DNA from: a virus | Length of the DNA stretch: 64,000 nucleotides | IMG/VR virus record: IMGVR_UViG_3300045912_000261 | Location: 48,534-112,533 of that record | Strand: one strand, 5' to 3' | In this document: piece after piece, positions 1 through 64,000 of the stretch | Layout: each line of letters begins with the position of its first letter | How positions within the stretch are numbered: position 1 is the stretch's first letter | The notes under the pieces: generated by a model | Databases searched by the model: none | Seen by the model: the letters and a program-made list of their open reading frames with translations, nothing else | What the model was told of the DNA's origin: nothing | Translations under genes and position numbers: made by a program

Positions 1-353
1 TGGCCCAGATAGTACCCACCGGGAGGGAGCAAGTAGTCCACAGAGACATACTGCAGGTTAGTCGTACCCACCCGTGCAGTTGTGCCCGTTGAGATAATCA
101 GCGTCCCCCTTCGGGAGTAGATCCCGATGTCCATGTTGCTGCCCGAAGTACCCCCGTTCCCCCAAAAGAGGCGCCTGATCGGGTACCACCAAGAGTTGAA
201 GAAGGGGTGGTAGATTGCCAGGTTCGCTGAAGGCCACGCAGCAGCTGCCGCCCCCGATGGGCTTACACCAACTGCACGGGCACCAGCTGCCCCGAAGAAG
301 TCCATACATGAGGACACTTGGATCGGTGGCACATGGTAAGTTGCCCGAGCCAC
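1..353 (-). CDS. Tail/baseplate-distal protein, partial (cut by window edge)
   Basis: An open frame begins at a GTG (351-353) that overlaps the stop of the upstream gene in a TAGTG arrangement and stays open to base 1, so only about 117 residues are visible. The product aligns by eye with the preceding gene product: both have WPSAN followed by NGGT, then SGN.DIG.Y, then an L(L/I)STG strand. The two are therefore tandem paralogues, probably exposed beta-rich tail or receptor-binding accessories. No known domain is recognised. The start is supported only by stop-start coupling and homology; no strong ribosome binding site is visible. Confidence 0.65.
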   Translation of the reverse strand, partial: MARATYHVPPIQVSSCMDFFGAAGARAVGVSPSGAAAAAWPSANLAIYHPFFNSWWYPIRRLFWGNGGTSGSNMDIGIYSRRGTLIISTGTTARVGTTNLQYVSVDYLLPPGGYYLG

Positions 354-895
354 TATACGACTCCGATCATCGTGAAGCCGAACACGGGCCAGTATGAGGA
401 CGTTATAGCACTGGGTGTAAAGCTAGAAGGCAGGGGGAGCGCTGAAGCCTGTGCACGGACGCCAGCAGAATCCATACCAATAGAAGAGGTGGTCAGCCGG
501 AAGTAAGTGCCCGTCGTGTCAGAGTGTGCGAGGGCAATGAAGTAGAGCCCCGCCGGGTATTCTGTGTCGGTGACGTTATGGGTCTGAATGGTCGATGTGC
601 CCGACTGGGCAACGCTCCCCGTGGACAGAAGCAGGTTGCGCTGCTTGTCATAGAGCCCGATGTCCCGGTTCCCTGACGCCGTTCCCCCGTTGTAGGACCA
701 GAAGTCCGTGACCACGAAGTCCGTCTCCAGCACCACGGGGAAGAACCGAGCCTGGTTCGCAGACGGCCACGCGCCTGAGGCACCAGACTGGCCACAGACG
801 CGTGACATATTCCCGACCATAGAGTGCTCAGAGAGCGTCGAGACTGCGCCCGAGGCAGGAAGGGAAACCTCCTTAACAGGCCAGATCGGGCTCAT
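353..895 (-). CDS. Putative tail accessory protein, paralogue of the partial gene at the left edge
   Basis: A 180-residue, beta-rich protein without signal peptide or membrane segment. The ATG at 893-895 overlaps the end of the upstream gene by 4 nt, as in most of this operon. The central part (WPSAN, NGGT, SGNRDIGLY, LLLSTG) is repeated in the next gene downstream, indicating a tandem duplication. Its position after the tail spikes and lysis genes suggests a virion surface or receptor-binding accessory, but function is inferred from position only. Confidence 0.75.
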   Translation of the reverse strand: MSPIWPVKEVSLPASGAVSTLSEHSMVGNMSRVCGQSGASGAWPSANQARFFPVVLETDFVVTDFWSYNGGTASGNRDIGLYDKQRNLLLSTGSVAQSGTSTIQTHNVTDTEYPAGLYFIALAHSDTTGTYFRLTTSSIGMDSAGVRAQASALPLPSSFTPSAITSSYWPVFGFTMIGVV

Positions 896-1239
896 GCGTG
901 CTTCAGTACCTTCCAGGGAATCGAGCGGCCAGTGCCCCTAACCTGCTTGATCGAGAAGCGCAGGGAATTGGTATCCGTGAGCTCGTTAGAGAGAGGCTCG
1001 GACGGCCACGTCTTTGTGTCAGCCGGCTGCGCATCTGCAACTATCTGGAACAGGGCTACCCTCTCGGTGCCTCCCGTGAGGGTCATCTGGTAGCCTCTGA
1101 TCTCCAGGAGGTCGCCGTTCGCCAGGGCGTTGAGGTCGAGGACCAGTTCGAATACTCCGGCGACGTTCGGCGAGGACAGGAAGTGCTCCGTACCGATCGT
1201 ACAGGACTGGGTGCCCGAAGCGTATGCGGTAACAGCCAT
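892..1239 (-). CDS. Hypothetical beta-rich virion protein
   Basis: 115 residues. ATG at 1237-1239 touches the stop of the pectate-lyase-fold tail spike upstream, and its own end overlaps the next gene by 4 nt, so translation is probably coupled. The sequence alternates hydrophobic and polar residues as beta strands do. No domain recognised. Probably part of the adsorption module by context. Confidence 0.7.
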   Translation of the reverse strand: MAVTAYASGTQSCTIGTEHFLSSPNVAGVFELVLDLNALANGDLLEIRGYQMTLTGGTERVALFQIVADAQPADTKTWPSEPLSNELTDTNSLRFSIKQVRGTGRSIPWKVLKHA

Positions 1240-2963
1240 TACGGACTCACATTCCTTACGACCCTTGCCCTAAGGGTTCCTGAACCCAGATCCACTGTGC
1301 CCCCGGTCCGGTTCATGATCGTAACCCTGACCGTGTCTGCGGCGGAGACGAATCCGTGTAGAATCCAGGAGCCACCGTTAGTTTCCACCGACGAGTGGTT
1401 TACTTCCACGAAGTCCCCCACAGCGGCTCCCGTTGCCGTCAGAGTTGTTGAGGCCGACGCCCCATCAGCCAGCGATGGGGGGTCGTACGTAGCCGTGGCG
1501 ACGATCACGTCGGGGGTAAACAGCGTGGTGTCGACTGTTGTCGAACCCAGGAGGTTGCGGTAAGCCCTGTTGGAGGATGCTGTCGTAGTATGCCCTGCTG
1601 CCTTGTTGGCAAACGTCGTAACAGTGCCCACGAAGCGGTTGTCTGCGAACAGAATGCCCGAGCTTGAGCCCGTTGCTCCAGAGCCCTCGGCAAAGCGTAG
1701 GACGACGTTTGCAGTGTCGAAGGTATTCCGACGGAACCAGATACGGTGGCCCTTCTCCAGCTTGATCACACGGGTGTCACCGTGGCCAACATCGGTGAAT
1801 ACGTTGTCGTCGATCTCCACGTCCCGGGCGGACTGGCTTGCTGCGAAGCCGATAGAGACGCCATTCCACCAGTAGTCGAAGACGTTGCCTACGATCTTGA
1901 CGCCCCGTACGCCCTGGATCTGGAAGGGGTTATTGCCCAAGTAGCTCGCGTCGTCACGGCCTCCGTTGCAGTAGTTGTTGGCGAAGATGATGTCGTTGTG
2001 GACGGTAGAGTCAGTCGGGTCTTGTACGTGAGAGAAGAAGGCCGCACACCTTACGCTGTTGAAGACGTTGTGGGCAACTACGACCCCTTGGGTCTTAGTT
2101 GTTAGGTCCGCCTGCGTGGGGATAATGTGGTACGCAACAGCTCCAGCGGTGCCGCGGCACTTCTCGAAGTAGTTACCCACGATGCGGATGTTGCGAATGA
2201 CGGCGAAGGTTGAACCTGAGTTGGGCTCGATGTCGATTGTCCCAGGCATGTCCGTGCGCGTGCTGTTGAGGAAGGTGCATCCCTGGATTAGAACGTCCCG
2301 ACCATCAATGATTGTGATGGCGTTCCTGTTGTCTTGGTTGATCCCGTCGAAGCGGCAGCCGACGATCTTGATGTACCTGTTGTGTCTCTCCACTCCGGCA
2401 GAGTGCGAAGAGGCAAGGTACAAACCGTCAGCACGGTACCCTCGGAAGTAGACATTCTGGATCAGTACGTCGTCCACTGCTGAGAGCGACATTAGGTGGA
2501 CGTTTTGTCCCGTGGCAAACCCATCAACGTCTACGGTCCCACGGAGCTGGAGATCCCTGAAGACCAGGTTTCGCCGGTTGGTTGCAGGGTCAGCAGTTCC
2601 TCCGGTGCCTGGGTTGACCTTAATCAGGTACAGAGGGGCTGTGCCCGTACGCTGCTTGATGATGGAGCCCCAGCCCTCTCCCCGGAGAGTGACGCTGTCA
2701 GCAGCTACCTCAAGGTCTGAACAGGAGTAAGTACCGCGGGGGAAGAACACGGTACCACCGGCAACTTCGGCTGCGTCAATGGCTGCCTGCACCGCAGTGG
2801 TGTCGTTCGTTGTTCCGTCCCCCGTGGCACCGTAATCCTTCACATTGAAGACCTGGGCTACGGCTAGTGAATAGACGTGCTCTCCAAAGTCCTCCAGGTT
2901 TACGGCCGAGAGGGGTGTTGCTGTTGAGGGGCTATTCTGCCACCCATAGTTGGTCCAAGGCAC
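1239..2963 (-). CDS. Tail spike with pectate-lyase-type beta-helix
   Basis: 574 residues starting at a GTG (2961-2963) that overlaps the previous stop (TAGTG). Residues ~38-75 contain the classic phage spike entry motif VKDYGATGDG followed by D.TAVQAAIDAA and FPRGTY, the hallmark of the Pectate_lyase_3 superfamily. The body has many Asn-rich turns (NRNAITI, NNYCNGG, DNVFTD) typical of right-handed parallel beta-helices. Members bind and often cleave surface polysaccharide. The C-terminal ~90 residues are a small beta domain. Catalytic residues cannot be assigned by eye. Confidence 0.9.
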   Translation of the reverse strand: MPWTNYGWQNSPSTATPLSAVNLEDFGEHVYSLAVAQVFNVKDYGATGDGTTNDTTAVQAAIDAAEVAGGTVFFPRGTYSCSDLEVAADSVTLRGEGWGSIIKQRTGTAPLYLIKVNPGTGGTADPATNRRNLVFRDLQLRGTVDVDGFATGQNVHLMSLSAVDDVLIQNVYFRGYRADGLYLASSHSAGVERHNRYIKIVGCRFDGINQDNRNAITIIDGRDVLIQGCTFLNSTRTDMPGTIDIEPNSGSTFAVIRNIRIVGNYFEKCRGTAGAVAYHIIPTQADLTTKTQGVVVAHNVFNSVRCAAFFSHVQDPTDSTVHNDIIFANNYCNGGRDDASYLGNNPFQIQGVRGVKIVGNVFDYWWNGVSIGFAASQSARDVEIDDNVFTDVGHGDTRVIKLEKGHRIWFRRNTFDTANVVLRFAEGSGATGSSSGILFADNRFVGTVTTFANKAAGHTTTASSNRAYRNLLGSTTVDTTLFTPDVIVATATYDPPSLADGASASTTLTATGAAVGDFVEVNHSSVETNGGSWILHGFVSAADTVRVTIMNRTGGTVDLGSGTLRARVVRNVSP

Positions 2964-4498
2964 TAGACCTCCTCAGCACCTTCCAGCAGAGCGCCAACCT
3001 CTGCGATCAGGATGTCCGCGTTTGTGGAGATGTCGCCAACCGCGTCACGAAGGTTCGCAGCCCTCTCCGGGGCGCCCTGCCCCTCGATCCAGCCGGCGTA
3101 CTCCGGGCCCTGAACCGTGCCCACACGGCCTCGCCACTGCGTTGCACGATGCATCACTCGGGACATGATGGCTTCCTTCAGCTCCCGGGAGATCACGGGC
3201 TTCGGAGGCGGCGGAGGAGCGTTCTCGATCATGAAGGACGCCGTCTTCGTGGTCGAGTTACCCTTGGTGTCCGTTGCCGTTACCTCTAGCGTGTATCTTC
3301 CGTTGGGGATTTGCGTGGAGTCGAAGGTTCCCTCGTACGGGCTGGCCGTGTCGTCGAAGGTAAGGTCGGCCCCATCGCCAAAGAGACGGAAGCTTACCTT
3401 GGCAACCCCTGAAGGGTCAGCTGCCGTTGCAGCGTACCTAACCTCCCCGGAGAGCGGGCTCTCGGTAGGTGCCGTGATCATCAGGTCCGGGCCCGTAGTG
3501 TCGGGCGGCGGAGGGGGCGGAGGTGGCGTGATGCCCGGACGCAGCTGCGTGGGACCGAGATCCTTACACGGAGAGGTATCCTTGAGGCGATAGTCCCCGT
3601 TTGAGGGGTCCATGTACTGCGGATCGACGTTACGGATGCCTTCCGTGGAGTAGCCGGTGCCCTTCAGGCGGCCTCCTACCATTCCGGAAGCGTTCCAGAC
3701 GTTAGTGTTGATGACCTTGTTACCGGTACCTGGGGTGCATCCCCACCACGACTCGACCAGGGCGCGAGAGCTCTTCCTGGAGTTAGTGAAGATTGAATCC
3801 ACCACAACCGAGTCAGAGCTGTTCTGGCAGCCCGAGAACCCTGTGGTAGAGTCAGTTGCTCCTGAGAAGGTGATCCCTCCGTTGACTCTGTCAATGGTGT
3901 TGCGGCGCATAATGATGCCGTCGCCGTCAGGGTAAAGGTGGAAGGCCCAACCGTCGGTCAGGTCGTAGAACAGGCAGTCCTCGACGATACCTGACGCAGT
4001 CGACTTCAGGTAGAGTGGGTGATCGTGGTCAGCCCGGGCAGGGTCCCCAATCTTGGTGAACCGGCACCGTGAGAAACGGAAGTTCCGGCACTTGATCGAG
4101 GCCTGACCCAGTGTTGTGTGGATCCGGCCGGGGAACCCGTTCGTGCGGTTGGTGAGGAGGCAGTCCTCCATCGTGAAGTCGTGGCACATCACTAGCATCG
4201 TGCCCGATGCCTGCGTGCTCACTCCCCCGTCGAGCCAGAAGCCTCGCATTACGATACCCGCGGCTCCGGATCCTACCGAGAAACGTCCCAGCACCTTGAC
4301 TGGAAGCCCCATATGGGCCTCTTTCCTGAGTGCCATTCCCTCAGTCCAGCCTTCAGCTTGGATGACGACCCTCTTGTTCAGGCTGAAGAAGCCTGATCCG
4401 AGGGAGTGGGTCCCAGCCTTCAACAGAAGAGTGTCTCCTGCGGAGGCTGCAGAGTACTTCGATGAAAATTGTCCCGGCGCTACTTCTAGTGTGGCCAT
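2963..4498 (-). CDS. Beta-helix tail protein with Ig-like domain
   Basis: 511 residues. The ATG at 4498 is preceded by GGAGGAGAG and matches the start of the paralogue ending at 12398 (MA.L.V.PG.FSS.YSAA), so the longer frame reaching 4573 is rejected. Residues ~1-335 form a predicted parallel beta-helix (SIK, FRFSRCRF, GDGIIMRRNTID). A proline-rich linker and an Ig/Big-like domain (residues ~340-440, ending TDTKGNSTTKTASF) follow, then a helical tail. The beta-helix half is clearly homologous to the 684-residue gene at 10.3-12.4 kb, but the C-terminal modules differ, suggesting domain shuffling. Confidence 0.85.
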   Translation of the reverse strand: MATLEVAPGQFSSKYSAASAGDTLLLKAGTHSLGSGFFSLNKRVVIQAEGWTEGMALRKEAHMGLPVKVLGRFSVGSGAAGIVMRGFWLDGGVSTQASGTMLVMCHDFTMEDCLLTNRTNGFPGRIHTTLGQASIKCRNFRFSRCRFTKIGDPARADHDHPLYLKSTASGIVEDCLFYDLTDGWAFHLYPDGDGIIMRRNTIDRVNGGITFSGATDSTTGFSGCQNSSDSVVVDSIFTNSRKSSRALVESWWGCTPGTGNKVINTNVWNASGMVGGRLKGTGYSTEGIRNVDPQYMDPSNGDYRLKDTSPCKDLGPTQLRPGITPPPPPPPPDTTGPDLMITAPTESPLSGEVRYAATAADPSGVAKVSFRLFGDGADLTFDDTASPYEGTFDSTQIPNGRYTLEVTATDTKGNSTTKTASFMIENAPPPPPKPVISRELKEAIMSRVMHRATQWRGRVGTVQGPEYAGWIEGQGAPERAANLRDAVGDISTNADILIAEVGALLEGAEEV

Positions 4499-4541
4499 CT
4501 CTCCTCCAGTGGGGTAGGCCTTATCGCTAGGATAGGTAGTA

Positions 4542-4577
4542 GAACTAGGTGCCCGAGTTGACGCGACGAGCACCTAG
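4542..4577 (-). repeat. Dispersed repeat copy forming a leader hairpin
   Basis: The ACTCGGGCACCTAGT repeat lies in the untranslated leader of the beta-helix gene. Its GCACCTAG half pairs perfectly with an upstream CTAGGTGC (arms 4545-4552 and 4570-4577, 17-nt loop). This is the left-most clear copy of the repeat family. A hairpin here could affect readthrough or mRNA stability, but that is inference. Confidence 0.7.
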
Positions 4578-4585
4578 CCCACCCC

Positions 4586-5134
4586 TTACGACAGCGTGAT
4601 CGTGACCGTGAAGGTCCAGGTCGCAGCTGAAGTTTTCGTCCCCAGGGACTCAACCTTGCGGTTCAGCATCCGCCCGCCAGTTGAGGCATTGAACACGCCC
4701 CACTCCTGCCAAGCGAAGTTGGCGTCACCTGTGCCGAAGACACTCCGGAAGGTAATCGTCGCCGACCCGGAGGTGGTCCCATCCGTGTGCGTGGGGTACG
4801 TCGCCTCCATCGCCTTACGGACCTTGTTGGACGCTGCCTGCAGGTCCGTCTGGGTGGCTGCCGCCGCGGTCGTGGAGTCACCAACCCCGATGTGCGCGTT
4901 GGCGTTGTTGAAGTACGTCAGAGTCTGGCCACCGGTGGTGGTACCGTTCCCGATGAGGCTCTGCCAAATGTTGGAAGAGCCCCCGTAGACGAGGAGGTTC
5001 CCCTCGCGCTCGAGAACTTCGTACGGCTGTACCTCTCCTCGACGGATCTCCTCTTCGGTGACCTCGCCGTGGAACTTCTCCACCTTCCAGTGACACTGCC
5101 AGAGACCCCTCTCCTGGACAGGAGCGATCTCCAT
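4586..5134 (-). CDS. Minor tail protein
   Basis: 182 residues from the ATG at 5134, chosen because AGGAGG sits at good spacing; an upstream in-frame ATG at 5155 lacks a site. The pattern IGVGDS, FGTGDANFAWQEWGVFNA and NRKVESLGTKTS with a terminal TFTVTITLS strand is typical of a conserved phage minor tail or fibre-associated family. It lies between the lysis genes and the beta-helix protein. Confidence 0.75.
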   Translation of the reverse strand: MEIAPVQERGLWQCHWKVEKFHGEVTEEEIRRGEVQPYEVLEREGNLLVYGGSSNIWQSLIGNGTTTGGQTLTYFNNANAHIGVGDSTTAAAATQTDLQAASNKVRKAMEATYPTHTDGTTSGSATITFRSVFGTGDANFAWQEWGVFNASTGGRMLNRKVESLGTKTSAATWTFTVTITLS

Positions 5135-5135
5135 G

Positions 5136-5363
5136 TCATGCCTCCTTTTCATCAATTACCCCGCCCGAGTCACCGGAGGTGATGTGGACGTGCTCGAAAT
5201 CCTGCAGAGCCCCTGCCTTCTTGAGCGCCCGAAGGTCGCTCTGAGAGAAGTCCTCTGCAGTAACTGGGGTTCCAGTCTCGAAGCGCCTCCCATCGGAGGT
5301 CTCGATAGTGGCCACGACGAGCAGGTTCTTGGGTGCTTTAGCTGCTTTATCCTTTTGTGCCAT
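5136..5363 (-). CDS. Small hypothetical protein
   Basis: 75 residues, lysine-rich N-terminus, acidic C-terminus (GGVIDEKEA). ATG at 5363 overlaps the endolysin stop by one base. The central part (VTAEDFSQSDLRALKKAGAL) resembles small head-tail or peptide-binding accessory proteins, but I do not recognise a family. Position next to the endolysin gives no firm function. Confidence 0.65.
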   Translation of the reverse strand: MAQKDKAAKAPKNLLVVATIETSDGRRFETGTPVTAEDFSQSDLRALKKAGALQDFEHVHITSGDSGGVIDEKEA

Positions 5364-6157
5364 TACGACTCCGGCAGGTAGGACTTAGTACCGCGGAAGT
5401 CGCTACGGTACCTAAGGGGTAGAACTCTCACCGGGTTGGAGCCGAAGCTCACCACGTGCGTTCCGGAGACTGTGTACCCAAGGAGAGCACTAGCCTTCTG
5501 CGCCGAGATCACAACGGCCATATGCGAAGGCCCCCCACGGTTGATGGAACGCGAGTCGTACCCGTAGAAAGCCAGGTCTCCCGGCTGCGGGTTGTCAGTT
5601 GTGAACTTACCCCGAGGCCAAATGGTACCGGTGAACCCGTACCCGTTGTACCCGAACCCGTTAGGATCGGGTGCCCCGGCCTCATGATAGATCACGGTTG
5701 AAGATGATGAACAGTCGTAGTACCCCCTCGGGCGGGAGAAGGGCCGCAGCAGGTACGGCCGCAACCAAGAGTACTGGAAGCGCCAGCGCTCGAGGTAGAA
5801 CCGACCTGCTGCGTCCTCGATCTTCCGCCCCAGGGACGACTCCTCTGCCTTCTTGCGCGCGATGGCCTTCGCCCGCTGCCGCGCGTACATTCGAGCAAGG
5901 AGGATCCTGTCGTAGCGACCTAGGAATGGCTCGAGCTTTGCCCAAGCCTCCTGCCCAAACGTCAGCCCGATAACGGGGCGAATCCCGTAGGCGTGCTTGA
6001 AGCGGTTGACGTCCTCGATGGTCTTTACACCGTACCCACCCTGCCTGTTGTTCTTGTGGGGAAGCCCCTTGGCGTGGAGCGCACGGTGGAGACCATTCTG
6101 CATCGCCCTAACCGCGAGGTTGCGGGCACCTGCTCTTAGATTGGGGCGGTATGCCAT
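5363..6157 (-). CDS. Endolysin: PG-binding-like domain plus NlpC/P60- or CHAP-type hydrolase
   Basis: 264 residues. Residues ~40-85 resemble a degenerate peptidoglycan-binding type 1 domain (GGYGVKTIEDVNRFK, then GLTFGQEAWAKL). The C-terminal half has a cysteine-peptidase signature: Cys149 in YDCSSSS and His212 in GGPSHMAVVIS, with GDLAFYGYDS between, as in NlpC/P60 and CHAP amidases that cut peptidoglycan stem peptides. No signal peptide, so export would depend on the holin candidate immediately upstream. An Arg-rich segment (~100-135) separates the domains. Confidence 0.8.
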   Translation of the reverse strand: MAYRPNLRAGARNLAVRAMQNGLHRALHAKGLPHKNNRQGGYGVKTIEDVNRFKHAYGIRPVIGLTFGQEAWAKLEPFLGRYDRILLARMYARQRAKAIARKKAEESSLGRKIEDAAGRFYLERWRFQYSWLRPYLLRPFSRPRGYYDCSSSSTVIYHEAGAPDPNGFGYNGYGFTGTIWPRGKFTTDNPQPGDLAFYGYDSRSINRGGPSHMAVVISAQKASALLGYTVSGTHVVSFGSNPVRVLPLRYRSDFRGTKSYLPES

Positions 6158-6175
6158 CGGTGCTCCGTTTCCCTA

Positions 6176-6490
6176 TCAGTCAGACGGGAGGATGGGCTGA
6201 TCGCCCTGATCCCCATGGTCCCCTGGGTCCGAAGGGGGAACCGGGTTAGGCTGTCCCGTGCCACCGTCACGCCACGCGGCGTAGATGCCGAGAGCGGCCT
6301 GGAGCATCCGACCGAAGACGGTCAGCGCACCGATGACCAGAGTAACGGTAACCCAGGTTGATGACGGAACCCCAAGGGGCTCAGTTGCTCCTGCCAGCTC
6401 GCCAATCCAGACGGGGGCGGCTGCCAGGAAGGTCAAGGCTAGGCCGACGTAAGTCGCCAGACCCTTGCTTGGACTATCCGGAGTAGTCAT
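6176..6490 (-). CDS. Putative holin
   Basis: 104 residues with two hydrophobic segments (about residues 11-31, YVGLALTFLAAAPVWIGEL, and 44-66, STWVTVTLVIGALTVFG) and a charged Pro/Asp/Gly-rich tail. The size, two-helix topology and position directly before the endolysin fit a holin that permeabilises the membrane at lysis. A strong purine-rich site (GAGGAGGAGGA) precedes the ATG. Assignment rests on topology and context. Confidence 0.75.
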   Translation of the reverse strand: MTTPDSPSKGLATYVGLALTFLAAAPVWIGELAGATEPLGVPSSTWVTVTLVIGALTVFGRMLQAALGIYAAWRDGGTGQPNPVPPSDPGDHGDQGDQPILPSD

Positions 6491-6511
6491 TCCTCCTCCT
6501 CCTCTCAGTGG

Positions 6512-7615
6512 CTACTTGATGCGGTAGTAAGCTGCCCGAAACGTTGTGTTATTGAGGTTGGCGTCGTTTACTTTGCCCACGAAGAACTGGATTTTCTGGC
6601 CGCTCGAAAGGTTCACGAAGGCCGAACAAGATACGTCGGTGTTGACTCCCGTCTGGCCATAGTTGGGAGCCCCAGCAGCGGCAACGATAGTTCCTGCAGG
6701 TGCTTGAATCCAGATGTACCCCCAATATGTCCCTGTGGCTGTGAGGGAGAACTGGTGGTTGCCCCACAGTGAGCACATATAGTAACCCGGAGTAGTTGGC
6801 GTAACATCCCACACGAGGTAGGAGTTAGAACCTCCTGTCAGGATGGTACTCGAGAAGGTTGCAAACTCCGGAGGCTGCAGCTTGGCATACTGGATAGTGT
6901 CGTTAGCGATCTTGGCATTGGTAATAGTGCTGTCCTGGATCTTAGCAGCGGTTACGGCACTACTTCCCAGCTTTGCGTTGGTGACGGCCAAGTCTGCGAT
7001 CTTAGCAGTAGCAACTGCCCCATCCTGGATCTTAGCCGTTGTGACAGTGGCGTCGGGTAGCTTAGATGTGGAAACCGCCCCGTCCAGGATCTTGGCTCCT
7101 GTTACAGCGTTCGCCTGGATCATCCCCGAGCTGACACTGTCTGCGGGGAGAGGATCGTTTCCTGCGGACATATGCGTGTGAGCGTGCTTCTCGTGCCCCG
7201 CGGTGGGCTGCACGTACACAATCTGTGAGGTGGAAGCGTTCCACGAAACGGTTCCAATGTTGCGGAAGAAGGCTGCAGAAGGGTTCCCCGCCGACGTAAG
7301 ACGTGCCTCTAGCGAGAACGACCGATCGTTGTCGTTCGAGGAGGTAGTAGCAAAGATGTTGTAGATCCCTGTGGTGGGGAAGGTGCTGGGAGAGAACGTA
7401 ATGCTCAGAGGACTTTCCACCAAACGCATCTTGCCGCCAATGTTAAGACAGGCCGCTGCGTTCCCAGTCCCGGCGGGGACGGTAACCGTAGTGGATCCCG
7501 GGCTCCACTGTAGAGCACAGTTCCAAGCGAGCCCTGCGTGGACCTCCTGGATCCTGTCTAGGAAGTCAGCAGAGACAATGGTCCCGGTCTCGAAGTCAAT
7601 TTGTACAATCGGCAC
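6512..7615 (-). CDS. Tail fibre with AKI/VT repeat stalk
   Basis: 367 residues from a GTG (7613-7615) preceded by GGAGC; a longer frame overlapping the upstream gene is less likely. Residues ~150-250 contain about nine copies of a roughly 10-residue repeat (consensus V(T/S)TAKIQDGA), a pattern of trimeric beta-helical fibre shafts. The C-terminal ~130 residues form a beta-rich tip. A likely adsorption fibre, just upstream of the holin. Confidence 0.8.
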   Translation of the reverse strand: MPIVQIDFETGTIVSADFLDRIQEVHAGLAWNCALQWSPGSTTVTVPAGTGNAAACLNIGGKMRLVESPLSITFSPSTFPTTGIYNIFATTSSNDNDRSFSLEARLTSAGNPSAAFFRNIGTVSWNASTSQIVYVQPTAGHEKHAHTHMSAGNDPLPADSVSSGMIQANAVTGAKILDGAVSTSKLPDATVTTAKIQDGAVATAKIADLAVTNAKLGSSAVTAAKIQDSTITNAKIANDTIQYAKLQPPEFATFSSTILTGGSNSYLVWDVTPTTPGYYMCSLWGNHQFSLTATGTYWGYIWIQAPAGTIVAAAGAPNYGQTGVNTDVSCSAFVNLSSGQKIQFFVGKVNDANLNNTTFRAAYYRIK

Positions 7616-7631
7616 TGTTTCGCTCCTGCTG

Positions 7632-9365
7632 CTAGACGGGATCGCCTGCTGCGCTGATGTCAGCCAGGAAGGCCCCCTCAGCGGCAAGGACTACATTGAT
7701 ACCTGCTGGCTTAAGCTCTTGTACGAGCTCGGTCATAGCCCTATAGAGGGCATCACCTGGCTCGGCGGGCAGCCTGATAGTAACTGTGTACGTCGGGTAG
7801 GTGTCCACAATTCCAATATCCTGACCCGCGGGGGCGCCTACGGACTTGACGAATTCGGTCCTGGCCTCGTCGCTGAGTACGAACCTGCGCGCGACCACCA
7901 GGGCTCGACGGTCTGCCAACCTTAGCTCCGAGTACGATGGGAGGCCAAGTTGTCTCTCCCAGTCAGCAATAGCCCAGGTGACCTTACTGGGAATTGACTG
8001 GAAGACGCAATCTTCAAGCATCACGTAGATGTCCGCCAGAGCCTTGGCGTGGACGGTATATAGTCCATTCCCGAGGGAGCTCTCCCTGAGGAAGTCGGGC
8101 ATGTACAAACTGCGAAAACGTCCCACAACGTCGTGGACTGTCCAGATCCACACAAAGGATTCCTGGAAGATAATTGTGGGCCCCGTCGACGGAGCCGAGA
8201 CTCTCAGGCGTAACGTGTACTGGACTCCCTGCTGGAAAGGGGGTTCGACCCAAAATCCGAACTTGCCAACTTTGTCCAGGTCGACTGTAGTTGTCATCCA
8301 AGAGCCGTGCACTCCGGAGATGATGAGCTGCCACTCGATCGTGCCATCTGTAATTGGTGCCAGAACCTCTCCAGAGACGCGGTAGCGTCCATTACCGACG
8401 GCTCCAGGCCGCCAGAAGGGATCGAGGACGACGTTGGAGACTTCGACGGACTCGTGGGTAACGTTTCCTAGTACCCACTCACCTCGGCCCTGCTGGTCGT
8501 ATTGAAGCTGAACACCGTCTGGGAAACTAACCGCCGCCGAAAGTTCACCCCTACCCTCAATGAGAATGTCGGCGGTTCCGACTTCGGCGGACAGCTCACC
8601 CCTGCCAGAAACGTTGGCCTCGAGCTCCGTCGGAGGGGTAATAACTGTGAACGGAGTAAGACCCCTACGGTTGAGAAGGGACGGCGTTCTAGTGGGAGGC
8701 CCTCCTAAGGCGTCTGTAGGCGTTCCGTTAAGGGCCCCAACGTCACCGCTGCCTGACAGGTCGTAGATCAGGGAGGTGTTCCACAGAGGCCGTGCATCCA
8801 AGACGCTTCTTAGGACGTAGCCCCTCCACATTACTGTCCTGAGCTCGCCCTCCGTGAGGGCTACGTCGTACCAAGAAACGTAGGCCAGATCCCCGCCAAG
8901 AGCGAAGCCGAAGCTGGGGTCGTTTCCGTAGTGCGGGCGAACACTTCCGGGCGTGAGGCCAGCTGCCGTAGGTGCAATACTGGTGGTTACAGTACGGCTC
9001 GTTGGCCAGGAGTCAACTGCTGGGTCAGAATGGTACACTGTGGGGGTGTTCGTCCCCACTTGAGTAATGGCGAGGAATAGCCACTTTACGCCATTGCCCA
9101 CATGGACCATGTTGGCCGCCGTTACCCACCAGCGGGCAGTCTCGTTACCCGTCTCTCTGTCAATGATGATCCGGCCAGCCTCAGCTGAGCCAAAGTAGAT
9201 GTCGATCGGGAGAGTGGACCCCTCCCCGAAGGACGTTACGTTTCGGTTCGCCGCGGCCGCATTCCACCTGTACCAACAGCAGAAGGTCCAGTCGGAGGGC
9301 GCAGTCAGGTCCGCCGCAGCTCTGCGGACGGCCTGGGTAGAGGCTGCAGCGAAGTTTACTGGCAC
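7632..9365 (-). CDS. Baseplate protein: LamG-like lectin domain fused to DUF2313/YmfQ-type C-terminus
   Basis: 577 residues from a GTG (9363-9365) with no strong ribosome site. Residues ~1-190 look like a LamG/concanavalin fold (SDWTFCCWYRW, VALTEGELRTV). A middle part has GRGELSA modules also seen in the 684-residue beta-helix protein. The last ~190 residues match the tail protein family YmfQ/XkdU (DUF2313): DWERQLGLPS, then RRALVVARR and KPAGINVV. That family closes the baseplate next to gpJ. A lectin domain fused to it is unusual. Confidence 0.75.
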   Translation of the reverse strand: MPVNFAAASTQAVRRAAADLTAPSDWTFCCWYRWNAAAANRNVTSFGEGSTLPIDIYFGSAEAGRIIIDRETGNETARWWVTAANMVHVGNGVKWLFLAITQVGTNTPTVYHSDPAVDSWPTSRTVTTSIAPTAAGLTPGSVRPHYGNDPSFGFALGGDLAYVSWYDVALTEGELRTVMWRGYVLRSVLDARPLWNTSLIYDLSGSGDVGALNGTPTDALGGPPTRTPSLLNRRGLTPFTVITPPTELEANVSGRGELSAEVGTADILIEGRGELSAAVSFPDGVQLQYDQQGRGEWVLGNVTHESVEVSNVVLDPFWRPGAVGNGRYRVSGEVLAPITDGTIEWQLIISGVHGSWMTTTVDLDKVGKFGFWVEPPFQQGVQYTLRLRVSAPSTGPTIIFQESFVWIWTVHDVVGRFRSLYMPDFLRESSLGNGLYTVHAKALADIYVMLEDCVFQSIPSKVTWAIADWERQLGLPSYSELRLADRRALVVARRFVLSDEARTEFVKSVGAPAGQDIGIVDTYPTYTVTIRLPAEPGDALYRAMTELVQELKPAGINVVLAAEGAFLADISAAGDPV

Positions 9366-9368
9366 GAG

Positions 9369-9827
9369 TTAGACTGCGTAGAGGAAGACTGCATCGGCGA
9401 GGATTGTGTCCACTGCCAGCGTGTCGTTGGCGTGAGCCCCCTCGTGGTGGATCTCTACGAGGAGGATGTCATCCGGCGCTGCCCCTGTAACGGAGAAGCT
9501 CACGTCCTTTCTCCTGAGGGCTGTGGTGGGTACCGTAACATCCTGTGCTGCCACACCTGTAAGGGTGGGATCAAGATCCTCTCCGTCAGCCACGAAAGCA
9601 TACCCGATGCTGAGTCTCGTAACTCCGCTCGCGGCGTTAGCCATGATGGACAGCCTAACGGTCCCTCCTGTAGCGTAGTCGTCAGGGATCTGGCACTTTC
9701 CCCTCCACTTACCCGAGACGTCCTTCCTAAAGTGGGGCAAGAGCTGCAAGAAGTCAGCTCCCGCCGGACCGACGTAAGCGTTGCCGTCGGTCGACGGCGT
9801 CGATACGTCGATTGGGACTAGAGGCAT
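9369..9827 (-). CDS. Hypothetical beta-rich tail protein
   Basis: 152 residues, ATG at 9827 preceded by GGAAGGAG. The sequence resembles carbohydrate-binding beta-sandwiches (GGTVRLSIMANAA, DILLVEIHHEGAHANDTLAVD). No family is firmly recognised. It lies between two fibre-type genes and is probably a virion component. Confidence 0.7.
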   Translation of the reverse strand: MPLVPIDVSTPSTDGNAYVGPAGADFLQLLPHFRKDVSGKWRGKCQIPDDYATGGTVRLSIMANAASGVTRLSIGYAFVADGEDLDPTLTGVAAQDVTVPTTALRRKDVSFSVTGAAPDDILLVEIHHEGAHANDTLAVDTILADAVFLYAV

Positions 9828-9901
9828 TTCTCCTTCCTCTGGGTAGAGGTTAGTACTAGGATAGAGAGAGTAGTACTCGGAGTAGGCATCCTACCTAGAG
9901 A

Positions 9902-10327
9902 TTATGGGTTGACGATGAGGCGGAAGACTAGCTTGCCGGCACCGAATACCACAGGGACGTCTTGGGTGGTCGCCACCGGGGCGTTCGTTAGGTCGGCGAA
10001 TCCGAAGAAGTTACCGCCAGACGAGGCGTCCCAGAGCGCTGCACCATTGAGGTTGCCCCAGTTGCCACCTGTAGGTGTACCGTGAGTAATCGAGTTCGTG
10101 TTGGACACCGTCGCCCCAGACTGGGTCCAGGAGGTTGCCCCGTTGATTGTTAGCGCCTTACGAGCGTAGGCGTTACCCGAGACCTCAGTACCACCAGTAC
10201 CCGCATCGCTAGTCGGCGTCACGGTGTACAGAGCAAGATACAGCGTACCGGGAGGTGCCCAATCCTCAAAGTTGAAGAGGTGGCGTACAAGCTTCTCCTT
10301 CAGGTACGCACCTAGCTGCGTTGCCAT
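9902..10327 (-). CDS. Phage tail-fibre-associated protein
   Basis: 141 residues. The N-terminal LYLALYTVTPT followed by GTEVSG.AYARKALT, and the closing VVFGAGKLVFRL, match a common family of small tail proteins next to tail fibres. ATG at 10327 is preceded by GAAAGGGAAG. The exact role is unknown. A 74-bp gap to the next gene holds its ribosome site and no clear promoter. Confidence 0.75.
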   Translation of the reverse strand: MATQLGAYLKEKLVRHLFNFEDWAPPGTLYLALYTVTPTSDAGTGGTEVSGNAYARKALTINGATSWTQSGATVSNTNSITHGTPTGGNWGNLNGAALWDASSGGNFFGFADLTNAPVATTQDVPVVFGAGKLVFRLIVNP

Positions 10328-10343
10328 CTACTTCCCTTTCTGC

Positions 10344-12398
10344 TTATGGTCCTGACACCCATCCGGTGCCGACAACCCACCTGACACGCCCTTCCTTCTG
10401 ACCATCTACGATTAGGTAAGGACGCGACACATCCCGCACGCCCAAACCGTCGCAGCAGGTGCATCCTTCCACCTCGGGGAAGTAAGCCACCCTAAGGGCC
10501 GGAGGCACCGTCCCGCCGAGCTCAGCGTCGACTTGCCAGTCACCCCTACCAGAGAACGAGACGTCAAGCTCGGTCCCACCAGGCTGCGAGGGAACATTCT
10601 GCACGACCCCGAAGACAGACCCCACAAAGTTGTCTGTAGTACCGCTTCCAAAGGGGTCTGAGGGGCCATCTGAATAGACGTCACTGTTGACGAGCAGTCC
10701 CCCCGCCACGGAGTCGAAGGAGTACTGTACCTCACCGGTAGGCGTACCCGATCGGAGACCTGAATGGAATCCTAGCAGGATGTCTCCCCCCGAAGGGGGA
10801 CCCTTGATGGGTGAGGCGACAGTAAACTCAACCCACTGCTCGGCCATGTTCTCTGCCAGCACCCGCTCGTTCGAAACTCCCAACCGGGCGGCCGTGTTGG
10901 CGTTGTACACAACCACCTTGATAGGTTGCGTCGACGAACCTGTTCCAGAACCCCTCATACGGGCCCAGAAGGTAGTAAACTGCTTGCCTGCAGGCATCGT
11001 AAACCGGAAGGCGCGCTTGGCGTCCGGGGACATGCCCTTGAAGCCTGTCGTCCCGGCCGGGAACTTACCAACCTTCTCCGTTCCCGGAGCAGGATCGTCA
11101 CCAGGTTGCGGAGGCGGTGGGGAGGCTGCTTGAGGCTGTGCCGAGATCTGAGCTGGACTGGAGTAGGTACCTCCGGCACGAGTGTATACCGAGTAGTAGT
11201 ACGTTGTACCGTTCGTCAAGCCCGTGTCCGTGTGACTAGTTCCCGTGCTGTCGTAGATCGTGGTTCCGTCAGCTGGGGAAGTCGAGTAGGATCCCGTCTT
11301 CCGGACGATGACGATAGAATCCCATGTTCCACCAGGATTCGTCCACGACAGCGCAACTTGTGTATCCCCTGGAGTAGCTGCTAGGTTAGTTACGGGCGAA
11401 GGCGGAGACGGCGTCGATCCCCCAGGCTGCAGCTGCTGCGGGCCGTACCCGATGGATGGCGAGTTAGAGGATAGTCTGTAGTCCCCTACGGAGGGGTTGA
11501 CGAACAGTGGGTCGGTGTTCTGTAGGTTGCTGGTTGTAAACCCTCCGCTGGAGGAGTTGATTCGCCCACCGGAGCCCGAACCTTGGTAGACGTTGGAATC
11601 CCGAACAACGTTACCCACCCCTGCGGGTGAGCATCCCCAGTAGGACTCAACCAAGTACCTGCCTGACCTAGTGCAGTTCATCAGGATGGACTTCTCGACG
11701 ATGTTGCGGTCGGATGAGTAGCACCCTGTGAGGCCCGTGGAGGAGTCGTTAGCCCCCGAGAAAGTAATCCCGGCGTTAACGTTGGCTGCGGTGATCCTCT
11801 GGACCGTGGTATCATCCCCGTTGTTGTAGAAGTGGAAGCACCAGCCGTCAGTGATTTCGTAGAAGAGGCAGTCCTCCACCCTGGTGAACTGGCAGTTCTT
11901 GATGTACAAGGGGTGGTCGTGGTTGTTTCGGGAGGGGTCTCCGATAAGGCGGAAGCGGATTCGCCTGAAGATCACATTGGAGGTGAACCGAGGGGAGCCG
12001 ATGGTAAAGAAGATCCTCCCCGGGAAGCCATCAATGCGGTTCATGCACACCAAGTCTTCGAAGATGCAGCCGTCTCCGTTGACGAGGCAGGTCCCCGAGG
12101 CTTCCGTAGACACTGCACCGCTCCAGCCGAAACCTCTGAAGACCGAACCTCCACCTCCTGAGTTGATGGAGAATCTGCCCTTAAGGCGGACGGAGACCGA
12201 ACTCATAGTGTGTCCGTGGGTACCGCTTACGAACATCCCAGGGGACCAACCATCCCCTTCGATGATGACTCTCTTGCCGATACTGAAGAAGCCTGACCCC
12301 AAGTTGTGCTCTCCTGGCAGCAGTAGGAGAGTGTCCCCGGAGGCCGCCGCTGAGTACTGGGATGAGAACGTCCCCGGAGAGACGGTAAGAACTGCCAT
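10344..12398 (-). CDS. Beta-helix tail protein with fibronectin type III domain
   Basis: 684 residues. Residues ~1-325 are homologous to the beta-helix of the gene at 2963-4498 (FSSQYSAAASGDTLLLLPGEH; DHDHPLYIKN; CLFYEITDGW). Residues ~335-430 form a fibronectin type III domain (VTNLAATPGDTQVALSW, ending TYYYSVYT). A beta-sandwich (~445-610) and a short SGRGDWQVD module precede a Cys-containing C-terminus (CTCCDG). It probably projects from the baseplate and binds the cell surface. ATG at 12398 follows GGGAG. Confidence 0.85.
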   Translation of the reverse strand: MAVLTVSPGTFSSQYSAAASGDTLLLLPGEHNLGSGFFSIGKRVIIEGDGWSPGMFVSGTHGHTMSSVSVRLKGRFSINSGGGGSVFRGFGWSGAVSTEASGTCLVNGDGCIFEDLVCMNRIDGFPGRIFFTIGSPRFTSNVIFRRIRFRLIGDPSRNNHDHPLYIKNCQFTRVEDCLFYEITDGWCFHFYNNGDDTTVQRITAANVNAGITFSGANDSSTGLTGCYSSDRNIVEKSILMNCTRSGRYLVESYWGCSPAGVGNVVRDSNVYQGSGSGGRINSSSGGFTTSNLQNTDPLFVNPSVGDYRLSSNSPSIGYGPQQLQPGGSTPSPPSPVTNLAATPGDTQVALSWTNPGGTWDSIVIVRKTGSYSTSPADGTTIYDSTGTSHTDTGLTNGTTYYYSVYTRAGGTYSSPAQISAQPQAASPPPPQPGDDPAPGTEKVGKFPAGTTGFKGMSPDAKRAFRFTMPAGKQFTTFWARMRGSGTGSSTQPIKVVVYNANTAARLGVSNERVLAENMAEQWVEFTVASPIKGPPSGGDILLGFHSGLRSGTPTGEVQYSFDSVAGGLLVNSDVYSDGPSDPFGSGTTDNFVGSVFGVVQNVPSQPGGTELDVSFSGRGDWQVDAELGGTVPPALRVAYFPEVEGCTCCDGLGVRDVSRPYLIVDGQKEGRVRWVVGTGWVSGP

Positions 12399-12401
12399 TA
12401 C

Positions 12402-14033
12402 CTAGCTCCCTGCCGTGAGGGTGATCGTGCCCGCCAGAGGCCTCTCGCCTTCAGCCAGCGTGAGATTAGCTGCCGTAAGCGCCTGGCCCGTCCTGGCAAG
12501 CTTCACGTTAGCGTAGTCCACAACCCCAGGGAAGTCGTGAATCACGTTGGCAATGTAGGAGAGCCTGATGACGCCCTCCCCAATCGGTAGGTTCCTGATT
12601 GCGTCCGCGATTGCCTTCTTGAGGTCGTCCTGAATGTCCGACAGCATGAGGCCCGCGTCCACGTAGATGCTGGCCTCAGCATCGACCTTCGTCGCCTTCG
12701 CAGAAATAACGGTAACCTGAATACCGATCGGGGCTTGTCCCTCACCATGGCCTCCTGCCGTGCTGTAGATACGCAGTCCGTCAAGGGTGATCGAGGCGGC
12801 TCCGGAAGCTGTTGAGGTGAGGGAGATACGGATGGAGCCGATGCTGGACCAACTGAATGTTCCGGTGGTCGTGAAGCTACTCCGTGCGATCTCCAACCGG
12901 CCCTGTCCCGTACCGCCCCCGAGTCCATCAATTGTAGCGCCCGTGATGGTTGCCTCCGTCAGGCCTACACCTGTCCCGCCAGGGTCGATGAAGGCAACCT
13001 TCAAGTTGGACACTCGGCCGGTTTGGGCAACCTTCACGGATAGGTGGATCTCGTCAGCTGCATCGTCCCAAAAGCCTAGGTTAAGAGTCTTGGTAAGCGT
13101 CGTAGTAACAGTCTGGCTCGCTCCCGCGGTGGCCAGAATACGAGACTCCTCACCCTCTAGCGGGTTGTTTACCTCCGTCGTGACGGACGCTCCCGACCAA
13201 GCCTCCGCAGCTTCAAAGTGAGCTAGGGTCAGCACGCTGGGGTCGAAGTCAGCTTGGATCTCGTCAACCACGGAGGGGGCCACGTGGATCGTATCCCGCC
13301 CGCTGAGGACGACCCTAGCCGTCCCGTTTCCTAGCCACAAGTCCTCTACGCGTACCCCTCCCACGGCAATGTTGTTGAGACCCAGAGCAACATACGTGGC
13401 TTTGTTTCCAGAGGCGGGCAGCTGCCCCGCTCGGGTGAGTGCCCTGAACCGCAGCTCCTCGTCGTCCTCAACGTCAGTGCCACCCTCAGCCGCGTCGGGG
13501 TTGTTGACATCTGTAATGCCTGGGAGAGGGTCTACGATTAGCACGATCGTGTCGGGGTCTACGTTGGTGTGTGCCCCGGGATCAACGGAGCGAGCCTCGA
13601 CAAGTACTGTGGTCTGGCTCGGTGCAATGGTGTAGGGACCGTTAATCACCTCGAACTCCACACCCGAGCTGCCGACGGCAAAGTCACCCTGCGTCGAGAA
13701 CCGCGAACCGTTATTGATAACCGCACCCTCGTCCCCAGTCACCAACAGTGTAGCCGTGGACTGGGTTGCGGGCCTTCTCGTAAGACCAAACTCGGCGGCC
13801 TTGTCATCGAGTGCGTTGCCGATCGCGTATAGAAGGAAGCCCATAGTAAGGGCGTCCTCTGAATAAGAGTGGAGACGCTGGATCTCTACTGCGATCGGCA
13901 TAAGCACGGCATGGATAAGGGAGCCAGCACGGGTGTTCCAGGAGCCTCCTCCGGCGGGCGGAGGAAGGTCCTCCAGGAGCCGGAGGTAAATGTCCTCCGT
14001 AGTCTCTCCTGGGAAGATGGGGGAAATGGCCAC
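12402..14033 (-). CDS. Baseplate J-like protein
   Basis: 543 residues from a GTG (14031-14033) with AGGAG upstream. The N-terminus (PPPAGGGSWNTRAGSLIHAVLMPIAVE) and the core (AIGNALDDKAAEFGLTRRPATQS, then VEARSVDPGAHTN) are typical of Mu gp47/PBSX XkdT baseplate proteins. These form the wedge that contacts the hub and triggers contraction. An insert at ~265-420 looks like a carbohydrate-binding beta-sandwich, which is not standard for the family. Confidence 0.9.
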   Translation of the reverse strand: MAISPIFPGETTEDIYLRLLEDLPPPAGGGSWNTRAGSLIHAVLMPIAVEIQRLHSYSEDALTMGFLLYAIGNALDDKAAEFGLTRRPATQSTATLLVTGDEGAVINNGSRFSTQGDFAVGSSGVEFEVINGPYTIAPSQTTVLVEARSVDPGAHTNVDPDTIVLIVDPLPGITDVNNPDAAEGGTDVEDDEELRFRALTRAGQLPASGNKATYVALGLNNIAVGGVRVEDLWLGNGTARVVLSGRDTIHVAPSVVDEIQADFDPSVLTLAHFEAAEAWSGASVTTEVNNPLEGEESRILATAGASQTVTTTLTKTLNLGFWDDAADEIHLSVKVAQTGRVSNLKVAFIDPGGTGVGLTEATITGATIDGLGGGTGQGRLEIARSSFTTTGTFSWSSIGSIRISLTSTASGAASITLDGLRIYSTAGGHGEGQAPIGIQVTVISAKATKVDAEASIYVDAGLMLSDIQDDLKKAIADAIRNLPIGEGVIRLSYIANVIHDFPGVVDYANVKLARTGQALTAANLTLAEGERPLAGTITLTAGS

Positions 14034-14042
14034 GAGCAGCTC

Positions 14043-14534
14043 CTAGATCCCAATGGGCAAAGAGGCCTGGAAGGCCAGCGTGGCGTCATCATCCAAAATG
14101 ACGTCAAAGTTGATAGTTAGCAATCCGTCCTGGGACAACTCAAACTCTACGTTGCGGATAGAGTCAATCCTGTCATGCACCAGCAAGGCATCCTCGATCA
14201 TTGCTGGAATCTCGGACGCGATCTCCTGCGGCCTCTGAGAGCCTCCCAGGAGCTCGTGGAGATCGGACCCAAACTCCCCAGGGTAGATTACGGTGGAGCC
14301 CCTACGGGTGATCAGAGCCACGGTGATCCACTGTACAAGAGCCTGTGCTTCATCGGCTTGCTGGAGCCAGTTGCTAGGGCTAACAGCGAAGGCCCCTCGG
14401 ATGAAGTCGAACTGCAGGTCCTTCCCGAGGTCCTGAGGCTCCTCAACCTCAAAGTCCTCGAATGCGCTCTCAGCATCGGTAGGCTCCGGTGCCAGGCCGA
14501 AAACTTCATCGTCCGGTACAAAGTTGGTGCTCAT
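14043..14534 (-). CDS. gp25-like baseplate wedge protein
   Basis: 163 residues. The C-terminal half (RRGSTVIYPGEFGSDLHELLGG; ASEIPAMIEDALLVHDRI) fits the gp25/XkdS family that links baseplate and first sheath ring. The N-terminal ~40 residues are acidic. The gene order spike, gp25, gpJ is the conserved contractile-tail order. Confidence 0.85.
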   Translation of the reverse strand: MSTNFVPDDEVFGLAPEPTDAESAFEDFEVEEPQDLGKDLQFDFIRGAFAVSPSNWLQQADEAQALVQWITVALITRRGSTVIYPGEFGSDLHELLGGSQRPQEIASEIPAMIEDALLVHDRIDSIRNVEFELSQDGLLTINFDVILDDDATLAFQASLPIGI

Positions 14535-15610
14535 GAACCCGCAACCCTAACGGGTGTAGCTGAAATCGAACGCTCCGTCCACCAGGCTCCGTCACCGGAG
14601 TCCTGAATCTTGTACTTACAAGTAAGCGTAACAGCGCTGAGGCCCGTCTTCCTCTTCTCCCTGTACGAATGAAAGGAGGTGTGGGAGAACGTGCCCGAAG
14701 GGCCCGAATGAGTATCCAAAGCATCGGTGTCTGAGGCCGCAGTCGCTCCAATCTGGTAACTCATCCAGTTTTCCTTGTTAGCCGTGCTGGAGTGAATGCG
14801 CGCCCCGATTTTGACGTCGTAGTCGCCTGGAAGGGGTAGAGTGATGGAAGGCCCGACAGTGGCAAGATCACCGTACCCCGTCGCGGTGCGCTGCTCGCTC
14901 GCTGCCACAAGGGCAGATAGGGGAGGACCCCCAACAAAGGCCCAGGGGTAAGTAGCGTTAGGGTCGTAGCAAACCAGGTGCCAGACAATTCCGCTACCTA
15001 CATTGTAGAAAACCGTTCGCCCTAGGGTAGGTGTAGGGAGACTGGTAACCAGGCTAGGGTGCTGCGCCCACTCGACATCGTGATCCGTACCACTAACCTT
15101 TCGGAGCACTGCTCCGGTGGACCCTCCCGTGGGAAGACCTACGGGAGGGGTAGTCCAGCCAACATCGAAGTTGGTGGCACTAGACTTGGTGAGCATCTGT
15201 CCCGTAGACCCCCCGGCAGGGAGCCCCGCAGGCGAGGCCGTCCAGGCAATATCGTAGTCGGCAGCACTGGCTTTCGTAAGGACGTGGCCGTTAGCTCCCC
15301 CTGCAGGGAGTGGCGTCAGGATTCTTGAGGCCTCCTCGTCGGTTAGCTTGCCCACGACGGCCCACATCTTAGCTGTCAGCTGCAGTAGCAGTACCCGGTC
15401 GCCTCTCTTAGGGTTGTACCCGTCAGCCACCCAGATCTCATCGCGGCCGATCAGGTTAGTATCCCCCTCCCTCTCAATCTGGAGGTTCACTCCCACCCTA
15501 CGCACGTACCCCACGGAGGCCTGCCGGACGCTCCTCTGAATCCCTCGCTTAGCCTCATAGCGGGCCGCCTGGACGATACTTTGAGCCGTTCTGGAAGCTG
15601 CAAGGCCCAT
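14531..15610 (-). CDS. Baseplate spike protein with glycine-rich fibre repeats
   Basis: 359 residues. Residues ~30-95 resemble the OB-fold of gpV/gp45-type spikes (VGYVRRVGVNLQIEREGD; KRGDRVLLLQL). Three copies of a ~25-residue repeat follow (consensus LPAGGSTGQMLTKSSATD.DV.W; ~100-175), then a beta-rich C-terminus that could trimerise. The stop overlaps the gp25 start. Probably the membrane-piercing spike, extended into a fibre-like shaft. Confidence 0.75.
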   Translation of the reverse strand: MGLAASRTAQSIVQAARYEAKRGIQRSVRQASVGYVRRVGVNLQIEREGDTNLIGRDEIWVADGYNPKRGDRVLLLQLTAKMWAVVGKLTDEEASRILTPLPAGGANGHVLTKASAADYDIAWTASPAGLPAGGSTGQMLTKSSATNFDVGWTTPPVGLPTGGSTGAVLRKVSGTDHDVEWAQHPSLVTSLPTPTLGRTVFYNVGSGIVWHLVCYDPNATYPWAFVGGPPLSALVAASEQRTATGYGDLATVGPSITLPLPGDYDVKIGARIHSSTANKENWMSYQIGATAASDTDALDTHSGPSGTFSHTSFHSYREKRKTGLSAVTLTCKYKIQDSGDGAWWTERSISATPVRVAGS

Positions 15611-15611
15611 G

Positions 15612-17780
15612 CTAGTACCCCTGACTCACGGCCGTACTCCAGATGCGGTTAGCCGTTGGTAGATACTGCGGGAAGTACTCGTTGCGCCACTTGGGACGGA
15701 GGCTGTATGAAGGCCTCTGTGCCGCAATAGCAAGCTCAGCCTGCCTTAGCCCCCGGTTGTAGAACGTCCTGAACTCGTCAGCAGAAGCCTTGGCATTCGC
15801 GTCCGCATCGAGCGCCTGCGTCTGGGTCATGCGGTAAGTTGCCATCCGGCCGTTAATGTTGCACTGGAAGAGGCCGAAAGAGGTGCCGTTGTCACCTACG
15901 GCGGCTGGATTGAAAGTGTTCCCCGTCTCGATCATGGCCGTAATGATGAAGGCGATTGGATCCCCTGCCGCACGAGCCCACCGGCAAACTGCGTTGAGCC
16001 CCATGGTGTTGTAGCTCCCGAACCTGAAAGAGCGGCCCGCAGTCGGCTTGGTTGTAGAGTGCTTGGGGCTGACTTGCGCAGCGAGGCCGCTCTGGCCTCC
16101 CGTAGAAGGCGTCCCTCCTCCTGGAGTGGGGCCCGTACCCCCAGGGTTGCCTCCTCCCGGAGAGGACACGCCAGGAACGATGGGCTGCGACCCGTCCTTG
16201 ACGTCCACGTGAACGTGGTCGTAATGGTTTCCTCCGGTAAAGCTCTTCCAGATGACCGTGCCCCGATTGTTGGACACAGCTCCTCCGGAAGCAGGCAGCC
16301 TCGGGAGGCCGAGCGCGTCACAGGCAATCTTCGCCAGCAGGTCAAGTGAAGGCGAGGTAGCTGACGTGGATCCGGCATTGCGTAGATCGTGAGCTGCAAT
16401 GTCAACCGCCAAGCCATACCTGTGGTTGGAGGGTCTACCTGTCCCCGCCACGGTGGAGCCTGGACGAAGTCCTGAAATGCAATACTGGCCTCCGGGAGTT
16501 ACGGTGATAAGCTCACGGTAGAACTGCACGACGTGTGGTTGGACGCCCTCCAGGTTAGTGGTAAAGTCGTCCTGACCCACAGGCGCAATTGTAGCTGCCT
16601 CCGGGTAGATCTCGCTAATGTCACCAACAACTACCGGACGACCATCTGGTCCGAAGGTTACTACTTCCTCAGCCTGAAGCTGCTCTGTCTTCTCTTCCTC
16701 AGTGAGCCTCCTGGCAGGGACAATAGCAACCCAGGAGAGGTCGATGTCCATGTTGTGCTCGCCGGCGGAAATCATGTGATCCACAGCATCCACGAAGAAC
16801 TTGCCCTTCAAACCGGTGTTGCGGTCGGCAATGACCAGAGCGTCAGTCGCGCGGATCGTGGGAATCCCCTCTGCGGACACTCTAGCTGTGCGGCGCAGCC
16901 TCTTAACCTTCTGCAGTCGGGCCCTTGCGAGCTGCTCTAACCTCTTGTACGAGTAAACGTTCGCCTGATCGTACTGGATCGTTTCCGTGATGCGGCCATA
17001 CCGGCGAATGTTGGGGTGGACAACTCGCACGGACTTCTGTGGAATGCGGTTGTCACCCAGGGATACTGCCCGGACGTCAGTAGCTACACCCTCCAAAGAC
17101 TCTGACCACTCAGCACCCTTCAAGTTTGTGGACTCAGAGATCTCCCAGGTGTTGCTTTGGGAGACCAACCGCGTAATATACATCACTCTGCCAATGGCCC
17201 GAATGCGATAGCGCACACCGGTATTAATTCTGTCCTCCGTGTACGCTGCGGTGATGATCTCTAGTGGCGTGCCTTCAAGCCTAACGAACGGGATCTTGAA
17301 CTTGGTCTTGGTAATCCTGTGCGGAATTTCGTGCTCCCGAAACACAGCAGTGGCAATCTGTGACGCCGTCCATCCCCCAGGGTGCCTATTGTCATCCTTG
17401 AAGACCCACGTGCGAGACCCCGTACGCTGCAGGAAGCTGGCAATGTCAAACGACGTAACAGTGGTTGTTGCAGCCAGCCGGTCCGTAAGTCCCCTCTCCC
17501 AGACGTAAAAGTGCATAGCCGGCCTGATCCACTTCTGAGTCAAAGGATCCATTACCTTCATGACCAGCCAGGTCCCGGGCGCAAGCACCTTCCTAGCCCA
17601 GCCCTCAGGGTCGTAGAAGGTGAAGTTGGCTTCAACTGCGGCACGGCTAGCATCTTCTCTCCAACTAACCGTACGCAGCATTGTGCTTACAGTGTAGGCA
17701 GGCTGCTGGTACGGAAAGGCTGTCAGAGAGATGTGATCGACTTTCTCCCGGGCACGCTGGAGTATAGACTTAGGAGGCAC
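15612..17780 (-). CDS. Tail hub (XkdQ/gpD-like) with M15-type peptidase and transglycosylase domains
   Basis: 722 residues from a GTG (17778-17780) overlapping the LysM gene stop. The N-terminal ~370 residues fit the XkdQ/gp27 hub (FQKTGSR-type DIASFLQRTGSRTW; LEQLARARLQKVKRLRRTARV). Residues ~440-530 carry an M15-like D,D-peptidase signature: His453 and Asp460 in HRYGLAVDI, His524 in HVHVD. After a Gly/Pro linker, residues ~590-722 look like a lysozyme-like transglycosylase (Glu618 in MIETG, then GTSFGLFQ). Two wall-degrading activities on the hub would aid penetration of a thick peptidoglycan layer. Confidence 0.85.
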   Translation of the reverse strand: MPPKSILQRAREKVDHISLTAFPYQQPAYTVSTMLRTVSWREDASRAAVEANFTFYDPEGWARKVLAPGTWLVMKVMDPLTQKWIRPAMHFYVWERGLTDRLAATTTVTSFDIASFLQRTGSRTWVFKDDNRHPGGWTASQIATAVFREHEIPHRITKTKFKIPFVRLEGTPLEIITAAYTEDRINTGVRYRIRAIGRVMYITRLVSQSNTWEISESTNLKGAEWSESLEGVATDVRAVSLGDNRIPQKSVRVVHPNIRRYGRITETIQYDQANVYSYKRLEQLARARLQKVKRLRRTARVSAEGIPTIRATDALVIADRNTGLKGKFFVDAVDHMISAGEHNMDIDLSWVAIVPARRLTEEEKTEQLQAEEVVTFGPDGRPVVVGDISEIYPEAATIAPVGQDDFTTNLEGVQPHVVQFYRELITVTPGGQYCISGLRPGSTVAGTGRPSNHRYGLAVDIAAHDLRNAGSTSATSPSLDLLAKIACDALGLPRLPASGGAVSNNRGTVIWKSFTGGNHYDHVHVDVKDGSQPIVPGVSSPGGGNPGGTGPTPGGGTPSTGGQSGLAAQVSPKHSTTKPTAGRSFRFGSYNTMGLNAVCRWARAAGDPIAFIITAMIETGNTFNPAAVGDNGTSFGLFQCNINGRMATYRMTQTQALDADANAKASADEFRTFYNRGLRQAELAIAAQRPSYSLRPKWRNEYFPQYLPTANRIWSTAVSQGY

Positions 17781-18682
17781 TACAGATCAGGCCTCACAGG
17801 AGTACTGTTAGCTAGCCTAATTGGTGGACGCGGACGAGTACCTGAAGGGGGCGTGCGGCTCACCGGAGGCTTAGGCTTAGTTTGCGTATCGGACGGCAGC
17901 TTGAGCACCTTGGGTTGACCGCTCTTGTCCTTCGGAACAGCTGGTCCCTTGATCTTGTTCAACTTGGCGATATCCTTCCACCGGCCGGCATCACCATACC
18001 AGCGGATGGCGACATCCCTAAGGTCCTCTCCTGCCTTCGGACGATACGTCTTAGGCAGTTTGAAGAAGCGGGTCCCGCCACGGCGGCGAATGGCTTGAGG
18101 CTCGTACTCGCCGAAGACGATGTCGAACAGGCGATCCCCCGGCCTTCCTGCGGCTTCAGACCACGAGAAGTTTAGGATCCGGGCAGGCATCTTCAGGATG
18201 TTGCTGACGCTGTTGCGGTCACCTACGATGGTGAAACCTACGGAAGCAACGTCCGTGCCCGTAATGAGCCAGAAAATGTCATTGTTGTCCCTCAAGGTCT
18301 CCAGAACCTGGCACGCGAACTGGGGCGAGTTGTAGTCCTGCATCGTTCTAAGGCCCTGGCACAGGCGGGCCAACCCCTCGAACGAGCGATACTCGTCTGA
18401 GGGGAAGAAGCTGGAGAAGGTGACCTCCCGGAGAGGTGGGCCCACGGGATGCGCTGCAATACCCGCGCCAACAAGCTGCACCTCATTCCACAGGCCTGCG
18501 CCTGAGACCGTATACTCCTGTGGAGCAACCGGGAACCAGAAGCCACGCTCCTCCAGCTGTGGTGAGCGGGTCACCTCCTCGATACGGCGCAGGTAAATTG
18601 CACGGGCCTTACCCCGAGGGGTGGGGTCCCTAACAAGGGCTGTGCCTTGCGCTCCGGCGTTGATAGCTAGCTCAAGGGGCAT
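17780..18682 (-). CDS. LysM-domain tail protein (XkdP-like)
   Basis: 300 residues. Residues ~205-260 form a LysM-like motif (PKTYRPKAGEDLRDVAIRWYG; WKDIAKLNKIK), as in gp53/XkdP baseplate proteins that sit between tape measure and hub. The N-terminal ~190 residues resemble the tail-binding part of that family. A Pro/Arg-rich tail follows. Tightly packed: one base shared with the hub gene and a few bases from the tape measure. Confidence 0.85.
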   Translation of the reverse strand: MPLELAINAGAQGTALVRDPTPRGKARAIYLRRIEEVTRSPQLEERGFWFPVAPQEYTVSGAGLWNEVQLVGAGIAAHPVGPPLREVTFSSFFPSDEYRSFEGLARLCQGLRTMQDYNSPQFACQVLETLRDNNDIFWLITGTDVASVGFTIVGDRNSVSNILKMPARILNFSWSEAAGRPGDRLFDIVFGEYEPQAIRRRGGTRFFKLPKTYRPKAGEDLRDVAIRWYGDAGRWKDIAKLNKIKGPAVPKDKSGQPKVLKLPSDTQTKPKPPVSRTPPSGTRPRPPIRLANSTPVRPDL

Positions 18683-18685
18683 GGG

Positions 18686-21661
18686 CTAGGTGTACATCCC
18701 TGCGATGTCTTCCGCGGGAAGCTGGAAGCGCATCTTGTTAATCTCCCTCTCGAGCTCCTTGAAGAACTGCTCAGGATCGTTGGTGTAGATGTTCACGGTA
18801 GCAATGTTGACGTTGGTGCCTCGGGGGGAGCGAGAGCCCTCAGTTCCACTCCCCCTTCGGCCATGCGTGGTCGGGGTCAGGACGGCCCCTCTAGAGGGCT
18901 TAATGCCCCTCTGTGCGTAAGACCGAATTGCCTGCAGCAGCACTTCGGCCCCCTTGGGTGTCGGGCGACTTAGCGGAACGATGGCCTCCGTACCATGCAG
19001 GAGGGCCCAGCTACCCGACATCGGTCCGTGGAAGATTCCCCCACTCTGGAAAACGTCGGCCCCTCTTCGCCTCCGCTCCTCCTGCTGGCGCCTTCGACGG
19101 GCCCTTCTAGCGCCTCCGGGAAGGGATCTGTCCAGGGCTTCGGCAGCGCCCCCTAAGGCTGCACCAAGAGTGCCCATTAGGGCCTGAGTGAGGATATCGG
19201 GGTTGAGCATCCCTTCGAAGCGCCTCATCAAGGCCTCTGCCAGCCTCATAGCTGATCCTTCAGGGGCCCTCTTGTTGCGCTCCATCTCCTCGGCGAAGTC
19301 GATCATCATCATGGCGGCAATGTTACGCGCCGACTCCGGCAGAAGCTTCAGCTGCTCAATCGCAGCCTGCTTAAGCCGAGCGGGGGTAACCTTTCCGAAC
19401 TCCAACCTTTGGTTGAAGAGGGTAAGCGCAGTTTGAATGCCTCCGCCACGAATGGCCTTGAGGGTGTCCTCGTTGAGGTTGGGCCCGAAGGTTATAGGAC
19501 TCATCTTACTGATGTCCCTACCCTCGCGGAGGAGCTCGTAGACCCTCTGCTCAGAGTTTCTCTGTCTCTCAAGGTCCTTCCGTCGGCCTCTCTCCATCAG
19601 CTCCCAGCCACCCCAGACACCCAACGCGAAGGCTGCAAGGGGTCCGGTCATTCCTCCAGGGATCTTCCTCATCGGACCCGGCATCTTTCCACCGGGAACT
19701 CCGGGAACTCCTCCCCCCGGGCCCATAGGAATAGTGAAAATAGGGTCTGATGCGCTACCCTTGGGGCGGCCCTCGAAGAACTTGCCGATACCAGGAATCT
19801 TGGAGAGAATGTTGACGCCGAAGGCCCGATTGGCGAAGACTGCGCCACCAGTAGCAGCAATTAGGACCTTCTTCACCCAGTCGGGCAGGTTGTTAAAGCC
19901 CTCCAGGATCCTTGTGAAGGCGGAGGCTACGGCACCGATTGCAGGGGCGAAGATCTCGGATACGAAGATGGCCAGCTCAGAGATGGCAGCGAGCATGCGA
20001 GGGAAGATTGGCCCCAGATGCTCAGTAAAGTTGCGGGCAACCTCGACAATGGCTGGCAGGACGCTGTTAGTGAGGGCATCCACAATGGGGTCGAGGAATG
20101 GATCCCCGATCTCAGCTAGCTCCATGATGGACTTAATTAGCCCCTCGAATAGCCTACCCAGAGCGCGCAGATGCGGAATTTGGTTGACGAACCCGATGCG
20201 CATATCCTGGGTGTTCATCCCCGAGATGCGGTCGAGCTGCCTCGCTAGCTCGTTCAGAATCCACGTTGCCAGCGGGGCTGCTGCGAACGTAACCTTGTTC
20301 CAGACATCCACGAGGGAAGTAAGGAAGTTCCAAATGGCCCGAAGGACCGGCCGCATCTGGTTAAAGGCCGACGTCCAGCCTCGCAGACCCTCATCAGAGG
20401 AGGCCGTTTCAGCCAAGCGGCCGAGCCACGAGTTGAGGCCTCGCAGGATCCATTGCGCCAGAGGCGTAGCCGCAATCATTACCCCCCGAAGCACGATGGC
20501 TAGCTTGCCGAAGGCTCTCGCAGTATCTTCGGCCAAATCGGGCATGGGAGCAAGCAGCCTCTGGTTGAGCTGGATCTCCCTGGGGTCGCGCATGAAGGAG
20601 ATGAACGATCGACCAAGACGTTCGTTGACATTACCCATCTCGCGGATGAATGGCCCGTAGATGGGTAGTAGCTCTGCTGCGGCGTTCAAGGTGTCCGCAG
20701 TGAGCCTGATGATCTGTTCCCTCATTCCAGAGGTTTCCTGCTCCCACACGCGGCCCAGCTGCTTGACAGCCCCAATAACAGCGTACTCCGAGGCCGTCAG
20801 CTTGGAGTTAGCCTCTTGGAGTTGCTTGAGCGCATCCCTGCGCTCCTGCGCCGTAGTGGCAGTATTGACGGCCTCGGCGGCTGCCTGCACTGCCTGGTAC
20901 TTTTCCTGGATGTCCGTGAGGGCAGGAATGCCTACCGCTGCAACGGCCGCGAACGCAAACCCAACCGCACCTAGGATGGGGAGCATAGCAGCTAAACCCG
21001 CGCCGAGGGCCGAGAGGACAGGGATGGCGGCCAGAACCGCCGCCGTCAAGGCCTCAACCGCAGTGGACAGCTCAGCCAAGAGACCGGTCATGGCTACGAC
21101 CACGAAGCCTGAGAAGCCTCCCAGGAAGCCTCTACGGCCCCGGAAGACCCTCAGGATGTCCCGGAAAGCCCCAATCGGCCCCCTTCCCCCTCCTCTACCA
21201 CCACCGCGTCTATCGAAGCCCTCTGCCCCCACCGCCCCTCCAACTCCAGCACCAACCATAGCCGCGAGGTTAGCTTCTCTTCTCGCCCTCTCAGCTCCTG
21301 CCCTAGCCCGGAGGGAGGGGTCTAGCCGGGGTGTAAACTCTCCCGTGGTGGTGTCGACCACTCCACCCAAGCGCTCCGCCCGCCTGTGCAGAGACTGGTA
21401 GCGCTTCATAAGAGCTATCCGGGCCTTAGCCCAGCGTTCCTCCTCCTCCCTAGTTCTCTTAACCTCCTCCCGGTGCCTCCGGATCCTATCGGTAAGCTTC
21501 GCGAGGGACCCAGTAGCATCCCGATTAAGCTGGTCCATCATCTTCGTCTGCCTGTTGTTGCGCTCCAACTCCCTTTCAAGGCGCGCAGCATTGTCCCGGA
21601 TGCGCCCTAGCTGGCGCGACATCCGGTCGTGCAGGACGAAGAAGGCGTCTACTCGGGCCAC
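18686..21661 (-). CDS. Tape measure protein
   Basis: 991 residues from a GTG (21659-21661) overlapping the frameshifted chaperone stop in TAGTG. An N-terminal coiled coil (~10-100, rich in Arg/Glu) is followed by a Gly/Arg linker and hydrophobic segments (~190-250, including LSALGAGLAAMLPILGAVGFAFAAV), then long amphipathic helices. At ~1.5 angstrom per residue it implies a tail near 150 nm. The C-terminus (NVNIATVNIYTND..FFKELEREI) is typical of tape measures. Confidence 0.9.
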   Translation of the reverse strand: MARVDAFFVLHDRMSRQLGRIRDNAARLERELERNNRQTKMMDQLNRDATGSLAKLTDRIRRHREEVKRTREEEERWAKARIALMKRYQSLHRRAERLGGVVDTTTGEFTPRLDPSLRARAGAERARREANLAAMVGAGVGGAVGAEGFDRRGGGRGGGRGPIGAFRDILRVFRGRRGFLGGFSGFVVVAMTGLLAELSTAVEALTAAVLAAIPVLSALGAGLAAMLPILGAVGFAFAAVAAVGIPALTDIQEKYQAVQAAAEAVNTATTAQERRDALKQLQEANSKLTASEYAVIGAVKQLGRVWEQETSGMREQIIRLTADTLNAAAELLPIYGPFIREMGNVNERLGRSFISFMRDPREIQLNQRLLAPMPDLAEDTARAFGKLAIVLRGVMIAATPLAQWILRGLNSWLGRLAETASSDEGLRGWTSAFNQMRPVLRAIWNFLTSLVDVWNKVTFAAAPLATWILNELARQLDRISGMNTQDMRIGFVNQIPHLRALGRLFEGLIKSIMELAEIGDPFLDPIVDALTNSVLPAIVEVARNFTEHLGPIFPRMLAAISELAIFVSEIFAPAIGAVASAFTRILEGFNNLPDWVKKVLIAATGGAVFANRAFGVNILSKIPGIGKFFEGRPKGSASDPIFTIPMGPGGGVPGVPGGKMPGPMRKIPGGMTGPLAAFALGVWGGWELMERGRRKDLERQRNSEQRVYELLREGRDISKMSPITFGPNLNEDTLKAIRGGGIQTALTLFNQRLEFGKVTPARLKQAAIEQLKLLPESARNIAAMMMIDFAEEMERNKRAPEGSAMRLAEALMRRFEGMLNPDILTQALMGTLGAALGGAAEALDRSLPGGARRARRRRQQEERRRRGADVFQSGGIFHGPMSGSWALLHGTEAIVPLSRPTPKGAEVLLQAIRSYAQRGIKPSRGAVLTPTTHGRRGSGTEGSRSPRGTNVNIATVNIYTNDPEQFFKELEREINKMRFQLPAEDIAGMYT

Positions 21662-22385
21662 TAGACCCTCTGGGCGTCTTCCTCAGCCTTAATTTCGGCG
21701 CAAGCTGAAATGAAGGCTCGAGTCTTATGGGGGTTAGGCGGGGGAGGGATCCGCCACTGACCGGATCCCTCAGGCCACTCGCGCTCCTTGCCCATGTTGT
21801 AGAACTGGTACAAGTCTACATACCCCGCCCGGAACACGTTGTAAAGAGCGGTCGCAATTCCTGGACCGCTCTTTACGAGTTTTTTACTACTGTCACCGCG
21901 TCGTCGCCGCCACCGGAGAGATCCATGACGATCTCAGCTACGGAGCTCAGTTCCAGAGGCTTGAACTTCTCCATGAGGAAATCCGCTAGACTACGGTGCC
22001 CCACGTGCTTGGTGAAGTCGGGCTCCACGAGGGCTGCCGCAACAATGTGCGCCGACATCTCCGTAAGGCGACGGTTGGGCCTCGAGTTGTCCCTCAGACG
22101 CCTCCGGCCAGCCCTGCTCCCGAGGGAAGAGTCGTCGAACATCTCGAAGATGTCACCCAACTCCCTCTCTGAAAGCTCCCTGACCGTGAGGTGGAAGGGA
22201 CGCCCGAGACGCTGGGTCCAGGAACGGATCTCCACCGTCTCGGTGTCAACTGCTGCTGCGTCCGCGCTGAGGAAGGCATCCACGATGTCCTTCTCGTCTT
22301 CGGGCGTCATGCCCGCACCAACCGTAATCCCAGGATCCTCCTCCTGGGGGCCGGCATCCTCTGGAACGTGTGAAACAACCGACAT
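21661..22385 (-). CDS. Frameshifted tail assembly chaperone (long form, -1 shift)
   Basis: Reading back one base at AAAAAAC (21885-21879) joins the short chaperone to a second frame that runs to a TAG at 21661-21663, giving a product of about 241 residues. The extension (LYNVFRAGYVDLYQFYNMG; QWRIPPPPNPHKTRAF) looks like real coding sequence, ends exactly at the tape-measure start and has no ribosome site of its own. Such gpG/gpT pairs, encoded between tube and tape-measure genes, are near-universal in long-tailed phages. Confidence 0.8.
21841..21885 (-). promoter_or_regulatory. Programmed -1 frameshift signal: A AAA AAC plus perfect hairpin
   Basis: On the minus strand the heptamer AAAAAAC (21885-21879) is followed after 2 nt by a perfect 13-bp stem (arms 21876-21864 and 21853-21841, GTAAAGAGCGGTC and its complement) with a 10-nt loop. 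The zero-frame stop TAA lies in the stem's first arm. The 2-nt spacer is shorter than usual. Read on the plus strand the same DNA is a hairpin followed by T6, i.e. a plausible intrinsic terminator against antisense transcription. Confidence 0.75.
21873..22385 (-). CDS. Tail assembly chaperone (short form, XkdN-like)
   Basis: 170 residues, ATG at 22385 preceded by GAAGGAG. The core (EIRSWTQRLGRPFHLTVRELSERELGD) resembles XkdN/gpG-type chaperones that bind the tape measure during tail assembly. The frame ends VVKNS, and the codons just before the stop form the slippery heptamer A AAA AAC. Confidence 0.85.
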   Translation of the reverse strand: MSVVSHVPEDAGPQEEDPGITVGAGMTPEDEKDIVDAFLSADAAAVDTETVEIRSWTQRLGRPFHLTVRELSERELGDIFEMFDDSSLGSRAGRRRLRDNSRPNRRLTEMSAHIVAAALVEPDFTKHVGHRSLADFLMEKFKPLELSSVAEIVMDLSGGGDDAVTVVKNS

Positions 22386-22426
22386 GTGAGGGCTCCTTCG
22401 TACTGCTTGTGTGGAACAGGACTCCC

Positions 22427-22455
22427 CGGAATGGCCGAAGCCGGCATTTTTTTTT
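22427..22455 (+). terminator. Plus-strand intrinsic terminator, antisense to the tail operon
   Basis: AATGGCCGAAGCCGGCATT forms a short stem (GCCG/CGGC with one bulged G and an AAT/ATT extension) followed by nine T. It lies in the ~168-bp gap between tube and chaperone genes, which are transcribed the other way. It could stop rightward antisense transcription; function is inferred. Confidence 0.5.
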
Positions 22456-22553
22456 GGGGAGGAAACACCCTCCGTGCGGGCCGCGGAGCGAGGTCGCAGG
22501 ACCAGGCTCCGGTGAGGCCGTCACTTCAGAGTGTCATGCCTATCACTCGCTTG

Positions 22554-23018
22554 TTACGGGGCTGGGATCCTGGCGCCCGGCTCGACACCTTCGAACGAGA
22601 AGGGCCACTCCCGCCCGACCAGGTCGGTAAGCTGGAAACCACCAGTGTACGACCAGAACAGAACGTCCAGGAGGGTCTCTGTCTCTCGCCCATGTGCGTG
22701 AGGGCTGTCCAGGGCCACCAGAAGGTTCAGAGGCGGCCTAGGATCGATGCCGGCATCGCGCATGGCCCGAAGCTGCTGCGGCGTCGTAGCCACGTAGTTC
22801 AGGAACGTATCCTCCCAACGGGAATACACCTTGTGCATCCGTAGGGTGCCTGTGCCGGTAATGATCCCTTCCGTAAAGGTGTTCCACCGGGTTCCAACCT
22901 GGGGTACGTCTACCCTCTCGATTTCGATCGAGTACTCAATGCCCGTCACCTCAGCGAGGATCTGGCCATCGCGGTAAACTTCACCCCATCTCCCGTGGAC
23001 GACTTTCACCCTTGGCAT
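22554..23018 (-). CDS. Tail tube protein (XkdM-like)
   Basis: 154 residues. The pattern HGRWGEVYRDGQILAEVTGIE, then GTRWNTFTEGIITGTGTLRMH and VYSRWED, matches the XkdM/gp19-type inner tube protein of contractile tails. It follows the sheath gene by 17 bp, the conserved order. The product polymerises as hexameric rings around the tape measure. Confidence 0.9.
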   Translation of the reverse strand: MPRVKVVHGRWGEVYRDGQILAEVTGIEYSIEIERVDVPQVGTRWNTFTEGIITGTGTLRMHKVYSRWEDTFLNYVATTPQQLRAMRDAGIDPRPPLNLLVALDSPHAHGRETETLLDVLFWSYTGGFQLTDLVGREWPFSFEGVEPGARIPAP

Positions 23019-23035
23019 ACTCTATGCTCCTTCCC

Positions 23036-24484
23036 TTATGCTGCCGGGATGCTTACGCGGCCAAGGATTTGTTCGATGCCCGGCGCAGGCTTGTACGAGA
23101 ACAGGATGTAGAGCGTCTCGCCCGTGTTGTCCTGTGCGGGGTCGTAAACCACGGTTGCCCCTGGGACGGTAACGTCGGCCTCTTCGAGGGCCTTCAGCTC
23201 GCCTCGGAACATCGCCAGGATGCTGTCGCGGCCGGACGGGGTGTTCGAGATCGGCTGCCCGATGATCCGCTCCTGTACTAGGAGATCGAACCTACGGAAG
23301 GTGTGGTGCAGCCTCCGCATGAACAGAAGGCTGTCGAACTTACCCTTGTTGGGATCCGTTGCTGACGTAGCCTGGTAGGTTGTCTTGCCACGCTGTAGGC
23401 GCACGATGCCGGAGTCGTTGACGATCGGCACGACGCCCCCGCGCACCATGGACTCAACCTCAGTCACGGACGGAGGAGAGGCTAGCTGTACGCCCTCAAG
23501 GCGAGCACCCGAGATCGAGCGGTACTGAGCCGCCGCGGAAATGATCCCCGCGATCCGGGCAGCCATCCTTGCGGAGTTGTAAGGCAGGCCGTCGACAGTG
23601 ACGTCCCCGTGGATAGCAACAACGTACTCAGAGGCCAGTGCGGTCGCTCGGGTAATGGCCGCAGCCGAAGTCTCAGACGTAGGACCACCGATCACCATGT
23701 GGAACAACTTGCCCTCAGAGTTCAGGCGCTTGGTCCACTCGACGTAGGCCGTACGGATGGCGCCCGTGTCGTCAGGCAGGTCGTCCACTGCGAAAGTGTC
23801 GAAGCCGCCGTAGGCCTCGAACGCATCCATCGCAGCCGTGTGGTCCCCAGCTACGAGGGAAGTTCCTGAGTTACCGCCCGTAAGAGCCTGGTTGGTGACT
23901 ACCGCGAGCGCCACACCATCAATGAGCACCGCCGCGTCGACGAACTGGGACCGCGCGTTAATCGAAGCCGCGAATCCCGCAATGTTCGCCTTCGTGTCCG
24001 TGAAAGTCTCCCTAAGGGTAGTACCTTCCAGAATGAGGATGTCATTCTTAGTTGCGTCTCCTGGTGTCTCACGGACAGTCACACGCAGGTTGTTGCCCCG
24101 AGTGCCCTTGTATGCCGCCGTCAGGGTAAGGGCGGCCGCTGGTGTGGTGTTGTTGAGCGTAATCGCCGCTTTCGCACCCGCGGACCCCACCGCCCGGTAT
24201 GCCAGAACCGTGGAGGCTCCGTTGCGCTCGGCTGTCCCCTCTCCCTCAAGTGCCTGAGTGATGGTGAAGTGCGCTGTTGAAGTGCTGCCATAGGTGGCCA
24301 GGGCCTGAGACTCAGTTCCAATCTCGACGATTGAGTTGTCAGGACCCCAGTCTGCCTTGACTACTACTGCCGCAACCCCCCTAGATACGTCTCGCGTCTT
24401 GGGGAGGGCTGCGACCTCGACGTTGATGAAGACTCCGCCTCTCTGAGGCGGGTCTGTGACGTTGTAACTACCTCCGAATGCCAT
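23036..24484 (-). CDS. Tail sheath protein
   Basis: 482 residues. The N-terminus (PPQRGGVFINVEVAALPKTRDVSRG), the Gly/Ala-rich middle (LTAAYKGTRGNNLRVTVRE) and the C-terminal region (LLVQERIIGQPISNTPSGRDSIL, then ADVTVPGATVVYDP) match the XkdK/phage sheath family. This is the contractile outer tube and the gene that defines the virion as a myovirus. Confidence 0.95.
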   Translation of the reverse strand: MAFGGSYNVTDPPQRGGVFINVEVAALPKTRDVSRGVAAVVVKADWGPDNSIVEIGTESQALATYGSTSTAHFTITQALEGEGTAERNGASTVLAYRAVGSAGAKAAITLNNTTPAAALTLTAAYKGTRGNNLRVTVRETPGDATKNDILILEGTTLRETFTDTKANIAGFAASINARSQFVDAAVLIDGVALAVVTNQALTGGNSGTSLVAGDHTAAMDAFEAYGGFDTFAVDDLPDDTGAIRTAYVEWTKRLNSEGKLFHMVIGGPTSETSAAAITRATALASEYVVAIHGDVTVDGLPYNSARMAARIAGIISAAAQYRSISGARLEGVQLASPPSVTEVESMVRGGVVPIVNDSGIVRLQRGKTTYQATSATDPNKGKFDSLLFMRRLHHTFRRFDLLVQERIIGQPISNTPSGRDSILAMFRGELKALEEADVTVPGATVVYDPAQDNTGETLYILFSYKPAPGIEQILGRVSIPAA

Positions 24485-24495
24485 CTATCCGCCTC

Positions 24496-24765
24496 CTAGC
24501 TAACTTCGCGGGAGAGGAAGTCTTCAACAGCCCTCTTAGCCTCTTCGCGAGTGCACTCAGAGACCCCTAGAAGAGCCGCGTGTACAATCTCAGGCTTGGT
24601 GCCTAGAGCCGCGAACGAGTTCTCTGCCCACACGCTCGAGGACTGCATGTTGGGGGCCTCGAAGGTCGTGGGCTCGGGCGCAGATGCCTCCTCCTGCTTC
24701 TCAACAGCCTCCTCCTGGGACGACTGCGACTGAGGTGCTGCCTTCTTGGTGCTCTTCTGCTCCAT
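24496..24765 (-). CDS. Hypothetical protein before the sheath gene
   Basis: 89 residues. Lys/Gln/Ala/Glu-rich disordered N-terminus, then a compact ~45-residue C-terminal part (SFAALGTKPEIVHAALLGVSECTREEAKRAVEDFL) that resembles small helical domains seen in phage proteins next to sheath genes. Function unknown. ATG at 24765. Confidence 0.75.
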   Translation of the reverse strand: MEQKSTKKAAPQSQSSQEEAVEKQEEASAPEPTTFEAPNMQSSSVWAENSFAALGTKPEIVHAALLGVSECTREEAKRAVEDFLSREVS

Positions 24766-24774
24766 TGGTACCTT

Positions 24775-25305
24775 CTACGGTAGAGTGTGCGTGTACTCGA
24801 CGTCAGTAACAAAGGGAGGCAGCGGAAACTCAGGACTACGTTCAACCGTGTAAGTAAGATCCACGGCGATGGTCCACAACCCGTACTCGTCCCTTCGAGG
24901 CTGCACGCTAACGGACTCGCTGTTGATGAAGATCCAGTGGTCCGTGTCCACCGGTGCGTCAGGATCACTGAAGTCGTAGATCTTTACTAGACCACGCAGC
25001 CTCTCATCGTTCCTGACCAATACTCTCGACAGCCATGTGGCCGCCTTATTCTTCTCGTAGTGCGTGTCCGCTGCTGTGGGCGAGCCGTACCACATCAAGC
25101 TGACAGAACGTTCCTCCCAGTAGTGGTACGGTCCATCATCCTGAATGCCCATAGTCAGAACGGACAAATGGATCATCGGTCTCTCGAAAGCCCCCTCATC
25201 CTCACGGATCCGGACTTCCTCAGGACACTCCGGGTGGGTGCGGAGCCAGAGGCTAAAGCTCTCCAGCTCGTGCTCGACGCCATCTAGCGGGTACGGTCGG
25301 ATCAC
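24775..25305 (-). CDS. Tail terminator/completion-like protein
   Basis: 176 residues from a GTG (25303-25305), overlapping the upstream gene by 4 nt. Between the gp10-like connector and the sheath, contractile phages usually encode a tail-terminator or joining protein; length and predicted alpha/beta pattern fit. No decisive motif is visible, so the role is positional. Confidence 0.65.
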   Translation of the reverse strand: MIRPYPLDGVEHELESFSLWLRTHPECPEEVRIREDEGAFERPMIHLSVLTMGIQDDGPYHYWEERSVSLMWYGSPTAADTHYEKNKAATWLSRVLVRNDERLRGLVKIYDFSDPDAPVDTDHWIFINSESVSVQPRRDEYGLWTIAVDLTYTVERSPEFPLPPFVTDVEYTHTLP

Positions 25306-25766
25306 AGGCGGCTAATTACCTTCCAGCGGTAGAACATACCTTCCATCCGCCCTCGGAGGGTTCGCTCGAAGTTGCGAGCTCCGCGGGCAAACATTTTCAC
25401 AGGAGCGGTTCCAGGGTGCTGTACGTTATCGTAGAAGACAACTTGCCCCTTTCGTCCCCAGTAAAACTTGAGGGCCTTCTTTCCAGTTCCATGCTTGATC
25501 TGGTGGGGCCGAGTACCGTCCTCAACGAAGCTTGCGTAGGGGAGCTCGCTCTTCGCACCTCCCCGCCAAGTTCGAAGACGGATTCTCTGAGTCCTGATGG
25601 GCTCGATGGAGTCCCACAAGCGGCCAGTCTTGACAGGGGTCACCCGCCGGATATGCTGTACGAGCTCCTCAGACTCTTCCTCTGTGAGCCTACGCATAAA
25701 GAAGGGAAGGTGAAAGAGACCAAGGTCAATGGAACGGACGACTGATCCCCGAACGTAAACAGGCAT
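25302..25766 (-). CDS. HK97 gp10-like tail component
   Basis: 154 residues. The segment VTPVKTGRLWDSIEP followed by YASFVEDGTRPH is the signature of HK97 gp10-type proteins that join tail to head. ATG at 25766 shares one base with the upstream stop. Confidence 0.8.
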   Translation of the reverse strand: MPVYVRGSVVRSIDLGLFHLPFFMRRLTEEESEELVQHIRRVTPVKTGRLWDSIEPIRTQRIRLRTWRGGAKSELPYASFVEDGTRPHQIKHGTGKKALKFYWGRKGQVVFYDNVQHPGTAPVKMFARGARNFERTLRGRMEGMFYRWKVISRL

Positions 25767-26170
25767 CAGTGCTCCTCCAGCTTCCTCAGGGGAACAACCT
25801 GGAGGAGCTCCCTCTTGAGGTTCCGAGGCCTCTGAACTACTCCCACGACCTCGAAAGTTGCGTAGGGGACGAAGGTGCTAGAGCCCCTGTTGCCTCTTTC
25901 AACCGTGACCGTATCGGCGGCTGTGAACTCGAGGGGAACGTCATTGACGTCATCAAGCGCACAGATCATGGTGTGCGTGATCTCGAGTTCTTTACGCATG
26001 GCCCTTCCTACCTCAGAAGCGTTCGCCGGATCGATCCGACAGCGAAAGTATGGAGTCATCGTGGGGACGATTTGTGTCTCGCCCCTAATGCGTGGACCCT
26101 TTACTCTCCGGGTTGCTCTTGCCCTATCCGTGAAGACCTTCCGGATGTTAGGCGGGGTACGCTGGGGCAT
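25766..26170 (-). CDS. Head closure/adaptor protein
   Basis: 134 residues with predominantly beta character (MTPYFRCRIDP; EITHTMICALDD; ADTVTVERGNRG), as in head-tail stopper proteins such as SPP1 gp16. Position between the gp6-like connector and gp10-like protein supports this. Assigned by context and size. Confidence 0.65.
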   Translation of the reverse strand: MPQRTPPNIRKVFTDRARATRRVKGPRIRGETQIVPTMTPYFRCRIDPANASEVGRAMRKELEITHTMICALDDVNDVPLEFTAADTVTVERGNRGSSTFVPYATFEVVGVVQRPRNLKRELLQVVPLRKLEEH

Positions 26171-26703
26171 TACGGCCCCGGATTACGGTAAGGTAGGGAG
26201 AACCAATCAAACTCGGTAACTGCCGAAGCAGGAGGCTCCTCTGAAGAGCCTCTGACGTCCGCAAGCCACTTCTCCCAACACTCGGGAGTGATAAGTAGGT
26301 AGAGCAGGTCGTGCAGTGCAGGAAGCGGGTTGAGCAGCTGGCGCTCTTCGATCTTCGCCGCTCGATCGTACTTAGTCTCCGAGTATCCTGGAACGGAGAA
26401 CGAACGGACGAGGTCCGCCAAGGCTTCGTCGGAGTAGTCGGTGCTCTCGTGGATGACCTGTTGGACTAGGCGAAGGAGGACAGCTCTCCTGGCAAGGATT
26501 ACATCAGCCTCGTTGGCGGGATCCGCAGCATTGAGTGCATCGAAGTCCCTACAGGTCCTCTTCTCTACATAGTTCCAAGCTAAGGTAAGCTCTTCCTGCA
26601 GAGCTGTATCAGGGGCAGGTGAAGGGTCCGGAAATCCGTTAGCCACAAGGAACGGATTGATCCTTGGATTGGCCCTGACCTCCGCTGGGGTGATTCTGTC
26701 CAT
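26170..26703 (-). CDS. Head-tail connector (gp6/gp15-like)
   Basis: 177 residues, mainly helical: ELTLAWNYVEKRTCRDFDAL, then DVILARRAVLLRLVQQVIH. This resembles gp6-type adaptors that dock below the portal. Shares one base with the next gene. Moderately confident from pattern and order. Confidence 0.7.
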   Translation of the reverse strand: MDRITPAEVRANPRINPFLVANGFPDPSPAPDTALQEELTLAWNYVEKRTCRDFDALNAADPANEADVILARRAVLLRLVQQVIHESTDYSDEALADLVRSFSVPGYSETKYDRAAKIEERQLLNPLPALHDLLYLLITPECWEKWLADVRGSSEEPPASAVTEFDWFSLPYRNPGP

Positions 26704-26761
26704 TACTTGAGGCGGTGGATTGGCCCCTCACACAGTGTGCTAGGAGCCATTCCTTACCGTC

Positions 26762-27289
26762 CTACGACTCCTGGGCAGCTTTGCGCTCTGCAACCTGCCG
26801 CTCGTACTCCTCGTCGGTCATCTGCGCACGTCCCTTCTCACCGATCGCGGGCACGTGATCGACCTCGAGGTCATGCTCTACTACGACCTTCTTCCCGTTA
26901 TCGGTCAGGACGCCAACAAGATAGGGCCCTCGGACTGAGTAGTCCATCAGGTCGTCTGGGTTAAAGTCGTCCCCCAGTTCCTTCTTGAAGTACGCCTTGG
27001 CCTTACTGGGCTTCAGCTTGTCAGTGGCTTCATCAATCCGGGCGTACTGCTGAGCCAGCTCCAACTTCGTCGGGCCCGTAGGCTCTTCAGGAGCTGAGGC
27101 TGGCTCCGCAGACATCTTAGCCACAGCCTCCTCGAGGACGTCGAGGCGCTTCAGCAGAGACTGCTCGCGGGCTGCTGAAGTTGGACCCGCGGCAGGAGCA
27201 GGAGCCTGCGACGGCGTGGCTGGTGCTTCTTTCGAAGACGCCTGCTTCTGCTGCGCTGGAGCCTGCTGAGGGCTCTTCTGCTCTGGCAT
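26762..27289 (-). CDS. Head-associated protein with disordered N-terminus
   Basis: 175 residues. The first ~55 residues are Gln/Ala/Pro/Ser-rich and probably disordered; a short coiled coil follows (LLKRLDVLEEAVAKM). The C-terminal part (YFKKELGDDFNPDDLMDYSVRG; VLTDNGKKVVVEHD) is compact. It follows the major capsid gene. Family not recognised. Confidence 0.7.
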   Translation of the reverse strand: MPEQKSPQQAPAQQKQASSKEAPATPSQAPAPAAGPTSAAREQSLLKRLDVLEEAVAKMSAEPASAPEEPTGPTKLELAQQYARIDEATDKLKPSKAKAYFKKELGDDFNPDDLMDYSVRGPYLVGVLTDNGKKVVVEHDLEVDHVPAIGEKGRAQMTDEEYERQVAERKAAQES

Positions 27290-27301
27290 TTACTACCTCC
27301 G

Positions 27302-28345
27302 TTACGCGACTGCGGCCTTAAACGCGGACCTCCACTCCCACATCTTGACGGCCCAGAAGTGCCGGATCTTCCACCAGATCTCGTCGTACTCGAAGGTGTA
27401 CGGGTTGTGCTGCATCCCGCCCATGAGCAGACGAATGTGGGGGTCGCGGAGGTACACACTGGGGTTCTCCATCCCGTTGAGGAAGGCGACCACCATCGGA
27501 GCGCGCCCCTGCATCGGGTCGGTGAACAGGTACCAGTCGTTCGCGTCCGTAAGGTACGGCTCGACGACTACGTCGACAGCACCGCGGACGGCGTTCCAAG
27601 AGGTGAGCCCAGTGCCCGGCTGGTAGATTGGCGCGTCCGAAACGATCCGGCGAGCCGTAAACTCCAGCTGCGGGGGAACAACTAGGGTCTTGGGGCGAAC
27701 CCCAATCCGCCTGCCGTCCGAGTCCGTCTGGGTCTTCATGGTTGTCAGGGCAGAGGCGAGGGAAGCCTCAGACAGCGCAGTGCTACCCAGGTTGTTGTGC
27801 GTTGCGTGGAAGAATGCCACGCCATCGTACGCGTTCCCCGGGTTCTCGAGAGTGTTCTGCACGATGTCGATGGACAGCGTCATGGCTGCCGCCTCGGCCA
27901 TCATGCTCGGGACCTCCCGGAACTTCATCAGGTCATCGTTCGTGATGGTCTCGAACGTGAGGGAGAACGTACGACCGAACTTCTTGAGCTGGATCTTGGG
28001 CCCAGCAATCTCGGTCACCTGCGCGTCGTGGTACTCACCACCCTCGCGCACCTGAAGAAGCTCGGGGAACCCTGAAAGGCTCACCCACGAGACTTCCTTG
28101 AAGTCGCGAACCGTGAACGGCCGGACAAAGGCCTTGTACTCAGATGTCCACCGGGTGTACCGGTCCATGAACATCTTGTTGACCTTGTCGTCCAGGTACG
28201 TGGGGAAGTCGGTAGTAGCACCAGACTCCCGAAGCTCCTGAGCCTCAGGGGAATGGAGCCACTCCTTGTAACCCTCGTACAGGAGGACAGAGTGTCCGAT
28301 CTCGCCGTAGTCCTCGACTCCCGGGAGTCCGAACAGCTGACTCAT
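27302..28345 (-). CDS. Major capsid protein, Mu gpT-like
   Basis: 347 residues. Motifs typical of the Mu gpT major head subunit include VSWVSLSGFPELLQVREGGEY, FETITNDDL followed by AAAMTLSIDIVQNTL, and PKTLVVPPQLEFTARRI. It follows the protease/scaffold and decoration genes in the standard order. No obvious cleavage site at its own N-terminus. Confidence 0.9.
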   Translation of the reverse strand: MSQLFGLPGVEDYGEIGHSVLLYEGYKEWLHSPEAQELRESGATTDFPTYLDDKVNKMFMDRYTRWTSEYKAFVRPFTVRDFKEVSWVSLSGFPELLQVREGGEYHDAQVTEIAGPKIQLKKFGRTFSLTFETITNDDLMKFREVPSMMAEAAAMTLSIDIVQNTLENPGNAYDGVAFFHATHNNLGSTALSEASLASALTTMKTQTDSDGRRIGVRPKTLVVPPQLEFTARRIVSDAPIYQPGTGLTSWNAVRGAVDVVVEPYLTDANDWYLFTDPMQGRAPMVVAFLNGMENPSVYLRDPHIRLLMGGMQHNPYTFEYDEIWWKIRHFWAVKMWEWRSAFKAAVA

Positions 28346-28381
28346 TTGCCTTACTCCTCTAGTTGCTGGTCGTGGACTACG

Positions 28382-28738
28382 TTACGCAGTAGCGGGCTGG
28401 TTACTGTGCAGCAGGAACCACATCTTGCCGGCAGGAACACCTGGCTCGTCGTCTAGGCGATAGACCCGCCCGATGAGACGCTTGCCCGCGCCCGCGGTAA
28501 GCGAGATGGTGTTGTCGGCGGCTGTGAGGTAAACCTCACCACCCTTTGCTGCAGCCCCGCCTGGGTCGGTGATCTCGAAGATCCCCTTGATGCGGAGCGT
28601 GTACTTCTCCCCGGACGCGGCGTTGACCTCCGGGATGCCCACCCAGCCCTGCTCGATAACGGGCACGCCGGCAGTGCGGGCGGCAGCGGCGGTGACCTCA
28701 ATCCGGCCATCGTCCAGGTTGCCACGATGGTTCAGCAT
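28382..28738 (-). CDS. Capsid decoration/DUF2190-like protein
   Basis: 118 residues, Gly/Ala-rich and beta-stranded (GEVYLTAADNTISL; KRLIGRVYRLDDEPG). Similar small proteins between protease and capsid genes stabilise capsids. ATG at 28738. Confidence 0.75.
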   Translation of the reverse strand: MLNHRGNLDDGRIEVTAAAARTAGVPVIEQGWVGIPEVNAASGEKYTLRIKGIFEITDPGGAAAKGGEVYLTAADNTISLTAGAGKRLIGRVYRLDDEPGVPAGKMWFLLHSNQPATA

Positions 28739-28773
28739 GCTCTATTGCTCCTAACTATCTCGAACGGGATGGG

Positions 28774-31700
28774 TTAGGACTTTGCGCCCGCTGTCTCCGC
28801 CGGCATGGGCTCGGCGATGAGCTTGTCGATCTCCGCGTTGGGAGACCATCGCGGACGCTTGGTGACGCCACCCTCCTTCGTTTCCGCCTCATCCGACTTG
28901 CCGTCGGTCGCAGGGGCTGCCGGCCCTAGGCCGCGAACCCGAGCGGAGGCCTGAATGTACTCACTGATCTCTTCCTTCTTGGCCTCGATCAGCTCGGCTG
29001 CCTTCTCCTTGAAGACGTCCATCTGAGACTTGGTCTCAGACCCATCCTCAGAGGTCTCGGCCTCGTACACCGCGTCGTACATCTCTGCGCGGATGGTCTT
29101 CTGCGAAGCAGGCCGCAGACCACTCGCTGCCAGCATGCGGTCTAGCTCTGCACGCTGATCCCGCTTGAGGTCCTCGACCTTCTGCATCTCACGAACTTCG
29201 GCAACCGCGGCCTCGCGAGCCTCAGTGAGCATCTTCTCAAGCTCCTCCCGGGTAACCGGGACGGTCTCAGAGGTCTCACCCTCAGCCTGGCTTTCAGTTG
29301 CCTCCGTGCCGGGTACAGTAACACCCTGGTTGGACAGAGCCTCAATCGTCTCTGCCTCAACCTGCGCACGGAACTGATCGAGAAGGTCTGGACGGTCCTG
29401 CATCAGGTCGTCCAGGGTCCCCTCGAACTTAGCCATGGTCTCCTCCTTGTGGGATTCTGCGACTGACACAAACCCGCCTCCTGCGCCAGCCTCAGTAACG
29501 AAGTCTACCGAGCGGCCCTGGATAAAGCTTTCCACGACGCGGTAGTCCTTGCCGTCAACCCTTCCGGGCTTGGCAATAGCTCGAGCTCGAATGCTGACAC
29601 CTAGGTGGGCGTGCCCCTTCTTAGCCTTCTGGTGGAAAGCCTCGTCTACGAAGGTGACTCCACCGTAGCCCGTACCTGTGTCATCAGCCCAAGCTTCCTC
29701 GATTACGGCCGCCCAGTCATCGACACTCCTGGTGCGGCCACCTAGCTTCTTCTCCTCCTCCGGAGTGAGGTGATCCTTGTACATCTTCTTGCCCTCTGCG
29801 AGGACCTTGATGTCGCGGCGGATCACGTCGCCGGGGTAGTAGAACCGGTCTGCGGGGTTGCCCGGTCCCGGAACGATGACGCGGATGATCGCGTCAACAT
29901 CTTTACCCGAGGGAGTCTTGGGCTTTGAGGGGGCTGTTTTGGACTCGGCAATCGAGACGAGACCCTCCATGGGGACCATTTCGTCGACGGTTACCTCCGC
30001 CCCACCATCCTCAGCTACCTGTACGACATCCCCATCGGGCGGGTCTTCCGTCTCGAGCTCTTCAGAGACGGAGCCTTCGGCTTCGCCTTCGGGCGGGGCT
30101 TCGACTTGGCCTTCATCCTCTTTGGCATTAGACCCCTTTCTGCCAGCCTTACCGAGAACCTCAAGTGCGCGGCGGCGCACCTTCTTCTTCTCTTCCTCAG
30201 TGAGGTCGGACTGGTTAATCATTGCCAGCGCGAGGCGGGCGTGATTCACGTCCGGGATCGGAAACTTGTACTCCTTGGACCCATCGGGCTTCGTGCGGAC
30301 AATCACGGCCGAACGCTTCCTCTCCTCAGCTGAGAGGCGCGCGGCGTAGATCTCCACGCCTGGAGGACTAGGTGCCCGAGTTGACTGGTTGCTAGTGCTA
30401 GTGCTAGTGCTGGGTGCCCGAGTCGCCTCGGTGCCAGCCTCCTCGGGGGACTTCCTGCCTGAGGTGGCTGCATCGATACAGGCTTTTCTGGCCTCAACGA
30501 AGCTCTTACCCGCACGGATCTGCTTCTTCAGGCAGTCCCCGAAGTTGTTAACGGAGCCTGTTGCGGCCAGCTTTGCCGTCTGTTCACTAGCTGCCTCCGA
30601 CACTCTGGGGATGGGGGGCAACTTCTTACCAAGGATGCTCCTGGGGCCCCGAATGATCCTGCCGCTCTTGTCCTCCACAAGCGCCGGCATCGAACGGTTA
30701 CCGTTCTTGACGATCACCCACGTAAAGCCCTTCGGTGAACCTTGGGAACGGTCATCCTGCTCGCTGTCAACTCGGGCACCCTGTCCTTCAGGGGACTCGT
30801 CCGACGAGTCATCAGCCGAATCGGCCGAATCGGCACCGGAGTCTACCGCCCCAGGCTCCTCCACCGAGTCGTCGGTAGGATTAGGTGCCGAGTCGTCCGA
30901 CGCGCTGGGTACCTCGTCGTCAGTAGTGGAGGCTTCATCCTTGGCTGGAGTCTCTGCGGTAGCTGAGGACTCCGAGGTCTCAGCCTTCTTGTACTCGATC
31001 TCGACGCGCTCTGCTTCGCCGTTAAGGACGACCTGCCCAGCGGAGTCGACAGAGTAGAACTGGCGATAGAGTTCGGGGCCATGGGCATCGCCATGGCGAT
31101 CGAACTCAAAGATCACGTGGTCGTTAAACGTCTCGCGGATGTAGCAATACCCGCTGTTGGCGTAGAGAGGGTCGTTCTTCTTGTACTTCTCCCGCAGGGC
31201 GGCGTGAAGTCTCTCCTTGATCCTCTCCTGGGAGGCAGCCTCGGCGCTTTCGTCTCCACTACAGCCGCAACCGCCCTCCTCGGCGGCTTTCTTCAGAAGC
31301 TCGACCTGCTTTGCCATAGCTGCGGCCTCCCACGCCTCCATGTCGTCGCCGTCGGTCCCGTCGTCGTCGGGATCGTCCCAGGCGAAGCCAGGATCGGCAA
31401 TGTCGTCGTACACGGAGGGCGCATCCCTCTCCATCCCTGGATCGTAGCCCTCCTTCGTCTCCCTCTCCATCTCGGCCTCGAGGAAGTCAGAGAGCTCGTT
31501 GCAGAAGACGTCGAACCCCTCCTCGTCAGGCATCCAGCTAGGGAGCAAAATGGTATTGCCCGCCTCCAGAAGCTCCATTGCTTCCGCAGCGGACGCGGCC
31601 TTCTTGGCCTTGATCAGGGCAATGTCCCTTGCGCGGCTCTTGCGCCACGAAGTTGTGCCCAGCCACTGGTCCTTTAGCCAAGCACAGAGTCTGTTGACAT

Positions 31701-32085
31701 TACCACCGCCCCGAGCAACGAGGTGAGGCTTCTTGCTCAAGACTCGGACACACTTGGTAAACCGTCCGTTAGCCCACTTACCGAAGGTGCGGACGAGACG
31801 GCGAACCGGCTCCTGCCGAGCCTCGGGGTCCTTCCCGCCCATCGAGCCCGAACGGATCTTCTCGGCAACCTCGGCGTCAGTGAGCCCAAACTGCCTTCCT
31901 AGAGCTTTGGCAACTGCCTCAGCGAGCTCCTCAGAGGTGGTCCCCGGACGAACGTTGATGCCGGAAACCGTACGAGGACTATTCGGCGTCCAGAGGGGGT
32001 CACCGTTGGAACCTACAAACACGTTGTAGGTCGATGAGCCAGTGGTGTTTCCGGCGCTGCCGGAAGTGCTCTGGTCGTCTGCCAT
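28774..32085 (-). CDS. Prohead protease-scaffold fusion with long N-terminal region
   Basis: 1103 residues, unusually large. Residues ~690-880 carry a phage maturation-protease pattern: His772 in KDHLT, Ser831 in GVSIRARA, Asp861 in SVDFVTEAGAGGG. Residues ~890-1103 form a Glu/Ala-rich, coiled-coil scaffold-like tail. Upstream, residues ~590-660 match a small phage domain (FPIPDVNHARLALAMI). The N-terminal ~350 residues are of unknown fold and are followed by long Asp/Ser/Glu-rich linkers. Three copies of the dispersed repeat encode TRAPSP/TRAPST/SAPNPT linkers. ATG follows the 32.1-kb promoter. Confidence 0.85.
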   Translation of the reverse strand: MADDQSTSGSAGNTTGSSTYNVFVGSNGDPLWTPNSPRTVSGINVRPGTTSEELAEAVAKALGRQFGLTDAEVAEKIRSGSMGGKDPEARQEPVRRLVRTFGKWANGRFTKCVRVLSKKPHLVARGGGNVNRLCAWLKDQWLGTTSWRKSRARDIALIKAKKAASAAEAMELLEAGNTILLPSWMPDEEGFDVFCNELSDFLEAEMERETKEGYDPGMERDAPSVYDDIADPGFAWDDPDDDGTDGDDMEAWEAAAMAKQVELLKKAAEEGGCGCSGDESAEAASQERIKERLHAALREKYKKNDPLYANSGYCYIRETFNDHVIFEFDRHGDAHGPELYRQFYSVDSAGQVVLNGEAERVEIEYKKAETSESSATAETPAKDEASTTDDEVPSASDDSAPNPTDDSVEEPGAVDSGADSADSADDSSDESPEGQGARVDSEQDDRSQGSPKGFTWVIVKNGNRSMPALVEDKSGRIIRGPRSILGKKLPPIPRVSEAASEQTAKLAATGSVNNFGDCLKKQIRAGKSFVEARKACIDAATSGRKSPEEAGTEATRAPSTSTSTSNQSTRAPSPPGVEIYAARLSAEERKRSAVIVRTKPDGSKEYKFPIPDVNHARLALAMINQSDLTEEEKKKVRRRALEVLGKAGRKGSNAKEDEGQVEAPPEGEAEGSVSEELETEDPPDGDVVQVAEDGGAEVTVDEMVPMEGLVSIAESKTAPSKPKTPSGKDVDAIIRVIVPGPGNPADRFYYPGDVIRRDIKVLAEGKKMYKDHLTPEEEKKLGGRTRSVDDWAAVIEEAWADDTGTGYGGVTFVDEAFHQKAKKGHAHLGVSIRARAIAKPGRVDGKDYRVVESFIQGRSVDFVTEAGAGGGFVSVAESHKEETMAKFEGTLDDLMQDRPDLLDQFRAQVEAETIEALSNQGVTVPGTEATESQAEGETSETVPVTREELEKMLTEAREAAVAEVREMQKVEDLKRDQRAELDRMLAASGLRPASQKTIRAEMYDAVYEAETSEDGSETKSQMDVFKEKAAELIEAKKEEISEYIQASARVRGLGPAAPATDGKSDEAETKEGGVTKRPRWSPNAEIDKLIAEPMPAETAGAKS
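30364..30426 (-). repeat. Pair of dispersed repeats inside the protease gene
   Basis: Two copies of ACTCGGGCACC(T/C)AG (30364-30383 and 30408-30426) are joined by a GCTAGT simple repeat. In frame they encode TRAPS, a TSTSTS run and TRAPSPPG, in a linker between domains. The reading frame is kept. Confidence 0.8.
30876..30896 (-). repeat. Dispersed repeat copy inside the protease gene (short variant)
   Basis: ACTCGG-CACCTAATCCTACC variant with one C missing from the GGGC run. The deletion changes the encoded linker to SAPNPT while the gene stays in frame. Confidence 0.75.
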
Positions 32086-32100
32086 AAACTCTGTGGTCCT

Positions 32101-32160
32101 ATCTCTTATTTTAGCTGGCGGCCCACGAGGAAATCACGATCATTTTGGTCTATTTTAGTA
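32101..32160 (-). promoter_or_regulatory. Leftward promoter before the protease-capsid genes
   Basis: Minus-strand -10 TAAAAT (32113-32108), 18-bp spacer, -35-like GTGATT (32137-32132). Upstream it shares AAAATGATCGTGA (32146-32134) and a distal ACTAAA box with the promoter at 45.95 kb. The conserved 13-mer overlapping the -35 suggests a phage-specific activator or repressor site. Confidence 0.65.
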
Positions 32161-32165
32161 TGGGG

Positions 32166-32498
32166 CTAAGAGAAGAAGGCATCCCCGAGAGGGAAACCCG
32201 CAGCTACCTCCGGAGGGGTGTACCCCTCGACCCCTGTAACCTCATCCAGGGTGTGGACCATCAGAGCCAGAAAGCCTTCCTCGGAGGTGTAGAAACCCTC
32301 CATGATCTCGGGGCCTCCTGGGTAGGGAACCAGACCGTAGCCCTCAGGGAGCACAGCTAAAGCTAGGTCAGCAGCCCCTCTTACTTCCGGGTGCATATCA
32401 GGCATACCATTCCTGAAGTGGACCCTCACGAACTTGCCTTCCAGTACTCCTTCAATGGTCACTCCAACCCTCCAAGTAGGCCCATTGCTAGATGCCAA
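32166..32498 (-). CDS. Hypothetical protein
   Basis: 110 residues from a TTG (32496-32498) with AGGAAG just upstream, overlapping the end of the 1697-residue gene by 40 bp. Alpha/beta, no transmembrane segment. Contains GYGLVPYPGGPEIMEGFYTSE. Family not recognised. Last gene before the second leftward promoter. Confidence 0.65.
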   Translation of the reverse strand: MASSNGPTWRVGVTIEGVLEGKFVRVHFRNGMPDMHPEVRGAADLALAVLPEGYGLVPYPGGPEIMEGFYTSEEGFLALMVHTLDEVTGVEGYTPPEVAAGFPLGDAFFS

Positions 32499-35400
32499 AC
32501 TTCCTGCCAGTCAGCCCGCAAGTGAATCCATCCTACGGAAGGTCTCCAGTGAGTGAAGAGCGACTCGATTGCGACCGTAGCAACCTCCATGCCTCTGGGA
32601 CGCCCCACCCCGGGATTCGCTGGAGGCCAGTAGGCAACCTGCATGTAGTCTTCTGGTAGGACCTGGTTGGACGCCGGGACCCTCCATCCGAGTAGGGACT
32701 GCATCCAGCCTGATAAACTGTCGGCCTGAGGGGCATTAGCCCAGCTGTCCCCGCGCTTGCGTAGAAGCCACTCCCCCTGCAGAGGAAGCAACCCTGGGTG
32801 GACTTCTTCCATGAGGTGAACAAACTCGTGAAGTAGAGTACCCGGCCGAGCGTTCAGGGGGACGACGATCGAATGGGACCTTCCTCGGAAAGGATTCCCT
32901 ATAGCCCCCTTGGAGTAGAACCACCCAGCACCCTTGATGCCTGGCAGCTCTAGCACCACAACATTCTCTCCGGAGTCGTTCAATCTTCTGAGCCAACTCT
33001 TGGGGAGAATGGAAATCTCCCTCAATAGGCGCTGCTGGCCTCTTTCAGCTCCTCTGGCAATATCTACGTCCGTAAGCCCCACATAGCCCCGTAGTTCTGC
33101 GAGCCCCGGATTGTTTCTGATCCAGGGGCCAAAGTGTGCCACTACATCAGCCGTGGGTACGAACGCGTTCAGCCCCTCCTCCGGCAGCCCCAGATCCCTG
33201 TGCTCTTCCAACACTCGCTTTACAGCCTTGTTCTCAATTGTCTTAAGGGCCTCGCGAGCCTTCTTCTCGTCTAGCTTCTGCCTCGCCTTCAATACGGGAT
33301 CCTTAGGGATGCCCTCCGTATCAAGCTTCCTTACCCTCGAGTAGAGCTCCTGGATAGTACCCCACTCAGGAGTACGCCTAAGGGCCATCTCGTAAGCCTG
33401 CCCAACACGTTGTGCTTGCTCTGGAGTACGAATTCCCCTAGCCCGAAGTTGGCTAATGTGGTCCTTCAACTCGCTTGGACTAAGCCTCTCTAGAATCTCC
33501 CACTCACGGTCAGGGTCGTACTGGTAGTCGCTCGGCTCCGGATCGAGAACAGGAGATTCTTCAGGAGGCCTCGGAGAGATGTCCCCTACAGGTGTGAGTG
33601 GAGGCCTAGGGCTTGTAGGACCCGGAGCAGGGTCTGGCGGAGGGGGTTCGACTTCACCCCGGGAGCGAAGCTCAGCATTGACGTCGGCTAGATCGGACTC
33701 AACCCGCTGCCTACCTTCAGGCGTTAGCCTTCTATTCTGGTCGTCCCTCTCTAGAGTACGTCTGAGGTTGTCCCTAATCCTGCGGAGGGACGAAGTGGCA
33801 GCTCGGGCGTACTTGCCTGTTGGTGCAGGAAGTTCGGGCTCGGGAGCCTGCGGAGGCCTAGCCGGAGCCTGTGGTGTAATCGGAGGAGGCGTCTCATCAG
33901 TCCTAGGGGCAGTCTCTGGCGTCCCCGGAGGCTTTGGACCCTGCCGGCGAGTAAGCTCATCCTGGATGCGAGCGATGGTTTCTTCGTTACGATTTCTCTC
34001 AGGCGACCCGGGGCGCTGCCTCGACGCCAGCCTCTGGCGAAAGGCTAGCATTCTACGTAAGGTTGCGTCCGGCTGATCCTCCACCCTGAATGGGGTCCGC
34101 TGAGGGCCCGGCTCCTCCGGCTCAGGTAGCTCAGGTGTGAACTCTGGTGGAGGGGGAGCTTCGGGGCCAGGATCCCGATCGATAATGTCAGGGCCCGGAG
34201 CGCCAGGAGGCGTAGACGTCCTTTGAGGAACGATGGGAGGCGCTTCCCTCTCCCGGGCTAGATGCTGCCTAACGTCCCACGTACTCTTGTTGGACTTGTC
34301 AGCTACCCTCTTAGCGTGAGCTGCCCCTCCGAAAGCTGCAGCGCGCTGTTGGGCAACATTCCCACCAGGGCGTCCGAAGAGGATGAGAGAGTCCCCTTCC
34401 TGAACTGCCTTAGTGTACGCAGTCGTTCCCCTACGGGCGTCTTCCGACAAACTCTTCCACTGGGGGTGCAACAAAGCTGAGCGGTTCCAGGCTGCCTTGT
34501 CGGCCCCCGTACCCTCCTCGGGATCGAAATCAACCTCAATCCACCTCAAGCGGTCGGCCCACTGGGATCGGGAACCTAGAACTCGCGTAAGGTACCGAAT
34601 AGCACTCTGCCGCTGCTGGGGGTTCTGCACGTGGATCTCAGCGCGTCCGTCACCGGCTAGGACGCCGATTACGAACTCCATGTCACCCGTGGTGCCTCCA
34701 GTAACAGCCGTCTTACCCCGCTGGGCTAGCCAATAGCCCACTTTACGGGCGTAGAGCCTGTCCTCAGTAGAGAGCCGCCGGGTTGCAATCAGGGAAACCT
34801 TCTCGGAGGCAGCCGGGACGGCGTCTTCAGGGATGTCAGGCCCACCGATGCGGGCGATTTGATCCCTGACCTGAGGAACATCCGGCGTCTTAGGTGGCTC
34901 TCCTGGGGGAGCAGCAGGAGGTTCAGGACGAATCGTCCGTACGTACTGGCTCATCTCGCCCTTGAGCACCTCTCTTAGGCGAGGAACGTACTTGCGTGCG
35001 ATCTCGTTGTAGGCTTTGCGGGCCTTATTAGGGTCGTGGAAGCCCCTATTGACTCTGCCCTCACGGTTAAAGATATCTAGGGTGTCTGGGTCAAACTTTA
35101 GTTCGACAAGTACCTCACGAAGGGCTCTCTGTTCCTCCGGAGTACCTACACGACCCTGCAGGATGGCACGCAGGCGATCACGCCGAAACTGGGGGTGATT
35201 CCAGTTATCAAGATGTTCAGGACTGTCAATCCGGAGCACCCTGGGGGCCTCAATGTCAACGTTCCCTGAATCGAACTCCTGCCGGCGGGGAGTGCCTCCT
35301 AGCATCAGCATCACCCGCAGCGAGGCCTCATACGGGGGCATTCCCTCGCGGGTCATTGCGTGCATAAGTACCGCCGAGCGTGTGCGATTCTTATCTAGTA

Positions 35401-37552
35401 CAAGGTCGCGGGCATCCGGCGCAGGGGAGGTAAAGCCAACCTGATCAGCCGGTACGAAGCCCTTAAACGGGGGGTATCGGCGAGAGCGGCCGGATAGCTC
35501 CTCGAGCGTCGGTGGATCTGGTCCAGCAAGAGGCTTCTCAGACCGAGTAAGCCACCTCCGGAACTCATCTGCGTCGGTTAGATCACGCTGCATCCGGGAC
35601 AGAAGACGATCTGTACGCTCCTCAAACTCGGAGTCCGTCTCCAGCTGTCCTCTCTGGAGGTTCTCGTCATCCTCATAGAGCTTATTCCAGTCCTCATCGG
35701 CTCGAAGCAGATGACGGCCCGTGTGCGTCATTCCATGCCGGTTGCGGTCCTCGTCATGGAACTCGTAAATTTCGCCCTTAATATCCTCGACGAACTCGCT
35801 TAGGTTGGCTTTGACCTTAGCGTAGTTACGGGCAATAAGCTCCTCTGGCACGGTTCCTGACCGGAAGCGTCGTGCAGTTAGTCGAATGGCCTGCTGCTCG
35901 GAAAAGCCTTCCCAACGCTTCAAGCCCTCAATCGAGACGAACTGGGCAACGGCTGCGGACCGAGCCTTACCCGAGGCAATGGGCGCAATATCAGCCGCCT
36001 TACGAAGCTGCTCCAGACGGCGGCTCCGTAGGAGGTCGCTGATCGTGTTTGCCCGCAGGGCCACATCACGGTCAGGAAACTTGCGGAACTGTGTTTCCAA
36101 GCCCCGATGGATTGCTAGGAGCTGCGGCGTTGGCAGATCCTCGTACATGGCCCTCAAGGCCGTCGTGTCAACAGGCCCCCTACGGCGAATAACCTTTCGA
36201 GGACCTGTAGCGGGAAGCTTATCCGGTACCGGAATCAGTGGGGAAGGAGCTCTAGCGGGACGCCGGGCACTTCGGTGCTGAATCGCCCTTCGGACAGCTG
36301 CTAGTTCGGCCCTATCACGCCTCCGGTGAGCAGGTGTTAGAGCACCGGCTGCTCTGAAGATGATTGTGTCCTCGAGCCTTCGGAGGGCGGCATCGGAAAT
36401 ATCCGAAGCAGCTAGCTTGAGACCCCTACTTTCTACGTACTCCCCATACTCTTTGGTTCCGGCATAGAGGTCTTCAGGAACGGGCTCCAAAGGGAACGGA
36501 ACCTCCTGGGCCGCAGTCTGAGCCTCTCGGCCGGCCTGAGTGGCCCGACGCTCCCTGAGTTTCTCGAAGTCCTCTGAGGGAATAAGAGGCTTTTCCATCT
36601 CCCGAAGACGTTGGCGGGTACGTCCACTCTTAGCCCTCGGAGAACCCAGCCTCTCACGCTCTTTGGTGGCAATAGCCATCTGGAGCGCCTCAATCAGAAT
36701 CCGATTCCTGTTCTCTTCAACCGGATCCGTGAAAGTCTGTGCCTCGACATCCGGGTTATCGGGATCGAAGCCGAAAGCCTTGTTGAGCTCCTTACGGAGG
36801 TCATCCAGGGTAGGAGCTCTCCGAACGGTCTTGCCTCCCATTCGCTCTGTGATGGGAGACCGCAGGATCCGACGACTCTCCCGAGAGACCTCAGCATCGA
36901 ATGCTGTCGTCCCCGGCTGGAAGATGACTGGCTCTGGGGGCGGAGAAGGCTCAAAGGCCGGCTGGGCCGGTTGGCTGGGAGAACGAAGCTCCTGCCTCAG
37001 ACTACGGAGACCCCTCTGAGGCGTAGTTGCCTCCCCGGGAGGCTGGGGAACCCTGCGAGCCAGGTCTCTGGGGGTGGCAGCCTCAGGGCTAGGAGCTCCT
37101 GGAGGACTAGGTGCCCGAGTTGCTTGATGCCCTGCGGGCCTCTCCTCCACGAAGACAGGACGGCCGTTAATCCACGTCCAGAAGCCTCCTAGCTGCCGAA
37201 TCTGCTCCTGCTTACGCCTCTCGTGGTACCAGCGCCTATAGGCCGTGTCGGCGTAGTCCTGAGGCCTCGGAGGAACGAGGTCCGCGTCGGACCCCTTAAC
37301 GCCGGGGCGGCCGCGAACCTGCCCTAGCCTTCCTACACCCCCACCCCCGGAGCCCCGCCCGAGGCCTACGCTAGGTGTGAGCGCTCTACGGGTCCTACGG
37401 GCGCTGGGTGTGACGTCAGGGAGCAGAGCCCTTCTGATGGAGCCTTTAATCCGCCCTTTTAGCCGGCCAGAGAGGCCGCCGCGACGCCCCAGGGGGCGCC
37501 AGCGCTCCTCCAGGTCCGCAACATTATAGGTAGGCCTTAAAGTGTCGCTCAA
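32459..37552 (-). CDS. Giant probable virion/ejected protein with SLOG-like domain and HExxH motif
   Basis: 1697 residues from a TTG (37550-37552) coupled to the upstream stop. Order: basic N-terminus; LGGFWTWINGRPVFV motif (~117-133); TRAPSP repeat linker; helical regions; a Rossmann-like segment (~925-1097) with GYWLAQRGKTAVTGGTTG, MEFVIG and later DSLILFGRPGGN, which resembles SLOG/LOG nucleotide-binding folds; Pro-rich linkers separating ~45-residue helical repeats (LRRM..FRQRL; LRRIRDNLRRTL); and a C-terminal zincin-like HEFVH (1575-1579). Large polyvalent proteins beside portal genes are often packaged and injected. Activity is inferred, not shown. Confidence 0.7.
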   Translation of the reverse strand: MSDTLRPTYNVADLEERWRPLGRRGGLSGRLKGRIKGSIRRALLPDVTPSARRTRRALTPSVGLGRGSGGGGVGRLGQVRGRPGVKGSDADLVPPRPQDYADTAYRRWYHERRKQEQIRQLGGFWTWINGRPVFVEERPAGHQATRAPSPPGAPSPEAATPRDLARRVPQPPGEATTPQRGLRSLRQELRSPSQPAQPAFEPSPPPEPVIFQPGTTAFDAEVSRESRRILRSPITERMGGKTVRRAPTLDDLRKELNKAFGFDPDNPDVEAQTFTDPVEENRNRILIEALQMAIATKERERLGSPRAKSGRTRQRLREMEKPLIPSEDFEKLRERRATQAGREAQTAAQEVPFPLEPVPEDLYAGTKEYGEYVESRGLKLAASDISDAALRRLEDTIIFRAAGALTPAHRRRDRAELAAVRRAIQHRSARRPARAPSPLIPVPDKLPATGPRKVIRRRGPVDTTALRAMYEDLPTPQLLAIHRGLETQFRKFPDRDVALRANTISDLLRSRRLEQLRKAADIAPIASGKARSAAVAQFVSIEGLKRWEGFSEQQAIRLTARRFRSGTVPEELIARNYAKVKANLSEFVEDIKGEIYEFHDEDRNRHGMTHTGRHLLRADEDWNKLYEDDENLQRGQLETDSEFEERTDRLLSRMQRDLTDADEFRRWLTRSEKPLAGPDPPTLEELSGRSRRYPPFKGFVPADQVGFTSPAPDARDLVLDKNRTRSAVLMHAMTREGMPPYEASLRVMLMLGGTPRRQEFDSGNVDIEAPRVLRIDSPEHLDNWNHPQFRRDRLRAILQGRVGTPEEQRALREVLVELKFDPDTLDIFNREGRVNRGFHDPNKARKAYNEIARKYVPRLREVLKGEMSQYVRTIRPEPPAAPPGEPPKTPDVPQVRDQIARIGGPDIPEDAVPAASEKVSLIATRRLSTEDRLYARKVGYWLAQRGKTAVTGGTTGDMEFVIGVLAGDGRAEIHVQNPQQRQSAIRYLTRVLGSRSQWADRLRWIEVDFDPEEGTGADKAAWNRSALLHPQWKSLSEDARRGTTAYTKAVQEGDSLILFGRPGGNVAQQRAAAFGGAAHAKRVADKSNKSTWDVRQHLAREREAPPIVPQRTSTPPGAPGPDIIDRDPGPEAPPPPEFTPELPEPEEPGPQRTPFRVEDQPDATLRRMLAFRQRLASRQRPGSPERNRNEETIARIQDELTRRQGPKPPGTPETAPRTDETPPPITPQAPARPPQAPEPELPAPTGKYARAATSSLRRIRDNLRRTLERDDQNRRLTPEGRQRVESDLADVNAELRSRGEVEPPPPDPAPGPTSPRPPLTPVGDISPRPPEESPVLDPEPSDYQYDPDREWEILERLSPSELKDHISQLRARGIRTPEQAQRVGQAYEMALRRTPEWGTIQELYSRVRKLDTEGIPKDPVLKARQKLDEKKAREALKTIENKAVKRVLEEHRDLGLPEEGLNAFVPTADVVAHFGPWIRNNPGLAELRGYVGLTDVDIARGAERGQQRLLREISILPKSWLRRLNDSGENVVVLELPGIKGAGWFYSKGAIGNPFRGRSHSIVVPLNARPGTLLHEFVHLMEEVHPGLLPLQGEWLLRKRGDSWANAPQADSLSGWMQSLLGWRVPASNQVLPEDYMQVAYWPPANPGVGRPRGMEVATVAIESLFTHWRPSVGWIHLRADWQEVWHLAMGLLGGLE
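37103..37122 (-). repeat. Dispersed repeat copy inside the giant gene
   Basis: ACTCGGGCACCTAGTCCTCC in frame, encoding TRAPSPP just after the NGRPVFV motif. Close in DNA sequence to the copies at 30364 and 44027, which argues for recent spread. Confidence 0.8.
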
Positions 37553-37977
37553 TCTTCATCCTGTACGTTTGCCGGGAAGTCAGCCTGCTCCTGATCCACC
37601 TTTACGGACCAATGCTCAAAGGTGATGCCATCATCCCCTGGGTACGGAACCTGGTGGACGACTCGACCGTAAGCAATATCCTCAGGGATCCCCTCGGGAA
37701 ACGCCATACAGGTACCCGGTTTACGCCAGTTGTGGAGAGCACAGTTTCGGCAAGAAACCTCAGGGGCCTCCTCCCGCATCATCCAGCTGGGAAGCTGATG
37801 CCCTTGAAAGCCTCCGTAGGGAGATGCTCCAAACTGAGGTGGGACGGCCGGCCTGACTTTCTCCTGCACCCTTCTCAGGTGAGGCTTGATAAAAGCACCG
37901 TCGCTGCGTACGTACCCTGGAACAGCCTCGATGTCAACTCGCTCACCTGGGCTCAGAGGCCTCAGAGGCTTAGCCAT
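37549..37977 (-). CDS. Small Cys-containing protein near the portal
   Basis: 142 residues from the ATG at 37977 (GGGAGG at good spacing; a 14-codon longer frame lacks support). The segment CRNCALHNWRKPGTCMAF followed by PEGIPEDIAYG, then H, is a recurrent phage pattern with three close cysteines, probably metal-binding. The stop overlaps the TTG start of the giant gene. Function unknown. Confidence 0.75.
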   Translation of the reverse strand: MAKPLRPLSPGERVDIEAVPGYVRSDGAFIKPHLRRVQEKVRPAVPPQFGASPYGGFQGHQLPSWMMREEAPEVSCRNCALHNWRKPGTCMAFPEGIPEDIAYGRVVHQVPYPGDDGITFEHWSVKVDQEQADFPANVQDED

Positions 37978-38057
37978 GCGCGCCTCCCTGATCCCCCGGA
38001 ATGTCCGAACCGCGGGCATGCCCAGGGAAAAGAACAGGCCTAGGTCTCGCGGAGCGA

Positions 38058-38100
38058 GGGGGCCCGGGGCGGGGTGGGGGTTGGGGGGCGGGGGAGGGGG
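38058..38100 (+). other. G-quadruplex-prone G-run cluster
   Basis: On the plus strand six or more runs of 4-6 G are separated by 1-3 bases between two structural genes. The minus-strand transcript is correspondingly C-rich. It could form a DNA G-quadruplex/i-motif or affect transcription; no gene is present in the 144-bp gap. Confidence 0.6.
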
Positions 38101-38121
38101 CTGGTGCCATCGTGAAAGGCA

Positions 38122-38373
38122 TTATCGTCCTAAGATTCGCTTCTTTTGTTGATCCTTAGCACGAGCAAGACGATCGGAGGCAGTCGGCGGTTTCGAGGCA
38201 GTGATAACGAAGACTGGACGCCCGTTCTTCTGTGTCCAATACCCGCCAAGACGACGAGCCTGCTGGATCTTACGCCGCAGACCTGACTTCTTGGCGCCAA
38301 CAGCATTCGGGCCGACGAGGCGTCTGACGGGTACTTTAAGGCGGAGCGCTGGCTTACGTACGTACTTAGACAC
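38122..38373 (-). CDS. Small basic protein sharing the NGRPVFV motif
   Basis: 83 residues from a GTG (38371-38373), AGGAG at 8-nt spacing inside the portal end. Very basic. Residues ~42-56 read LGGYWTQKNGRPVFV, almost identical to the N-terminal motif of the giant protein. The two may bind the same partner or share a head-targeting signal. Confidence 0.7.
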   Translation of the reverse strand: MSKYVRKPALRLKVPVRRLVGPNAVGAKKSGLRRKIQQARRLGGYWTQKNGRPVFVITASKPPTASDRLARAKDQQKKRILGR

Positions 38374-40489
38374 CGCCGTTGCTCCTGAACCGTTCTTCTG
38401 CGATGGCCCGACGTAAGGCCTCCACAGCGGCAGCATCCTCCTGCCCCATAGTCACGCCCGTGTGGGCTCCTGGGAAAGGCTGCTGTGTGGTAAGCCGCTC
38501 GGGGGCCCCCGCAAAGGGGCCTGCGATGCCGAGGCCTCCGGTACCCACAGCTGCCCCTGCCGTGGGGTTGGCAGGATTAGGTGCCGGGCCGACTGCCGAC
38601 CCAGGTGCCCCTGGTGCTCCGGGGGCTCCTGGTGGGAGACCGGGTACCATACCTGCTCCAGGTTCCATACCGGGCTGCTGAGGCTGCTGGTTCTCGATGC
38701 CTTCGGGGTAGACCTGCCGAACAACGGCATCTGGGTCGGGGTAGCCGAGCCACAAGAGAACCTGCTGGAGGGTGAGGCGCTTGAGCGGGACGTCCGTAGC
38801 GAACGGATCCAGGCGGGCCATTGTGTTGGTGAGCGAGGCAACCAGCTCGGGGATCGAACGCTGCATGATGTTGGGCATCTCGACGTAGAAGGTTCGGTCG
38901 ATCTGCTCTGGCAGCGCTCCATCATCAATTGCCTTGTCGATGCAGAAGTCGATCACCTTGGTGACCATCTGCTCGAATAGCTCCTGCCTCGCCTCCATCA
39001 TCTTCAGGACGGGCTGCTCCATGGCCGTAGCGTTCGCTAGGTTGGCGCTCCCCTTGTCCCCGAGATAATGGATGGGGAGTCCTAGGGCGACACCAACCTG
39101 CCCACGCAGCATCTGGGCGTCTTGCTCGGCCTCTCCAGCACCTGATGTGGTCTTGAACTGCTCCAGGTTCTCGTTCTGGTTCTCAGTCAGAACCGACCCA
39201 GGGGCAGGAGGCGCGACGGGGTCGAAGTCGGCCGGGAGGCCTGTACGGCCCATGCCAGAGACCATCCTCTGGGCAGCCTGTACAACTGCCTGGGAACCTC
39301 CCTTCACCTTCTTACGGAAGATGAACGTGGCTAGAGCGCGAAGGAGGGTCAGCCTCCAGGTGAAGAAATCGTTGAGGGCCCGTGCCCAGCGGACAGCACG
39401 CCAAAGTTCAGAGTTCCCCCGCAGCTGGAAGCTGTGCCTGTTGACCATGATGTGGAGAATCTTGCCCTCACCCATTTTGGACTGGGGAGGACTACTTTGG
39501 TCAGGCTCAGGCGGATAGAAGAGGTCCTCGTAGTACCTGGTGATTCTCTCCTGTGGCCCTGCAAAGGCCCACGATCCGTCACCAGTATAGTCGTACTTCT
39601 TCTTGACGATCACCCTCTTGTAGTACCGAGGCTTAGCCGCGTTCTCCTCGTCGGGAATGACGTCCTCGATCTCGTTGGGGTGAATCTGCCCCAACTTGAC
39701 AGCCGAGGGGGGAGGAGGTGGCTCCGGCTTCTGCTTCTCTCCAGGCTTCGGCGGCTCAGCCTCCGGCTCCTCAATCTCAGGCTCTGGCATCCTTCCGGTG
39801 AGGTCTGGGTCCTCGCTGGGAGGGAGCAGTGCCTGCATGGTAGGATTAGGTGCCGAGCCGTTTGGTCCCGAGCCGTTGGGTGCTCCGTTAGATGAGCTGG
39901 GGAGGCCGATCTCCTCTTCGTCTTCGGGTGGGGCGAGGTCATCAGGGGACCACTCACCCTGATCAAACAGCACGAGGAAGAGCTCGCCGAAGAGAGTGAG
40001 CTCAGTGCCCTTGCAAACTTGTGCTTCGTACGAAGTGAGGATCAGCTTGTTGTCCGGGTCCTCCCAGAACGACCTGATGAGTCGCTGGATCCTCTTGTCT
40101 AGAGCTCGCGGCATTGGAAGACCACGGCCCCAGACGTACTCGTTCATTGTGTCGACGCCGCGACCTGCAACAGGATCTTCCCGCCAGATCTTCTCAGCCT
40201 GCTCGTTCCTTGCGCGGCGGGCCTTAGGCGTCATGTCTAGGGAATCAAGGAGACCGGTTCGCTGCGCAGAGATGAGGTCCCAGGAGAAGTCTTCCTGGAG
40301 CGTCTCCCGCATCATAAGCTCGGCCTGGGCGTCGGAGATACTCTCCGTCAGGTCCAGAATCCGGTCGCGGAGCTCAGCCGATGTGGTCTCCTCCAAACTA
40401 TCTACCCTCTCCTCGATGGTAGGACTGGGTGCCGAGTTGGCTGCGTTGGCCGACTCAGCTGGCTCACGGAAGAAGTCTAGGAGGCCCAT
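38366..40489 (-). CDS. Portal protein
   Basis: 707 residues, large for the family. The core (DPVAGRGVDTMNEYVWGRG; HFMVNRHSFQLRG-like HIMVNRHSFQLRG; ALGLPIHYLGDKGSANLANA) is that of phage portal proteins forming the dodecameric ring for DNA passage. Acidic/proline-rich inserts (~195-275) and a Pro/Gly-rich C-terminus carry three dispersed repeat copies encoding SAPSPT, SAPNPT and PAPNP. It follows the terminase with one small gene between. Confidence 0.9.
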   Translation of the reverse strand: MGLLDFFREPAESANAANSAPSPTIEERVDSLEETTSAELRDRILDLTESISDAQAELMMRETLQEDFSWDLISAQRTGLLDSLDMTPKARRARNEQAEKIWREDPVAGRGVDTMNEYVWGRGLPMPRALDKRIQRLIRSFWEDPDNKLILTSYEAQVCKGTELTLFGELFLVLFDQGEWSPDDLAPPEDEEEIGLPSSSNGAPNGSGPNGSAPNPTMQALLPPSEDPDLTGRMPEPEIEEPEAEPPKPGEKQKPEPPPPPSAVKLGQIHPNEIEDVIPDEENAAKPRYYKRVIVKKKYDYTGDGSWAFAGPQERITRYYEDLFYPPEPDQSSPPQSKMGEGKILHIMVNRHSFQLRGNSELWRAVRWARALNDFFTWRLTLLRALATFIFRKKVKGGSQAVVQAAQRMVSGMGRTGLPADFDPVAPPAPGSVLTENQNENLEQFKTTSGAGEAEQDAQMLRGQVGVALGLPIHYLGDKGSANLANATAMEQPVLKMMEARQELFEQMVTKVIDFCIDKAIDDGALPEQIDRTFYVEMPNIMQRSIPELVASLTNTMARLDPFATDVPLKRLTLQQVLLWLGYPDPDAVVRQVYPEGIENQQPQQPGMEPGAGMVPGLPPGAPGAPGAPGSAVGPAPNPANPTAGAAVGTGGLGIAGPFAGAPERLTTQQPFPGAHTGVTMGQEDAAAVEALRRAIAEERFRSNGGV
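38572..38592 (-). repeat. Dispersed repeat copy inside portal gene (C-terminal)
   Basis: GGCCCGGCACCTAATCCTGCC variant in frame encoding PAPNPA in the Pro/Gly-rich tail. It is diverged from the consensus at a few bases. Confidence 0.6.
39841..39880 (-). repeat. Dispersed repeat pair inside portal gene (middle)
   Basis: One good copy (39841-39860, GGCACCTAATCCTACC) preceded in the coding sense by a degenerate one, together encoding NGAPNG.. and NGSAPNPT. They sit in a disordered insert. Confidence 0.65.
40420..40440 (-). repeat. Dispersed repeat copy inside portal gene (N-terminal)
   Basis: AACTCGGCACCCAGTCCTACC in frame encodes NSAPSPT at about residues 19-25, just after the first helix. 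It is the short GGCACC variant. Confidence 0.7.
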
Positions 40490-40747
40490 CTAGAGTTCCT
40501 CTCGGGGGTTGTCGGCACGCCAAGTGGGACATCCGTCATAGTCCCGGGTGCAGCGCCCGAAGTAGGTGTTCGGAGAATTGCGGGCTTCAATGAGATGCCC
40601 TTCGATCCGGCAGAGGCATACATGCCGCGATACCTGTAGACCTGCAGGACATCTCACGGGAGGATCGAGAAGCTCCTGAGATCGATGTTCCTCTACGAAC
40701 CGGCGGAGATCGACGTCGTCGCGGTCGAGAATCTTGGAGAGTCCCAT
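40490..40747 (-). CDS. Small Cys/His-rich protein
   Basis: 85 residues, ATG at 40747. Four or five Cys (RCPAGLQVSRHVCLCR; GRCTRDYDGCPTW) and His suggest zinc binding. Lies between terminase and portal. Family not recognised. Confidence 0.7.
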   Translation of the reverse strand: MGLSKILDRDDVDLRRFVEEHRSQELLDPPVRCPAGLQVSRHVCLCRIEGHLIEARNSPNTYFGRCTRDYDGCPTWRADNPREEL

Positions 40748-40752
40748 ATCGG

Positions 40753-42918
40753 CTAGTACCTCACGCCTTCGTAAGTCTCAATGCCCAGGTCGTCCAGAGT
40801 GACGTAGTCCTCGCCGGGCATCGTAAGTACGCTGTGACCGAAGCGGGACAGGTACCCCACGACACCAGCAACGGAATCTGAGGTCTCCTTGAGCCCCGTG
40901 ATGCTCTGTCCGCCATCCTCTAGCTGCATGAGCTCCCTGGACGCCCAGCCATAGTTCATCACGCGGATACGACCCTCGTTGACCGCGAGCTGGAGGTCTG
41001 TGTAGGGCTGCTTGTCAACTGCCATAGGAGCTCCGGTTCCATAGGGGACCCCTGTGTTGGGATCGATCAGCGCGCCCACGGTTACGAGACCAGCCCTAAC
41101 AAACTTCTGTACCAGCGAGGCACTCTGGAAACCTGCCACACTAGCCGACGTGATGAGGAACCTCCGCACCTGGCGAAGGGCAATGATGAAGTCTGCACAT
41201 GCGCCTAGGTTTAGGTGCCCCACACGTGGCGCGATGACACGCATCACTAGGGGCACTTCGAAAAGGGGCACCTCAACTTCCATAGGCGCGTTCTCGATGA
41301 ACGTAACAACCCGCTTCCAGTTGGAGATGCGCCCCAGGGCAACAGACGCAATCCCGCCTCCGGCAGCTACCGAGAGGTGTGCATGCCACAGAATCTGCGC
41401 GTCGCCCTGGAACTCAGGCTTCAGGGCTGCCAGCAGAGTGTCCAAGGAGCTACCGTCTGCCACTAGCCACTCTGAGCGCTCTGCTGCGGTCTCCTCCGTG
41501 GTCTCAGTGTCGGAATCCGCATCTGGATCCCACTTGTCGGTAGCAAGAATGCTCGAGGAGTAGTCCCTAATGGCTCCTTCAGGGTTCAGCTGGGACTGGA
41601 GAACGAATGCCTCGTCGATCTTGCGGCCCTCTGGGAACAGCATCCGGCGGCCGGGACGCTCAGCGAGCATGATGCCTGCCATCGACATCGTGTCCACCTG
41701 GTCGTCATGGTCCCCGTTCGGGAAGTTCAAGAGCTCTTCCTCCCAGTCGGGAAGCCAGGGTGCCGAGTCGCGAGCATACACAGTCCCTGCTGCGAAGCGC
41801 GCAAGGATACTCGAGGCCCGGGAAACCTTGTCCTTGTCGGCAGGGATGGGTCTGACAGGGAGGCCCTCCCTAAGGGCTGTCTGCACCACACTCAGCTGGA
41901 AGCCGGTCTTCTCAATCCCGATGTACCCGGGGTGCCACTTCTGGTACACCCTATTGAGGAGGTTGATGTGATCCGGGCCAGCCATGCGGGATCGCTGCAC
42001 ATCTAGCACCAGGAGGTCAGCCTCGGGAGTCACCCCGAACACAGAAACGACAGAGTAGTCCGCTGTCTCCTTCAGGGATGTTGCAAGGTCGGTCGTGGCA
42101 AATCGGAAGAGGTCCTGGGGAGCTACGGTCTTTAGATCCCCATTGCTTTGTAGGAGCTGGTAGAATCCAGTGCTGGGGTCGACAGTGAAGTACTTGAACC
42201 ACTCAGGCTTGAACTGGTGGGCGCCAGGAGCGATGAACTGGGCCTCGTACTCTTGTGCAAACTTGTAGGGTCCCAGCTCGAGCTTAGCAGCCTCAATCTC
42301 GGTCTGGGGGATCTTGGGATTGTCAGCTGTGGGCCTCTGCCACCGCGCCCAATCACCCAGCTTCGGTACCCGTTCGAAGAGCTTCCAGAACCAGTTGCGT
42401 CCCTGGGGAGTGGAGATGAAGATGCACCAACCTTCACGGTCGGAGAGCGCGGGGCGCAGGGCCTCAGCCCAGGCGTCCTCTTTCACATAGGCAGCCTCGT
42501 CGATAACGAGGCCGTCTAGACCTGAGCCTCGAAGCGAGTCGGGGTTGTCAGTTGACCTCACAGTAATGCTGCCGCCACCAGGAAGAACGATCCGGCGCTC
42601 CACCTCACTCTTTTCGACCCAGGCTCCGATAAGAGCCTTCTTCAGGTCGCGCCAGATCTGGTTGGAGATGTTATAGGTGGGGCAAACCCACCAGACATTG
42701 CCTCCCTGGAGAGCACCAATTCGGGGGCTGTCTGCGGGGCCGTGACCCTGAACCACTGACATGAGACCCAAGACGGTCTTCCCCCAGCGGCGCCCACAGC
42801 AGCAAACCTTGAAGCGTGCAGGGGACTCTAACACTACGGCCTGGTGCTGCAGCGCTCTCGGCAGGATGATGCGCGGAACATCCTCCAAGTCTAGGGGTCG
42901 ACCAGCCGTTACGGGCAT
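40753..42918 (-). CDS. Terminase large subunit with extra C-terminal nuclease-like domain
   Basis: 721 residues, about 200 longer than typical. Walker A GRRWGKT (42-48) and Walker B VIDEAA (138-143) define the packaging ATPase; the RNase H-like nuclease follows with TTDLA, IGIEK and DHDDQVD acidic positions. From ~480 a further ~240 residues read like a second terminase nuclease fold (HAHLSVAAGGGIASVALG; ASVAGFQSASLVQKF; VDKQPYTDLQLAVNEGRI; ETSDSVAGVVGYL) with the canonical acidic residues largely replaced. A duplicated, probably inactive domain is inferred. Confidence 0.9.
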   Translation of the reverse strand: MPVTAGRPLDLEDVPRIILPRALQHQAVVLESPARFKVCCCGRRWGKTVLGLMSVVQGHGPADSPRIGALQGGNVWWVCPTYNISNQIWRDLKKALIGAWVEKSEVERRIVLPGGGSITVRSTDNPDSLRGSGLDGLVIDEAAYVKEDAWAEALRPALSDREGWCIFISTPQGRNWFWKLFERVPKLGDWARWQRPTADNPKIPQTEIEAAKLELGPYKFAQEYEAQFIAPGAHQFKPEWFKYFTVDPSTGFYQLLQSNGDLKTVAPQDLFRFATTDLATSLKETADYSVVSVFGVTPEADLLVLDVQRSRMAGPDHINLLNRVYQKWHPGYIGIEKTGFQLSVVQTALREGLPVRPIPADKDKVSRASSILARFAAGTVYARDSAPWLPDWEEELLNFPNGDHDDQVDTMSMAGIMLAERPGRRMLFPEGRKIDEAFVLQSQLNPEGAIRDYSSSILATDKWDPDADSDTETTEETAAERSEWLVADGSSLDTLLAALKPEFQGDAQILWHAHLSVAAGGGIASVALGRISNWKRVVTFIENAPMEVEVPLFEVPLVMRVIAPRVGHLNLGACADFIIALRQVRRFLITSASVAGFQSASLVQKFVRAGLVTVGALIDPNTGVPYGTGAPMAVDKQPYTDLQLAVNEGRIRVMNYGWASRELMQLEDGGQSITGLKETSDSVAGVVGYLSRFGHSVLTMPGEDYVTLDDLGIETYEGVRY

Positions 42919-42924
42919 GTGGTC

Positions 42925-43092
42925 CTACTGCCTCCAGGTCTCTACGGTGAGCAATAGGTCCTCAAGGGAAGCTCCTTCGAGCAGGGAGATTTCGAGCTCC
43001 CTCATTAGAGCCTCATGCCCTCGGTTGGAGGGCTGGAGCTTCTCTCTGGTCTGCTCTGCTAGAGCTTCGTGCCAATCTAGTTGGTAGGACAT
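42925..43092 (-). CDS. Small helical protein starting inside a dispersed repeat
   Basis: 55 residues, mostly helical and acidic (EALAEQTREKLQ; MRELEISLLEGA). Its ATG (43090-43092) lies within a copy of the dispersed repeat: CACCTAGTCCTACC has become CACCATGTCCTACC. No Shine-Dalgarno is obvious, so initiation is unusual. Ends just before the terminase. Confidence 0.55.
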   Translation of the reverse strand: MSYQLDWHEALAEQTREKLQPSNRGHEALMRELEISLLEGASLEDLLLTVETWRQ

Positions 43093-43105
43093 GGTGCCCG
43101 AGTCG
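43085..43105 (-). repeat. Dispersed repeat copy at a start codon
   Basis: Minus-strand ACTCGGGCACCATGTCCTACC, two changes from the consensus creating ATG. It is the only leftward copy that supplies a start codon. Confidence 0.7.
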
Positions 43106-43124
43106 ACTTGTGGTGGGACGGTAA

Positions 43125-43511
43125 TTATGGTATCGTCCTTGGAGCTAGACGGATCTCACCCGTTCTGGCGTAGTGGGCACAATCTAGTGCCGGGAAGTAC
43201 TGGAGGGCGAGATCGTTCGCCTCAGGAGCCCTGGTGTCGATAAACTGTCTGATACCCGTTCGTGTCTCGTCCATGATAATACAGGCGTCTAGCCTTGCCT
43301 GTTCTTGTGCTTGAGCCACCTGGATGATGTCTCGGGCCTCTTCTCGGTCGGCTAGCTGTTCATTCCTAACTAGCACACCTAAGGTAACAGCCAGCACCAG
43401 CAAGGTCAGGGTCATTGCGGCTGCCATAGACTTGAAGACCAGCAGCCTGGTTGCGTGCTCGTTGGGCTTGCTTGGGCCCACACGCTTGAGTAGACGAGAG
43501 ATTGGGATCAT
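43125..43511 (-). CDS. Single-pass membrane protein
   Basis: 128 residues. N-terminal basic segment, one transmembrane helix (~30-50, AAAMTLTLLVLAVTLGVLV), then a helical soluble domain (~52-95, EARDIIQVAQAQEQ) and a C-terminal part with Cys. Topology suggests a membrane-anchored coiled coil; a spanin-like role is possible but unsupported. ATG overlaps the preceding small frame (ATGA). Confidence 0.65.
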   Translation of the reverse strand: MIPISRLLKRVGPSKPNEHATRLLVFKSMAAAMTLTLLVLAVTLGVLVRNEQLADREEARDIIQVAQAQEQARLDACIIMDETRTGIRQFIDTRAPEANDLALQYFPALDCAHYARTGEIRLAPRTIP

Positions 43512-43603
43512 GCCCCAAAAGGCCCTGAAATAGCTGCGGCGACAATTACGATCAGGTTGCCCCAGGTCCAGCAGCGAATTGTGAAGGGGATCTTCTGGTG
43601 CAA
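43508..43603 (-). CDS. Possible tiny membrane peptide
   Basis: 31-32 residues from a TTG, one hydrophobic segment (LIVIVAAAISGPF). Stop overlaps the next start, which supports it, but no ribosome site is visible. Could be leader sequence only. Confidence 0.35.
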   Translation of the reverse strand: MHQKIPFTIRCWTWGNLIVIVAAAISGPFGA

Positions 43604-43608
43604 GACTG

Positions 43609-43959
43609 CTACTTTTTGAAGAGTCCTGTCAGTACTGCTAGAGGCAGGTACCCCATCAGCAGAAGATACGCGGCTAGGAGAGGAGCTGCCACCGTTCCGT
43701 CCCGGGAGTCGAAGAAGAGAAGGGCTCCGCCAAAGATGAAAGCTACCACTGTCGAGATAACCGGCCACCAGACCCGAAACCACTGAGGAGGCCCATCTGG
43801 AGGGTAGGGATTCTCCTTGCCCTTGATGCCTCCGTTGCCGCTGTCGCTGTCGCTGCCGTTGCCTCCCCTCCTGCTCCCTCTGGGCCTCTTCTGCCCCCTC
43901 TGGGGCTCGGTTGACATCAGGAGCCCTGGGAGCAAGCCTACCGCTGCCGTAGACATCAC
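43609..43959 (-). CDS. Two-helix membrane protein
   Basis: About 116 residues from a GTG overlapping the HNH stop; an alternative ATG at 43917 gives 102. Gly/Ser/Asp/Arg-rich linker, then two transmembrane segments (WWPVISTVVAFIFGGALLFF; APLLAAYLLLMGYLPLAVL) separated by SRDGTV. Holin-like topology, but far from the endolysin. Confidence 0.6.
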   Translation of the reverse strand: MMSTAAVGLLPGLLMSTEPQRGQKRPRGSRRGGNGSDSDSGNGGIKGKENPYPPDGPPQWFRVWWPVISTVVAFIFGGALLFFDSRDGTVAAPLLAAYLLLMGYLPLAVLTGLFKK

Positions 43960-44531
43960 CCATGGATCTCTTGTGGAACTGGATCTGAGGGTGCGATGGG
44001 ATTAGGTGCCCGAGTCGTCGAGACGATAGGACTAGGTGCCCGAGTTGCCGAGTCGGTAGGTACTGGAGGAATGTCGCTGCCGTCGTAAGGACGCTTGAGA
44101 TTGCACTCCCGGCAGATGATTCTTACGTTGGAGCGCATGTGCTTGCCTCCACGTGCAATGGGGACAATGTGGTCCAGATTACGACTTCTCTCGTGACCAG
44201 GACGGTTAGCCAACTTTCTCTGGCACAGAGGACACGTCGTTGTAGAGCGCCAGAGCTCGATCATCCACTCGCTAGTAATGTCAGTGTGCTGCTGCCTCGC
44301 CCTCCGGAGGTGAAGCTGGTTGACAAACTCCGCCTTATCTTCCGGACTGGGGCCTAGAGTAGCTAGGTACCGCTTCCTGCGCGCCCGAGCGGATTGGTAC
44401 TTCCGCATGCACTCCTTGCATCTGTGCTGCAGCCCATCTTTCGACTCGGTCCGGCGGTAGAAGGCCTCTCTCGGCTTCCGCTTGTGGCACTTGTTGCACA
44501 CCTTCGTTCGAGACTGTGTCTGAGTTGCCAC
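43956..44531 (-). CDS. HNH endonuclease 1
   Basis: 191 residues from a GTG (44529-44531) directly after a dispersed repeat, no clear Shine-Dalgarno. Zinc knuckle (CNKCHKRKPREAF..CKEC), then CPLC and the HNH core LDHIVPIARGGKH, N, CRECN. Packaging-associated HNH nucleases beside terminases are common and often needed for cos cleavage. The C-terminus holds two repeat-encoded units (TRAPSP, TRAPNP). Confidence 0.85.
   Translation of the reverse strand: MATQTQSRTKVCNKCHKRKPREAFYRRTESKDGLQHRCKECMRKYQSARARRKRYLATLGPSPEDKAEFVNQLHLRRARQQHTDITSEWMIELWRSTTTCPLCQRKLANRPGHERSRNLDHIVPIARGGKHMRSNVRIICRECNLKRPYDGSDIPPVPTDSATRAPSPIVSTTRAPNPIAPSDPVPQEIHG
43999..44047 (-). repeat. Dispersed repeat pair inside HNH endonuclease 1
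   Basis: Two copies 28 bp apart (43999-44017, 44027-44047), encoding TRAPSPIV and TRAPNPIA. Near-identical in DNA. Confidence 0.8.
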
Positions 44532-44532
44532 G

Positions 44533-44552
44533 ATAGGACTGGGTGCCCGAGT
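44533..44552 (-). repeat. Dispersed repeat copy before HNH endonuclease 1
   Basis: ACTCGGGCACCCAGTCCTATC in the 31-bp gap between the two HNH genes. The downstream GTG start follows the repeat immediately, so the repeat occupies the usual ribosome-binding region. Confidence 0.75.
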
Positions 44553-44562
44553 AGCCCTGGCG

Positions 44563-45105
44563 CTAGCTACTGCGCCAGTCGACTTCTTCGGGAAGCTTAT
44601 TGTGCTTCCGGCAGTTACAGGACTTGCAGGCTGGAGTTACATTCTCTAGCTCGTGCCGTCCACCCCTGCTGACGGGTACAATGTGATCTACTGTGACAGT
44701 ACCTGGAGTAAGAGTGATTTCGCAGTACGTACACTTCCAGCCCAAGAATTCACATAGCTCGAAAAAGTCCCTCAGGTCTAGATAGCCTCCAGCCTCAGTC
44801 CTACGCGCTCGGTAAGCATGCTGCCAGTTGCGCTGTTTCTCCCTGTTGCGCTCTAGGTACTCTTGCTGTTGCTCCCGAATCCAGTCCGCATTCAGTTTCC
44901 TATACTGGCGATTGTACTCTGAGATGTGCCCTTTGTGTTGTAAGCCCCAAGCTTTTCTACTGGGGTAGGATTCACCGTTGTGGCAAGGCTTACAGCGCCA
45001 AGAGCGCCCTTTGCGGCCGCTTCGGTTCTTGTAAAAGGCCCCAGGAGGCAAATCTTGACCACACTTTCCGCAGCGGAGCAACTCCTGTTCCCTTACAAGA
45101 TTCAA
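44563..45105 (-). CDS. HNH endonuclease 2
   Basis: 180 residues from a TTG (45103-45105) overlapping the previous TGA, with GGAG upstream. CGKCG..CKPC zinc knuckle, CTYC, VDHIVPVSRGGRHELENV, CKSCN: a complete HNH fold. It ends DWRSS, the same five residues that end the small terminase candidate upstream, which may mark a past insertion or duplication. Related in architecture to HNH 1. Confidence 0.85.
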   Translation of the reverse strand: MNLVREQELLRCGKCGQDLPPGAFYKNRSGRKGRSWRCKPCHNGESYPSRKAWGLQHKGHISEYNRQYRKLNADWIREQQQEYLERNREKQRNWQHAYRARRTEAGGYLDLRDFFELCEFLGWKCTYCEITLTPGTVTVDHIVPVSRGGRHELENVTPACKSCNCRKHNKLPEEVDWRSS

Positions 45106-45917
45106 CTACTTCTCCAATCATCTGTATAAATCACTTGGACCTGGACGGTGCCCTGGTTGTTCCCGATGCTGACACCTGGCTTCTGGTCGTTCGCGGGGTG
45201 CTTGCCGTCGCCGTTGGTAGGCTTGCTGGGCTCCTTGCCCCGACTGAGCCTCTCTAGCGCAACGCCGTTCTTGAGCCACTCGTTCATCATCTGAGGCGTA
45301 AGCTCTTCGGGGTCCATGTCCTCTAGGGCCTCTGCTACCTTGTCAATAAGGCGTCTGGCGAGGCCTGCATGAGTCAGCTCCATCTCAATGCTGTCGGCGC
45401 GGAGCTGGATTTCCTGTTCCTGCTCTCTGAACTTGTCGTACGCGCTTGCGCGATACTGCCAGCAGTAAAGGGCTGCGATCGTGTTGAGCGTCGCGGGGTT
45501 CACCTTCAAGAGCTCGGCTACCTTCGCCAGCGTCCGCCGCTTATGCTGCGCCAGCCTGCTCTTTGTAAGGTTGCTTGCCTGTGTGGCACTAGAGGCCGTG
45601 ATCGTGGTATAAGGGTAATCCCTGTACTTCTTGAACGCCTCGTAGTACTTCATCGGCTCGTTCTCGAGGCGCTCCCAAAAAGGTGTCCCCTGCGGCGTAG
45701 TGGGGAAACCTTCAACGTAGCTTAGCGGGATGAGGGTGGGCTCCTCGTAGTCCTCGCTCAGGGTTGTGGGGTCCCAGTACCCCTCGATGTTGCCATCGAC
45801 GTCTAGGGGGAGCTGTCTGGCGTTGGCTCTATCGACTAGCGCCTTAGTCGCATTGAGCATCTCCGGAGGGAGATCCAGCTCTTGTCTTGCGGTAGTGGGT
45901 TCTAGTGCGGTCCCCAT
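45102..45917 (-). CDS. Terminase small subunit candidate
   Basis: 271 residues, ATG at 45917. First gene after the leftward promoter. Helical core with HTH-like segment (HKRRTLAKVAELLKVNPATLN; YCWQYRASAYDKFRE) followed by a long helix and a disordered Lys/Asn-rich tail, consistent with DNA-recognising small terminases. The position before HNH and large terminase supports this. No unique motif confirms it. Confidence 0.65.
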   Translation of the reverse strand: MGTALEPTTARQELDLPPEMLNATKALVDRANARQLPLDVDGNIEGYWDPTTLSEDYEEPTLIPLSYVEGFPTTPQGTPFWERLENEPMKYYEAFKKYRDYPYTTITASSATQASNLTKSRLAQHKRRTLAKVAELLKVNPATLNTIAALYCWQYRASAYDKFREQEQEIQLRADSIEMELTHAGLARRLIDKVAEALEDMDPEELTPQMMNEWLKNGVALERLSRGKEPSKPTNGDGKHPANDQKPGVSIGNNQGTVQVQVIYTDDWRSS

Positions 45918-45944
45918 GCTCCAGCTCGATCTAGGGTCCCATCT

Positions 45945-46006
45945 TACTTGAATTATACACTCCGGGGCAGGATGATTTCACGATCATTTTCGACCGATTT
46001 AGTCTC
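45945..46006 (-). promoter_or_regulatory. Leftward promoter at the divergent centre
   Basis: Minus strand TATAAT (45957-45952), 18-bp spacer, -35-like GTGAAA (45981-45976). AAAATGATCGTGA (45990-45978) and distal ACTAAA match the 32.1-kb promoter. It would drive terminase, portal and the rest of the structural operon. Confidence 0.75.
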
Positions 46007-46100
46007 CGAGCCCAAACCGACTTGATCGGGCACCTGCCCCCCCCCCGTCCAAACCCTGCCTGTTTTGCCTGCCCCCTTGTAGGAGAAGAGACGGCTGCGC
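46007..46100. other. C-rich boundary of the divergent region
   Basis: No gene. Contains a C9 run (46036-46044) and several C3-C5 runs on the plus strand, then changes abruptly to the C-free tract. The strong strand asymmetry in opposite senses on the two sides is conspicuous. Confidence 0.7.
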
Positions 46101-46408
46101 GGTGGTTGGAATTAGAATGGTTGGGTGATAGTTGTATAGAGGAGGTTAGAGGGGATGTGGTTGAAAGAATTTGTAAGGTAGTAAAGAGAGGAAAGTAGAT
46201 TGGTAAGTTTATGGTAGATGGAAGGTTAAAGTGAAGGAAGGAAAGGAGATGATGAAGGAATGAAGTAGGAAAGGTTGAAGTAGTTGGTGTAGAGTATAGT
46301 GAAAGGAGTGGGGGATATGTGGATGATGATGTGGAATGGTGAGGTGGAGAGTGTGGAAAAGGTGAAGAAGGAATGTGAGATGTTTGAGTTGGAGATGGTG
46401 ATGGGTTG
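46101..46408 (+). other. 308-nt cytosine-free tract
   Basis: Not one C occurs on the plus strand from 46101 to 46408. Composition is G-rich, then A, then T, with GG/GGA/GTGG motifs but no perfect tandem repeat. Frequent TGA/TAG stops exclude a protein. The minus strand is G-free, so it contains no ATG, GTG or TTG. It lies between the divergent arms. Candidate roles: R-loop replication origin, Rho-loading (leftward RNA is G-free, C-rich), or unstructured RNA. Confidence 0.95.
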
Positions 46409-46433
46409 CCGCTGGACGGAAAGTTTTGTGTGA

Positions 46434-46470
46434 TTCTCCGGGGATCGAAGTCTGTTTTGTTGAAGTTAGG
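46434..46470 (+). promoter_or_regulatory. Leader element copy 1 (TCTCCGGGGA...AGTCTGTT)
   Basis: First of three related ~36-nt elements: TCTCCGGGGA, 4 variable bases, AGTCTGTT, then a TGAAGTTAG-like end. Found 63 nt before the start at 46533. Possibly a promoter-proximal operator or RNA element. Confidence 0.6.
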
Positions 46471-46532
46471 CTTCAGAGGGGATATGGAGCCGAGATGGAC
46501 GGTCAGTCACCGTACAATCCGAGGAGGATACA

Positions 46533-46790
46533 ATGGCCGCTGCGAAGAACACCGAGAAGAAGATCTACGTCCGTGTGGACGTGAAGCAGGTGCGCAAGGG
46601 GTTCGTGCTCGTGAGCCGCACGGTCCCCGGAGGGAACCTGGACGCCGTGCCGGAGGACGTCAAGTTCCTGACGCGCGGGATGTACATCCGGACGGATGAG
46701 GAGGTCCAGGTGGGCGACAAGCTCCGTCTGGAGATCATCGTCCGAGGGGTCGAGCGCCCGGAGGTCGGCGGCGACGACCAGGAGTTCTAG
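46533..46790 (+). CDS. Small beta-rich protein, first gene of the right arm
   Basis: 85 residues, ATG preceded by GAGGAGGATACA. Beta-stranded (KIYVRVDVKQVRKGFVLVSR; DKLRLEIIVRG) with acidic tail. No membrane segment. Not recognised. Followed by leader element copy 2. Confidence 0.7.
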   Translation: MAAAKNTEKKIYVRVDVKQVRKGFVLVSRTVPGGNLDAVPEDVKFLTRGMYIRTDEEVQVGDKLRLEIIVRGVERPEVGGDDQEF

Positions 46791-46821
46791 CAGGACGAGC
46801 TAGAGCTAGAGCATGAGCAGG

Positions 46822-46865
46822 CTGCAGTCTCTCCGGGGACTGCAGTCTGTTCAGGTGAAAGTAAG
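46822..46865 (+). promoter_or_regulatory. Leader element copy 2 with hairpin
   Basis: TCTCCGGGGA...AGTCTGTT element (46830-46865) embedded in a perfect hairpin: CTGCAGTC and GACTGCAG pair around TCTCCGGG. The next start is 18 nt downstream. Confidence 0.65.
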
Positions 46866-46883
46866 CAACCGGAAGGGGGATAC

Positions 46884-47021
46884 ATGCCCGAGATGCCGCA
46901 GGACCCGAAGTGTCCGGTCTGCCGCCGGTGGTGCTCGGAGCGCGAGTGGCTCCAAGGGCAGTGTGACGACTGCCCGGGGCCGCCCCGCTCAGGCCGCCGG
47001 CCGTCCCGAAAGGGGGACTAG
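46884..47021 (+). CDS. 45-residue zinc-ribbon-like protein
   Basis: Short frame with CPVC near the start and CDDC after ~17 residues, a two-CxxC zinc ribbon, and a basic C-terminus. ATG at 46884; GGAAGGGGG upstream. The stop overlaps the next GTG (TAGTG). Function unknown; possibly nucleic-acid binding. Confidence 0.6.
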   Translation: MPEMPQDPKCPVCRRWCSEREWLQGQCDDCPGPPRSGRRPSRKGD

Positions 47022-47296
47022 TGATCCCGAGCAAGCCCAAGCTGGGCCTCAACACCCGCCCGCTGGCCATGGAGCGCATGCGCACCCGGATGGAGTCCCA
47101 CATCCGCCGCGCCCTGGCCGGCCTCGACCTCCATGGCGACACCGACTACTACCTCGCCGAGACGGAAGAGACCGTCCGTGAGGTGGCCGCGCTCCACTGC
47201 CCCTCCGCGGACGACTGGGGCGAGATGTACCCTCTGGCCTGTCTCGTCGCCCAGAGAATCGAAGACGACCAACCGACCCGAAAGGAGGATACGTGA
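47021..47296 (+). CDS. Hypothetical helical protein
   Basis: 91 residues from a GTG coupled to the previous stop; AGGGGGA upstream. Helical with HIRRALAGLDL and acidic AETEETVREV. Not recognised. Overlaps the next gene by 4 nt (GTGA). Confidence 0.65.
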   Translation: MIPSKPKLGLNTRPLAMERMRTRMESHIRRALAGLDLHGDTDYYLAETEETVREVAALHCPSADDWGEMYPLACLVAQRIEDDQPTRKEDT

Positions 47297-47535
47297 CCAC
47301 ACCCACGCTCACCGTCGGTGAGTTCGCACACAACCGCCTCGAGGAGCTACTGGACGCCGAGCTCCAGCAGGCCGTGGGGGACGGCGACTCCTCCACGCTC
47401 GCGATGCACGCCCCTCGAGCAATCCGCGCAGTCGCCACGGAGATCACGGTGTGCTACGGCATCCCGTTCCCGCTGTCCATGCGCGACGCCGATGAGGCGT
47501 TCAGCACCGTGCTGGCCTCGTGGGGGATCCACTGA
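47293..47535 (+). CDS. Hypothetical helical protein
   Basis: 80 residues from a GTG (47293) after AGGAGG. Helical, acidic (HNRLEELLDAELQQAVGDG; DADEAFSTVLASWG). Not recognised. Operonic with its neighbours. Confidence 0.65.
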   Translation: MTTPTLTVGEFAHNRLEELLDAELQQAVGDGDSSTLAMHAPRAIRAVATEITVCYGIPFPLSMRDADEAFSTVLASWGIH

Positions 47536-47536
47536 C

Positions 47537-47608
47537 GTGGAGCTCATCCTCGCCCTGGCCGCCGCGGTCCTGCTGTACGGCATCGGCTCCATCATCCACG
47601 ACCTCTAG
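47537..47608 (+). CDS. 23-residue membrane peptide
   Basis: GTG start just after the preceding stop; almost entirely one hydrophobic helix (LILALAAAVLLYGIGSII). Similar single-helix peptides occur at 54508, 59732, 61161 and 62205. Could be a membrane-targeting regulator or toxin-like peptide; no proof. Confidence 0.5.
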   Translation: MELILALAAAVLLYGIGSIIHDL

Positions 47609-47641
47609 GGCCGGCTAGTTCCCCTGCCAAGCCGTAGAGTA

Positions 47642-47722
47642 CCAAGATCCGGGTCTTGGGCCGAAAGGTACCGAGAAAGGTCCAAAGGTTCCAAGATCCG
47701 GATCTGGAGCCGTAAGGTTTCC
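47642..47722 (+). repeat. Two 31-32-bp direct repeats with palindromic cores
   Basis: Copy A 47642-47672 and copy B 47691-47722 share CCAAGATCCGG, TCT, GCCG and AAGGT, 49 bp apart. Each core is self-complementary (CCAAGA...TCTTGG; AGATCCGGATCT), as expected for operator sites of a dimeric repressor. The 273-bp gap 47609-47881 otherwise holds leader element copy 3 and a ribosome site. Confidence 0.7.
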
Positions 47723-47782
47723 AAGAGAAGCCGGGAGGGGATAGGAATCCGGAGGTTGCCACTGAATGTGATGTGGTTGTGT

Positions 47783-47818
47783 TTCTCCGGGGAATGAAGT
47801 CTGTTAGGTTGAAGTTGG
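47783..47818 (+). promoter_or_regulatory. Leader element copy 3
   Basis: TCTCCGGGGAATGAAGTCTG version of the shared element, 64 nt before the start at 47882. Shares the TTGAAGTT end with copy 1. Confidence 0.6.
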
Positions 47819-47863
47819 ATATTCGGGAAGTAGAGGATGTCCGCTTCAGTCCATAGGTACCTA

Positions 47864-47878
47864 GAGCTCAGGAGGCTC
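47864..47878 (+). promoter_or_regulatory. Shine-Dalgarno hairpin (GAGCT-CAGGA-GGCTC)
   Basis: Ribosome site of the HTH gene at 47882 lies in a 5-bp stem with CAGGA pentaloop and U-G closing pair. One of nine similar structures in the right arm. Confidence 0.7.
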
Positions 47879-47881
47879 GAG

Positions 47882-48178
47882 ATGGCCAAGAAGAACGAGA
47901 AGATCGTCCTGACCTCCGAGGAGATCGCGCTGGCCAAGGCGCTGACCGAGGCCGCGAACGGCGAGAAGTCGTCCGTGATGCGGCACCTGTTCGGCCACGA
48001 GGGGTGGTCGCGGGGCAAGATCCGGGCGGCGCTGACGGTCGTGCACTTCGGGAAGCAGGACGTGGAGCCCGGGGTGCGGTTCCAGCACGTGTACAACGTG
48101 ACGAAGGGCATGGAGGCCGGGAAGCACAAGCCGGAGCTGGAGCTGCCGAAGGCGAAGGAGACGCCGACGGCCGCGTAG
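47882..48178 (+). CDS. HTH-family small protein, paralogue 1
   Basis: 98 residues from the ATG at 47882 (AGGAGG upstream; a longer frame from 47837 is rejected). The core GEKSSVMRHLFGHEGWSRGKI, then VRFQHVYNV, matches a small phage HTH-like family (resolvase-like HTH: G.S...I...L....Q.VYN). Paralogues at 49044 and 58915. Likely a DNA-binding regulator. Confidence 0.75.
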   Translation: MAKKNEKIVLTSEEIALAKALTEAANGEKSSVMRHLFGHEGWSRGKIRAALTVVHFGKQDVEPGVRFQHVYNVTKGMEAGKHKPELELPKAKETPTAA

Positions 48179-48194
48179 TCCGAAGGACCGACGG

Positions 48195-48224
48195 ACGGAG
48201 GGGGACAAGGAGGTCCCCTTCCGT
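48195..48224 (+). terminator. Strong hairpin between 47882 and 48252 genes
   Basis: 12-bp stem (ACGGAGGGGGAC with its complement, one G-U) and 6-nt loop. No U-tract, so it may be a processing or attenuating hairpin rather than a true terminator. Confidence 0.45.
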
Positions 48225-48230
48225 ACACCA

Positions 48231-48247
48231 AGAACCCAGGAGGTTCT
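48231..48247 (+). promoter_or_regulatory. Shine-Dalgarno hairpin (AGAACC-CAGGA-GGTTCT)
   Basis: Perfect 6-bp stem with CAGGA loop, 4 nt before the ATG at 48252. Confidence 0.75.
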
Positions 48248-48251
48248 CAGC

Positions 48252-48503
48252 ATGCCGAAGATTCGCGAGCTGGTATCCACGGCGGCGAAGCGAGCCGTCG
48301 AGGACCTGGTGTTCGAGCAGAGGTTGCTCGAAGCCGGTGGCGAGGTCCGCACGATGACCGAGTCGCAGCTGATGCAGACGATCAGGGGCACGAAGGTGCC
48401 CCGAGCGTTCAGGATCGCAGCGGCACGGGAGATGCGCAGGCGCGACGATCGGGAGCGTGAGCTCAGGTCGCTCGAGACGCTGATGCGCACCAACGGACGA
48501 TAG
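48252..48503 (+). CDS. Basic helical protein
   Basis: 83 residues, highly charged, helical (AAKRAVEDLVFEQRLLEAG; RIAAAREMRRRDDRERELRS). Likely nucleic-acid associated. Ends 65 bp before an intrinsic terminator. Not recognised. Confidence 0.7.
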   Translation: MPKIRELVSTAAKRAVEDLVFEQRLLEAGGEVRTMTESQLMQTIRGTKVPRAFRIAAAREMRRRDDRERELRSLETLMRTNGR

Positions 48504-48568
48504 GTCGGGTGTCGGCTAGCCGCAGAGGCTAGAGACAAGCCGATCACGAAGCCGGGCGGTGGTCCCAA

Positions 48569-48596
48569 GGACGGGATCGCCGTCCGGTTTTTTTTT
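48569..48596 (+). terminator. Intrinsic terminator
   Basis: GGACGG/CCGTCC stem with GATCG loop, GG, then nine T (48588-48596). It ends the first right-arm unit. Confidence 0.9.
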
Positions 48597-48890
48597 GCCG
48601 CCCCGCTCCGCGGGAACACCTCGGGCGCGGCTTCGCCGCAGCGTAAAGCTTGCGCGATGTTGCTACACGGAGGCAGCAACGATCTCGCTACCAGCAGCCC
48701 GTCCGGGGCTCCGCCCCTCCCGGGAGCCGGCTAGGGCCCCCCAGTTTCTGCGCTTAGCACGGCCGATCCCAGTCCGCCCGGGCGCCTTCCCTAGGAACCT
48801 GGCCCGAGCCGCCCTGGACGCTGGGCCGGGCCCAGTCCGCCGCACTCGGTTCCCAGGACACAAGGTTATAGGACCCGATGGCCCGGGACA
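48597..48890. other. GC-rich non-coding gap
   Basis: No supported gene. Several strong hairpins (GCGGC/GCCGC; GGGGC/GCCCC) and an 11-bp direct repeat CCCAGTCCGCC at 48768-48778 and 48831-48841. It could encode a structured RNA; no promoter seen inside. Confidence 0.5.
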
Positions 48891-48905
48891 GTATCGGATC
48901 GATAC
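48891..48905 (+). promoter_or_regulatory. Dyad GTATCG-GAT-CGATAC (operator candidate)
   Basis: Perfect 6-bp inverted repeat 14 bp upstream of the first TTGAAA box of promoter P1. Candidate repressor site. Confidence 0.5.
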
Positions 48906-48918
48906 GGTAGCCGAGTTC

Positions 48919-48969
48919 TTGAAATTTTTATGAAGCCCGTTGAAAGGCCCCTCTGGCACAAGATATACT
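48919..48969 (+). promoter_or_regulatory. Promoter P1
   Basis: Upstream TTGAAA (48919-48924), -35 TTGAAA (48940-48945), 18-bp spacer, -10 TATACT (48964-48969), start region AAGTACAAAA. Drives the HTH gene at 49044. Confidence 0.85.
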
Positions 48970-48982
48970 ATAAGTACAAAAT

Positions 48983-49018
48983 GAGAGAACACCCAACCAC
49001 ACGTACCAGTGTTCTCTC
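48983..49018 (+). promoter_or_regulatory. Perfect leader hairpin after P1
   Basis: GAGAGAACAC (48983-48992) pairs with GTGTTCTCTC (49009-49018), 16-nt loop. At the transcript 5' end it may stabilise the mRNA. Confidence 0.75.
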
Positions 49019-49023
49019 CCTAC

Positions 49024-49038
49024 GTACCCAGGAGGTAC
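49024..49038 (+). promoter_or_regulatory. Shine-Dalgarno hairpin (GTACC-CAGGA-GGTAC)
   Basis: Perfect 5-bp stem, CAGGA loop, 5 nt before the ATG at 49044. Confidence 0.75.
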
Positions 49039-49043
49039 TCACC

Positions 49044-49316
49044 ATGGCCGACAACACCGACACCAAGACCCCGGAGACCACCGAGACCCAGCGCGGCCCC
49101 GAGGTGTCCGAGAACGACATCCGCCACGCCGAGAAGCTGACCAAGGACGCGGGCGGGAAGAAGTCCCCGGTCATGCGCCAGCTGGCCGACGAGGGCTGGA
49201 GCACGGGCAAGATCGCCAAGGCGCTCACCGCCGTGCACTACCCCAACGGCGACAAGCAGGTGCGGTTCCAGCACGTCTACAACGTCCTCAACGGCCGGAA
49301 GCCCAAGGGGTCGTAG
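49044..49316 (+). CDS. HTH-family small protein, paralogue 2
   Basis: 90 residues from the ATG at 49044. Thr/Glu-rich N-terminus, then KSPVMRQLADEGWSTGKIAKA and VRFQHVYNVLNG. Closest to paralogue 1. Flanked by its own promoter and terminator, so separately controlled; possibly an abundant regulator. Confidence 0.8.
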   Translation: MADNTDTKTPETTETQRGPEVSENDIRHAEKLTKDAGGKKSPVMRQLADEGWSTGKIAKALTAVHYPNGDKQVRFQHVYNVLNGRKPKGS

Positions 49317-49325
49317 CACCACCCA

Positions 49326-49367
49326 GGGAGGAGGGTCCACGCCAGGGCTCTCCTCCCTTTCCTTTTT
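49326..49367 (+). terminator. Intrinsic terminator
   Basis: GGGAGGAG/CTCCTCCC stem (49326-49333, 49350-49357) followed by TTTCCTTTTT. Isolates the 49044 gene. Confidence 0.85.
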
Positions 49368-49373
49368 CCACCC

Positions 49374-49388
49374 AGGCTCAGGAGGCCT
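49374..49388 (+). promoter_or_regulatory. Shine-Dalgarno hairpin (AGGCT-CAGGA-GGCCT)
   Basis: 5-bp stem with U-G closing pair and CAGGA loop before the ATG at 49392. Confidence 0.7.
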
Positions 49389-49391
49389 AGA

Positions 49392-49613
49392 ATGAAGCCC
49401 AAGATCCTCATCTCGCGCGAGCGGACCGGCACGCACGAGTACATCGGCGGGCGGTCCTACAACGAGCTGGTCCGGTCGTTCATCTTCGAGGACCAGTGCC
49501 TGCGGACCAGCTACCACCGGTGCATGACTCCCGACGGCCTGCTGGAGACGCACGCGCTCCAGTCCCCGGACGGCGAGAACATCCTCGTCCACGCCCTGTA
49601 CCCGGAGGCCTAG
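49392..49613 (+). CDS. Hypothetical protein
   Basis: 73 residues. Mixed alpha/beta with GRSYNELVRSFIFEDQCLR. No family recognised. It follows a terminator, so expression depends on readthrough or an unseen promoter. Stop overlaps the next GTG. Confidence 0.65.
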   Translation: MKPKILISRERTGTHEYIGGRSYNELVRSFIFEDQCLRTSYHRCMTPDGLLETHALQSPDGENILVHALYPEA

Positions 49614-49789
49614 TGACCCCGGCCCAGTGCCAGATCCTCACGGATGAGCTCGAGCAGACCTTCCACATGACCCAGGTCCTGCTCGGTGCCGTGACGCGTG
49701 ACCTGTACATCATCCGTCACGACGGGACCCAACTGGTGGTGAGCCCTAGCGGCGACGTCCGTCCCAAGATCAACCGGCCCGAGGCCTAG
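49613..49789 (+). CDS. Hypothetical protein
   Basis: 58 residues from a GTG (49613) in TAGTG coupling. TDELEQTFHMTQVLLGAV then beta strands (LYIIRHDGTQLVVSPSG). Not recognised. Confidence 0.6.
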   Translation: MTPAQCQILTDELEQTFHMTQVLLGAVTRDLYIIRHDGTQLVVSPSGDVRPKINRPEA

Positions 49790-50071
49790 GACCTCAAGGT
49801 AACGCCTGGGTGCTAGGCCGAGGCCAACTGTGCCGTGCTAACGGCCCGAGCCGGGATCCTCGTGCCAGTACAAAGGGACCTTGAGCTCGGCGTAGCCCGG
49901 GCGGCCCGCTCCTACCGGTATCAAGTAAGAGGCCCACAAGGCCCATGGACCAGGACCAGGCCCACTGTCCAAACCTAGAAGGCCAGGGTTATCCCACTCC
50001 CGTCCTGTGCACTACCTGTCCGGGCCCATATGAGTACCTGCGTGGTCGTGGTCGGCCCAGGCCCCGTCTCC
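49790..50071. other. GC-rich non-coding gap
   Basis: No gene. Contains inverted repeat CTCAAGGT/ACCTTGAG (49793-49800, 49878-49885) and many GGCC-rich palindromes. Could be the transcribed tail of the previous unit or a structured RNA. Confidence 0.45.
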
Positions 50072-50230
50072 TTCTTGTGCCTTGAGTGATTTCTTTCTTG
50101 TGCCTTGAGTGATTTCTTTCTTGTGCCTTAAGTAGGTTCTTTCTTGTGCCTTACTGATTTCTTGTGCCTCGAGTAGGTACTTCTTGTGCCTTGTCTTGTG
50201 TTCTGAGTAGGTTCTTGTGCCTTGGGTAGT
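50072..50230 (+). repeat. Eight-copy CTTGTGCCTTGAGT tandem array
   Basis: Copies of CTTGTGCCT start at 50074, 50097, 50120, 50143, 50161, 50183, 50195 (variant) and 50214. The first three intervals are exactly 23 bp, then irregular. The 3' part varies around a YRAGTAGG/TGATTTC end. The array ends ~25 bp before promoter P2. Candidate iterons or an operator array. Confidence 0.9.
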
Positions 50231-50255
50231 TCCCCTCCCGTACTTGTTACGGGTA

Positions 50256-50307
50256 ATGAAATTTCTATGATGACCCCTTGAAGCCCACTTAAGGCCTAAG
50301 TTATAAT
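50256..50307 (+). promoter_or_regulatory. Promoter P2
   Basis: Upstream ATGAAA (50256-50261), -35 TTGAAG (50278-50283), 18-bp spacer, -10 TATAAT (50302-50307), start region GTTACAAAA. Drives the 50.35-52.4 kb unit. Confidence 0.9.
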
Positions 50308-50329
50308 ATAGTTACAAAAATTTCTCAAA

Positions 50330-50345
50330 GCCCCGATAGGAGGGC
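50330..50345 (+). promoter_or_regulatory. Shine-Dalgarno hairpin (GCCC...GGGC)
   Basis: 4-bp stem with CGATAGGA loop before the ATG at 50350; a looser member of the series. Confidence 0.5.
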
Positions 50346-50349
50346 CGCC

Positions 50350-50757
50350 ATGAACGGACCGACACGACCGACACAACCGACACAACCGGAACGACACTAC
50401 CCCGCCAAGCTCAACCAGGAGTACGCCCGTACCTACACCGACTGGGAGGCCGTCCTCGGCAGCGGACAAGCCTGGGCCGACAGGATCATGAGCGTACTCG
50501 GGAACAAGCCTCTACTACTCAGGGACGACGAGATGCCCCTGCTCCAGCCGGCACTGGACATCACCATGATCCAGATGACCGACGTCGGCCCCGATGAGGT
50601 CACTGACGCGGACATCCTCGTCACGTTCCACACCGTCTGGAACATGCTCACGACTGAGTACTTCGTCGCGAGCGGGGGCAAGTGGACCACGAGGCTGGAC
50701 GAGAGCGGCCGAAAGGTCCTCACCGGATTCAACCACCCCGAGATGACGAAGGAGTAA
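50350..50757 (+). CDS. Hypothetical protein
   Basis: 135 residues. N-terminus has a short Thr/Pro/Gln repeat (TRPTQPTQPE) from 9-bp DNA repeats. Helical core with LLQPALDITMIQMTDVG and FHTVWNMLTTEYF. First gene of unit P2. Not recognised. Confidence 0.75.
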   Translation: MNGPTRPTQPTQPERHYPAKLNQEYARTYTDWEAVLGSGQAWADRIMSVLGNKPLLLRDDEMPLLQPALDITMIQMTDVGPDEVTDADILVTFHTVWNMLTTEYFVASGGKWTTRLDESGRKVLTGFNHPEMTKE

Positions 50758-50762
50758 CGGCC

Positions 50763-50990
50763 ATGGACAGGAGACTGGACAGTCGAGAGATCCACGACCG
50801 GATCATCCGCGCCCTCCAGAACGAGTTTCCCACCCTGGAGATCTACGAGGACGGGATGTTCACGGACGAGTCCGGGGCGCGCCTCCAGATCCCAACCGAT
50901 CTCCCCGGGGGCGGAGACTACGTCCTGGTCGAGGTGTTCTACCAGGCGGCCACCGGCCCCTGGAGCACCCGCCGATTCGAAGAGGGGTAG
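50763..50990 (+). CDS. Hypothetical protein
   Basis: 75 residues, ATG at 50763, close behind the previous stop. Alpha/beta; EIHDRIIRALQNEFPTLEIYE then VLVEVFYQAA. Not recognised. Confidence 0.7.
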   Translation: MDRRLDSREIHDRIIRALQNEFPTLEIYEDGMFTDESGARLQIPTDLPGGGDYVLVEVFYQAATGPWSTRRFEEG

Positions 50991-50992
50991 GC

Positions 50993-51244
50993 ATGAGCCA
51001 AGGTCCAAGGGTCGTCCACGACGTCCTCGACTTCTCCGGGCCAGTGGCCTTCAACCAAGTCCAAAAGGGGGCCTATCAGCCCATCTGTCCGTGGTGCGCC
51101 TCGGACGTGGGAGGGCCTGTTGAGGCCACTACCTATGGAGACCTGTACGAACTACTCTTCGACAGGATCGTACCCCACGTGATGAACAGCCAGTGCAGGG
51201 ACGCCCTGAAGATGGCCGTCACCATCCACAGGAAGGAGGACTAG
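50993..51244 (+). CDS. Hypothetical protein with CPWC motif
   Basis: 83 residues. CPWCASD in the middle plus a distant Cys could bind zinc. Helical C-terminus (LYELLFDRIVPHVM). Operonic. Not recognised. Confidence 0.7.
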   Translation: MSQGPRVVHDVLDFSGPVAFNQVQKGAYQPICPWCASDVGGPVEATTYGDLYELLFDRIVPHVMNSQCRDALKMAVTIHRKED

Positions 51245-51245
51245 C

Positions 51246-51506
51246 ATGAGCGAGGACAGGCTCCTGAAGGTCAAAGTGTACTACGATGACGGATCCGTCC
51301 AGGAGGGCGGCTTCGTCATGAACATCCCCGCGAGCGACAAGTACTGGACCAAAGGGTCACCGCACCCATTCCAGGCACGCCAGTTCACTGTGGTATGGAT
51401 CCCGTTCCACTGGAAGGCCCCCCATGACGAGGAGGCCGGCTACCTGGACATCGTCCCCAGCAAGGACGTGGAACTCATCCGTGACAAGGAGGAGACCAAT
51501 GGCTGA
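51246..51506 (+). CDS. Hypothetical beta-rich protein
   Basis: 86 residues. Beta strands (KVKVYYDDGSVQEGGFVM; FTVVWIPFHW) and acidic C-terminus. Ends overlapping the next gene by 8 nt. Not recognised. Confidence 0.7.
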   Translation: MSEDRLLKVKVYYDDGSVQEGGFVMNIPASDKYWTKGSPHPFQARQFTVVWIPFHWKAPHDEEAGYLDIVPSKDVELIRDKEETNG

Positions 51507-51663
51507 CCTGTGTCTCGCGCCCAAGGACGAACTGATCAAGCTCAGGGCCATCCTTGGCCTCACCATGAGCACCAACTGGTGTCCCAAGGTGACCGAGATC
51601 GTCGATGACTCCATCGCCGACTACGACGAGGTCAACCCCAAGGGCACCGACGACGCCTTCTAG
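51499..51663 (+). CDS. Hypothetical small protein
   Basis: 54 residues, ATG at 51499 with AAGGAGG upstream inside the previous gene. LIKLRAILGLTMSTNWCPKV; acidic tail. Not recognised. Confidence 0.6.
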   Translation: MADLCLAPKDELIKLRAILGLTMSTNWCPKVTEIVDDSIADYDEVNPKGTDDAF

Positions 51664-51674
51664 GAGGTAACAAG

Positions 51675-51890
51675 ATGGTCAGGGAAACAGCCCTGCGCAG
51701 GATGCAGGACGCCGTGTACCGAAAGGAAACGTCGGTGACGACGGAGTACGGCCGTCACGGGATCCAGTACGGTGAGGACGAGGAGGGGAACGAGTACGGC
51801 CTCGTCGGACTGAACCTGCCCGAAGGGTTCTACGCCGAGATCGATGGCGAGACCTACGGCGCCCTTCAGGGCATCCGAATCTACCGCTGA
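51675..51890 (+). CDS. Hypothetical protein
   Basis: 71 residues after AGGAGGTAACAAG. Acidic, beta-rich (YGLVGLNLPEGFYAEIDGETYG). Not recognised. Confidence 0.7.
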   Translation: MVRETALRRMQDAVYRKETSVTTEYGRHGIQYGEDEEGNEYGLVGLNLPEGFYAEIDGETYGALQGIRIYR

Positions 51891-51906
51891 CAAGGGAGAA
51901 GCTGGC

Positions 51907-52149
51907 ATGTACACACAGGCCACAGTCTTGGAGCAGCTCAGGCGAGCAGCCGAAGCCCGGAAGGAGACCCGTCAGGAGTTCCTACAGGCCATCCAGGAGA
52001 TCGAGCCCCGGTGGGAGTCCCTGGCGGACGCGGAGGAGTCCAGGAACATCGAGGTCCAGGCCCTCCTCCAGAGGTACGCCTCGAGGGACCTCGACCACGC
52101 CTACGAGATCGCCGACCTCGCCGAGACCCTACTGAACAAGGAGGACTGA
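51907..52149 (+). CDS. Hypothetical coiled-coil protein
   Basis: 80 residues, ATG at 51907. Nearly all helical, charged (LEQLRRAAEARKETRQEFLQ). Could oligomerise. Not recognised. Confidence 0.7.
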   Translation: MYTQATVLEQLRRAAEARKETRQEFLQAIQEIEPRWESLADAEESRNIEVQALLQRYASRDLDHAYEIADLAETLLNKED

Positions 52150-52150
52150 C

Positions 52151-52396
52151 ATGAACACCCGAGGACCAGAGTACGCCATCGTACGATTCGAGGATGAGCA
52201 CCTAGCCGGAGAGGTTCTCATGGGTGGGCTCACCGTCTGGGTCCCCACAGTGAACCAAGAGATCAGGATCACCGAGGACCGTCTCAGGCAGGACGTGATC
52301 CAACTGTTCCACGACCGTAAGAACAGGGATCTGGCCCTCAGGCTGGAGAACGAAATGCTCGAGCACCAGATGCTCGTGGAGGTCATGAGCAGCTAG
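52151..52396 (+). CDS. Hypothetical protein, last of unit P2
   Basis: 81 residues; beta N-terminus (YAIVRFEDEHLAGEVLMGG) and helical C-terminus (DVIQLFHDRKNRDLALRL). Followed by a dispersed repeat pair. Not recognised. Confidence 0.7.
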   Translation: MNTRGPEYAIVRFEDEHLAGEVLMGGLTVWVPTVNQEIRITEDRLRQDVIQLFHDRKNRDLALRLENEMLEHQMLVEVMSS

Positions 52397-52405
52397 GACA
52401 CCTAG

Positions 52406-52456
52406 CAGCCCGGCACCGGAGTCTACCGCTAGCAACTCGGGCACCGGAGTCTACCG
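52406..52456 (+). repeat. Dispersed repeat pair
   Basis: Copies CCGGCACCGGAGTCTACCG (52406-52428) and ACTCGGGCACCGGAGTCTACC (52432-52456). Same orientation relative to transcription as in the left arm. Intergenic, just before P3. The GGAG variant replaces TAAT. Confidence 0.8.
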
Positions 52457-52465
52457 GCACGAGTT

Positions 52466-52517
52466 TTGAAGTTTTCATGAGGGCCACTAGAAAGCCCATC
52501 GGTGCCCACGATATAAT
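52466..52517 (+). promoter_or_regulatory. Promoter P3
   Basis: Upstream TTGAAG (52466-52471), -35-like TAGAAA (52488-52493), 18-bp spacer, -10 TATAAT (52512-52517), then AGTATCATCACAAAA. Confidence 0.8.
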
Positions 52518-52537
52518 AGTATCATCACAAAAACTCT

Positions 52538-52552
52538 GGACTCAGGAGGTCC
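52538..52552 (+). promoter_or_regulatory. Shine-Dalgarno hairpin (GGACT-CAGGA-GGTCC)
   Basis: 5-bp stem with U-G closing pair and CAGGA loop before the GTG at 52559. Confidence 0.75.
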
Positions 52553-52558
52553 GCCGAG

Positions 52559-52909
52559 GTGGCATTCAGCCGGCACGACAAGCTCTACGTGGTCATCTCA
52601 GTCAACGACGAGGGCCTTCGGGATGCCCTGATCACAAGGGCACCCAACATGCGCGAGGCCATCAAGAACATCAACCTCTACCCGTTCGTCTGGCCCGCGG
52701 ACTGGGATGACCCGGACACCCCTTACGAGAAGGCTCTCGACAGGGTAGTGGCCTACTACGGAGGCCCCGAAGGGGACTTGAAGAAGGCCTCCTATGAGGG
52801 CAACTTCGTGGACGGGGACTCCTCCTGCCAGAACGTCCTGATCGAGATCGACCCCCGTTACCACGACCTTCGTACGTACCCGAAGACCCAACTGGAAGGA
52901 GGTGTCTGA
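52559..52909 (+). CDS. Hypothetical protein
   Basis: 116 residues from GTG 52559. FSRHDKLYVVISVNDEGLRDA, KNINLYPFVWPADWDDPD; alpha/beta. First gene of unit P3. Stop overlaps the next start (TGATG). Not recognised. Confidence 0.75.
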   Translation: MAFSRHDKLYVVISVNDEGLRDALITRAPNMREAIKNINLYPFVWPADWDDPDTPYEKALDRVVAYYGGPEGDLKKASYEGNFVDGDSSCQNVLIEIDPRYHDLRTYPKTQLEGGV

Positions 52910-53139
52910 TGAACCAGTCAGAGCCCACGTGTCTCGAGTTGCACAGAGGTGACTGCGAGGGCAAGGTGGAGTACCACCACAACCCCGACCGGGATGACTT
53001 CAAGACCTTTCCACGGTGCGAGAAGCACCAAGCCCGGCGTCTGGAGCAGGCCCAAGGAAACATGGTGTACCGGAGCCCTGCGCCACCTCCGTGGTTCGAC
53101 GAGGGCTACGCCGGTGAGCGTTGGGAGGAGGACTACTGA
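52909..53139 (+). CDS. Cys/His zinc-binding-like protein
   Basis: 76 residues. CLELHRGDCEGKVEYHH and later CEKHQARRL resemble the zinc part of HNH-like small proteins but lack a full HNH core. Could be a degenerate nuclease or DNA-binding protein. Confidence 0.7.
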   Translation: MNQSEPTCLELHRGDCEGKVEYHHNPDRDDFKTFPRCEKHQARRLEQAQGNMVYRSPAPPPWFDEGYAGERWEEDY

Positions 53140-53366
53140 TGGGCGAAGAGGGCGAGATCTGGATCGTCGAGTACTACCCCGACACGGACACCTGGGTGAG
53201 ATACGGACCCTCTTCCACGGAGGAGGCGTCCAATGCCCTACTGGCCTCCCTGATGGAGACGGCCGTCGAGTCCGGCAAGATGGACGCCGTCCGTGTGGGG
53301 AAGTTCATAGTGGGTCCCGGTGAGGATCCGGTCGAGAAGGCCAAGAGCCAGGGAATGGGAGGTTAG
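53139..53366 (+). CDS. Hypothetical protein
   Basis: 75 residues, ATG at 53139 in TGATG coupling. Alpha/beta (IWIVEYYPDTDTWVRYG). Not recognised. Confidence 0.7.
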   Translation: MGEEGEIWIVEYYPDTDTWVRYGPSSTEEASNALLASLMETAVESGKMDAVRVGKFIVGPGEDPVEKAKSQGMGG

Positions 53367-53373
53367 ACCGACC

Positions 53374-53538
53374 ATGGTAACCTACGATGGACCACTCTGC
53401 AGGGTCGAAGGCTGTGGCAAGCCCACGGTCGTCGCCCACATCGGTGCGCCCGGCTACGGAACGGTGCGGGTCTGCGAGGCCGGCCACCGGGAGGAGCTGA
53501 CCCCGGCCGGTGAGCTGGAGGTGCACCATGTGCTATGA
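53374..53538 (+). CDS. Small putative zinc-finger protein
   Basis: 54 residues, ATG at 53374. CRVEGCGKP, H and CEAGHRE give a possible CCHC/CCCH site. Overlaps the next gene. Confidence 0.6.
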   Translation: MVTYDGPLCRVEGCGKPTVVAHIGAPGYGTVRVCEAGHREELTPAGELEVHHVL

Positions 53539-53767
53539 CAAGCTCACCTGGGACGACATTCAACGCATGGAGGATGGTCGTCCACCTCGTCCGCTGACGT
53601 TCACTGGGGAGTGGCTCAACGAGCACTTCCCCAACGGGATGGACGAGGACGACATCGCCGTGATGAACATGGTGATGGAGAAGGACATGATCAACCGAGG
53701 GCTGTGCCCCTGCTGCGGCCAGCCCCGGGAGACGGAGACGGAGACGGAGGAGTACGATGATGACTGA
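53528..53767 (+). CDS. Hypothetical protein with C-terminal CPCC
   Basis: 79 residues, ATG at 53528 with GGAGGTG upstream. Helical, acidic, with GLCPCCGQPRE near the end and a Glu/Thr/Asp tail. Not recognised. Confidence 0.65.
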   Translation: MCYDKLTWDDIQRMEDGRPPRPLTFTGEWLNEHFPNGMDEDDIAVMNMVMEKDMINRGLCPCCGQPRETETETEEYDDD

Positions 53768-54149
53768 GACACCTACCACGCTGAAGCCCGTGTCCGGGAA
53801 GAGCCTCCTGACCTACCTGGAGGACACCAAGGAGTACGACCACGAACGGGGTCACTTCTGGATTGTCTTCACCCCGTACGAGCAGCGTCTGGTCGAGCCA
53901 ACACCCGAAAGGGGGCCGGTCTGGGCGCTCCACTTCGAGCTGTCCATGTACCGGTGGGAGATCCTCATGGGTGCCCTCGGGGATCTGGCCAAGCGGGAGG
54001 AGGTCACGCCCACCGAGATCCTGCACCGAATCCTGTGCGTGCGGGACGAGGTCAGGTGCCACCAGCCCTCTGACTGGGTCATGTACGTGGCGCAGCAGGT
54101 CCTCATCCTCTACCACGAGCTGGCCACCGGCCGGGAAAGGAAGCTGTAG
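53757..54149 (+). CDS. Hypothetical protein
   Basis: 130 residues; two adjacent ATGs (53757, 53760). Predicted helical (EILMGALGDLAKREEV; WVMYVAQQVLILYHELATG). Soluble or membrane-peripheral. Stop overlaps the next GTG. Not recognised. Confidence 0.75.
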   Translation: MMTETPTTLKPVSGKSLLTYLEDTKEYDHERGHFWIVFTPYEQRLVEPTPERGPVWALHFELSMYRWEILMGALGDLAKREEVTPTEILHRILCVRDEVRCHQPSDWVMYVAQQVLILYHELATGRERKL

Positions 54150-54451
54150 TGGGACAGAAGGAACTGGACGAGTACCGTCGGCAGGAGAGGGAGGAGAGCC
54201 TGAGGATCATGCAGACCCCTCCCGGGTGGTTCATGTGGCCCGTCCTCCCCGTCAAGAGGCGGAAGCCCGATGGGGGCTGGCCCGACTTGGGGATCATGAT
54301 CGACGTCGACGAGCACCGCCACAAGGTGTTCCGTGTGGGGCTGTACTCACTGAAGAAGAACGTCCCACTGGAGGAACAGCTCCACGGCATCGAGGTGGAT
54401 CGCTACGAGAGCCTGGAAGAGGTCATCGAGGCCGGCTGGGTCGTCGACTAG
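54149..54451 (+). CDS. Hypothetical protein
   Basis: 100 residues from a GTG in TAGTG coupling. Charged helical N-terminus, GWFMWPVLPVKRRKPDGGW, beta C-terminal half. Not recognised. Followed by two repeat copies. Confidence 0.7.
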   Translation: MGQKELDEYRRQEREESLRIMQTPPGWFMWPVLPVKRRKPDGGWPDLGIMIDVDEHRHKVFRVGLYSLKKNVPLEEQLHGIEVDRYESLEEVIEAGWVVD

Positions 54452-54507
54452 CTGACTCGGGCACACTATCCTACCGCCTGACGACTCGGGCACCGGAGTC
54501 TACCACA
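54451..54507 (+). repeat. Dispersed repeat pair
   Basis: GACTCGGGCACACTATCCTACC (54451-54476) and GACTCGGGCACCGGAGTCTACC (54481-54507). The second places GGAG about 10 nt before the ATG at 54508, so the repeat may supply its ribosome site. Confidence 0.8.
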
Positions 54508-54582
54508 ATGGACGTCATCTGGTTCCCCTTGACCATCATCGCCCTGCTCCTGTTCTGGCGGGCCGGCTCTAAGGAGGTCTAG
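54508..54582 (+). CDS. 24-residue membrane peptide
   Basis: ATG just after the repeat; IWFPLTIIALLLFW helix and charged C-terminus. One of five single- or double-helix mini-proteins in this arm. Confidence 0.5.
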   Translation: MDVIWFPLTIIALLLFWRAGSKEV

Positions 54583-54785
54583 CCCTGGAGTAGTCACCAC
54601 GTGTGCCGACCCCGCGTTGGTGGGGAGGAAAAACAGGCTATCCATCGTGCGGGCGAAGCCCCTAGGAGGGCCAGCGATCAGGTGCCAGCTAGGGTGGTCC
54701 AGGCCAAAGCTCCGGCACGAACATTGAGGCCCCAGCCGTCTAAGGTCGCCTGCCTCCTAGGGGTGGAGGGGTGGTAGGCATGGTG
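54583..54785 (+). other. Non-coding gap with long-range inverted repeat
   Basis: No gene. CCCCTAGGAGG (54659-54669) and CCTCCTAGGGG (54753-54763) are perfect complements 83 nt apart; smaller hairpins lie between. Candidate structured RNA or terminator region upstream of P4. Confidence 0.55.
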
Positions 54786-54836
54786 TTGAAGATTTTTTGA
54801 AACCCCTTGAAATGCCTAGAGGGACCGCTCTATAAT
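54786..54836 (+). promoter_or_regulatory. Promoter P4
   Basis: Upstream TTGAAG (54786-54791), -35 TTGAAA (54807-54812), 18-bp spacer, -10 TATAAT (54831-54836), then AGTATCATCAGAAAA, nearly identical to P3 downstream. Confidence 0.9.
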
Positions 54837-54856
54837 AGTATCATCAGAAAACTTCT

Positions 54857-54871
54857 GGCCTCAGGAGGGCC
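54857..54871 (+). promoter_or_regulatory. Shine-Dalgarno hairpin (GGCCT-CAGGA-GGGCC)
   Basis: 5-bp stem with U-G closing pair and CAGGA loop, directly before the GTG at 54873. Confidence 0.75.
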
Positions 54872-54872
54872 T

Positions 54873-55184
54873 GTGTCCAAGGCACACTCTGTACGCTTCG
54901 ACGAAGAGCTCCCGGGAGGGATAGCCCGCTGCGACTACCAGAGTTGCGGTGGGGAGCTCGGTCACGACCACATCCTGTACAACAGTAACGGCACGGACGC
55001 AATGCACTACCTGGTGTGCCTCAACAAGCCTGACCTGCACCGCTTCCACCTCATTGGAAGCACAGGAGCCTTGCTCCGCGCCTCCCGGGGAAGATGGGGT
55101 TGGGGTGCGTTGTGGAGGTACCCTCTGCGCGAGAAGTCAGGGTTCCCCAGTGGAACCGAGATCCGCCCGGAAAGGCGAAAGTAA
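54873..55184 (+). CDS. Hypothetical protein with Cys/His cluster
   Basis: 103 residues from GTG 54873, chosen because it follows the structured ribosome site; an upstream ATG lies inside the promoter. CDYQSCGGELGHDH then HYLVC..H..H may bind metal. Basic C-terminus. Not recognised. Confidence 0.7.
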   Translation: MSKAHSVRFDEELPGGIARCDYQSCGGELGHDHILYNSNGTDAMHYLVCLNKPDLHRFHLIGSTGALLRASRGRWGWGALWRYPLREKSGFPSGTEIRPERRK

Positions 55185-55531
55185 TGCAGGCCAGTCAGAT
55201 GATGATCGACGCCCTAGTCGGCACGGTCGGGATGAAGCCCTCCCCGGAGGACCAGGAGGCTCTCAAGCCGGTCGGGGACCTCTTGGCGGAGATGCTCGTC
55301 TCCCACGCGGTCTTCGTGTCCAAGCTCGCTCCGGCCTTAGAGGGGAGCCTCGACAAGATCGACAAGGGCAAGAACTCCAGCCAGCTCCTGGCAGCTGGCC
55401 TATCGAGGATGGCGGAATGCTTCGAGGAGGGCCTCACCTCGATCAGGCTCCTACTGGTGCTGCTCGGTGAGGACCTGGAGGAGATCGACCGGCTCATCGA
55501 CGCCGGCCGAGAGGGTGGGGAGGCAGCCTAG
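55184..55531 (+). CDS. Hypothetical helical protein
   Basis: 115 residues, ATG at 55184 (TAATG). All-helical, acidic (LVSHAVFVSKLAPALEG; MAECFEEGLTSIRLLLVLLG). Not recognised. Confidence 0.75.
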   Translation: MQASQMMIDALVGTVGMKPSPEDQEALKPVGDLLAEMLVSHAVFVSKLAPALEGSLDKIDKGKNSSQLLAAGLSRMAECFEEGLTSIRLLLVLLGEDLEEIDRLIDAGREGGEAA

Positions 55532-55732
55532 ATGGAGTTGAGCCAGCACGAGAAGAGGCTCATCAAGGAGCTGCTCGAAGCCGAAGTAAGGACCATTCAG
55601 GGCCGCATTCACGATGCACGACTGCCTGATGGGCCGCCTCGGGAGCTGCTCCATAGGCTCGTGCACGCCCAGCTCGCTTTGGCCAAGTTCCAAGTGGACC
55701 TAGAAGAGAAGCCCGATGCCCTTGATCGTTGA
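55532..55732 (+). CDS. Hypothetical coiled-coil protein
   Basis: 66 residues, helical (HEKRLIKELLEAEVRTIQGR; LLHRLVHAQLALAKF). Adjacent to the previous stop. Not recognised. Confidence 0.65.
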   Translation: MELSQHEKRLIKELLEAEVRTIQGRIHDARLPDGPPRELLHRLVHAQLALAKFQVDLEEKPDALDR

Positions 55733-56339
55733 CCTGCCCCCTGTCAGGGAGCCTACCGTTTGCGAACGCCGTTTCGTAGACGACATCTACCACTTCCTCA
55801 ATCGGGACGGGGTTCCTGTCGAGTACCCAAGCCTCAAGGTAGCCCCCGGGAACCTACCGGCGCTCACTTCCCTAATGGGCCAAGAGATCCCTTTCGAGGG
55901 TCTGGCAATTCAGGTCTCCCCAGGTGCCGAGTGGCAGATGGTACTTGCCGGCAGTGTAGCCCGCGAGGGCTGTGCTGACCTGAAGCAGCTGCCGAGGAGG
56001 GGACCTAATCGCCCTCTACTTGCCAACCAGGTAGGGCTCCACTCGGTCAGGATCGTCATTCACGAGTTCCTACATCAGTACACCCCTTACGAGATCTTGG
56101 CCTCAGGTGAGCACGAAGGTATCGTCGAGGCCGTCGCCCGTGACCTCACTGTCCGTTGGACACGGAAGACCTACGGGATCCGTACTGGTGTATACCGAGA
56201 GCTGCGCGACGTCTACGAGACCGAAGTAAACCACTTTCGGGCCTCTTCAGCGATGCGCACTGGGCAGGAGTGGTTCCAGCCTCGCGCCGTGTTTTACCGC
56301 CGTCACGTCCTCATGCATGGAAAGGAGCCCGAAGGATGA
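55716..56339 (+). CDS. Zinc metalloprotease-like protein
   Basis: 207 residues. IHEFLHQYTP provides HExxH, and EHEGIVEAVARDL about 15 residues later provides the likely third Glu ligand, a gluzincin-type arrangement. No signal peptide. It may cleave a host protein or process a phage one. Start overlaps the previous gene by 17 bp. Confidence 0.75.
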   Translation: MPLIVDLPPVREPTVCERRFVDDIYHFLNRDGVPVEYPSLKVAPGNLPALTSLMGQEIPFEGLAIQVSPGAEWQMVLAGSVAREGCADLKQLPRRGPNRPLLANQVGLHSVRIVIHEFLHQYTPYEILASGEHEGIVEAVARDLTVRWTRKTYGIRTGVYRELRDVYETEVNHFRASSAMRTGQEWFQPRAVFYRRHVLMHGKEPEG

Positions 56340-56524
56340 CCGAGATGCCTCGAGAGCTGCCCATCCAGTACGACCCCGAGAAGGGACGCTGCTTCGTCAG
56401 CATCGGCTACCAAAAGCACTACCTGCAAGGGGAGCCCCGGATCGACAACCACTCCGGAGAGGTTCTTCTCCCCACAGGTGTGTTCGCTGAGTGGGTCCGA
56501 AGCACAACCAGTGTCCTGCCATGA
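56336..56524 (+). CDS. Hypothetical protein
   Basis: 62 residues, ATG at 56336. Mostly beta (GRCFVSIGYQKHYLQGE; GEVLLPTGVFAEWV). Overlaps the lipoprotein start. Not recognised. Confidence 0.65.
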   Translation: MTEMPRELPIQYDPEKGRCFVSIGYQKHYLQGEPRIDNHSGEVLLPTGVFAEWVRSTTSVLP

Positions 56525-56832
56525 AACGGGCGGCAACCACAGCAGTGGCGGCAGTAGTCCTGGCCCTGGGCGTCGGCTGCGGTGGCGAGGACATTCGCTC
56601 AGGGATCGTAGTAGACAAGAAGTACGAGCCGGAGAGGGAGTACAGCGAGCTTCAGCCAGTGTTCGTTCCTTCACCCAACGGTCCTGTGATCGGCTACTAC
56701 ATCCCGCAGACCAGAATCGACGACGAGGACTTCCTTCTCCAGCTTTGGAACCAGCAACTCGACCGTAAGGGCTGGATCGAGGTTCCGAAGGAGGAGTACG
56801 AGAGGTACAACAAGGGGGACATGTACCCGTGA
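56521..56832 (+). CDS. Small lipoprotein
   Basis: 103 residues from the ATG at 56521 (ATGA coupling). Signal peptide with LGVGC lipobox, Cys20 as lipidation site, then GIVVDKKYEPEREY, PQTRIDDEDFLLQLW and NKGDMYP. Small early lipoproteins of this kind occur in many phages, and some block superinfection. The role here is inferred. Confidence 0.8.
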   Translation: MKRAATTAVAAVVLALGVGCGGEDIRSGIVVDKKYEPEREYSELQPVFVPSPNGPVIGYYIPQTRIDDEDFLLQLWNQQLDRKGWIEVPKEEYERYNKGDMYP

Positions 56833-57614
56833 TCACGCATGTGGTCATCAGCGACGTTCACGGAAACTACCGGGCCCTTGAGCGCCTTCTACACAAGACA
56901 GGGACGCTCACTTCCAGAGGCAAGCATCCTGACCACAGGGTCGTCTTCGTTGGGGACGTGGTGAACCTGGCTCCGTTGCAGCCTGGGTTCGACGACCTCG
57001 AGGCTCTGAAGATGGCCGTGACGGTGGCTGACCTCATCCTCTTGGGTAATCACGAGCTTCCTTACCTAGCTCCCGGACGTCCTGGGTCCTACTTCGTAGG
57101 GTACCAGCCGCCAGTAGGGGACCTGGCCCACGAGATCAACGTGGCTCAGCGCGACGGGCACTTCATCGCAGCTGCCGTCATCCACGGGTGGTTGATCACC
57201 CACGCAGGACTCCATCCCTACTGGCAGGAGAGGTACGGATGGTCCGCTGGAACACCGGCCAGAATGGTCGGGGAGTGGCTCAATGACCACTTCTACGACT
57301 GGCTGACACACAGTACGGGAGAAGGGGCCGTCTTCGACTCAGTAAGTGCCTTGAGGGGAGGACGCGACCCCGTGGGCGGGATCTTCTGGGCCGACATGAA
57401 AGAACACAAGGAAGCACGTAACCGCAACAGAATTCCTCAGATCTTTGGGCACACAGCCCTCAGCACCAACCCCGTTCTCTTCCCGCAGCAGGAGGGTGCG
57501 CCCTTCTGGTGCATCGACTCAGGGTTCCCGACCGTAACCGCTCTCGTCAAGAGGGGGAGTGGCAACTGGCAGCCCTACACAGCTAGTGTGGGGGACGAAG
57601 AAGATGCTGGCTGA
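56829..57614 (+). CDS. Calcineurin-like metallophosphoesterase
   Basis: 261 residues from GTG 56829. Motifs ISDVHGN (residues 8-13), FVGDVV, LLGNHE, a later ITHAGLH and FGHTAL make a complete binuclear-metal phosphoesterase site like ApaH/PrpE. Substrate unknown: protein phosphate, dinucleotide or cyclic nucleotide. It lies two genes before a cyclic-phosphate receiver-like protein. Confidence 0.9.
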   Translation: MITHVVISDVHGNYRALERLLHKTGTLTSRGKHPDHRVVFVGDVVNLAPLQPGFDDLEALKMAVTVADLILLGNHELPYLAPGRPGSYFVGYQPPVGDLAHEINVAQRDGHFIAAAVIHGWLITHAGLHPYWQERYGWSAGTPARMVGEWLNDHFYDWLTHSTGEGAVFDSVSALRGGRDPVGGIFWADMKEHKEARNRNRIPQIFGHTALSTNPVLFPQQEGAPFWCIDSGFPTVTALVKRGSGNWQPYTASVGDEEDAG

Positions 57615-57855
57615 AGTCCGCAGAACAGCTTGGCATGACCGCCTGATCTTCAACACCTTCTCGCACCCCTTCCCCTACCTCTTCCACAGGTGGGACGTAT
57701 ACTTCGGCGAGGTATACGAGCATTACGACAAGGTCGTTTGGAGCTGGGCCAAGGGCTTCTGGTTCCGTAGGGAGGCAGAGGAGTACGCCCATGAAATCGA
57801 GGGCTTCGGGTACTGGGGCGAGGAAGGTCTGGATGACCAAGATCTGGCTCGATGA
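57604..57855 (+). CDS. Hypothetical protein
   Basis: 83 residues from ATG 57604, overlapping the phosphoesterase end by 11 nt. Aromatic-rich (FNTFSHPFPYLFHRWDVYFG; WSWAKGFWFRREAEEYAHE). Not recognised. Confidence 0.65.
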   Translation: MLAEVRRTAWHDRLIFNTFSHPFPYLFHRWDVYFGEVYEHYDKVVWSWAKGFWFRREAEEYAHEIEGFGYWGEEGLDDQDLAR

Positions 57856-58126
57856 CATAAGACCGGCTCCTCCGGGCTGGTCCCGTGTGGACCGGGTAGG
57901 AGTCGTAAAGATCATGCTTTCCCATGAGACCGTGCATGTTCTCTCGCTGGATCACGACCTCGGGGAGGGCCGGCCTACGGGCTACGACCTCGTGAAGTGG
58001 ATGGCGGAGACCGGACACTGGCCCATCGTCGGGATCCAGATTCACTCAGCCAATCCCGTTGGGGTCAGCAACATGAAGGCCACCATCGAGAGGTACGCCC
58101 CCAGGCACATCTGGAACTGGTTCTAA
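57833..58126 (+). CDS. Cyclic-phosphate-processing receiver-like protein
   Basis: 97 residues from the ATG at 57833. KIWLDDIRPAPPGW, LSLDHDLG, TGYDLVKWM and IQIHSANPVG..NM fit the receiver-like family predicted to process cyclic phosphates (cPP_Rec). Acidic LDD and DHD residues and HSAN are present. Proximity to the phosphoesterase suggests shared nucleotide or RNA-end chemistry. Confidence 0.75.
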   Translation: MTKIWLDDIRPAPPGWSRVDRVGVVKIMLSHETVHVLSLDHDLGEGRPTGYDLVKWMAETGHWPIVGIQIHSANPVGVSNMKATIERYAPRHIWNWF

Positions 58127-58136
58127 GGAGCACAGC

Positions 58137-58499
58137 ATGCCACAGGATCTTGAATGGGCCCTCCAGAGGATCGAGCATCTGGAAAGGGCTCTCGAGCACG
58201 AGGGCAGGAGGCGCAAGCAGGTCGAGCTCACTCTCAGGAAGCGGGGTGGCGACGCTGTCATCGCCGAGGCCGAGGCCAATCACCTTCGGGCGCAGCTCGT
58301 GCATGGCCACGAGGAAGAGCGAGGCCGCCTCCAGGCCAAGTGTGAGCTGCAGAGACGCGAGATCGTACGCCTCTCCAAGGAAGTAGCTGAGCTCCAAGGA
58401 GCACTCCAGGAGGCCCGGAGAAGTCTGCGAGAGGCCAAAGGCTCGGCTGCCAAAGGCTCGGGGGCTACGCCGAGGCCAATCGGGAGGGCCCGGAAATGA
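58137..58499 (+). CDS. Long coiled-coil protein
   Basis: 120 residues, almost continuous coiled coil (LQRIEHLERALEHEGRRRKQ to LSKEVAELQGALQEARRSL), basic tail. No other domain. Confidence 0.75.
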   Translation: MPQDLEWALQRIEHLERALEHEGRRRKQVELTLRKRGGDAVIAEAEANHLRAQLVHGHEEERGRLQAKCELQRREIVRLSKEVAELQGALQEARRSLREAKGSAAKGSGATPRPIGRARK

Positions 58500-58828
58500 G
58501 CGTGGAACGTCTGGAGGACTTCGCCTGTTCCTGCGCCCTCACCGATGCGGGCAGGCTGCGGCGCTCGCTGTATCAGTGCAAGAAGACTCTAGGGGCCACC
58601 GACGCGGACTTCCTGTCGCGCCTGATCATGGACCTCGAGTGGGGTCTACCGAACAACTGTCGGGCGCACATTGATTGGGTGGCCTGCGACCAGTGGTTCG
58701 GGGTGGGGGCCTCCGTGTACCAGGGTGGTATGAAGGCAGCTTCCATCGTGGTGCAGTGCGACCAGCTGGAGTATGGGCTTGCTCGTGTCCGAGAGATGGT
58801 CTACGAGTTTGCCCAGACCGCTTCTTGA
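58496..58828 (+). CDS. Hypothetical protein
   Basis: 110 residues, ATGA overlap with previous gene. Cys-containing helical protein (FACSCALTDAGRLRRSLYQC; MDLEWGLPNNCRAH). Its end overlaps promoter P5. Not recognised. Confidence 0.7.
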   Translation: MSVERLEDFACSCALTDAGRLRRSLYQCKKTLGATDADFLSRLIMDLEWGLPNNCRAHIDWVACDQWFGVGASVYQGGMKAASIVVQCDQLEYGLARVREMVYEFAQTAS

Positions 58829-58875
58829 AGATTCGATGAAGCCCATTGCTTTGACTCCAGCTCCCCAGTTATACT
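58825..58875 (+). promoter_or_regulatory. Promoter P5
   Basis: Upstream TTGAAG (58825-58830), -35 TTGCTT (58846-58851), 18-bp spacer, -10 TATACT (58870-58875), start region AGTTACAAAA. Confidence 0.85.
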
Positions 58876-58894
58876 TTAGTTACAAAATCAAAAA

Positions 58895-58912
58895 CGTTCC
58901 AAAGGAGGAACG
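58895..58912 (+). promoter_or_regulatory. Shine-Dalgarno hairpin (CGTTCC-AAAGGA-GGAACG)
   Basis: Perfect 6-bp stem, AAAGGA loop, before the ATG at 58915. Confidence 0.75.
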
Positions 58913-58914
58913 AG

Positions 58915-59250
58915 ATGCCCGTCCAGCTTCCCGACAACGCCGTCGACACCGTCCAGACGCTGCTCGAGGACAACGCCGGCAACCGATCCGCGACGATCCG
59001 CGCACTGGCAGCCGAGGGCTGGTCGCGAGGCCAGATCTCCAAGGCCATGTCCGAGGCGTGCGGCTCCAAGATCTCCTACCAGAGGGTCTACAACACCCTG
59101 AAGAAGGCCTCCGAGGCCAAGGGGACCGAGGGCGCCACCGCGAGGGAGCGCTCCAAGGTCGAGAAGACCCCCGCGGTGGAGGCGATCGACCTCACCTCCG
59201 TGGACGCGCCGGAGGCGGTGGAGGACCCCGAGATCCTCGCCGAGGCGTAG
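58915..59250 (+). CDS. HTH-family small protein, paralogue 3
   Basis: 111 residues. NRSATIRALAAEGWSRGQISKA and YQRVYNTLKKA align with paralogues 1 and 2; a charged Pro/Glu C-terminus is added. Own promoter. Probable DNA-binding regulator; could act on the array or dyad sites in this arm. Confidence 0.8.
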   Translation: MPVQLPDNAVDTVQTLLEDNAGNRSATIRALAAEGWSRGQISKAMSEACGSKISYQRVYNTLKKASEAKGTEGATARERSKVEKTPAVEAIDLTSVDAPEAVEDPEILAEA

Positions 59251-59258
59251 GCACCCTC

Positions 59259-59310
59259 GCAACTCGGGCACCTAATCCTACCACCCGGCAGCTCGGCACC
59301 CTGTCCTACC
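59259..59310 (+). repeat. Dispersed repeat pair
   Basis: AACTCGGGCACCTAATCCTACC (59259-59282) and CAGCTCGGCACCCTGTCCTACC (59289-59310), immediately before a hairpin. Confidence 0.8.
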
Positions 59311-59338
59311 GGAAAGGCTCCTGAGAGGGAGCCTTTCC
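59311..59338 (+). terminator. Hairpin, terminator candidate
   Basis: GGAAAGGCTCC pairs perfectly with GGAGCCTTTCC (6-nt loop) after the 58915 gene. No U-tract. Confidence 0.6.
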
Positions 59339-59361
59339 CCTGCCTTCAAGAGGCCCGGTTC

Positions 59362-59412
59362 TTGAAATTTCGATGAAGAACCTTGAAAGGCCCCTTGAGA
59401 ATATGATAGAAT
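59362..59412 (+). promoter_or_regulatory. Promoter P6
   Basis: Upstream TTGAAA (59362-59367), -35 TTGAAA (59383-59388), 18-bp spacer, -10 TAGAAT (59407-59412), start region GTTACAAAAA. Confidence 0.85.
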
Positions 59413-59488
59413 AATGTTACAAAAAGTGAAAGAGGCGCCAACAGTGGTCCGTACCGAAGTGGCCTACCGGACCGCAGCAGCCTCTGCA

Positions 59489-59501
59489 GACCCAGGAGGT
59501 C
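59489..59501 (+). promoter_or_regulatory. Shine-Dalgarno hairpin (GACC-CAGGA-GGTC)
   Basis: 4-bp stem, CAGGA loop, before the ATG at 59508. Confidence 0.7.
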
Positions 59502-59507
59502 GACAAC

Positions 59508-59726
59508 ATGTCAAGCGCCACTCGGGGCAGGGTGCCCACCTTCGAGTTCACCGCGCGTCTGGAGAAGATCACCAAGAACAACGTGGTGTACAGGGTCAAC
59601 GGCGAGCCCGGAGAGAACAAGGGCTTCGGCGTGATCTACGTGCCGAAGGACAGCATGAGCGACCCGACGCACCCACCGATGGGGATCTCCGCGGTGGTGA
59701 AGCTGCAGGAGCCTCCCGTCGCCTAG
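59508..59726 (+). CDS. Hypothetical beta-rich protein
   Basis: 72 residues. FEFTARLEKITKNNVVYRV, GFGVIYVPKD, AVVKLQE; reminiscent of small OB-like or single-strand-binding accessory folds, but not assigned. Confidence 0.7.
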   Translation: MSSATRGRVPTFEFTARLEKITKNNVVYRVNGEPGENKGFGVIYVPKDSMSDPTHPPMGISAVVKLQEPPVA

Positions 59727-59731
59727 CCGTT

Positions 59732-59809
59732 GTGGTCATCATCGACGTGCTGCTTACCCTGGCCTTCATTGCCCTGCTGACCGAGGTCGGGAAGTTCCTC
59801 AGAGGGTGA
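59732..59809 (+). CDS. 25-residue membrane peptide
   Basis: GTG start; VIIDVLLTLAFIALL helix then charged EVGKFLRG. Just before a terminator. Confidence 0.45.
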   Translation: MVIIDVLLTLAFIALLTEVGKFLRG

Positions 59810-59817
59810 CAACGAAT

Positions 59818-59868
59818 GAGCCGGGGAGGCTCGCGAAAAGACCTCTCCGGCTCTTCCTTTGTTTCTGT
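59818..59868 (+). terminator. Intrinsic terminator
   Basis: GAGCCGGGGAGG (59818-59829) and CCTCTCCGGCTC (59842-59853) form a 12-bp stem with one G-U, followed by TTCCTTTGTTTC. Confidence 0.85.
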
Positions 59869-60403
59869 AGCACTCAGTTCTTCAGGTTTCTTCATGCGAT
59901 CTTGTGATTTTTCACCCCGTCTTCGCTCAGTTCTTTCAGATACGTTTCATTTTATCCGATACCCGACATTTTATCAGCACAGACGAAAACATACTAAATA
60001 GGCCTTAATAGCACGAAAAACCTCAGGAAACCTCTCATAACTGATGTGAGCTGAAAAAACTGAAGAACCGAAACAAATTTTCTACTATATCGATTCTAGA
60101 TTGATCTTCATTCCTTCATCATACTTCCTTCATAACTCCATCATATTCTGGTCGATATAGTATATTCCTACCTTCCTACCTACGGAATGTCCTTCTCGAT
60201 TCTAATATAGGGCTCTTTTATTTCGGTTCTTCAGTTCTTTCATCTCCTATCATCAACCAGTAAGATCCCATAAGTTTTTGGATCTATCTAGTATGTTTTC
60301 GTCTCGTTTCGTCTCAGAAGATAGACTGATATCTCTCGGATGAAATGAAACAGATACACCAGATTTTCGCGAGTCTGATACATCGGTCCACCTCCATTGG
60401 TAG
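59869..60403. other. AT-rich non-coding block with nested inverted repeats
   Basis: About 535 bp without a supported gene and clearly AT-richer than its surroundings. Perfect arms CTGAAGAACCGAAA (60060-60073) / TTTCGGTTCTTCAG (60221-60234) enclose perfect arms TACTATATCGA (60083-60093) / TCGATATAGTA (60152-60162). The centre has repeated CCTTCAT. Candidate replication origin or structured RNA. Confidence 0.8.
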
Positions 60404-60404
60404 A

Positions 60405-60441
60405 ATCACATGCCAGGTGGACAGGTTGCAAGGTGGACAGG
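60405..60441 (+). repeat. ATCACATGCCA / GGTGGACAGG element, left copy
   Basis: ATCACATGCCA (60405-60415) and two GGTGGACAGG (60416-60425, 60432-60441). The same words recur at 62403-62450, flanking the WIN-family gene block. Confidence 0.65.
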
Positions 60442-60463
60442 ACACACTCAGAAAGAGGTAGCG

Positions 60464-60823
60464 ATGGACAACGTGAAGTACTCCGTTAGGGATCCGCTCA
60501 CGCCTAGCGAAGTTGCGGGGGAGACCCTGCGCTGGATCAACGGGATTCGGAAAGAGCTGGGTCTGCCCCGCCTCAGGAGGCTCCTGAAAGGCTTGCCTGG
60601 AAGTTCCTGGCTCTGTCCCGTGGCGAGATCTCTGGCCAAAGGACTGCCCAAGGGCCATTTGGTCAAGGTGACTCCTTCGTACGTGGTGATCGATTCGCCC
60701 ACCTTACAGACCGTGGGCCTTTCGTACGACACCATCCCTCCCGTGAAGGCTTTCATCAGGGAGTTCGACGGCGGAGGGTTCCAGGAATACAAACTGAAGC
60801 GTGGGAGAAAACTATGGTGGTGA
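60464..60823 (+). CDS. WIN-family protein, paralogue 1
   Basis: 119 residues from ATG 60464. TLRWINGIRKELGLPRLRRLLKG, then LCPVARSLAKG. Shares this N-terminal ~50-residue module with the genes at 61545 and 61882. The family pattern (N..R..LGLP...L..G....CP.A.SL) is known to me from actinophages without assigned function. Confidence 0.75.
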   Translation: MDNVKYSVRDPLTPSEVAGETLRWINGIRKELGLPRLRRLLKGLPGSSWLCPVARSLAKGLPKGHLVKVTPSYVVIDSPTLQTVGLSYDTIPPVKAFIREFDGGGFQEYKLKRGRKLWW

Positions 60824-61176
60824 TGTGGGTAGTAACGCGTGACCGGGACTACGAACTGCTGGGCGGGCAAGGGCTCATCCCCTCCCGAGTCGGAGTTGGG
60901 ATGACCGGGGAGGAAGTCCGCAAGACCATGGACGACGTTGCCTTTCCTCAGCGGACCGTGTTCGTCAAGGAAGGCCTGAAGCCAGAGGACGTCCCGCCCC
61001 CGACGGTCAGATTCCGCCTGCTTGACGGAGACGCCAACATCTACTACGAAGGTGTCGCAGCAGAGGATCTAGCCACCAGCAGCGACGACATCTGGTCCAT
61101 CCTCAAGTGGGGTGAGGCCGAAGCAGGCTGCACCACTCTCCAACTGCTCGAGGAGGGAACATGGCGAACCGTCTGA
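60814..61176 (+). CDS. Hypothetical protein
   Basis: 120 residues from ATG 60814 (GGGAG at 7 nt); ATG 60823 is an alternative. Mixed alpha/beta (VGVGMTGEEVRKTMDDVAF; VRFRLLDGDANIYYEGV). Not recognised. Confidence 0.7.
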   Translation: MVVMWVVTRDRDYELLGGQGLIPSRVGVGMTGEEVRKTMDDVAFPQRTVFVKEGLKPEDVPPPTVRFRLLDGDANIYYEGVAAEDLATSSDDIWSILKWGEAEAGCTTLQLLEEGTWRTV

Positions 61177-61304
61177 GGCGAAAGACGCCAACGGCAGAGG
61201 AACTCTACCGGAGAGCAGACAAGCTGTTTACGGTAGCCCTCGTATTGCTGGTCGTGGCAGCAGTCATGGGGCTCGTAGCCCTCACCCTAGCACTGGTGGA
61301 GTAA
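61161..61304 (+). CDS. 47-residue single-pass membrane protein
   Basis: ATG 61161 after GAGGGAAC. Basic N-terminus, helix ALVLLVVAAVMGLVALTLAL. Overlaps both neighbours. Confidence 0.6.
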   Translation: MANRLRRKTPTAEELYRRADKLFTVALVLLVVAAVMGLVALTLALVE

Positions 61305-61570
61305 TGTCCGACCTTGAGTATTCCGTCCGGATCGAATACATCGATCCTAAGACCATCTTCGGCTTCCACACCGAAATGGGCACAGCTCGAGTAGACGGTC
61401 TCGAAATCCCGATCAGATCGACGATCGGCATGGGAGGCTCTCACATCTTCATCTACGGGAAAGATGGACGGCCTGGAGTGTCGGTCAACTTAGGTCCCCT
61501 GATCGAGCACCTCGTCAGGCTCCACCTAGGGGAAGGGAGTTCAGATGCCGCCACTCAGCCGGAGAAGTAA
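61304..61570 (+). CDS. Hypothetical protein
   Basis: 88 residues, ATG at 61304 in TAATG coupling. Beta-rich (YSVRIEYIDPKTIFGFHTE), helical end. Overlaps the next gene by 26 bp. Not recognised. Confidence 0.65.
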   Translation: MSDLEYSVRIEYIDPKTIFGFHTEMGTARVDGLEIPIRSTIGMGGSHIFIYGKDGRPGVSVNLGPLIEHLVRLHLGEGSSDAATQPEK

Positions 61571-61880
61571 GTCCTCTCTCGTACGGACAACCGTCGCTTG
61601 GGTCAACGAGGTCAGGGAGCAGATCGAACTCCCACCGATCAAGAGGCTGAGCAAGGGACACCGGAGACATCCGAACTACTGCCCTGTGGCACTCTCCATC
61701 GTGCGAGGAACTCAGTACAAGGCCAACGTGGAGCCCCTCCGCTTCTCAGTGTGGTCCGCAGAGGGCCTTTCGCCAGGAGTCCGGCTTCTCGCCTCCGGAG
61801 TCCCTCCCCATCAGGTGACCCGTTTCGTTGTCCTATTCGACCAAGGCGAGCCCAGCCTCGACTACCTGCAGGAGAAGTAA
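61545..61880 (+). CDS. WIN-family protein, paralogue 2
   Basis: 111 residues. TVAWVNEVREQIELPPIKRLSKG, then YCPVALSIVRG; divergent C-terminus. Clearly related to its neighbours. Confidence 0.75.
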   Translation: MPPLSRRSKSSLVRTTVAWVNEVREQIELPPIKRLSKGHRRHPNYCPVALSIVRGTQYKANVEPLRFSVWSAEGLSPGVRLLASGVPPHQVTRFVVLFDQGEPSLDYLQEK

Positions 61881-61881
61881 G

Positions 61882-62205
61882 GTGACCAAAGAGGAAAGAC
61901 AGAGGCTCGAAAGAGACGTCATTGCCTGGATTAACCGAGTCAGGGAGCAACTTGATCTGCCTCCGATCAAGAAGCTGAGCAAGGGTCTCCCGAGGGAGAG
62001 CCAGGAGTGTCCGATTGCCATCTCACTAGCGCGAGGAAGTCGTTTTCACGCCGACGTAAGGGACACCATGTACAGGGTCTACGACGTCGACTACAGGCTT
62101 GTGTTGAAAGGGAGGTTGTCAAGGCCCGCAATGGCCTTCGTGAAGCTCTTCGACTTCCCTGACCTGAACAAGCCTCTGGACAGATACATGAAGCGGAAGC
62201 AGTAA
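61882..62205 (+). CDS. WIN-family protein, paralogue 3
   Basis: 107 residues from GTG 61882. VIAWINRVREQLDLPPIKKLSKG, then ECPIAISLARG. C-terminus similar in layout to paralogue 1 (MAFVKLFDFPDL). Tandem duplication with paralogue 2. Confidence 0.75.
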   Translation: MTKEERQRLERDVIAWINRVREQLDLPPIKKLSKGLPRESQECPIAISLARGSRFHADVRDTMYRVYDVDYRLVLKGRLSRPAMAFVKLFDFPDLNKPLDRYMKRKQ

Positions 62206-62342
62206 TGGGAATTGTCATTGGGCTAGCGGCCCTCTTCATACTCGTCCTTTTCAACCCCACACTGGCGATGATTCCTGCTGCTCTACTAGTCATCTGGTGG
62301 CTCTTTAGCGTGGGCCGCTGGGGCAAAATCCGCCGCTGGTAG
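62205..62342 (+). CDS. 45-residue two-helix membrane protein
   Basis: ATG 62205 in TAATG coupling. Two hydrophobic segments (IVIGLAALFILVLF; MIPAALLVIWWLFSVG) and basic end. Not recognised. Confidence 0.6.
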   Translation: MGIVIGLAALFILVLFNPTLAMIPAALLVIWWLFSVGRWGKIRRW

Positions 62343-62354
62343 TGCCAGCACCAA

Positions 62355-62396
62355 GCCGACTCGGGCACCAAGCCGACTCGGGCACCTAATCCTACC
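62355..62396 (+). repeat. Dispersed repeat pair
   Basis: GCCGACTCGGGCACCA (62355-62369, truncated) and GCCGACTCGGGCACCTAATC plus CTACC (62371-62396). Closest spacing of all pairs. Confidence 0.8.
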
Positions 62397-62402
62397 AGCA
62401 GG

Positions 62403-62450
62403 ATCACATGCCACGCATGCCACGCATGCCACGCATGTCGGGTGGACAGG
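62403..62450 (+). repeat. CATGCCACG tandem repeat and GGTGGACAGG element, right copy
   Basis: Three CATGCCACG units (62407-62433) after ATCACATGCCA, then GGTGGACAGG (62441-62450). Matches the element at 60405-60441. Confidence 0.7.
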
Positions 62451-62470
62451 TGGACGGGCCGGCGGTCCTC

Positions 62471-62500
62471 TTGATTTAAGCCTGATCCTTAGGTGATAAT
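62471..62500 (+). promoter_or_regulatory. Promoter P7
   Basis: -35 TTGATT (62471-62476), 18-bp spacer, -10 GATAAT (62495-62500). Lacks the upstream TTGAA box and TACAAAA start of P1-P6. Confidence 0.6.
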
Positions 62501-62541
62501 ATAGAAACAGACTAGACTAGACAATATCACCGGAGGAAACG

Positions 62542-62919
62542 TTGCCGAAGGCGTTCGTAGGAGACGATGGGCAGCTCTACAAAGCATGTCCGCAGTGCAT
62601 TAAGGACGAAATGGCAGTCTTCCCAACCCTGGATAAGGAGGAGGCAACCCTTAGGGTAACTGTGCTAGCAGAGGACAACTTCTGTGCTAGCTCATATACC
62701 TCAGACGGCTTCCAACCTTGGTGTAAAGCTCATGTGCACGAGGCCAACAAGAGGCGTCAGCAGGAACTTGATCCTGCGGAAAGGGAGAGGAGGAAAGCAC
62801 GCCAGAGGGAAAACGCCAAGAGACACAGGGAAGCCCTCCGCGCAGCGGCTTCCAAGAAGAAAGCCTCCCTTGAGGCTCCTGATGACGTAGGTGGGTTGAT
62901 TCCTCCCCCAAATGAGTAA
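62542..62919 (+). CDS. Zinc-knuckle protein related to HNH N-termini
   Basis: 125 residues from TTG 62542 (GGAGGA upstream). KACPQCIKDE, then C and DGFQPWCKAHVHEANK, resemble the zinc knuckle preceding HNH domains in this phage (C..C...F....DG...C..C), followed by a long basic helix and no nuclease core. Possibly DNA-binding. Confidence 0.7.
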   Translation: MPKAFVGDDGQLYKACPQCIKDEMAVFPTLDKEEATLRVTVLAEDNFCASSYTSDGFQPWCKAHVHEANKRRQQELDPAERERRKARQRENAKRHREALRAAASKKKASLEAPDDVGGLIPPPNE

Positions 62920-63388
62920 TCTCACCGTAGGCACCGTAAACACAGTGTGCGCCCGGGGTAGACTGTTTCCTACTTCAATTTTCCTGCCCGACAACCCCGA
63001 AGATGTCTCCCGCAGGAAGCTCCGGAAGTTTTGCCGGCAGAATCTAGCTGCCCTCGCTTTCCTCTCTTGGCTCTACCAAGGCGTTGTACCACGTGACCTT
63101 AAGTTCAGGGCGCTGAGCTCCCTGGATAGCTACCGAGTCTCACGTGGCCGAACGGCACTGACCCACACCCTAGCGGGGATGACTGCCTGCATACTTCTCT
63201 CTCAAGCGTCCCTTCTCGTACACGTCCTCGTTACCGGCCGCTCTTGGTTCTTGGGGCTGATTGCGGTCCCATTCATAGGATGGTCGGTGTACATGCTGCG
63301 CTGCTGCCTCGAAGAGGCCTCAAGGAAGAAGGCTCTGGCACAGAAGTACCTGGAGGAGTACAAAGACAACATGAACAACTGGTTCTAG
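62912..63388 (+). CDS. Two-helix membrane protein
   Basis: 158 residues, ATG overlaps the previous gene. Two central transmembrane segments (GMTACILLSQASLLVHVLV; WFLGLIAVPFIGWSVYML) and charged helical C-terminus. Not recognised. Confidence 0.7.
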   Translation: MSNLTVGTVNTVCARGRLFPTSIFLPDNPEDVSRRKLRKFCRQNLAALAFLSWLYQGVVPRDLKFRALSSLDSYRVSRGRTALTHTLAGMTACILLSQASLLVHVLVTGRSWFLGLIAVPFIGWSVYMLRCCLEEASRKKALAQKYLEEYKDNMNNWF

Positions 63389-63399
63389 GAGGAGAGGCC

Positions 63400-63621
63400 A
63401 TGACAGCAAGCCCTGAGAGACCATCACCCACACCTTCGGCAACGATCAGTAGGATCGAGTGGCCGCCAATGGTCCACTTGGACCAAGAGGACCTACTGAG
63501 GATCCGTATCGCCCTCGAGGCAATGATCGCCGGGAACAGGCACTCCCCTGCCGGAGTGGCCGCCAACGAAGGCTTCGACGCCACCCTGGACAAGATCTAC
63601 AGGTATCTCTCAAACCGCTGA
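63400..63621 (+). CDS. Hypothetical small helical protein
   Basis: 73 residues, ATG 63400 after AGGAGGAGAGG. Ser/Pro/Thr-rich N-terminus, then HLDQEDLLRIRIALEAMIAG. Last gene before the right-edge array. Confidence 0.7.
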   Translation: MTASPERPSPTPSATISRIEWPPMVHLDQEDLLRIRIALEAMIAGNRHSPAGVAANEGFDATLDKIYRYLSNR

Positions 63622-63643
63622 GACTCTCCATCCCCACTCCCTC

Positions 63644-63993
63644 CGAAGCGACAACCCTTCTCCTCTCAGCCCGAAGCGACATTCCGACTCGCTGCTCTCC
63701 GAGGTGACATCCCGAACCGGCCCTTTCGGCCCTCAGCGACTGACCACCCCCACTCCGCCCGAAGCGACAATCCGCGTCCTTTCAGACCGACGCGACATAT
63801 CACACCGAGTCCGTCCGACGCGACACGCCTCGTCGTGTCCTCTCATCTCGACCCAAAGCGACTCTCCGTGCCACCTCTCGTCGAAGCGACGTTCCCGACC
63901 ATCTCCCGTCCCGTCGGCCCCTCCCGAAGCGACTCACCGAGCCGGCTCGAAGCGACATCCCGTATCGCGTCGGTCCAGCCAAGCCGAAGCGAC
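63644..63993 (+). repeat. Twelve-copy CGAAGCGAC array on a mostly 28-bp period
   Basis: CGAAGCGAC or a close variant starts at 63644, 63672, 63700, 63732, 63760, 63788, 63816, 63854, 63882, 63925, 63948 and 63985. Six of eleven intervals are exactly 28 bp. Sequences between differ and are C-rich. No gene is seen in 63622-64000, and the array may run past the window. Confidence 0.9.
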
Positions 63994-64000
63994 AAATCGT

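What the first reader, a model, noticed from the sequence alone, without database searches (positions are those of the whole stretch)
46101..46408. A 308-nt tract with no cytosine at the divergent centre
The plus strand has no C for 308 consecutive bases in a genome where C is roughly a quarter or more, and a C-rich stretch with a C9 run precedes it. It cannot be coding: plus-strand stops are frequent and the G-free minus strand has no start codon. Two mechanistic readings are plausible. Rightward transcription would give a G-rich RNA prone to R-loops, a known way to prime replication. Leftward RNA would be G-free and C-rich, an ideal Rho-loading site to stop readthrough into the late genes. 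Either makes it a directional element between the two arms.
Basis: partly seen in the sequence, partly recalled or inferred. Interest (0 to 1): 0.92.

Follow-up and report, generated by a model that had tools for sequence, protein, structure and literature searches.

The report
308-base cytosine-free tract in phage
A virus of bacteria carries, in the control gap between its two opposing gene blocks, 308 bases in a row without a single cytosine; the tract is real as assembled, is not a simple repeat, is missing at the same place in its relatives, and most likely lets transcription pass one way and not the other, but that function is unproven.

Summary
Confirmed: 46101-46408 (+) has no C in 308 bases; the next longest C-free run in the 112.5-kb viral record is 32. 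It lies in the 615-nt gap between the terminase small subunit (head of the leftward late arm) and the first rightward gene. It is not a repeat, G-quadruplex or ORF. Its G:A:T ratio equals the genome's with C removed. In 396 bacterial genomes, the C-free runs of 155 nt or more that were inspected were repeats or lay in AT-rich DNA; 80 terminase relatives and 54 capsid/polymerase relatives have nothing like it. Two relatives with the orthologous gap (and two with the same architecture) have 324-420-nt gaps without it, so it is lineage-specific. C depletion continues rightward (46409-46532) and recurs at 47733-47832, both at copies of one leader element, tying it to the rightward arm. Best reading: a one-way Rho gate. 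Rightward RNA has no C, so Rho cannot load; leftward RNA is G-free, 42% C, with folding energy 0. A published assay shows this asymmetry on designed G-less/C-less templates. An R-loop origin is weaker: few G runs, and an iteron array elsewhere is the better origin candidate. Why exclusion is absolute is unexplained.

The parts
46101..46408 (+). C-free tract (minus strand G-free), 308 nt, non-coding, non-repetitive
46037..46046 (+). C10 run, longest in the window, in the C-rich left flank (45918-46100 is 34% C); would be G10 in leftward RNA, just past the tract
46409..46532 (+). C-poor continuation of the tract up to the first rightward gene (17.7% C, lowest 0.34% of such windows)
46435..46467 (+). 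copy 1 of a leader element TCTCCGGGGANNNNAGTCTGTT, immediately right of the tract
46830..46862 (+). second copy along the right arm of the same element (intergenic)
47784..47816 (+). third copy along the right arm, inside the most C-depleted 100-nt stretch of the record outside the tract (47733-47832, 10 C)
45102..45917 (-). terminase small subunit (phrog_6299), first gene of the leftward late arm
45952..45981 (-). sigma-70-like leftward promoter GTGAAA-18-TATAAT (10/12) ahead of the terminase gene; the tract lies upstream of it
46533..46790 (+). 85-aa ORF, no family match, first gene of the rightward arm
40753..42918 (-). terminase large subunit, late arm

Best explanation
The tract is a lineage-specific addition to the conserved divergent control region. 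It acts as a one-way gate for transcription, set by base composition rather than by a motif. RNA made rightward through it (into the early or replication arm) contains no C, so the termination factor Rho cannot load on this long untranslated leader. RNA made leftward (antisense from the right arm, towards the late genes) is G-free, C-rich and unstructured, so Rho loads and removes the polymerase before the late promoter, probably around the G10 that follows. Shown: composition, non-coding state, lack of structure, position, lineage-specificity, and linkage of C depletion to right-arm leaders. Inferred: that the tract is transcribed, that the host's Rho acts on it, and that this is what selection sees.
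For: The leftward RNA is by far the strongest C>G bubble of the record (area 19,858 against 9,168 for the next on either strand) and has folding energy 0.0, against a mean of -115 for random 308-nt windows; rightward RNA is -8.2. All 231 leftward 78-nt windows in the tract meet my re-implementation of the published C/G and 11-13-nt C-spacing rule, none rightward (rule from PMC6407284). In vitro a 114-bp G-less template supports Rho release and its C-less version is deficient (PMC9908020). C depletion is not confined to the tract: 46409-46532 is in the lowest 0.34% of windows, and the most C-poor 100 nt of the record outside the tract is another right-arm leader at a copy of the same element. 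The left boundary is sharp, with a C-rich flank.
Against: Rho loading needs about 80 nt, and predicted E. coli rut sites average C/G 1.6 with no strong gain from higher ratios (PMC6407284), so neither loading nor avoidance obviously demands zero C over 308 nt. YC dimers are not enriched: GG, which is CC on the minus strand, is below expectation. No leftward promoter is recognisable to the right of the tract and no rightward one to its left. Orthologous gaps in relatives do without it. Host unknown, so its Rho was not examined.
Confidence: 0.33

Rival explanations
1. R-loop or unwinding element: rightward G/A-rich RNA stays hybridised to the C/T-rich template and primes replication, or the tract is an easily melted origin or loading site.
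For: GC skew is 1.0 over 300 nt; nothing above 0.41 was seen in 14 relative sequences. Purine content is 74%; tract GC is 42% against 59% for the record; the site is the divergent centre.
Against: Only four G3+ runs, far apart; G4Hunter mean 0.75. No iteron-like repeat structure in the gap. An array of about a dozen GAAGCGAC iterons, many 28 nt apart, lies at the right contig end. Relatives lack the bias.
Confidence: 0.13
2. DNA-level packaging or structural element: a spacer next to the terminase small subunit gene (pac-like), or a strand that must stay unstructured when single-stranded, to load a helicase, recombinase or terminase.
For: It abuts the terminase small subunit gene; the minus strand has folding energy 0 as DNA.
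Against: No strong repeats and no inverted repeats for binding; relatives with homologous TerS at the same place lack it; a recognition site does not need the exclusion of one base.
Confidence: 0.14
3. Strict base exclusion: something attacks or marks each C of one strand (or each G of the other), or transcription must run here without CTP (rightward) or GTP (leftward), so every single C is selected against.
For: Exclusion is absolute; G:A:T equals the genome's ratio with C left out (p=0.50), the pattern expected if only C is forbidden. The genome encodes FolE, QueD-like and QueC proteins of the preQ0 (7-deazaguanine) pathway and a dCMP deaminase-like protein.
Against: No TGT/DpdA-type transglycosylase detected with PF01702; no direct sign of a base-specific enzyme acting here; relatives do without the tract.
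Confidence: 0.15
4. Artefact or recent accident: mis-assembly, foreign or untemplated 3-letter DNA, not maintained by selection.
For: Single contig; about the length by which this gap exceeds those of relatives; no sequence relatives anywhere searched.
Against: It keeps the genome's GG and TA depletion (0.78 and 0.74 against about 0.8); composition matches the genome; C depletion continues past its edge; no C-stripped or C-masked copy in the record.
Confidence: 0.15

Closest known systems
Rho utilisation (rut) sites / Rho-dependent terminators
   Same: Leftward RNA is C-rich, G-poor, unstructured and ribosome-free, longer than the 70-80 nt needed.
   Different: G entirely absent over 308 nt, where predicted E. 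coli rut sites average C/G 1.6; sits upstream of a promoter in a divergent gap; no known leftward transcript.
Designed G-less / C-less transcription cassettes
   Same: Random-looking three-letter sequence of a few hundred bases; opposite Rho behaviour of the two versions was shown in vitro (PMC9908020).
   Different: Those are man-made; this one lies in a viral genome. No natural counterpart was found in the collections searched.
R-loop-primed origins (ColE1, T4 oriF; own knowledge)
   Same: Strong strand asymmetry at a regulatory junction.
   Different: No G clusters, no identified promoter, not conserved at the locus.

Membership tests
Rho-dependent terminator (leftward) | At least 70-80 nt C>G RNA with regularly spaced C | tested here: met
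   231 of 231 windows
Rho-dependent terminator (leftward) | Unstructured and untranslated | tested here: met
   Folding energy 0; no start codon on the minus strand
Rho-dependent terminator (leftward) | Excess of YC dimers | tested here: not met
   89 YC dimers follow from composition; GG (CC on minus) below expectation. This is a preference, not a strict requirement.
Rho-dependent terminator (leftward) | Downstream pause or release zone | tested here: inconclusive
   G10 in leftward RNA about 55-64 nt past the tract; pausing itself not testable
Rho-dependent terminator (leftward) | Transcribed in that direction | tested here: inconclusive
   No sigma-70-like leftward promoter found in 46409-48800; phage or other promoter types not covered
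Rho-dependent terminator (leftward) | Rho-dependent loss of downstream RNA | not testable with these tools
   needs RNA data
R-loop-primed origin | G-cluster initiation zone | tested here: not met
   Four isolated G3+ runs at 46123, 46151, 46310, 46403
R-loop-primed origin | Promoter upstream reading into the tract | tested here: inconclusive
   None at 9/12 or better
R-loop-primed origin | Initiation of replication there | not testable with these tools
   needs replication mapping
G-quadruplex / telomere-like G-strand repeat | Repeated G-tracts | tested here: not met
   G4Hunter 0.75, no G-tract repeats
Simple-sequence C-free repeat | Low complexity or tandem unit | tested here: not met
   6-mer complexity 0.78, equal to shuffles; repeat-type C-free runs in bacteria score at most 0.47
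Known structured RNA (Rfam) | Covariance-model match | tested here: not met
   No match up to E=1 in 44-64 kb

The most novel reading that the evidence does not exclude
A natural base-exclusion element: function depends on every one of 308 positions being 'anything but C' (or 'anything but G' on the other strand), a kind of cis element defined by a forbidden letter rather than by a motif or structure, for example for CTP-independent transcription or for keeping one strand free of modifiable guanines.
Probability: 0.22. Interest if true: 0.88.

Novelty: new variant of a known kind. Interest (0 to 1): 0.6.

Why it matters
If it is a one-way Rho gate, it is an extreme natural test of how base composition alone sets the direction of transcription, and a ready-made part for insulating divergent operons. 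If single C substitutions matter, it would be a cis element defined by a forbidden base. Either can be tested by putting the tract, both ways round, into a reporter in laboratory E. coli.

Tried and rejected
A G-free 62-nt run in relative G025 upstream of its terminase first looked like a conserved counterpart, but it codes for a proline-rich linker inside an ORF. The idea that the tract is an ordinary sequence with C deleted or masked: no C-stripped or C-wildcard match in the record. Leader peptide: the plus frame from ATG 46317 is open for 38 codons, but a run that long is expected by chance in such a C-free sequence about once in ten tries (my estimate). Ribosome-decoy idea: SD-like motifs not enriched. 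Periodicity: none. Order-k Markov comparison did not tell sense from antisense beyond the effect of stop codons. Direct searches with the terminase small subunit, the first right-arm protein and the leader element found no relatives in the viral collection. Paper searches for cytosine-free, cytosine-less or C-lacking natural tracts found nothing relevant.

Full report
Observation. The plus strand at 46101-46408 has no C in 308 bases. The next longest C-free run is 27 in the window and 32 in the full 112,533-base viral record; the window is record positions 48534-112533. A 148-nt C-free window never occurs in 100 dinucleotide shuffles. The preceding C run is C10, the longest in the window.

Anatomy. 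The record has a leftward arm of structural genes (terminase, portal, capsid) and a rightward arm with DNA polymerase, ligase, helicase, nuclease and small genes. The tract is in the 615-nt gap between the terminase small subunit gene (45102-45917, -) and an 85-aa ORF (46533-46790, +). The gap splits into a C-rich left part (45918-46100, 34% C), the tract (0%) and a C-poor right part (46409-46532, 17.7% C, lowest 0.34% of windows). A sigma-70-like leftward promoter lies at 45981-45952, left of the tract; no comparable promoter reads into the tract from either side. Immediately right of the tract begins an element present three times, always in right-arm intergenic gaps on + (46435, 46830, 47784). 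Apart from the tract, the most C-depleted 100 nt of the whole record is 47733-47832, at the third of these. C depletion is thus linked to right-arm leaders.

Nature of the sequence. It is not repetitive (6-mer complexity 0.78 against 0.79 shuffled), has no periodicity, no G-quadruplex potential (G4Hunter 0.75) and no homologue. Its G:A:T counts equal the genome's proportions with C removed (p=0.50), and it keeps the genome's GG and TA depletion. The leftward RNA has folding energy 0.0 and the rightward -8.2, against a mean of -115 for random windows of the record.

How unusual. In 396 bacterial genomes (about 1.6 Gb by my estimate from the listed sizes), C-free runs of at least 155 nt occur in 17; those inspected were tandem or purine repeats (complexity at most 0.47) or lay in DNA of 24-35% GC. 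Among 54 polymerase or capsid relatives, runs of 60 or more occur in four records; one of these is coding and the others look AT-rich. Among 80 terminase-large-subunit relatives the longest C- or G-free run is 85, in a 35% GC contig.

The same locus in relatives. Relatives G016 and G019, found through the polymerase, encode terminase small subunits homologous to this one (1.8e-9 and 4e-12 in pairwise comparison, both phrog_6299) at the head of a leftward arm facing a rightward arm. In G019 the first rightward gene resembles two right-arm genes of the window (7e-6 and 3e-5, pairwise). Their gaps are 420 and 410 nt, with longest C-free runs of 22 and 35 and no strong bias; G001/G002 share the architecture with a 324-nt gap and longest C-free run 20. 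The relatives are distant (28-30% identity in the small subunit), so a function acquired in this lineage stays open.

Mechanism. Experiments on designed templates show that a G-less RNA supports Rho release and the C-less equivalent is deficient (PMC9908020). Rut sites are described as C-rich, G-poor and unstructured (PMC9160355; PMC6407284). By these rules the tract should block leftward RNA and pass rightward RNA. My preferred reading is this one-way gate, with selection perhaps acting mainly on the rightward leader, since C depletion continues into the other right-arm leaders. The weak point is absoluteness: a higher C/G ratio brings no strong gain, so Rho alone does not explain zero C. Strict base exclusion would, but no enzyme is identified. 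The preQ0 genes (FolE and QueC; QueD-like) suggest 7-deazaguanine chemistry, yet no TGT-type transglycosylase was detected.

Origin reading. A better origin candidate is the iteron-like array GAAGCGAC at 63645-63993, often 28 nt apart, at the contig end. The tract lacks G clusters and iteron-like repeats.

Limits. A near-identical 5.2-kb contig from a second metagenome supports the virus but not the tract.

Noticed in passing
63645-63993: Iteron-like array GAAGCGAC, about a dozen copies, many 28 nt apart, pyrimidine-rich spacers, running to the contig end; candidate replication origin.
   Followed up: partly
59850-60330: AT-rich, G-poor non-coding stretch with inverted repeat ACTATATCGA (60084) / TCGATATAGT (60152) around a 46-nt G-free pyrimidine-rich run.
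   Followed up: no
46435, 46830, 47784: Three copies of TCTCCGGGGANNNNAGTCTGTT, only in right-arm gaps; not found in other viral contigs.
   Followed up: partly
L004:5594-6352, L004:13927-14862, record 28891-29352: QueC, GTP cyclohydrolase I and a QueD-like protein (preQ0 pathway) without a TGT/DpdA hit.
   Followed up: partly
L008:1-2544: DNA polymerase A fused to an N-terminal uracil-DNA-glycosylase domain.
   Followed up: no
L003:17420-18982: TROVE/Ro60-like RNA-binding protein in the replication arm.
   Followed up: no
43827-43913: 87-nt run without A on +, longest in the record, inside a late-arm ORF.
   Followed up: no
47882-48178 and 49044-49316: Two paralogous-looking small right-arm proteins resembling the first rightward gene of relative G019.
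   Followed up: partly

What the first reader, a model, noticed from the sequence alone, without database searches (positions are those of the whole stretch)
63644..63993. Phased CGAAGCGAC array at the right edge
Twelve 9-bp words in 350 bp, with six 28-bp intervals and others of 23, 32, 37, 38 and 43 bp, and non-similar C-rich sequence between. It is neither CRISPR (the repeat is far too short) nor a simple tandem repeat. The regular spacing suggests a protein filament or cooperative binding array: iterons, a partition-like centromere, a packaging site, or a sponge for a host regulator.
Basis: seen in the sequence. Interest (0 to 1): 0.8.

Follow-up and report, generated by a model that had tools for sequence, protein, structure and literature searches.

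The report
Phage guide-RNA array of VIPR type
The strange repeats at the end of this phage contig are best read as part of a guide-RNA array of the recently described VIPR type, a CRISPR-related system that phages appear to use against competing phages; the protein gene that should go with it lies beyond the end of the contig and has not been seen.

Summary
In detail: 12 CGAAGCGAC-like words, spaced as reported, in non-coding DNA at the extreme right end of a 112,533-bp tailed-phage contig. The "non-similar" spacers hide a stronger pattern. The whole array is a pentanucleotide lattice NNNYC: C at 41 of 43 lattice positions, 20.5 expected, 0 of 200,000 shuffles as good on the non-duplicated subset. 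A 3-nt GAC after every 4-8 pentamers shifts its phase. The "word" is C + pentamer GAAGC + GAC.

A lattice scan of IMG/VR, which did not ask for GAC, found about 50 other loci with the same lattice and GAC, some up to 4 kb (113 GAC). Of 50 such loci, 28 also carry a gene for a Cas7-like RAMP protein, against 0 of 285 other loci (p = 2e-27). That family's best sequence match in the PDB is SUSP1 Vipr, and its fold is Csm3/Cas7.

Best explanation: a guide-RNA (vrRNA) array of a VIPR-type system (PMC13142463), transcribed left to right and read by a Vipr filament. Not shown here: the vipr gene itself (absent from the contig, which ends inside the array), the RNA, and the targets. The GAC punctuation and C-rich consensus may mark a distinct VIPR type.

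The parts
63625..64000 (+). Pentanucleotide lattice NNNYC with GAC phase shifts: candidate vrRNA (guide) array, truncated by the contig end
   Evidence: C at 41/43 lattice positions, 0/200000 shuffles on the non-duplicated subset; parse; lattice score 104.3 with 12 GAC
63645..63652 (+). Unit boundary 1: pentamer GAAGC + GAC (GAC 63650-63652)
63673..63680 (+). Unit boundary 2: GAAGC + GAC
63701..63708 (+). Unit boundary 3: GAGGT + GAC
63733..63740 (+). Unit boundary 4: TCAGC + GAC (preceding spacer contains one 4-nt unit)
63761..63768 (+). Unit boundary 5: GAAGC + GAC
63789..63796 (+). Unit boundary 6: GACGC + GAC
63817..63824 (+). Unit boundary 7: GACGC + GAC
63855..63862 (+). Unit boundary 8: AAAGC + GAC
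63883..63890 (+). Unit boundary 9: GAAGC + GAC
63926..63933 (+). Unit boundary 10: GAAGC + GAC
63949..63956 (+). Unit boundary 11: GAAGC + GAC
63986..63993 (+). Unit boundary 12: GAAGC + GAC; contig ends 7 nt later
63622..63682 (+). Segmental duplication, first copy (80% identical to 63738-63798); the differences fall on N positions or on word position 3, none on the YC positions
   Evidence: comparison read from the sequence
63738..63798 (+). Segmental duplication, second copy
63400..63621 (+). Last ORF before the array (73 aa, no family match); its stop codon ends at 63621

Best explanation
The array is the left part of a guide-RNA (vrRNA) array of a VIPR-type system carried by this tailed phage. 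It would be transcribed left to right into RNA built of pentamers NN-N-Y-C. Copies of a small Cas7-like RAMP protein (Vipr), one per pentamer, would hold the conserved YC bases and present the variable bases for gapped pairing with DNA of a competing phage or satellite, so silencing it. GAC, once every 4-8 pentamers and usually preceded here by GAAGC, punctuates the array and probably marks guide starts, ends or processing sites; a staggered, overlapping set of guides would fit. Shown: the lattice; the GAC punctuation; the same architecture in about 50 other viral loci; its tight linkage there to a Cas7-fold RAMP family related to SUSP1 Vipr. Inferred: transcription, RNP formation and DNA targeting, by homology with the published VIPR work; the presence of the vipr gene just past the contig end.
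For: Lattice C at 41/43 positions, 0/200000 shuffles. Independent IMG/VR loci with the same lattice; at the phase shift, where the search pattern left the bases free, GAC is found 98/236 times, next trinucleotide 10, in 40/50 loci. Over 6130 pentamers positions 1-2 are nearly flat, position 4 is C 69% T 20%, position 5 is C 97%. RAMP gene in 28/50 array loci vs 0/285 others, p = 1.7e-27; eight further array contigs carry it elsewhere, 8 of 9 contigs over 50 kb among those rechecked. Array and RAMP gene on the same strand 35 vs 3. RAMP profile: best PDB sequence match SUSP1 Vipr 36pp_D, E 0.0017; AlphaFold model pLDDT 85.7, Foldseek hits Csm3 and type VII Cas7 at E about 1e-7, prob 1.0, Z 11.4. 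Named phage Mae-JY09 has the RAMP gene followed at once by such an array. Promoter-like -10 boxes upstream of the array on the + strand 10, on the - strand 0. Published system with pentanucleotide guides, RAMP protein, phage origin: PMC13142463. SUSP1 control shows the GGYNN lattice beside its vipr gene.
Against: No RAMP gene in the 112.5 kb held of this phage, although the contig stops inside the array. On the strand shared with the RAMP gene the consensus here is NN-N-YC, not GGY-NN as in SUSP1; the preprint allows 'a related consensus' but its figure S17 could not be read. GAC punctuation is not described in the main text. No conserved 3' tail was seen between units. Decoding the variable bases gave no target above shuffles in about 3.4 Mb of held sequence. 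No promoter or terminator was recognised in 63000-64000.
Confidence: 0.86

Rival explanations
1. A degenerate dsDNA protein-binding array (iterons, parS/parC-like centromere or packaging site): a phage DNA-binding protein recognises the 9-bp word and the lattice helps it polymerise.
For: Direct repeats with 28-bp spacing in non-coding DNA; short degenerate lattices are known for some partition proteins (own knowledge). Some array loci have a ParB-like gene downstream (L322_6180).
Against: Words are not helically phased (28, 32, 38, 43, 23, 37 bp). The word is genome-specific while lattice and GAC are shared. Linkage is to a Cas7-fold RAMP gene. The array is C-rich, not AT-rich as an origin would be. 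TerL lies about 21 kb away.
Confidence: 0.06
2. A C-rich transcribed region acting as a Rho-utilisation (rut) or other RNA-protein sponge, unrelated to RAMP proteins.
For: C 43.5% and C>G skew among the most extreme in the genome; lies just after the stop codon of an early gene; Rho prefers YC dinucleotides (own knowledge).
Against: A strict 5-nt period, a +3 GAC shift, up to 113 GAC units and near-exclusive association with a RAMP gene are not expected of rut sites. In a lower-GC locus the array is only 33% C yet keeps the lattice.
Confidence: 0.04
3. A decayed ordinary tandem repeat (minisatellite) with no present function.
For: A 61-bp segmental duplication shows that the array grows by duplication. 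Exact tandem repeats holding CGAAGCGAC are common in bacteria.
Against: Decay would hit all positions equally; in the duplicated pair the differences avoid the YC positions, and unrelated phages keep the same lattice with unrelated variable bases.
Confidence: 0.03

Closest known systems
VIPR systems (Viral Interference Programmable Repeat), type II of Escherichia phage SUSP1; PMC13142463
   Same: Non-coding pentanucleotide tandem repeats with a hypervariable dinucleotide, in phages, beside a single small RAMP gene; the RAMP family found here has SUSP1 Vipr as its best PDB sequence match.
   Different: SUSP1 guides are separate ~100-nt RNAs of GGYNN repeats, each with a structured tail, on the vipr strand. 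Here one continuous array of NN-N-YC with GAC every 4-8 pentamers and no tail visible; the vipr gene is not in the contig.
Class 1 CRISPR-Cas, Cas7/Csm3 RAMP filaments on crRNA
   Same: Linked RAMP proteins have the Csm3/Cas7 fold and G-rich loop; RNA-guided filament logic.
   Different: No CRISPR repeats, no identical repeat and unique spacer alternation; period 5 instead of 6.
TIGR-Tas
   Same: Phage-borne guide arrays outside CRISPR (PMC12045711, listed; abstract only).
   Different: Tas proteins are Nop-domain proteins, not RAMPs; array anatomy differs (general knowledge and abstract; not tested).

Membership tests
VIPR | Non-coding array of pentanucleotide repeats with hypervariable dinucleotides | tested here: met
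   Period-5 lattice in the window; positions 1-2 nearly flat over 6130 pentamers of the class
VIPR | Conserved GGY between the NN dinucleotides, or a related consensus, on the guide strand | tested here: inconclusive
   Consensus is NN-N-YC on the strand shared with the RAMP gene; SUSP1 control is GGYNN; figure S17 of the preprint could not be read
VIPR | vipr (RAMP) gene in the same locus | tested here: inconclusive
   Absent from the 112.5 kb held, but the contig ends inside the array; present in 28/50 sister loci and 8/9 rechecked sister contigs over 50 kb
VIPR | The associated protein is a RAMP related to known Vipr | tested here: met
   For the sister loci, not this phage: 36pp_D SUSP1 Vipr E 0.0017; Cas7 fold
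VIPR | Carried by viruses | tested here: met
   Tailed-phage contig with terminase, portal, tape measure and baseplate genes
VIPR | Small guide RNAs with 3' tail that bind Vipr | not testable with these tools
   Needs RNA sequencing and pull-down
VIPR | Variable bases match DNA targets with a 1-nt skip | tested here: inconclusive
   No excess over shuffles in held sequence; codon-position resemblance did not survive a uniform control for the class
VIPR | Accessory (vap) gene | tested here: inconclusive
   A conserved ~171-aa gene neighbours the RAMP gene in 9 sister loci; no homologue in this contig
CRISPR array | Near-identical repeats of 23-47 nt separated by unique spacers | tested here: not met
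   Only 8 nt recur, and the spacers share an internal 5-nt lattice
Iteron replication origin | Iterons recognised by an initiator, next to an AT-rich unwinding region | tested here: inconclusive
   Array is C-rich; no Rep family among the 20 left-arm proteins scanned against Pfam; DNA beyond the contig end unknown

The most novel reading that the evidence does not exclude
The GAC-punctuated NN-N-YC arrays form a VIPR type with its own guide code: C-anchored pentamers, perhaps up to three variable bases per unit, and GAC phase marks that let one continuous RNA of up to 4 kb encode more than a hundred overlapping guides, distinct from the GGY/NN guides characterised so far.
Probability: 0.33. 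Interest if true: 0.87.

Novelty: new member of a known kind. Interest (0 to 1): 0.74.

Why it matters
VIPR is a newly reported RNA-guided system proposed as the ancestor of CRISPR effectors, and its guides read DNA through gaps. This window was found without any protein clue, and its lattice signature alone pulled about 50 further loci out of IMG/VR, with arrays of up to 113 units. That gives a search method that does not depend on the vipr gene, and a large guide set from which the code, the meaning of GAC and the phage-against-phage targets can be worked out.

Tried and rejected
Searching the exact word: 3-word scans of IMG/VR and GTDB gave only near-identical tandem repeats in bacteria (mycobacteria, Lysinibacillus and others) and unrelated viral repeats; rejected as a different thing. 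Coding: frames are broken by the 28-nt spacing. RNA or DNA folding of the array: no better than shuffles. Rfam: no hit in the array. DNA similarity to known phages: none. No relative of the adjacent ORF 62912-63388. Relatives found by the capsid gene are distant; the word-pair pattern was absent from 25 of their records, and no GAC lattice was found in the capsid-relative loci held when the lattice scan was run (set of loci). Contig extension: no other IMG/VR contig carries the array or either contig end. Target decoding with skip rules 0-4 and NN or NNN units: no signal. Codon-position test: first looked positive, then failed against a uniform control for the class (this array alone favours codon positions 1-2 by 5.7 bits, too little to count). 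RAMP search in 394 genomes of one bacterial class and in plasmids: nothing.

Full report
OBSERVATION. The twelve words are present at the stated coordinates and spacings. Seven are exact against 0.78 expected in the window. The window is bases 48,534-112,533 of a 112,533-bp viral record, so the array sits at the very end of the contig and is cut off 7 nt after its last word. Terminase, portal, tape-measure and baseplate genes make it a tailed phage, with PolA-type exonuclease, ligase, preQ0-pathway and TROVE genes in the left part.

THE HIDDEN LATTICE. Aligning the twelve copies showed invariant C not only in the word but 5, 10 and 15 nt before it and 5, 10 and 15 nt after its end. Parsing the whole stretch gives pentamers NNNYC broken by GAAGCGAC-like octamers. 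With the words fixed, C occupies 41 of 43 lattice positions against 20.5 in shuffles, 0 of 200,000 shuffles as good when the duplicated part is removed, and only periods 5 and 10 show it. A de novo scan for any period, on the given strand of the whole record, finds this stretch far above everything else. The spacings follow: 28 = 4x5 + 8, and so on. A 61-bp internal duplication differs at N positions and at word position 3 and, read from the sequence, nowhere at YC positions.

RELATIVES. Poly-C and microsatellites made up a large part of the hits; the rest had the same architecture. At the phase shift the free trinucleotide is GAC in 98 of 236 cases, next 10. So the 'word' is the last pentamer before GAC plus GAC; that pentamer is genome-specific (GAAGC here, GCTGC, CATTC, GTCAC elsewhere). 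Arrays range from about 140 bp to 3,968 bp with 113 GAC. The lattice itself was selected for by the pattern and is not independent evidence; GAC, the neighbouring genes and the promoter boxes are.

PARTNER GENE. Many arrays end 11-36 nt before the start codon of a gene, or begin just after one. Those genes that match one another form one family with an invariant G-rich loop. A profile finds it in 28 of 50 array loci and in none of 285 other loci (Fisher 1.7e-27); eight more array contigs carry it outside the stretch first fetched. The profile's best sequence match in the PDB is SUSP1 Vipr (E 0.0017). PADLOC models of Csm4, Cas6 and Csm3 match weakly. The predicted structure (pLDDT 85.7) matches Csm3 and type VII Cas7 (Foldseek E about 1e-7; Z 11.4). 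One named phage, Microcystis phage Mae-JY09, has the gene followed directly by the same kind of array.

WHAT IT IS. A 2026 preprint (PMC13142463) describes VIPR: a phage RAMP protein, Vipr, and guide RNAs made of pentanucleotide repeats in which conserved GGY alternates with hypervariable NN, read against DNA with a 1-nt skip, mostly against competing phages; seven types, with GGY/NN 'or a related consensus', some with staggered arrays of overlapping guides. Architecture, partner family and viral home agree. As a control, SUSP1 shows the GGYNN lattice beside its vipr gene.

STRAND. Arrays and RAMP genes share a strand 35 to 3, and -10-like boxes precede arrays on that strand 10 times against 0 on the other. 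The likely guide strand is therefore the one written here, NN-N-YC, not its complement GR-N-NN, which would look more like GGY-NN. No promoter was recognised in 63000-64000 itself. This is inference; RNA sequencing must settle it.

LIMITS. This phage's own RAMP gene has not been seen. Target decoding found nothing in the few megabases held, and a codon-position test that first looked positive failed with a proper control for the class as a whole. Whether GAC-punctuated arrays are one of the seven published types cannot be decided without the preprint's supplement.

Noticed in passing
window 50072-50240: A second repeat array, TTCTTGTGCCTTGAGTGATTTC with period about 23, seven copies of TTCTTGTG within 170 bp, in a non-coding gap upstream of a promoter-like AT-rich stretch.
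   Followed up: no
window 4531-62402 and the left 48 kb, many places: A dispersed repeat of about 25 bp, TAGGACTAGGTGCCCGAGTTGAC, in many copies on both strands, mostly between genes.
   Followed up: no
window 46043-46400: A strand almost free of C (2.6% C over 350 nt), G- and A-rich, just beyond the probable terS gene at 45102-45917.
   Followed up: no
G000:C1:1-15 and window 62918-62932: The first 15 bases of the contig recur exactly about 1.1 kb before its other end; with the gene order this suggests a permuted or circular genome with a gap at the array.
   Followed up: partly
L005:17420-18982; L006:5624-6352, 8993-9391, 14029-14862: The phage carries a TROVE/Ro60 protein gene and QueC, PTPS and GTP cyclohydrolase I genes, suggesting 7-deazaguanine DNA modification.
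   Followed up: no
L157:3959-4582: A period-7 C lattice about 620 bp long in a Spirochaetaceae genome contig, score 55.7, reminiscent of the pentanucleotide lattice but with another period.
   Followed up: no
L287, L242, L310, L330, L314, L276, L336, L308, L341: A conserved ~171-aa gene next to the RAMP gene and array in nine loci, a candidate accessory (vap) gene.
   Followed up: partly
L107, L111, L115, L135, L172 and others: Mycobacterial intergenic tandem repeats of 30 or 36 bp containing GAGCGAAGCGAC, with nearly identical spacers.
   Followed up: no
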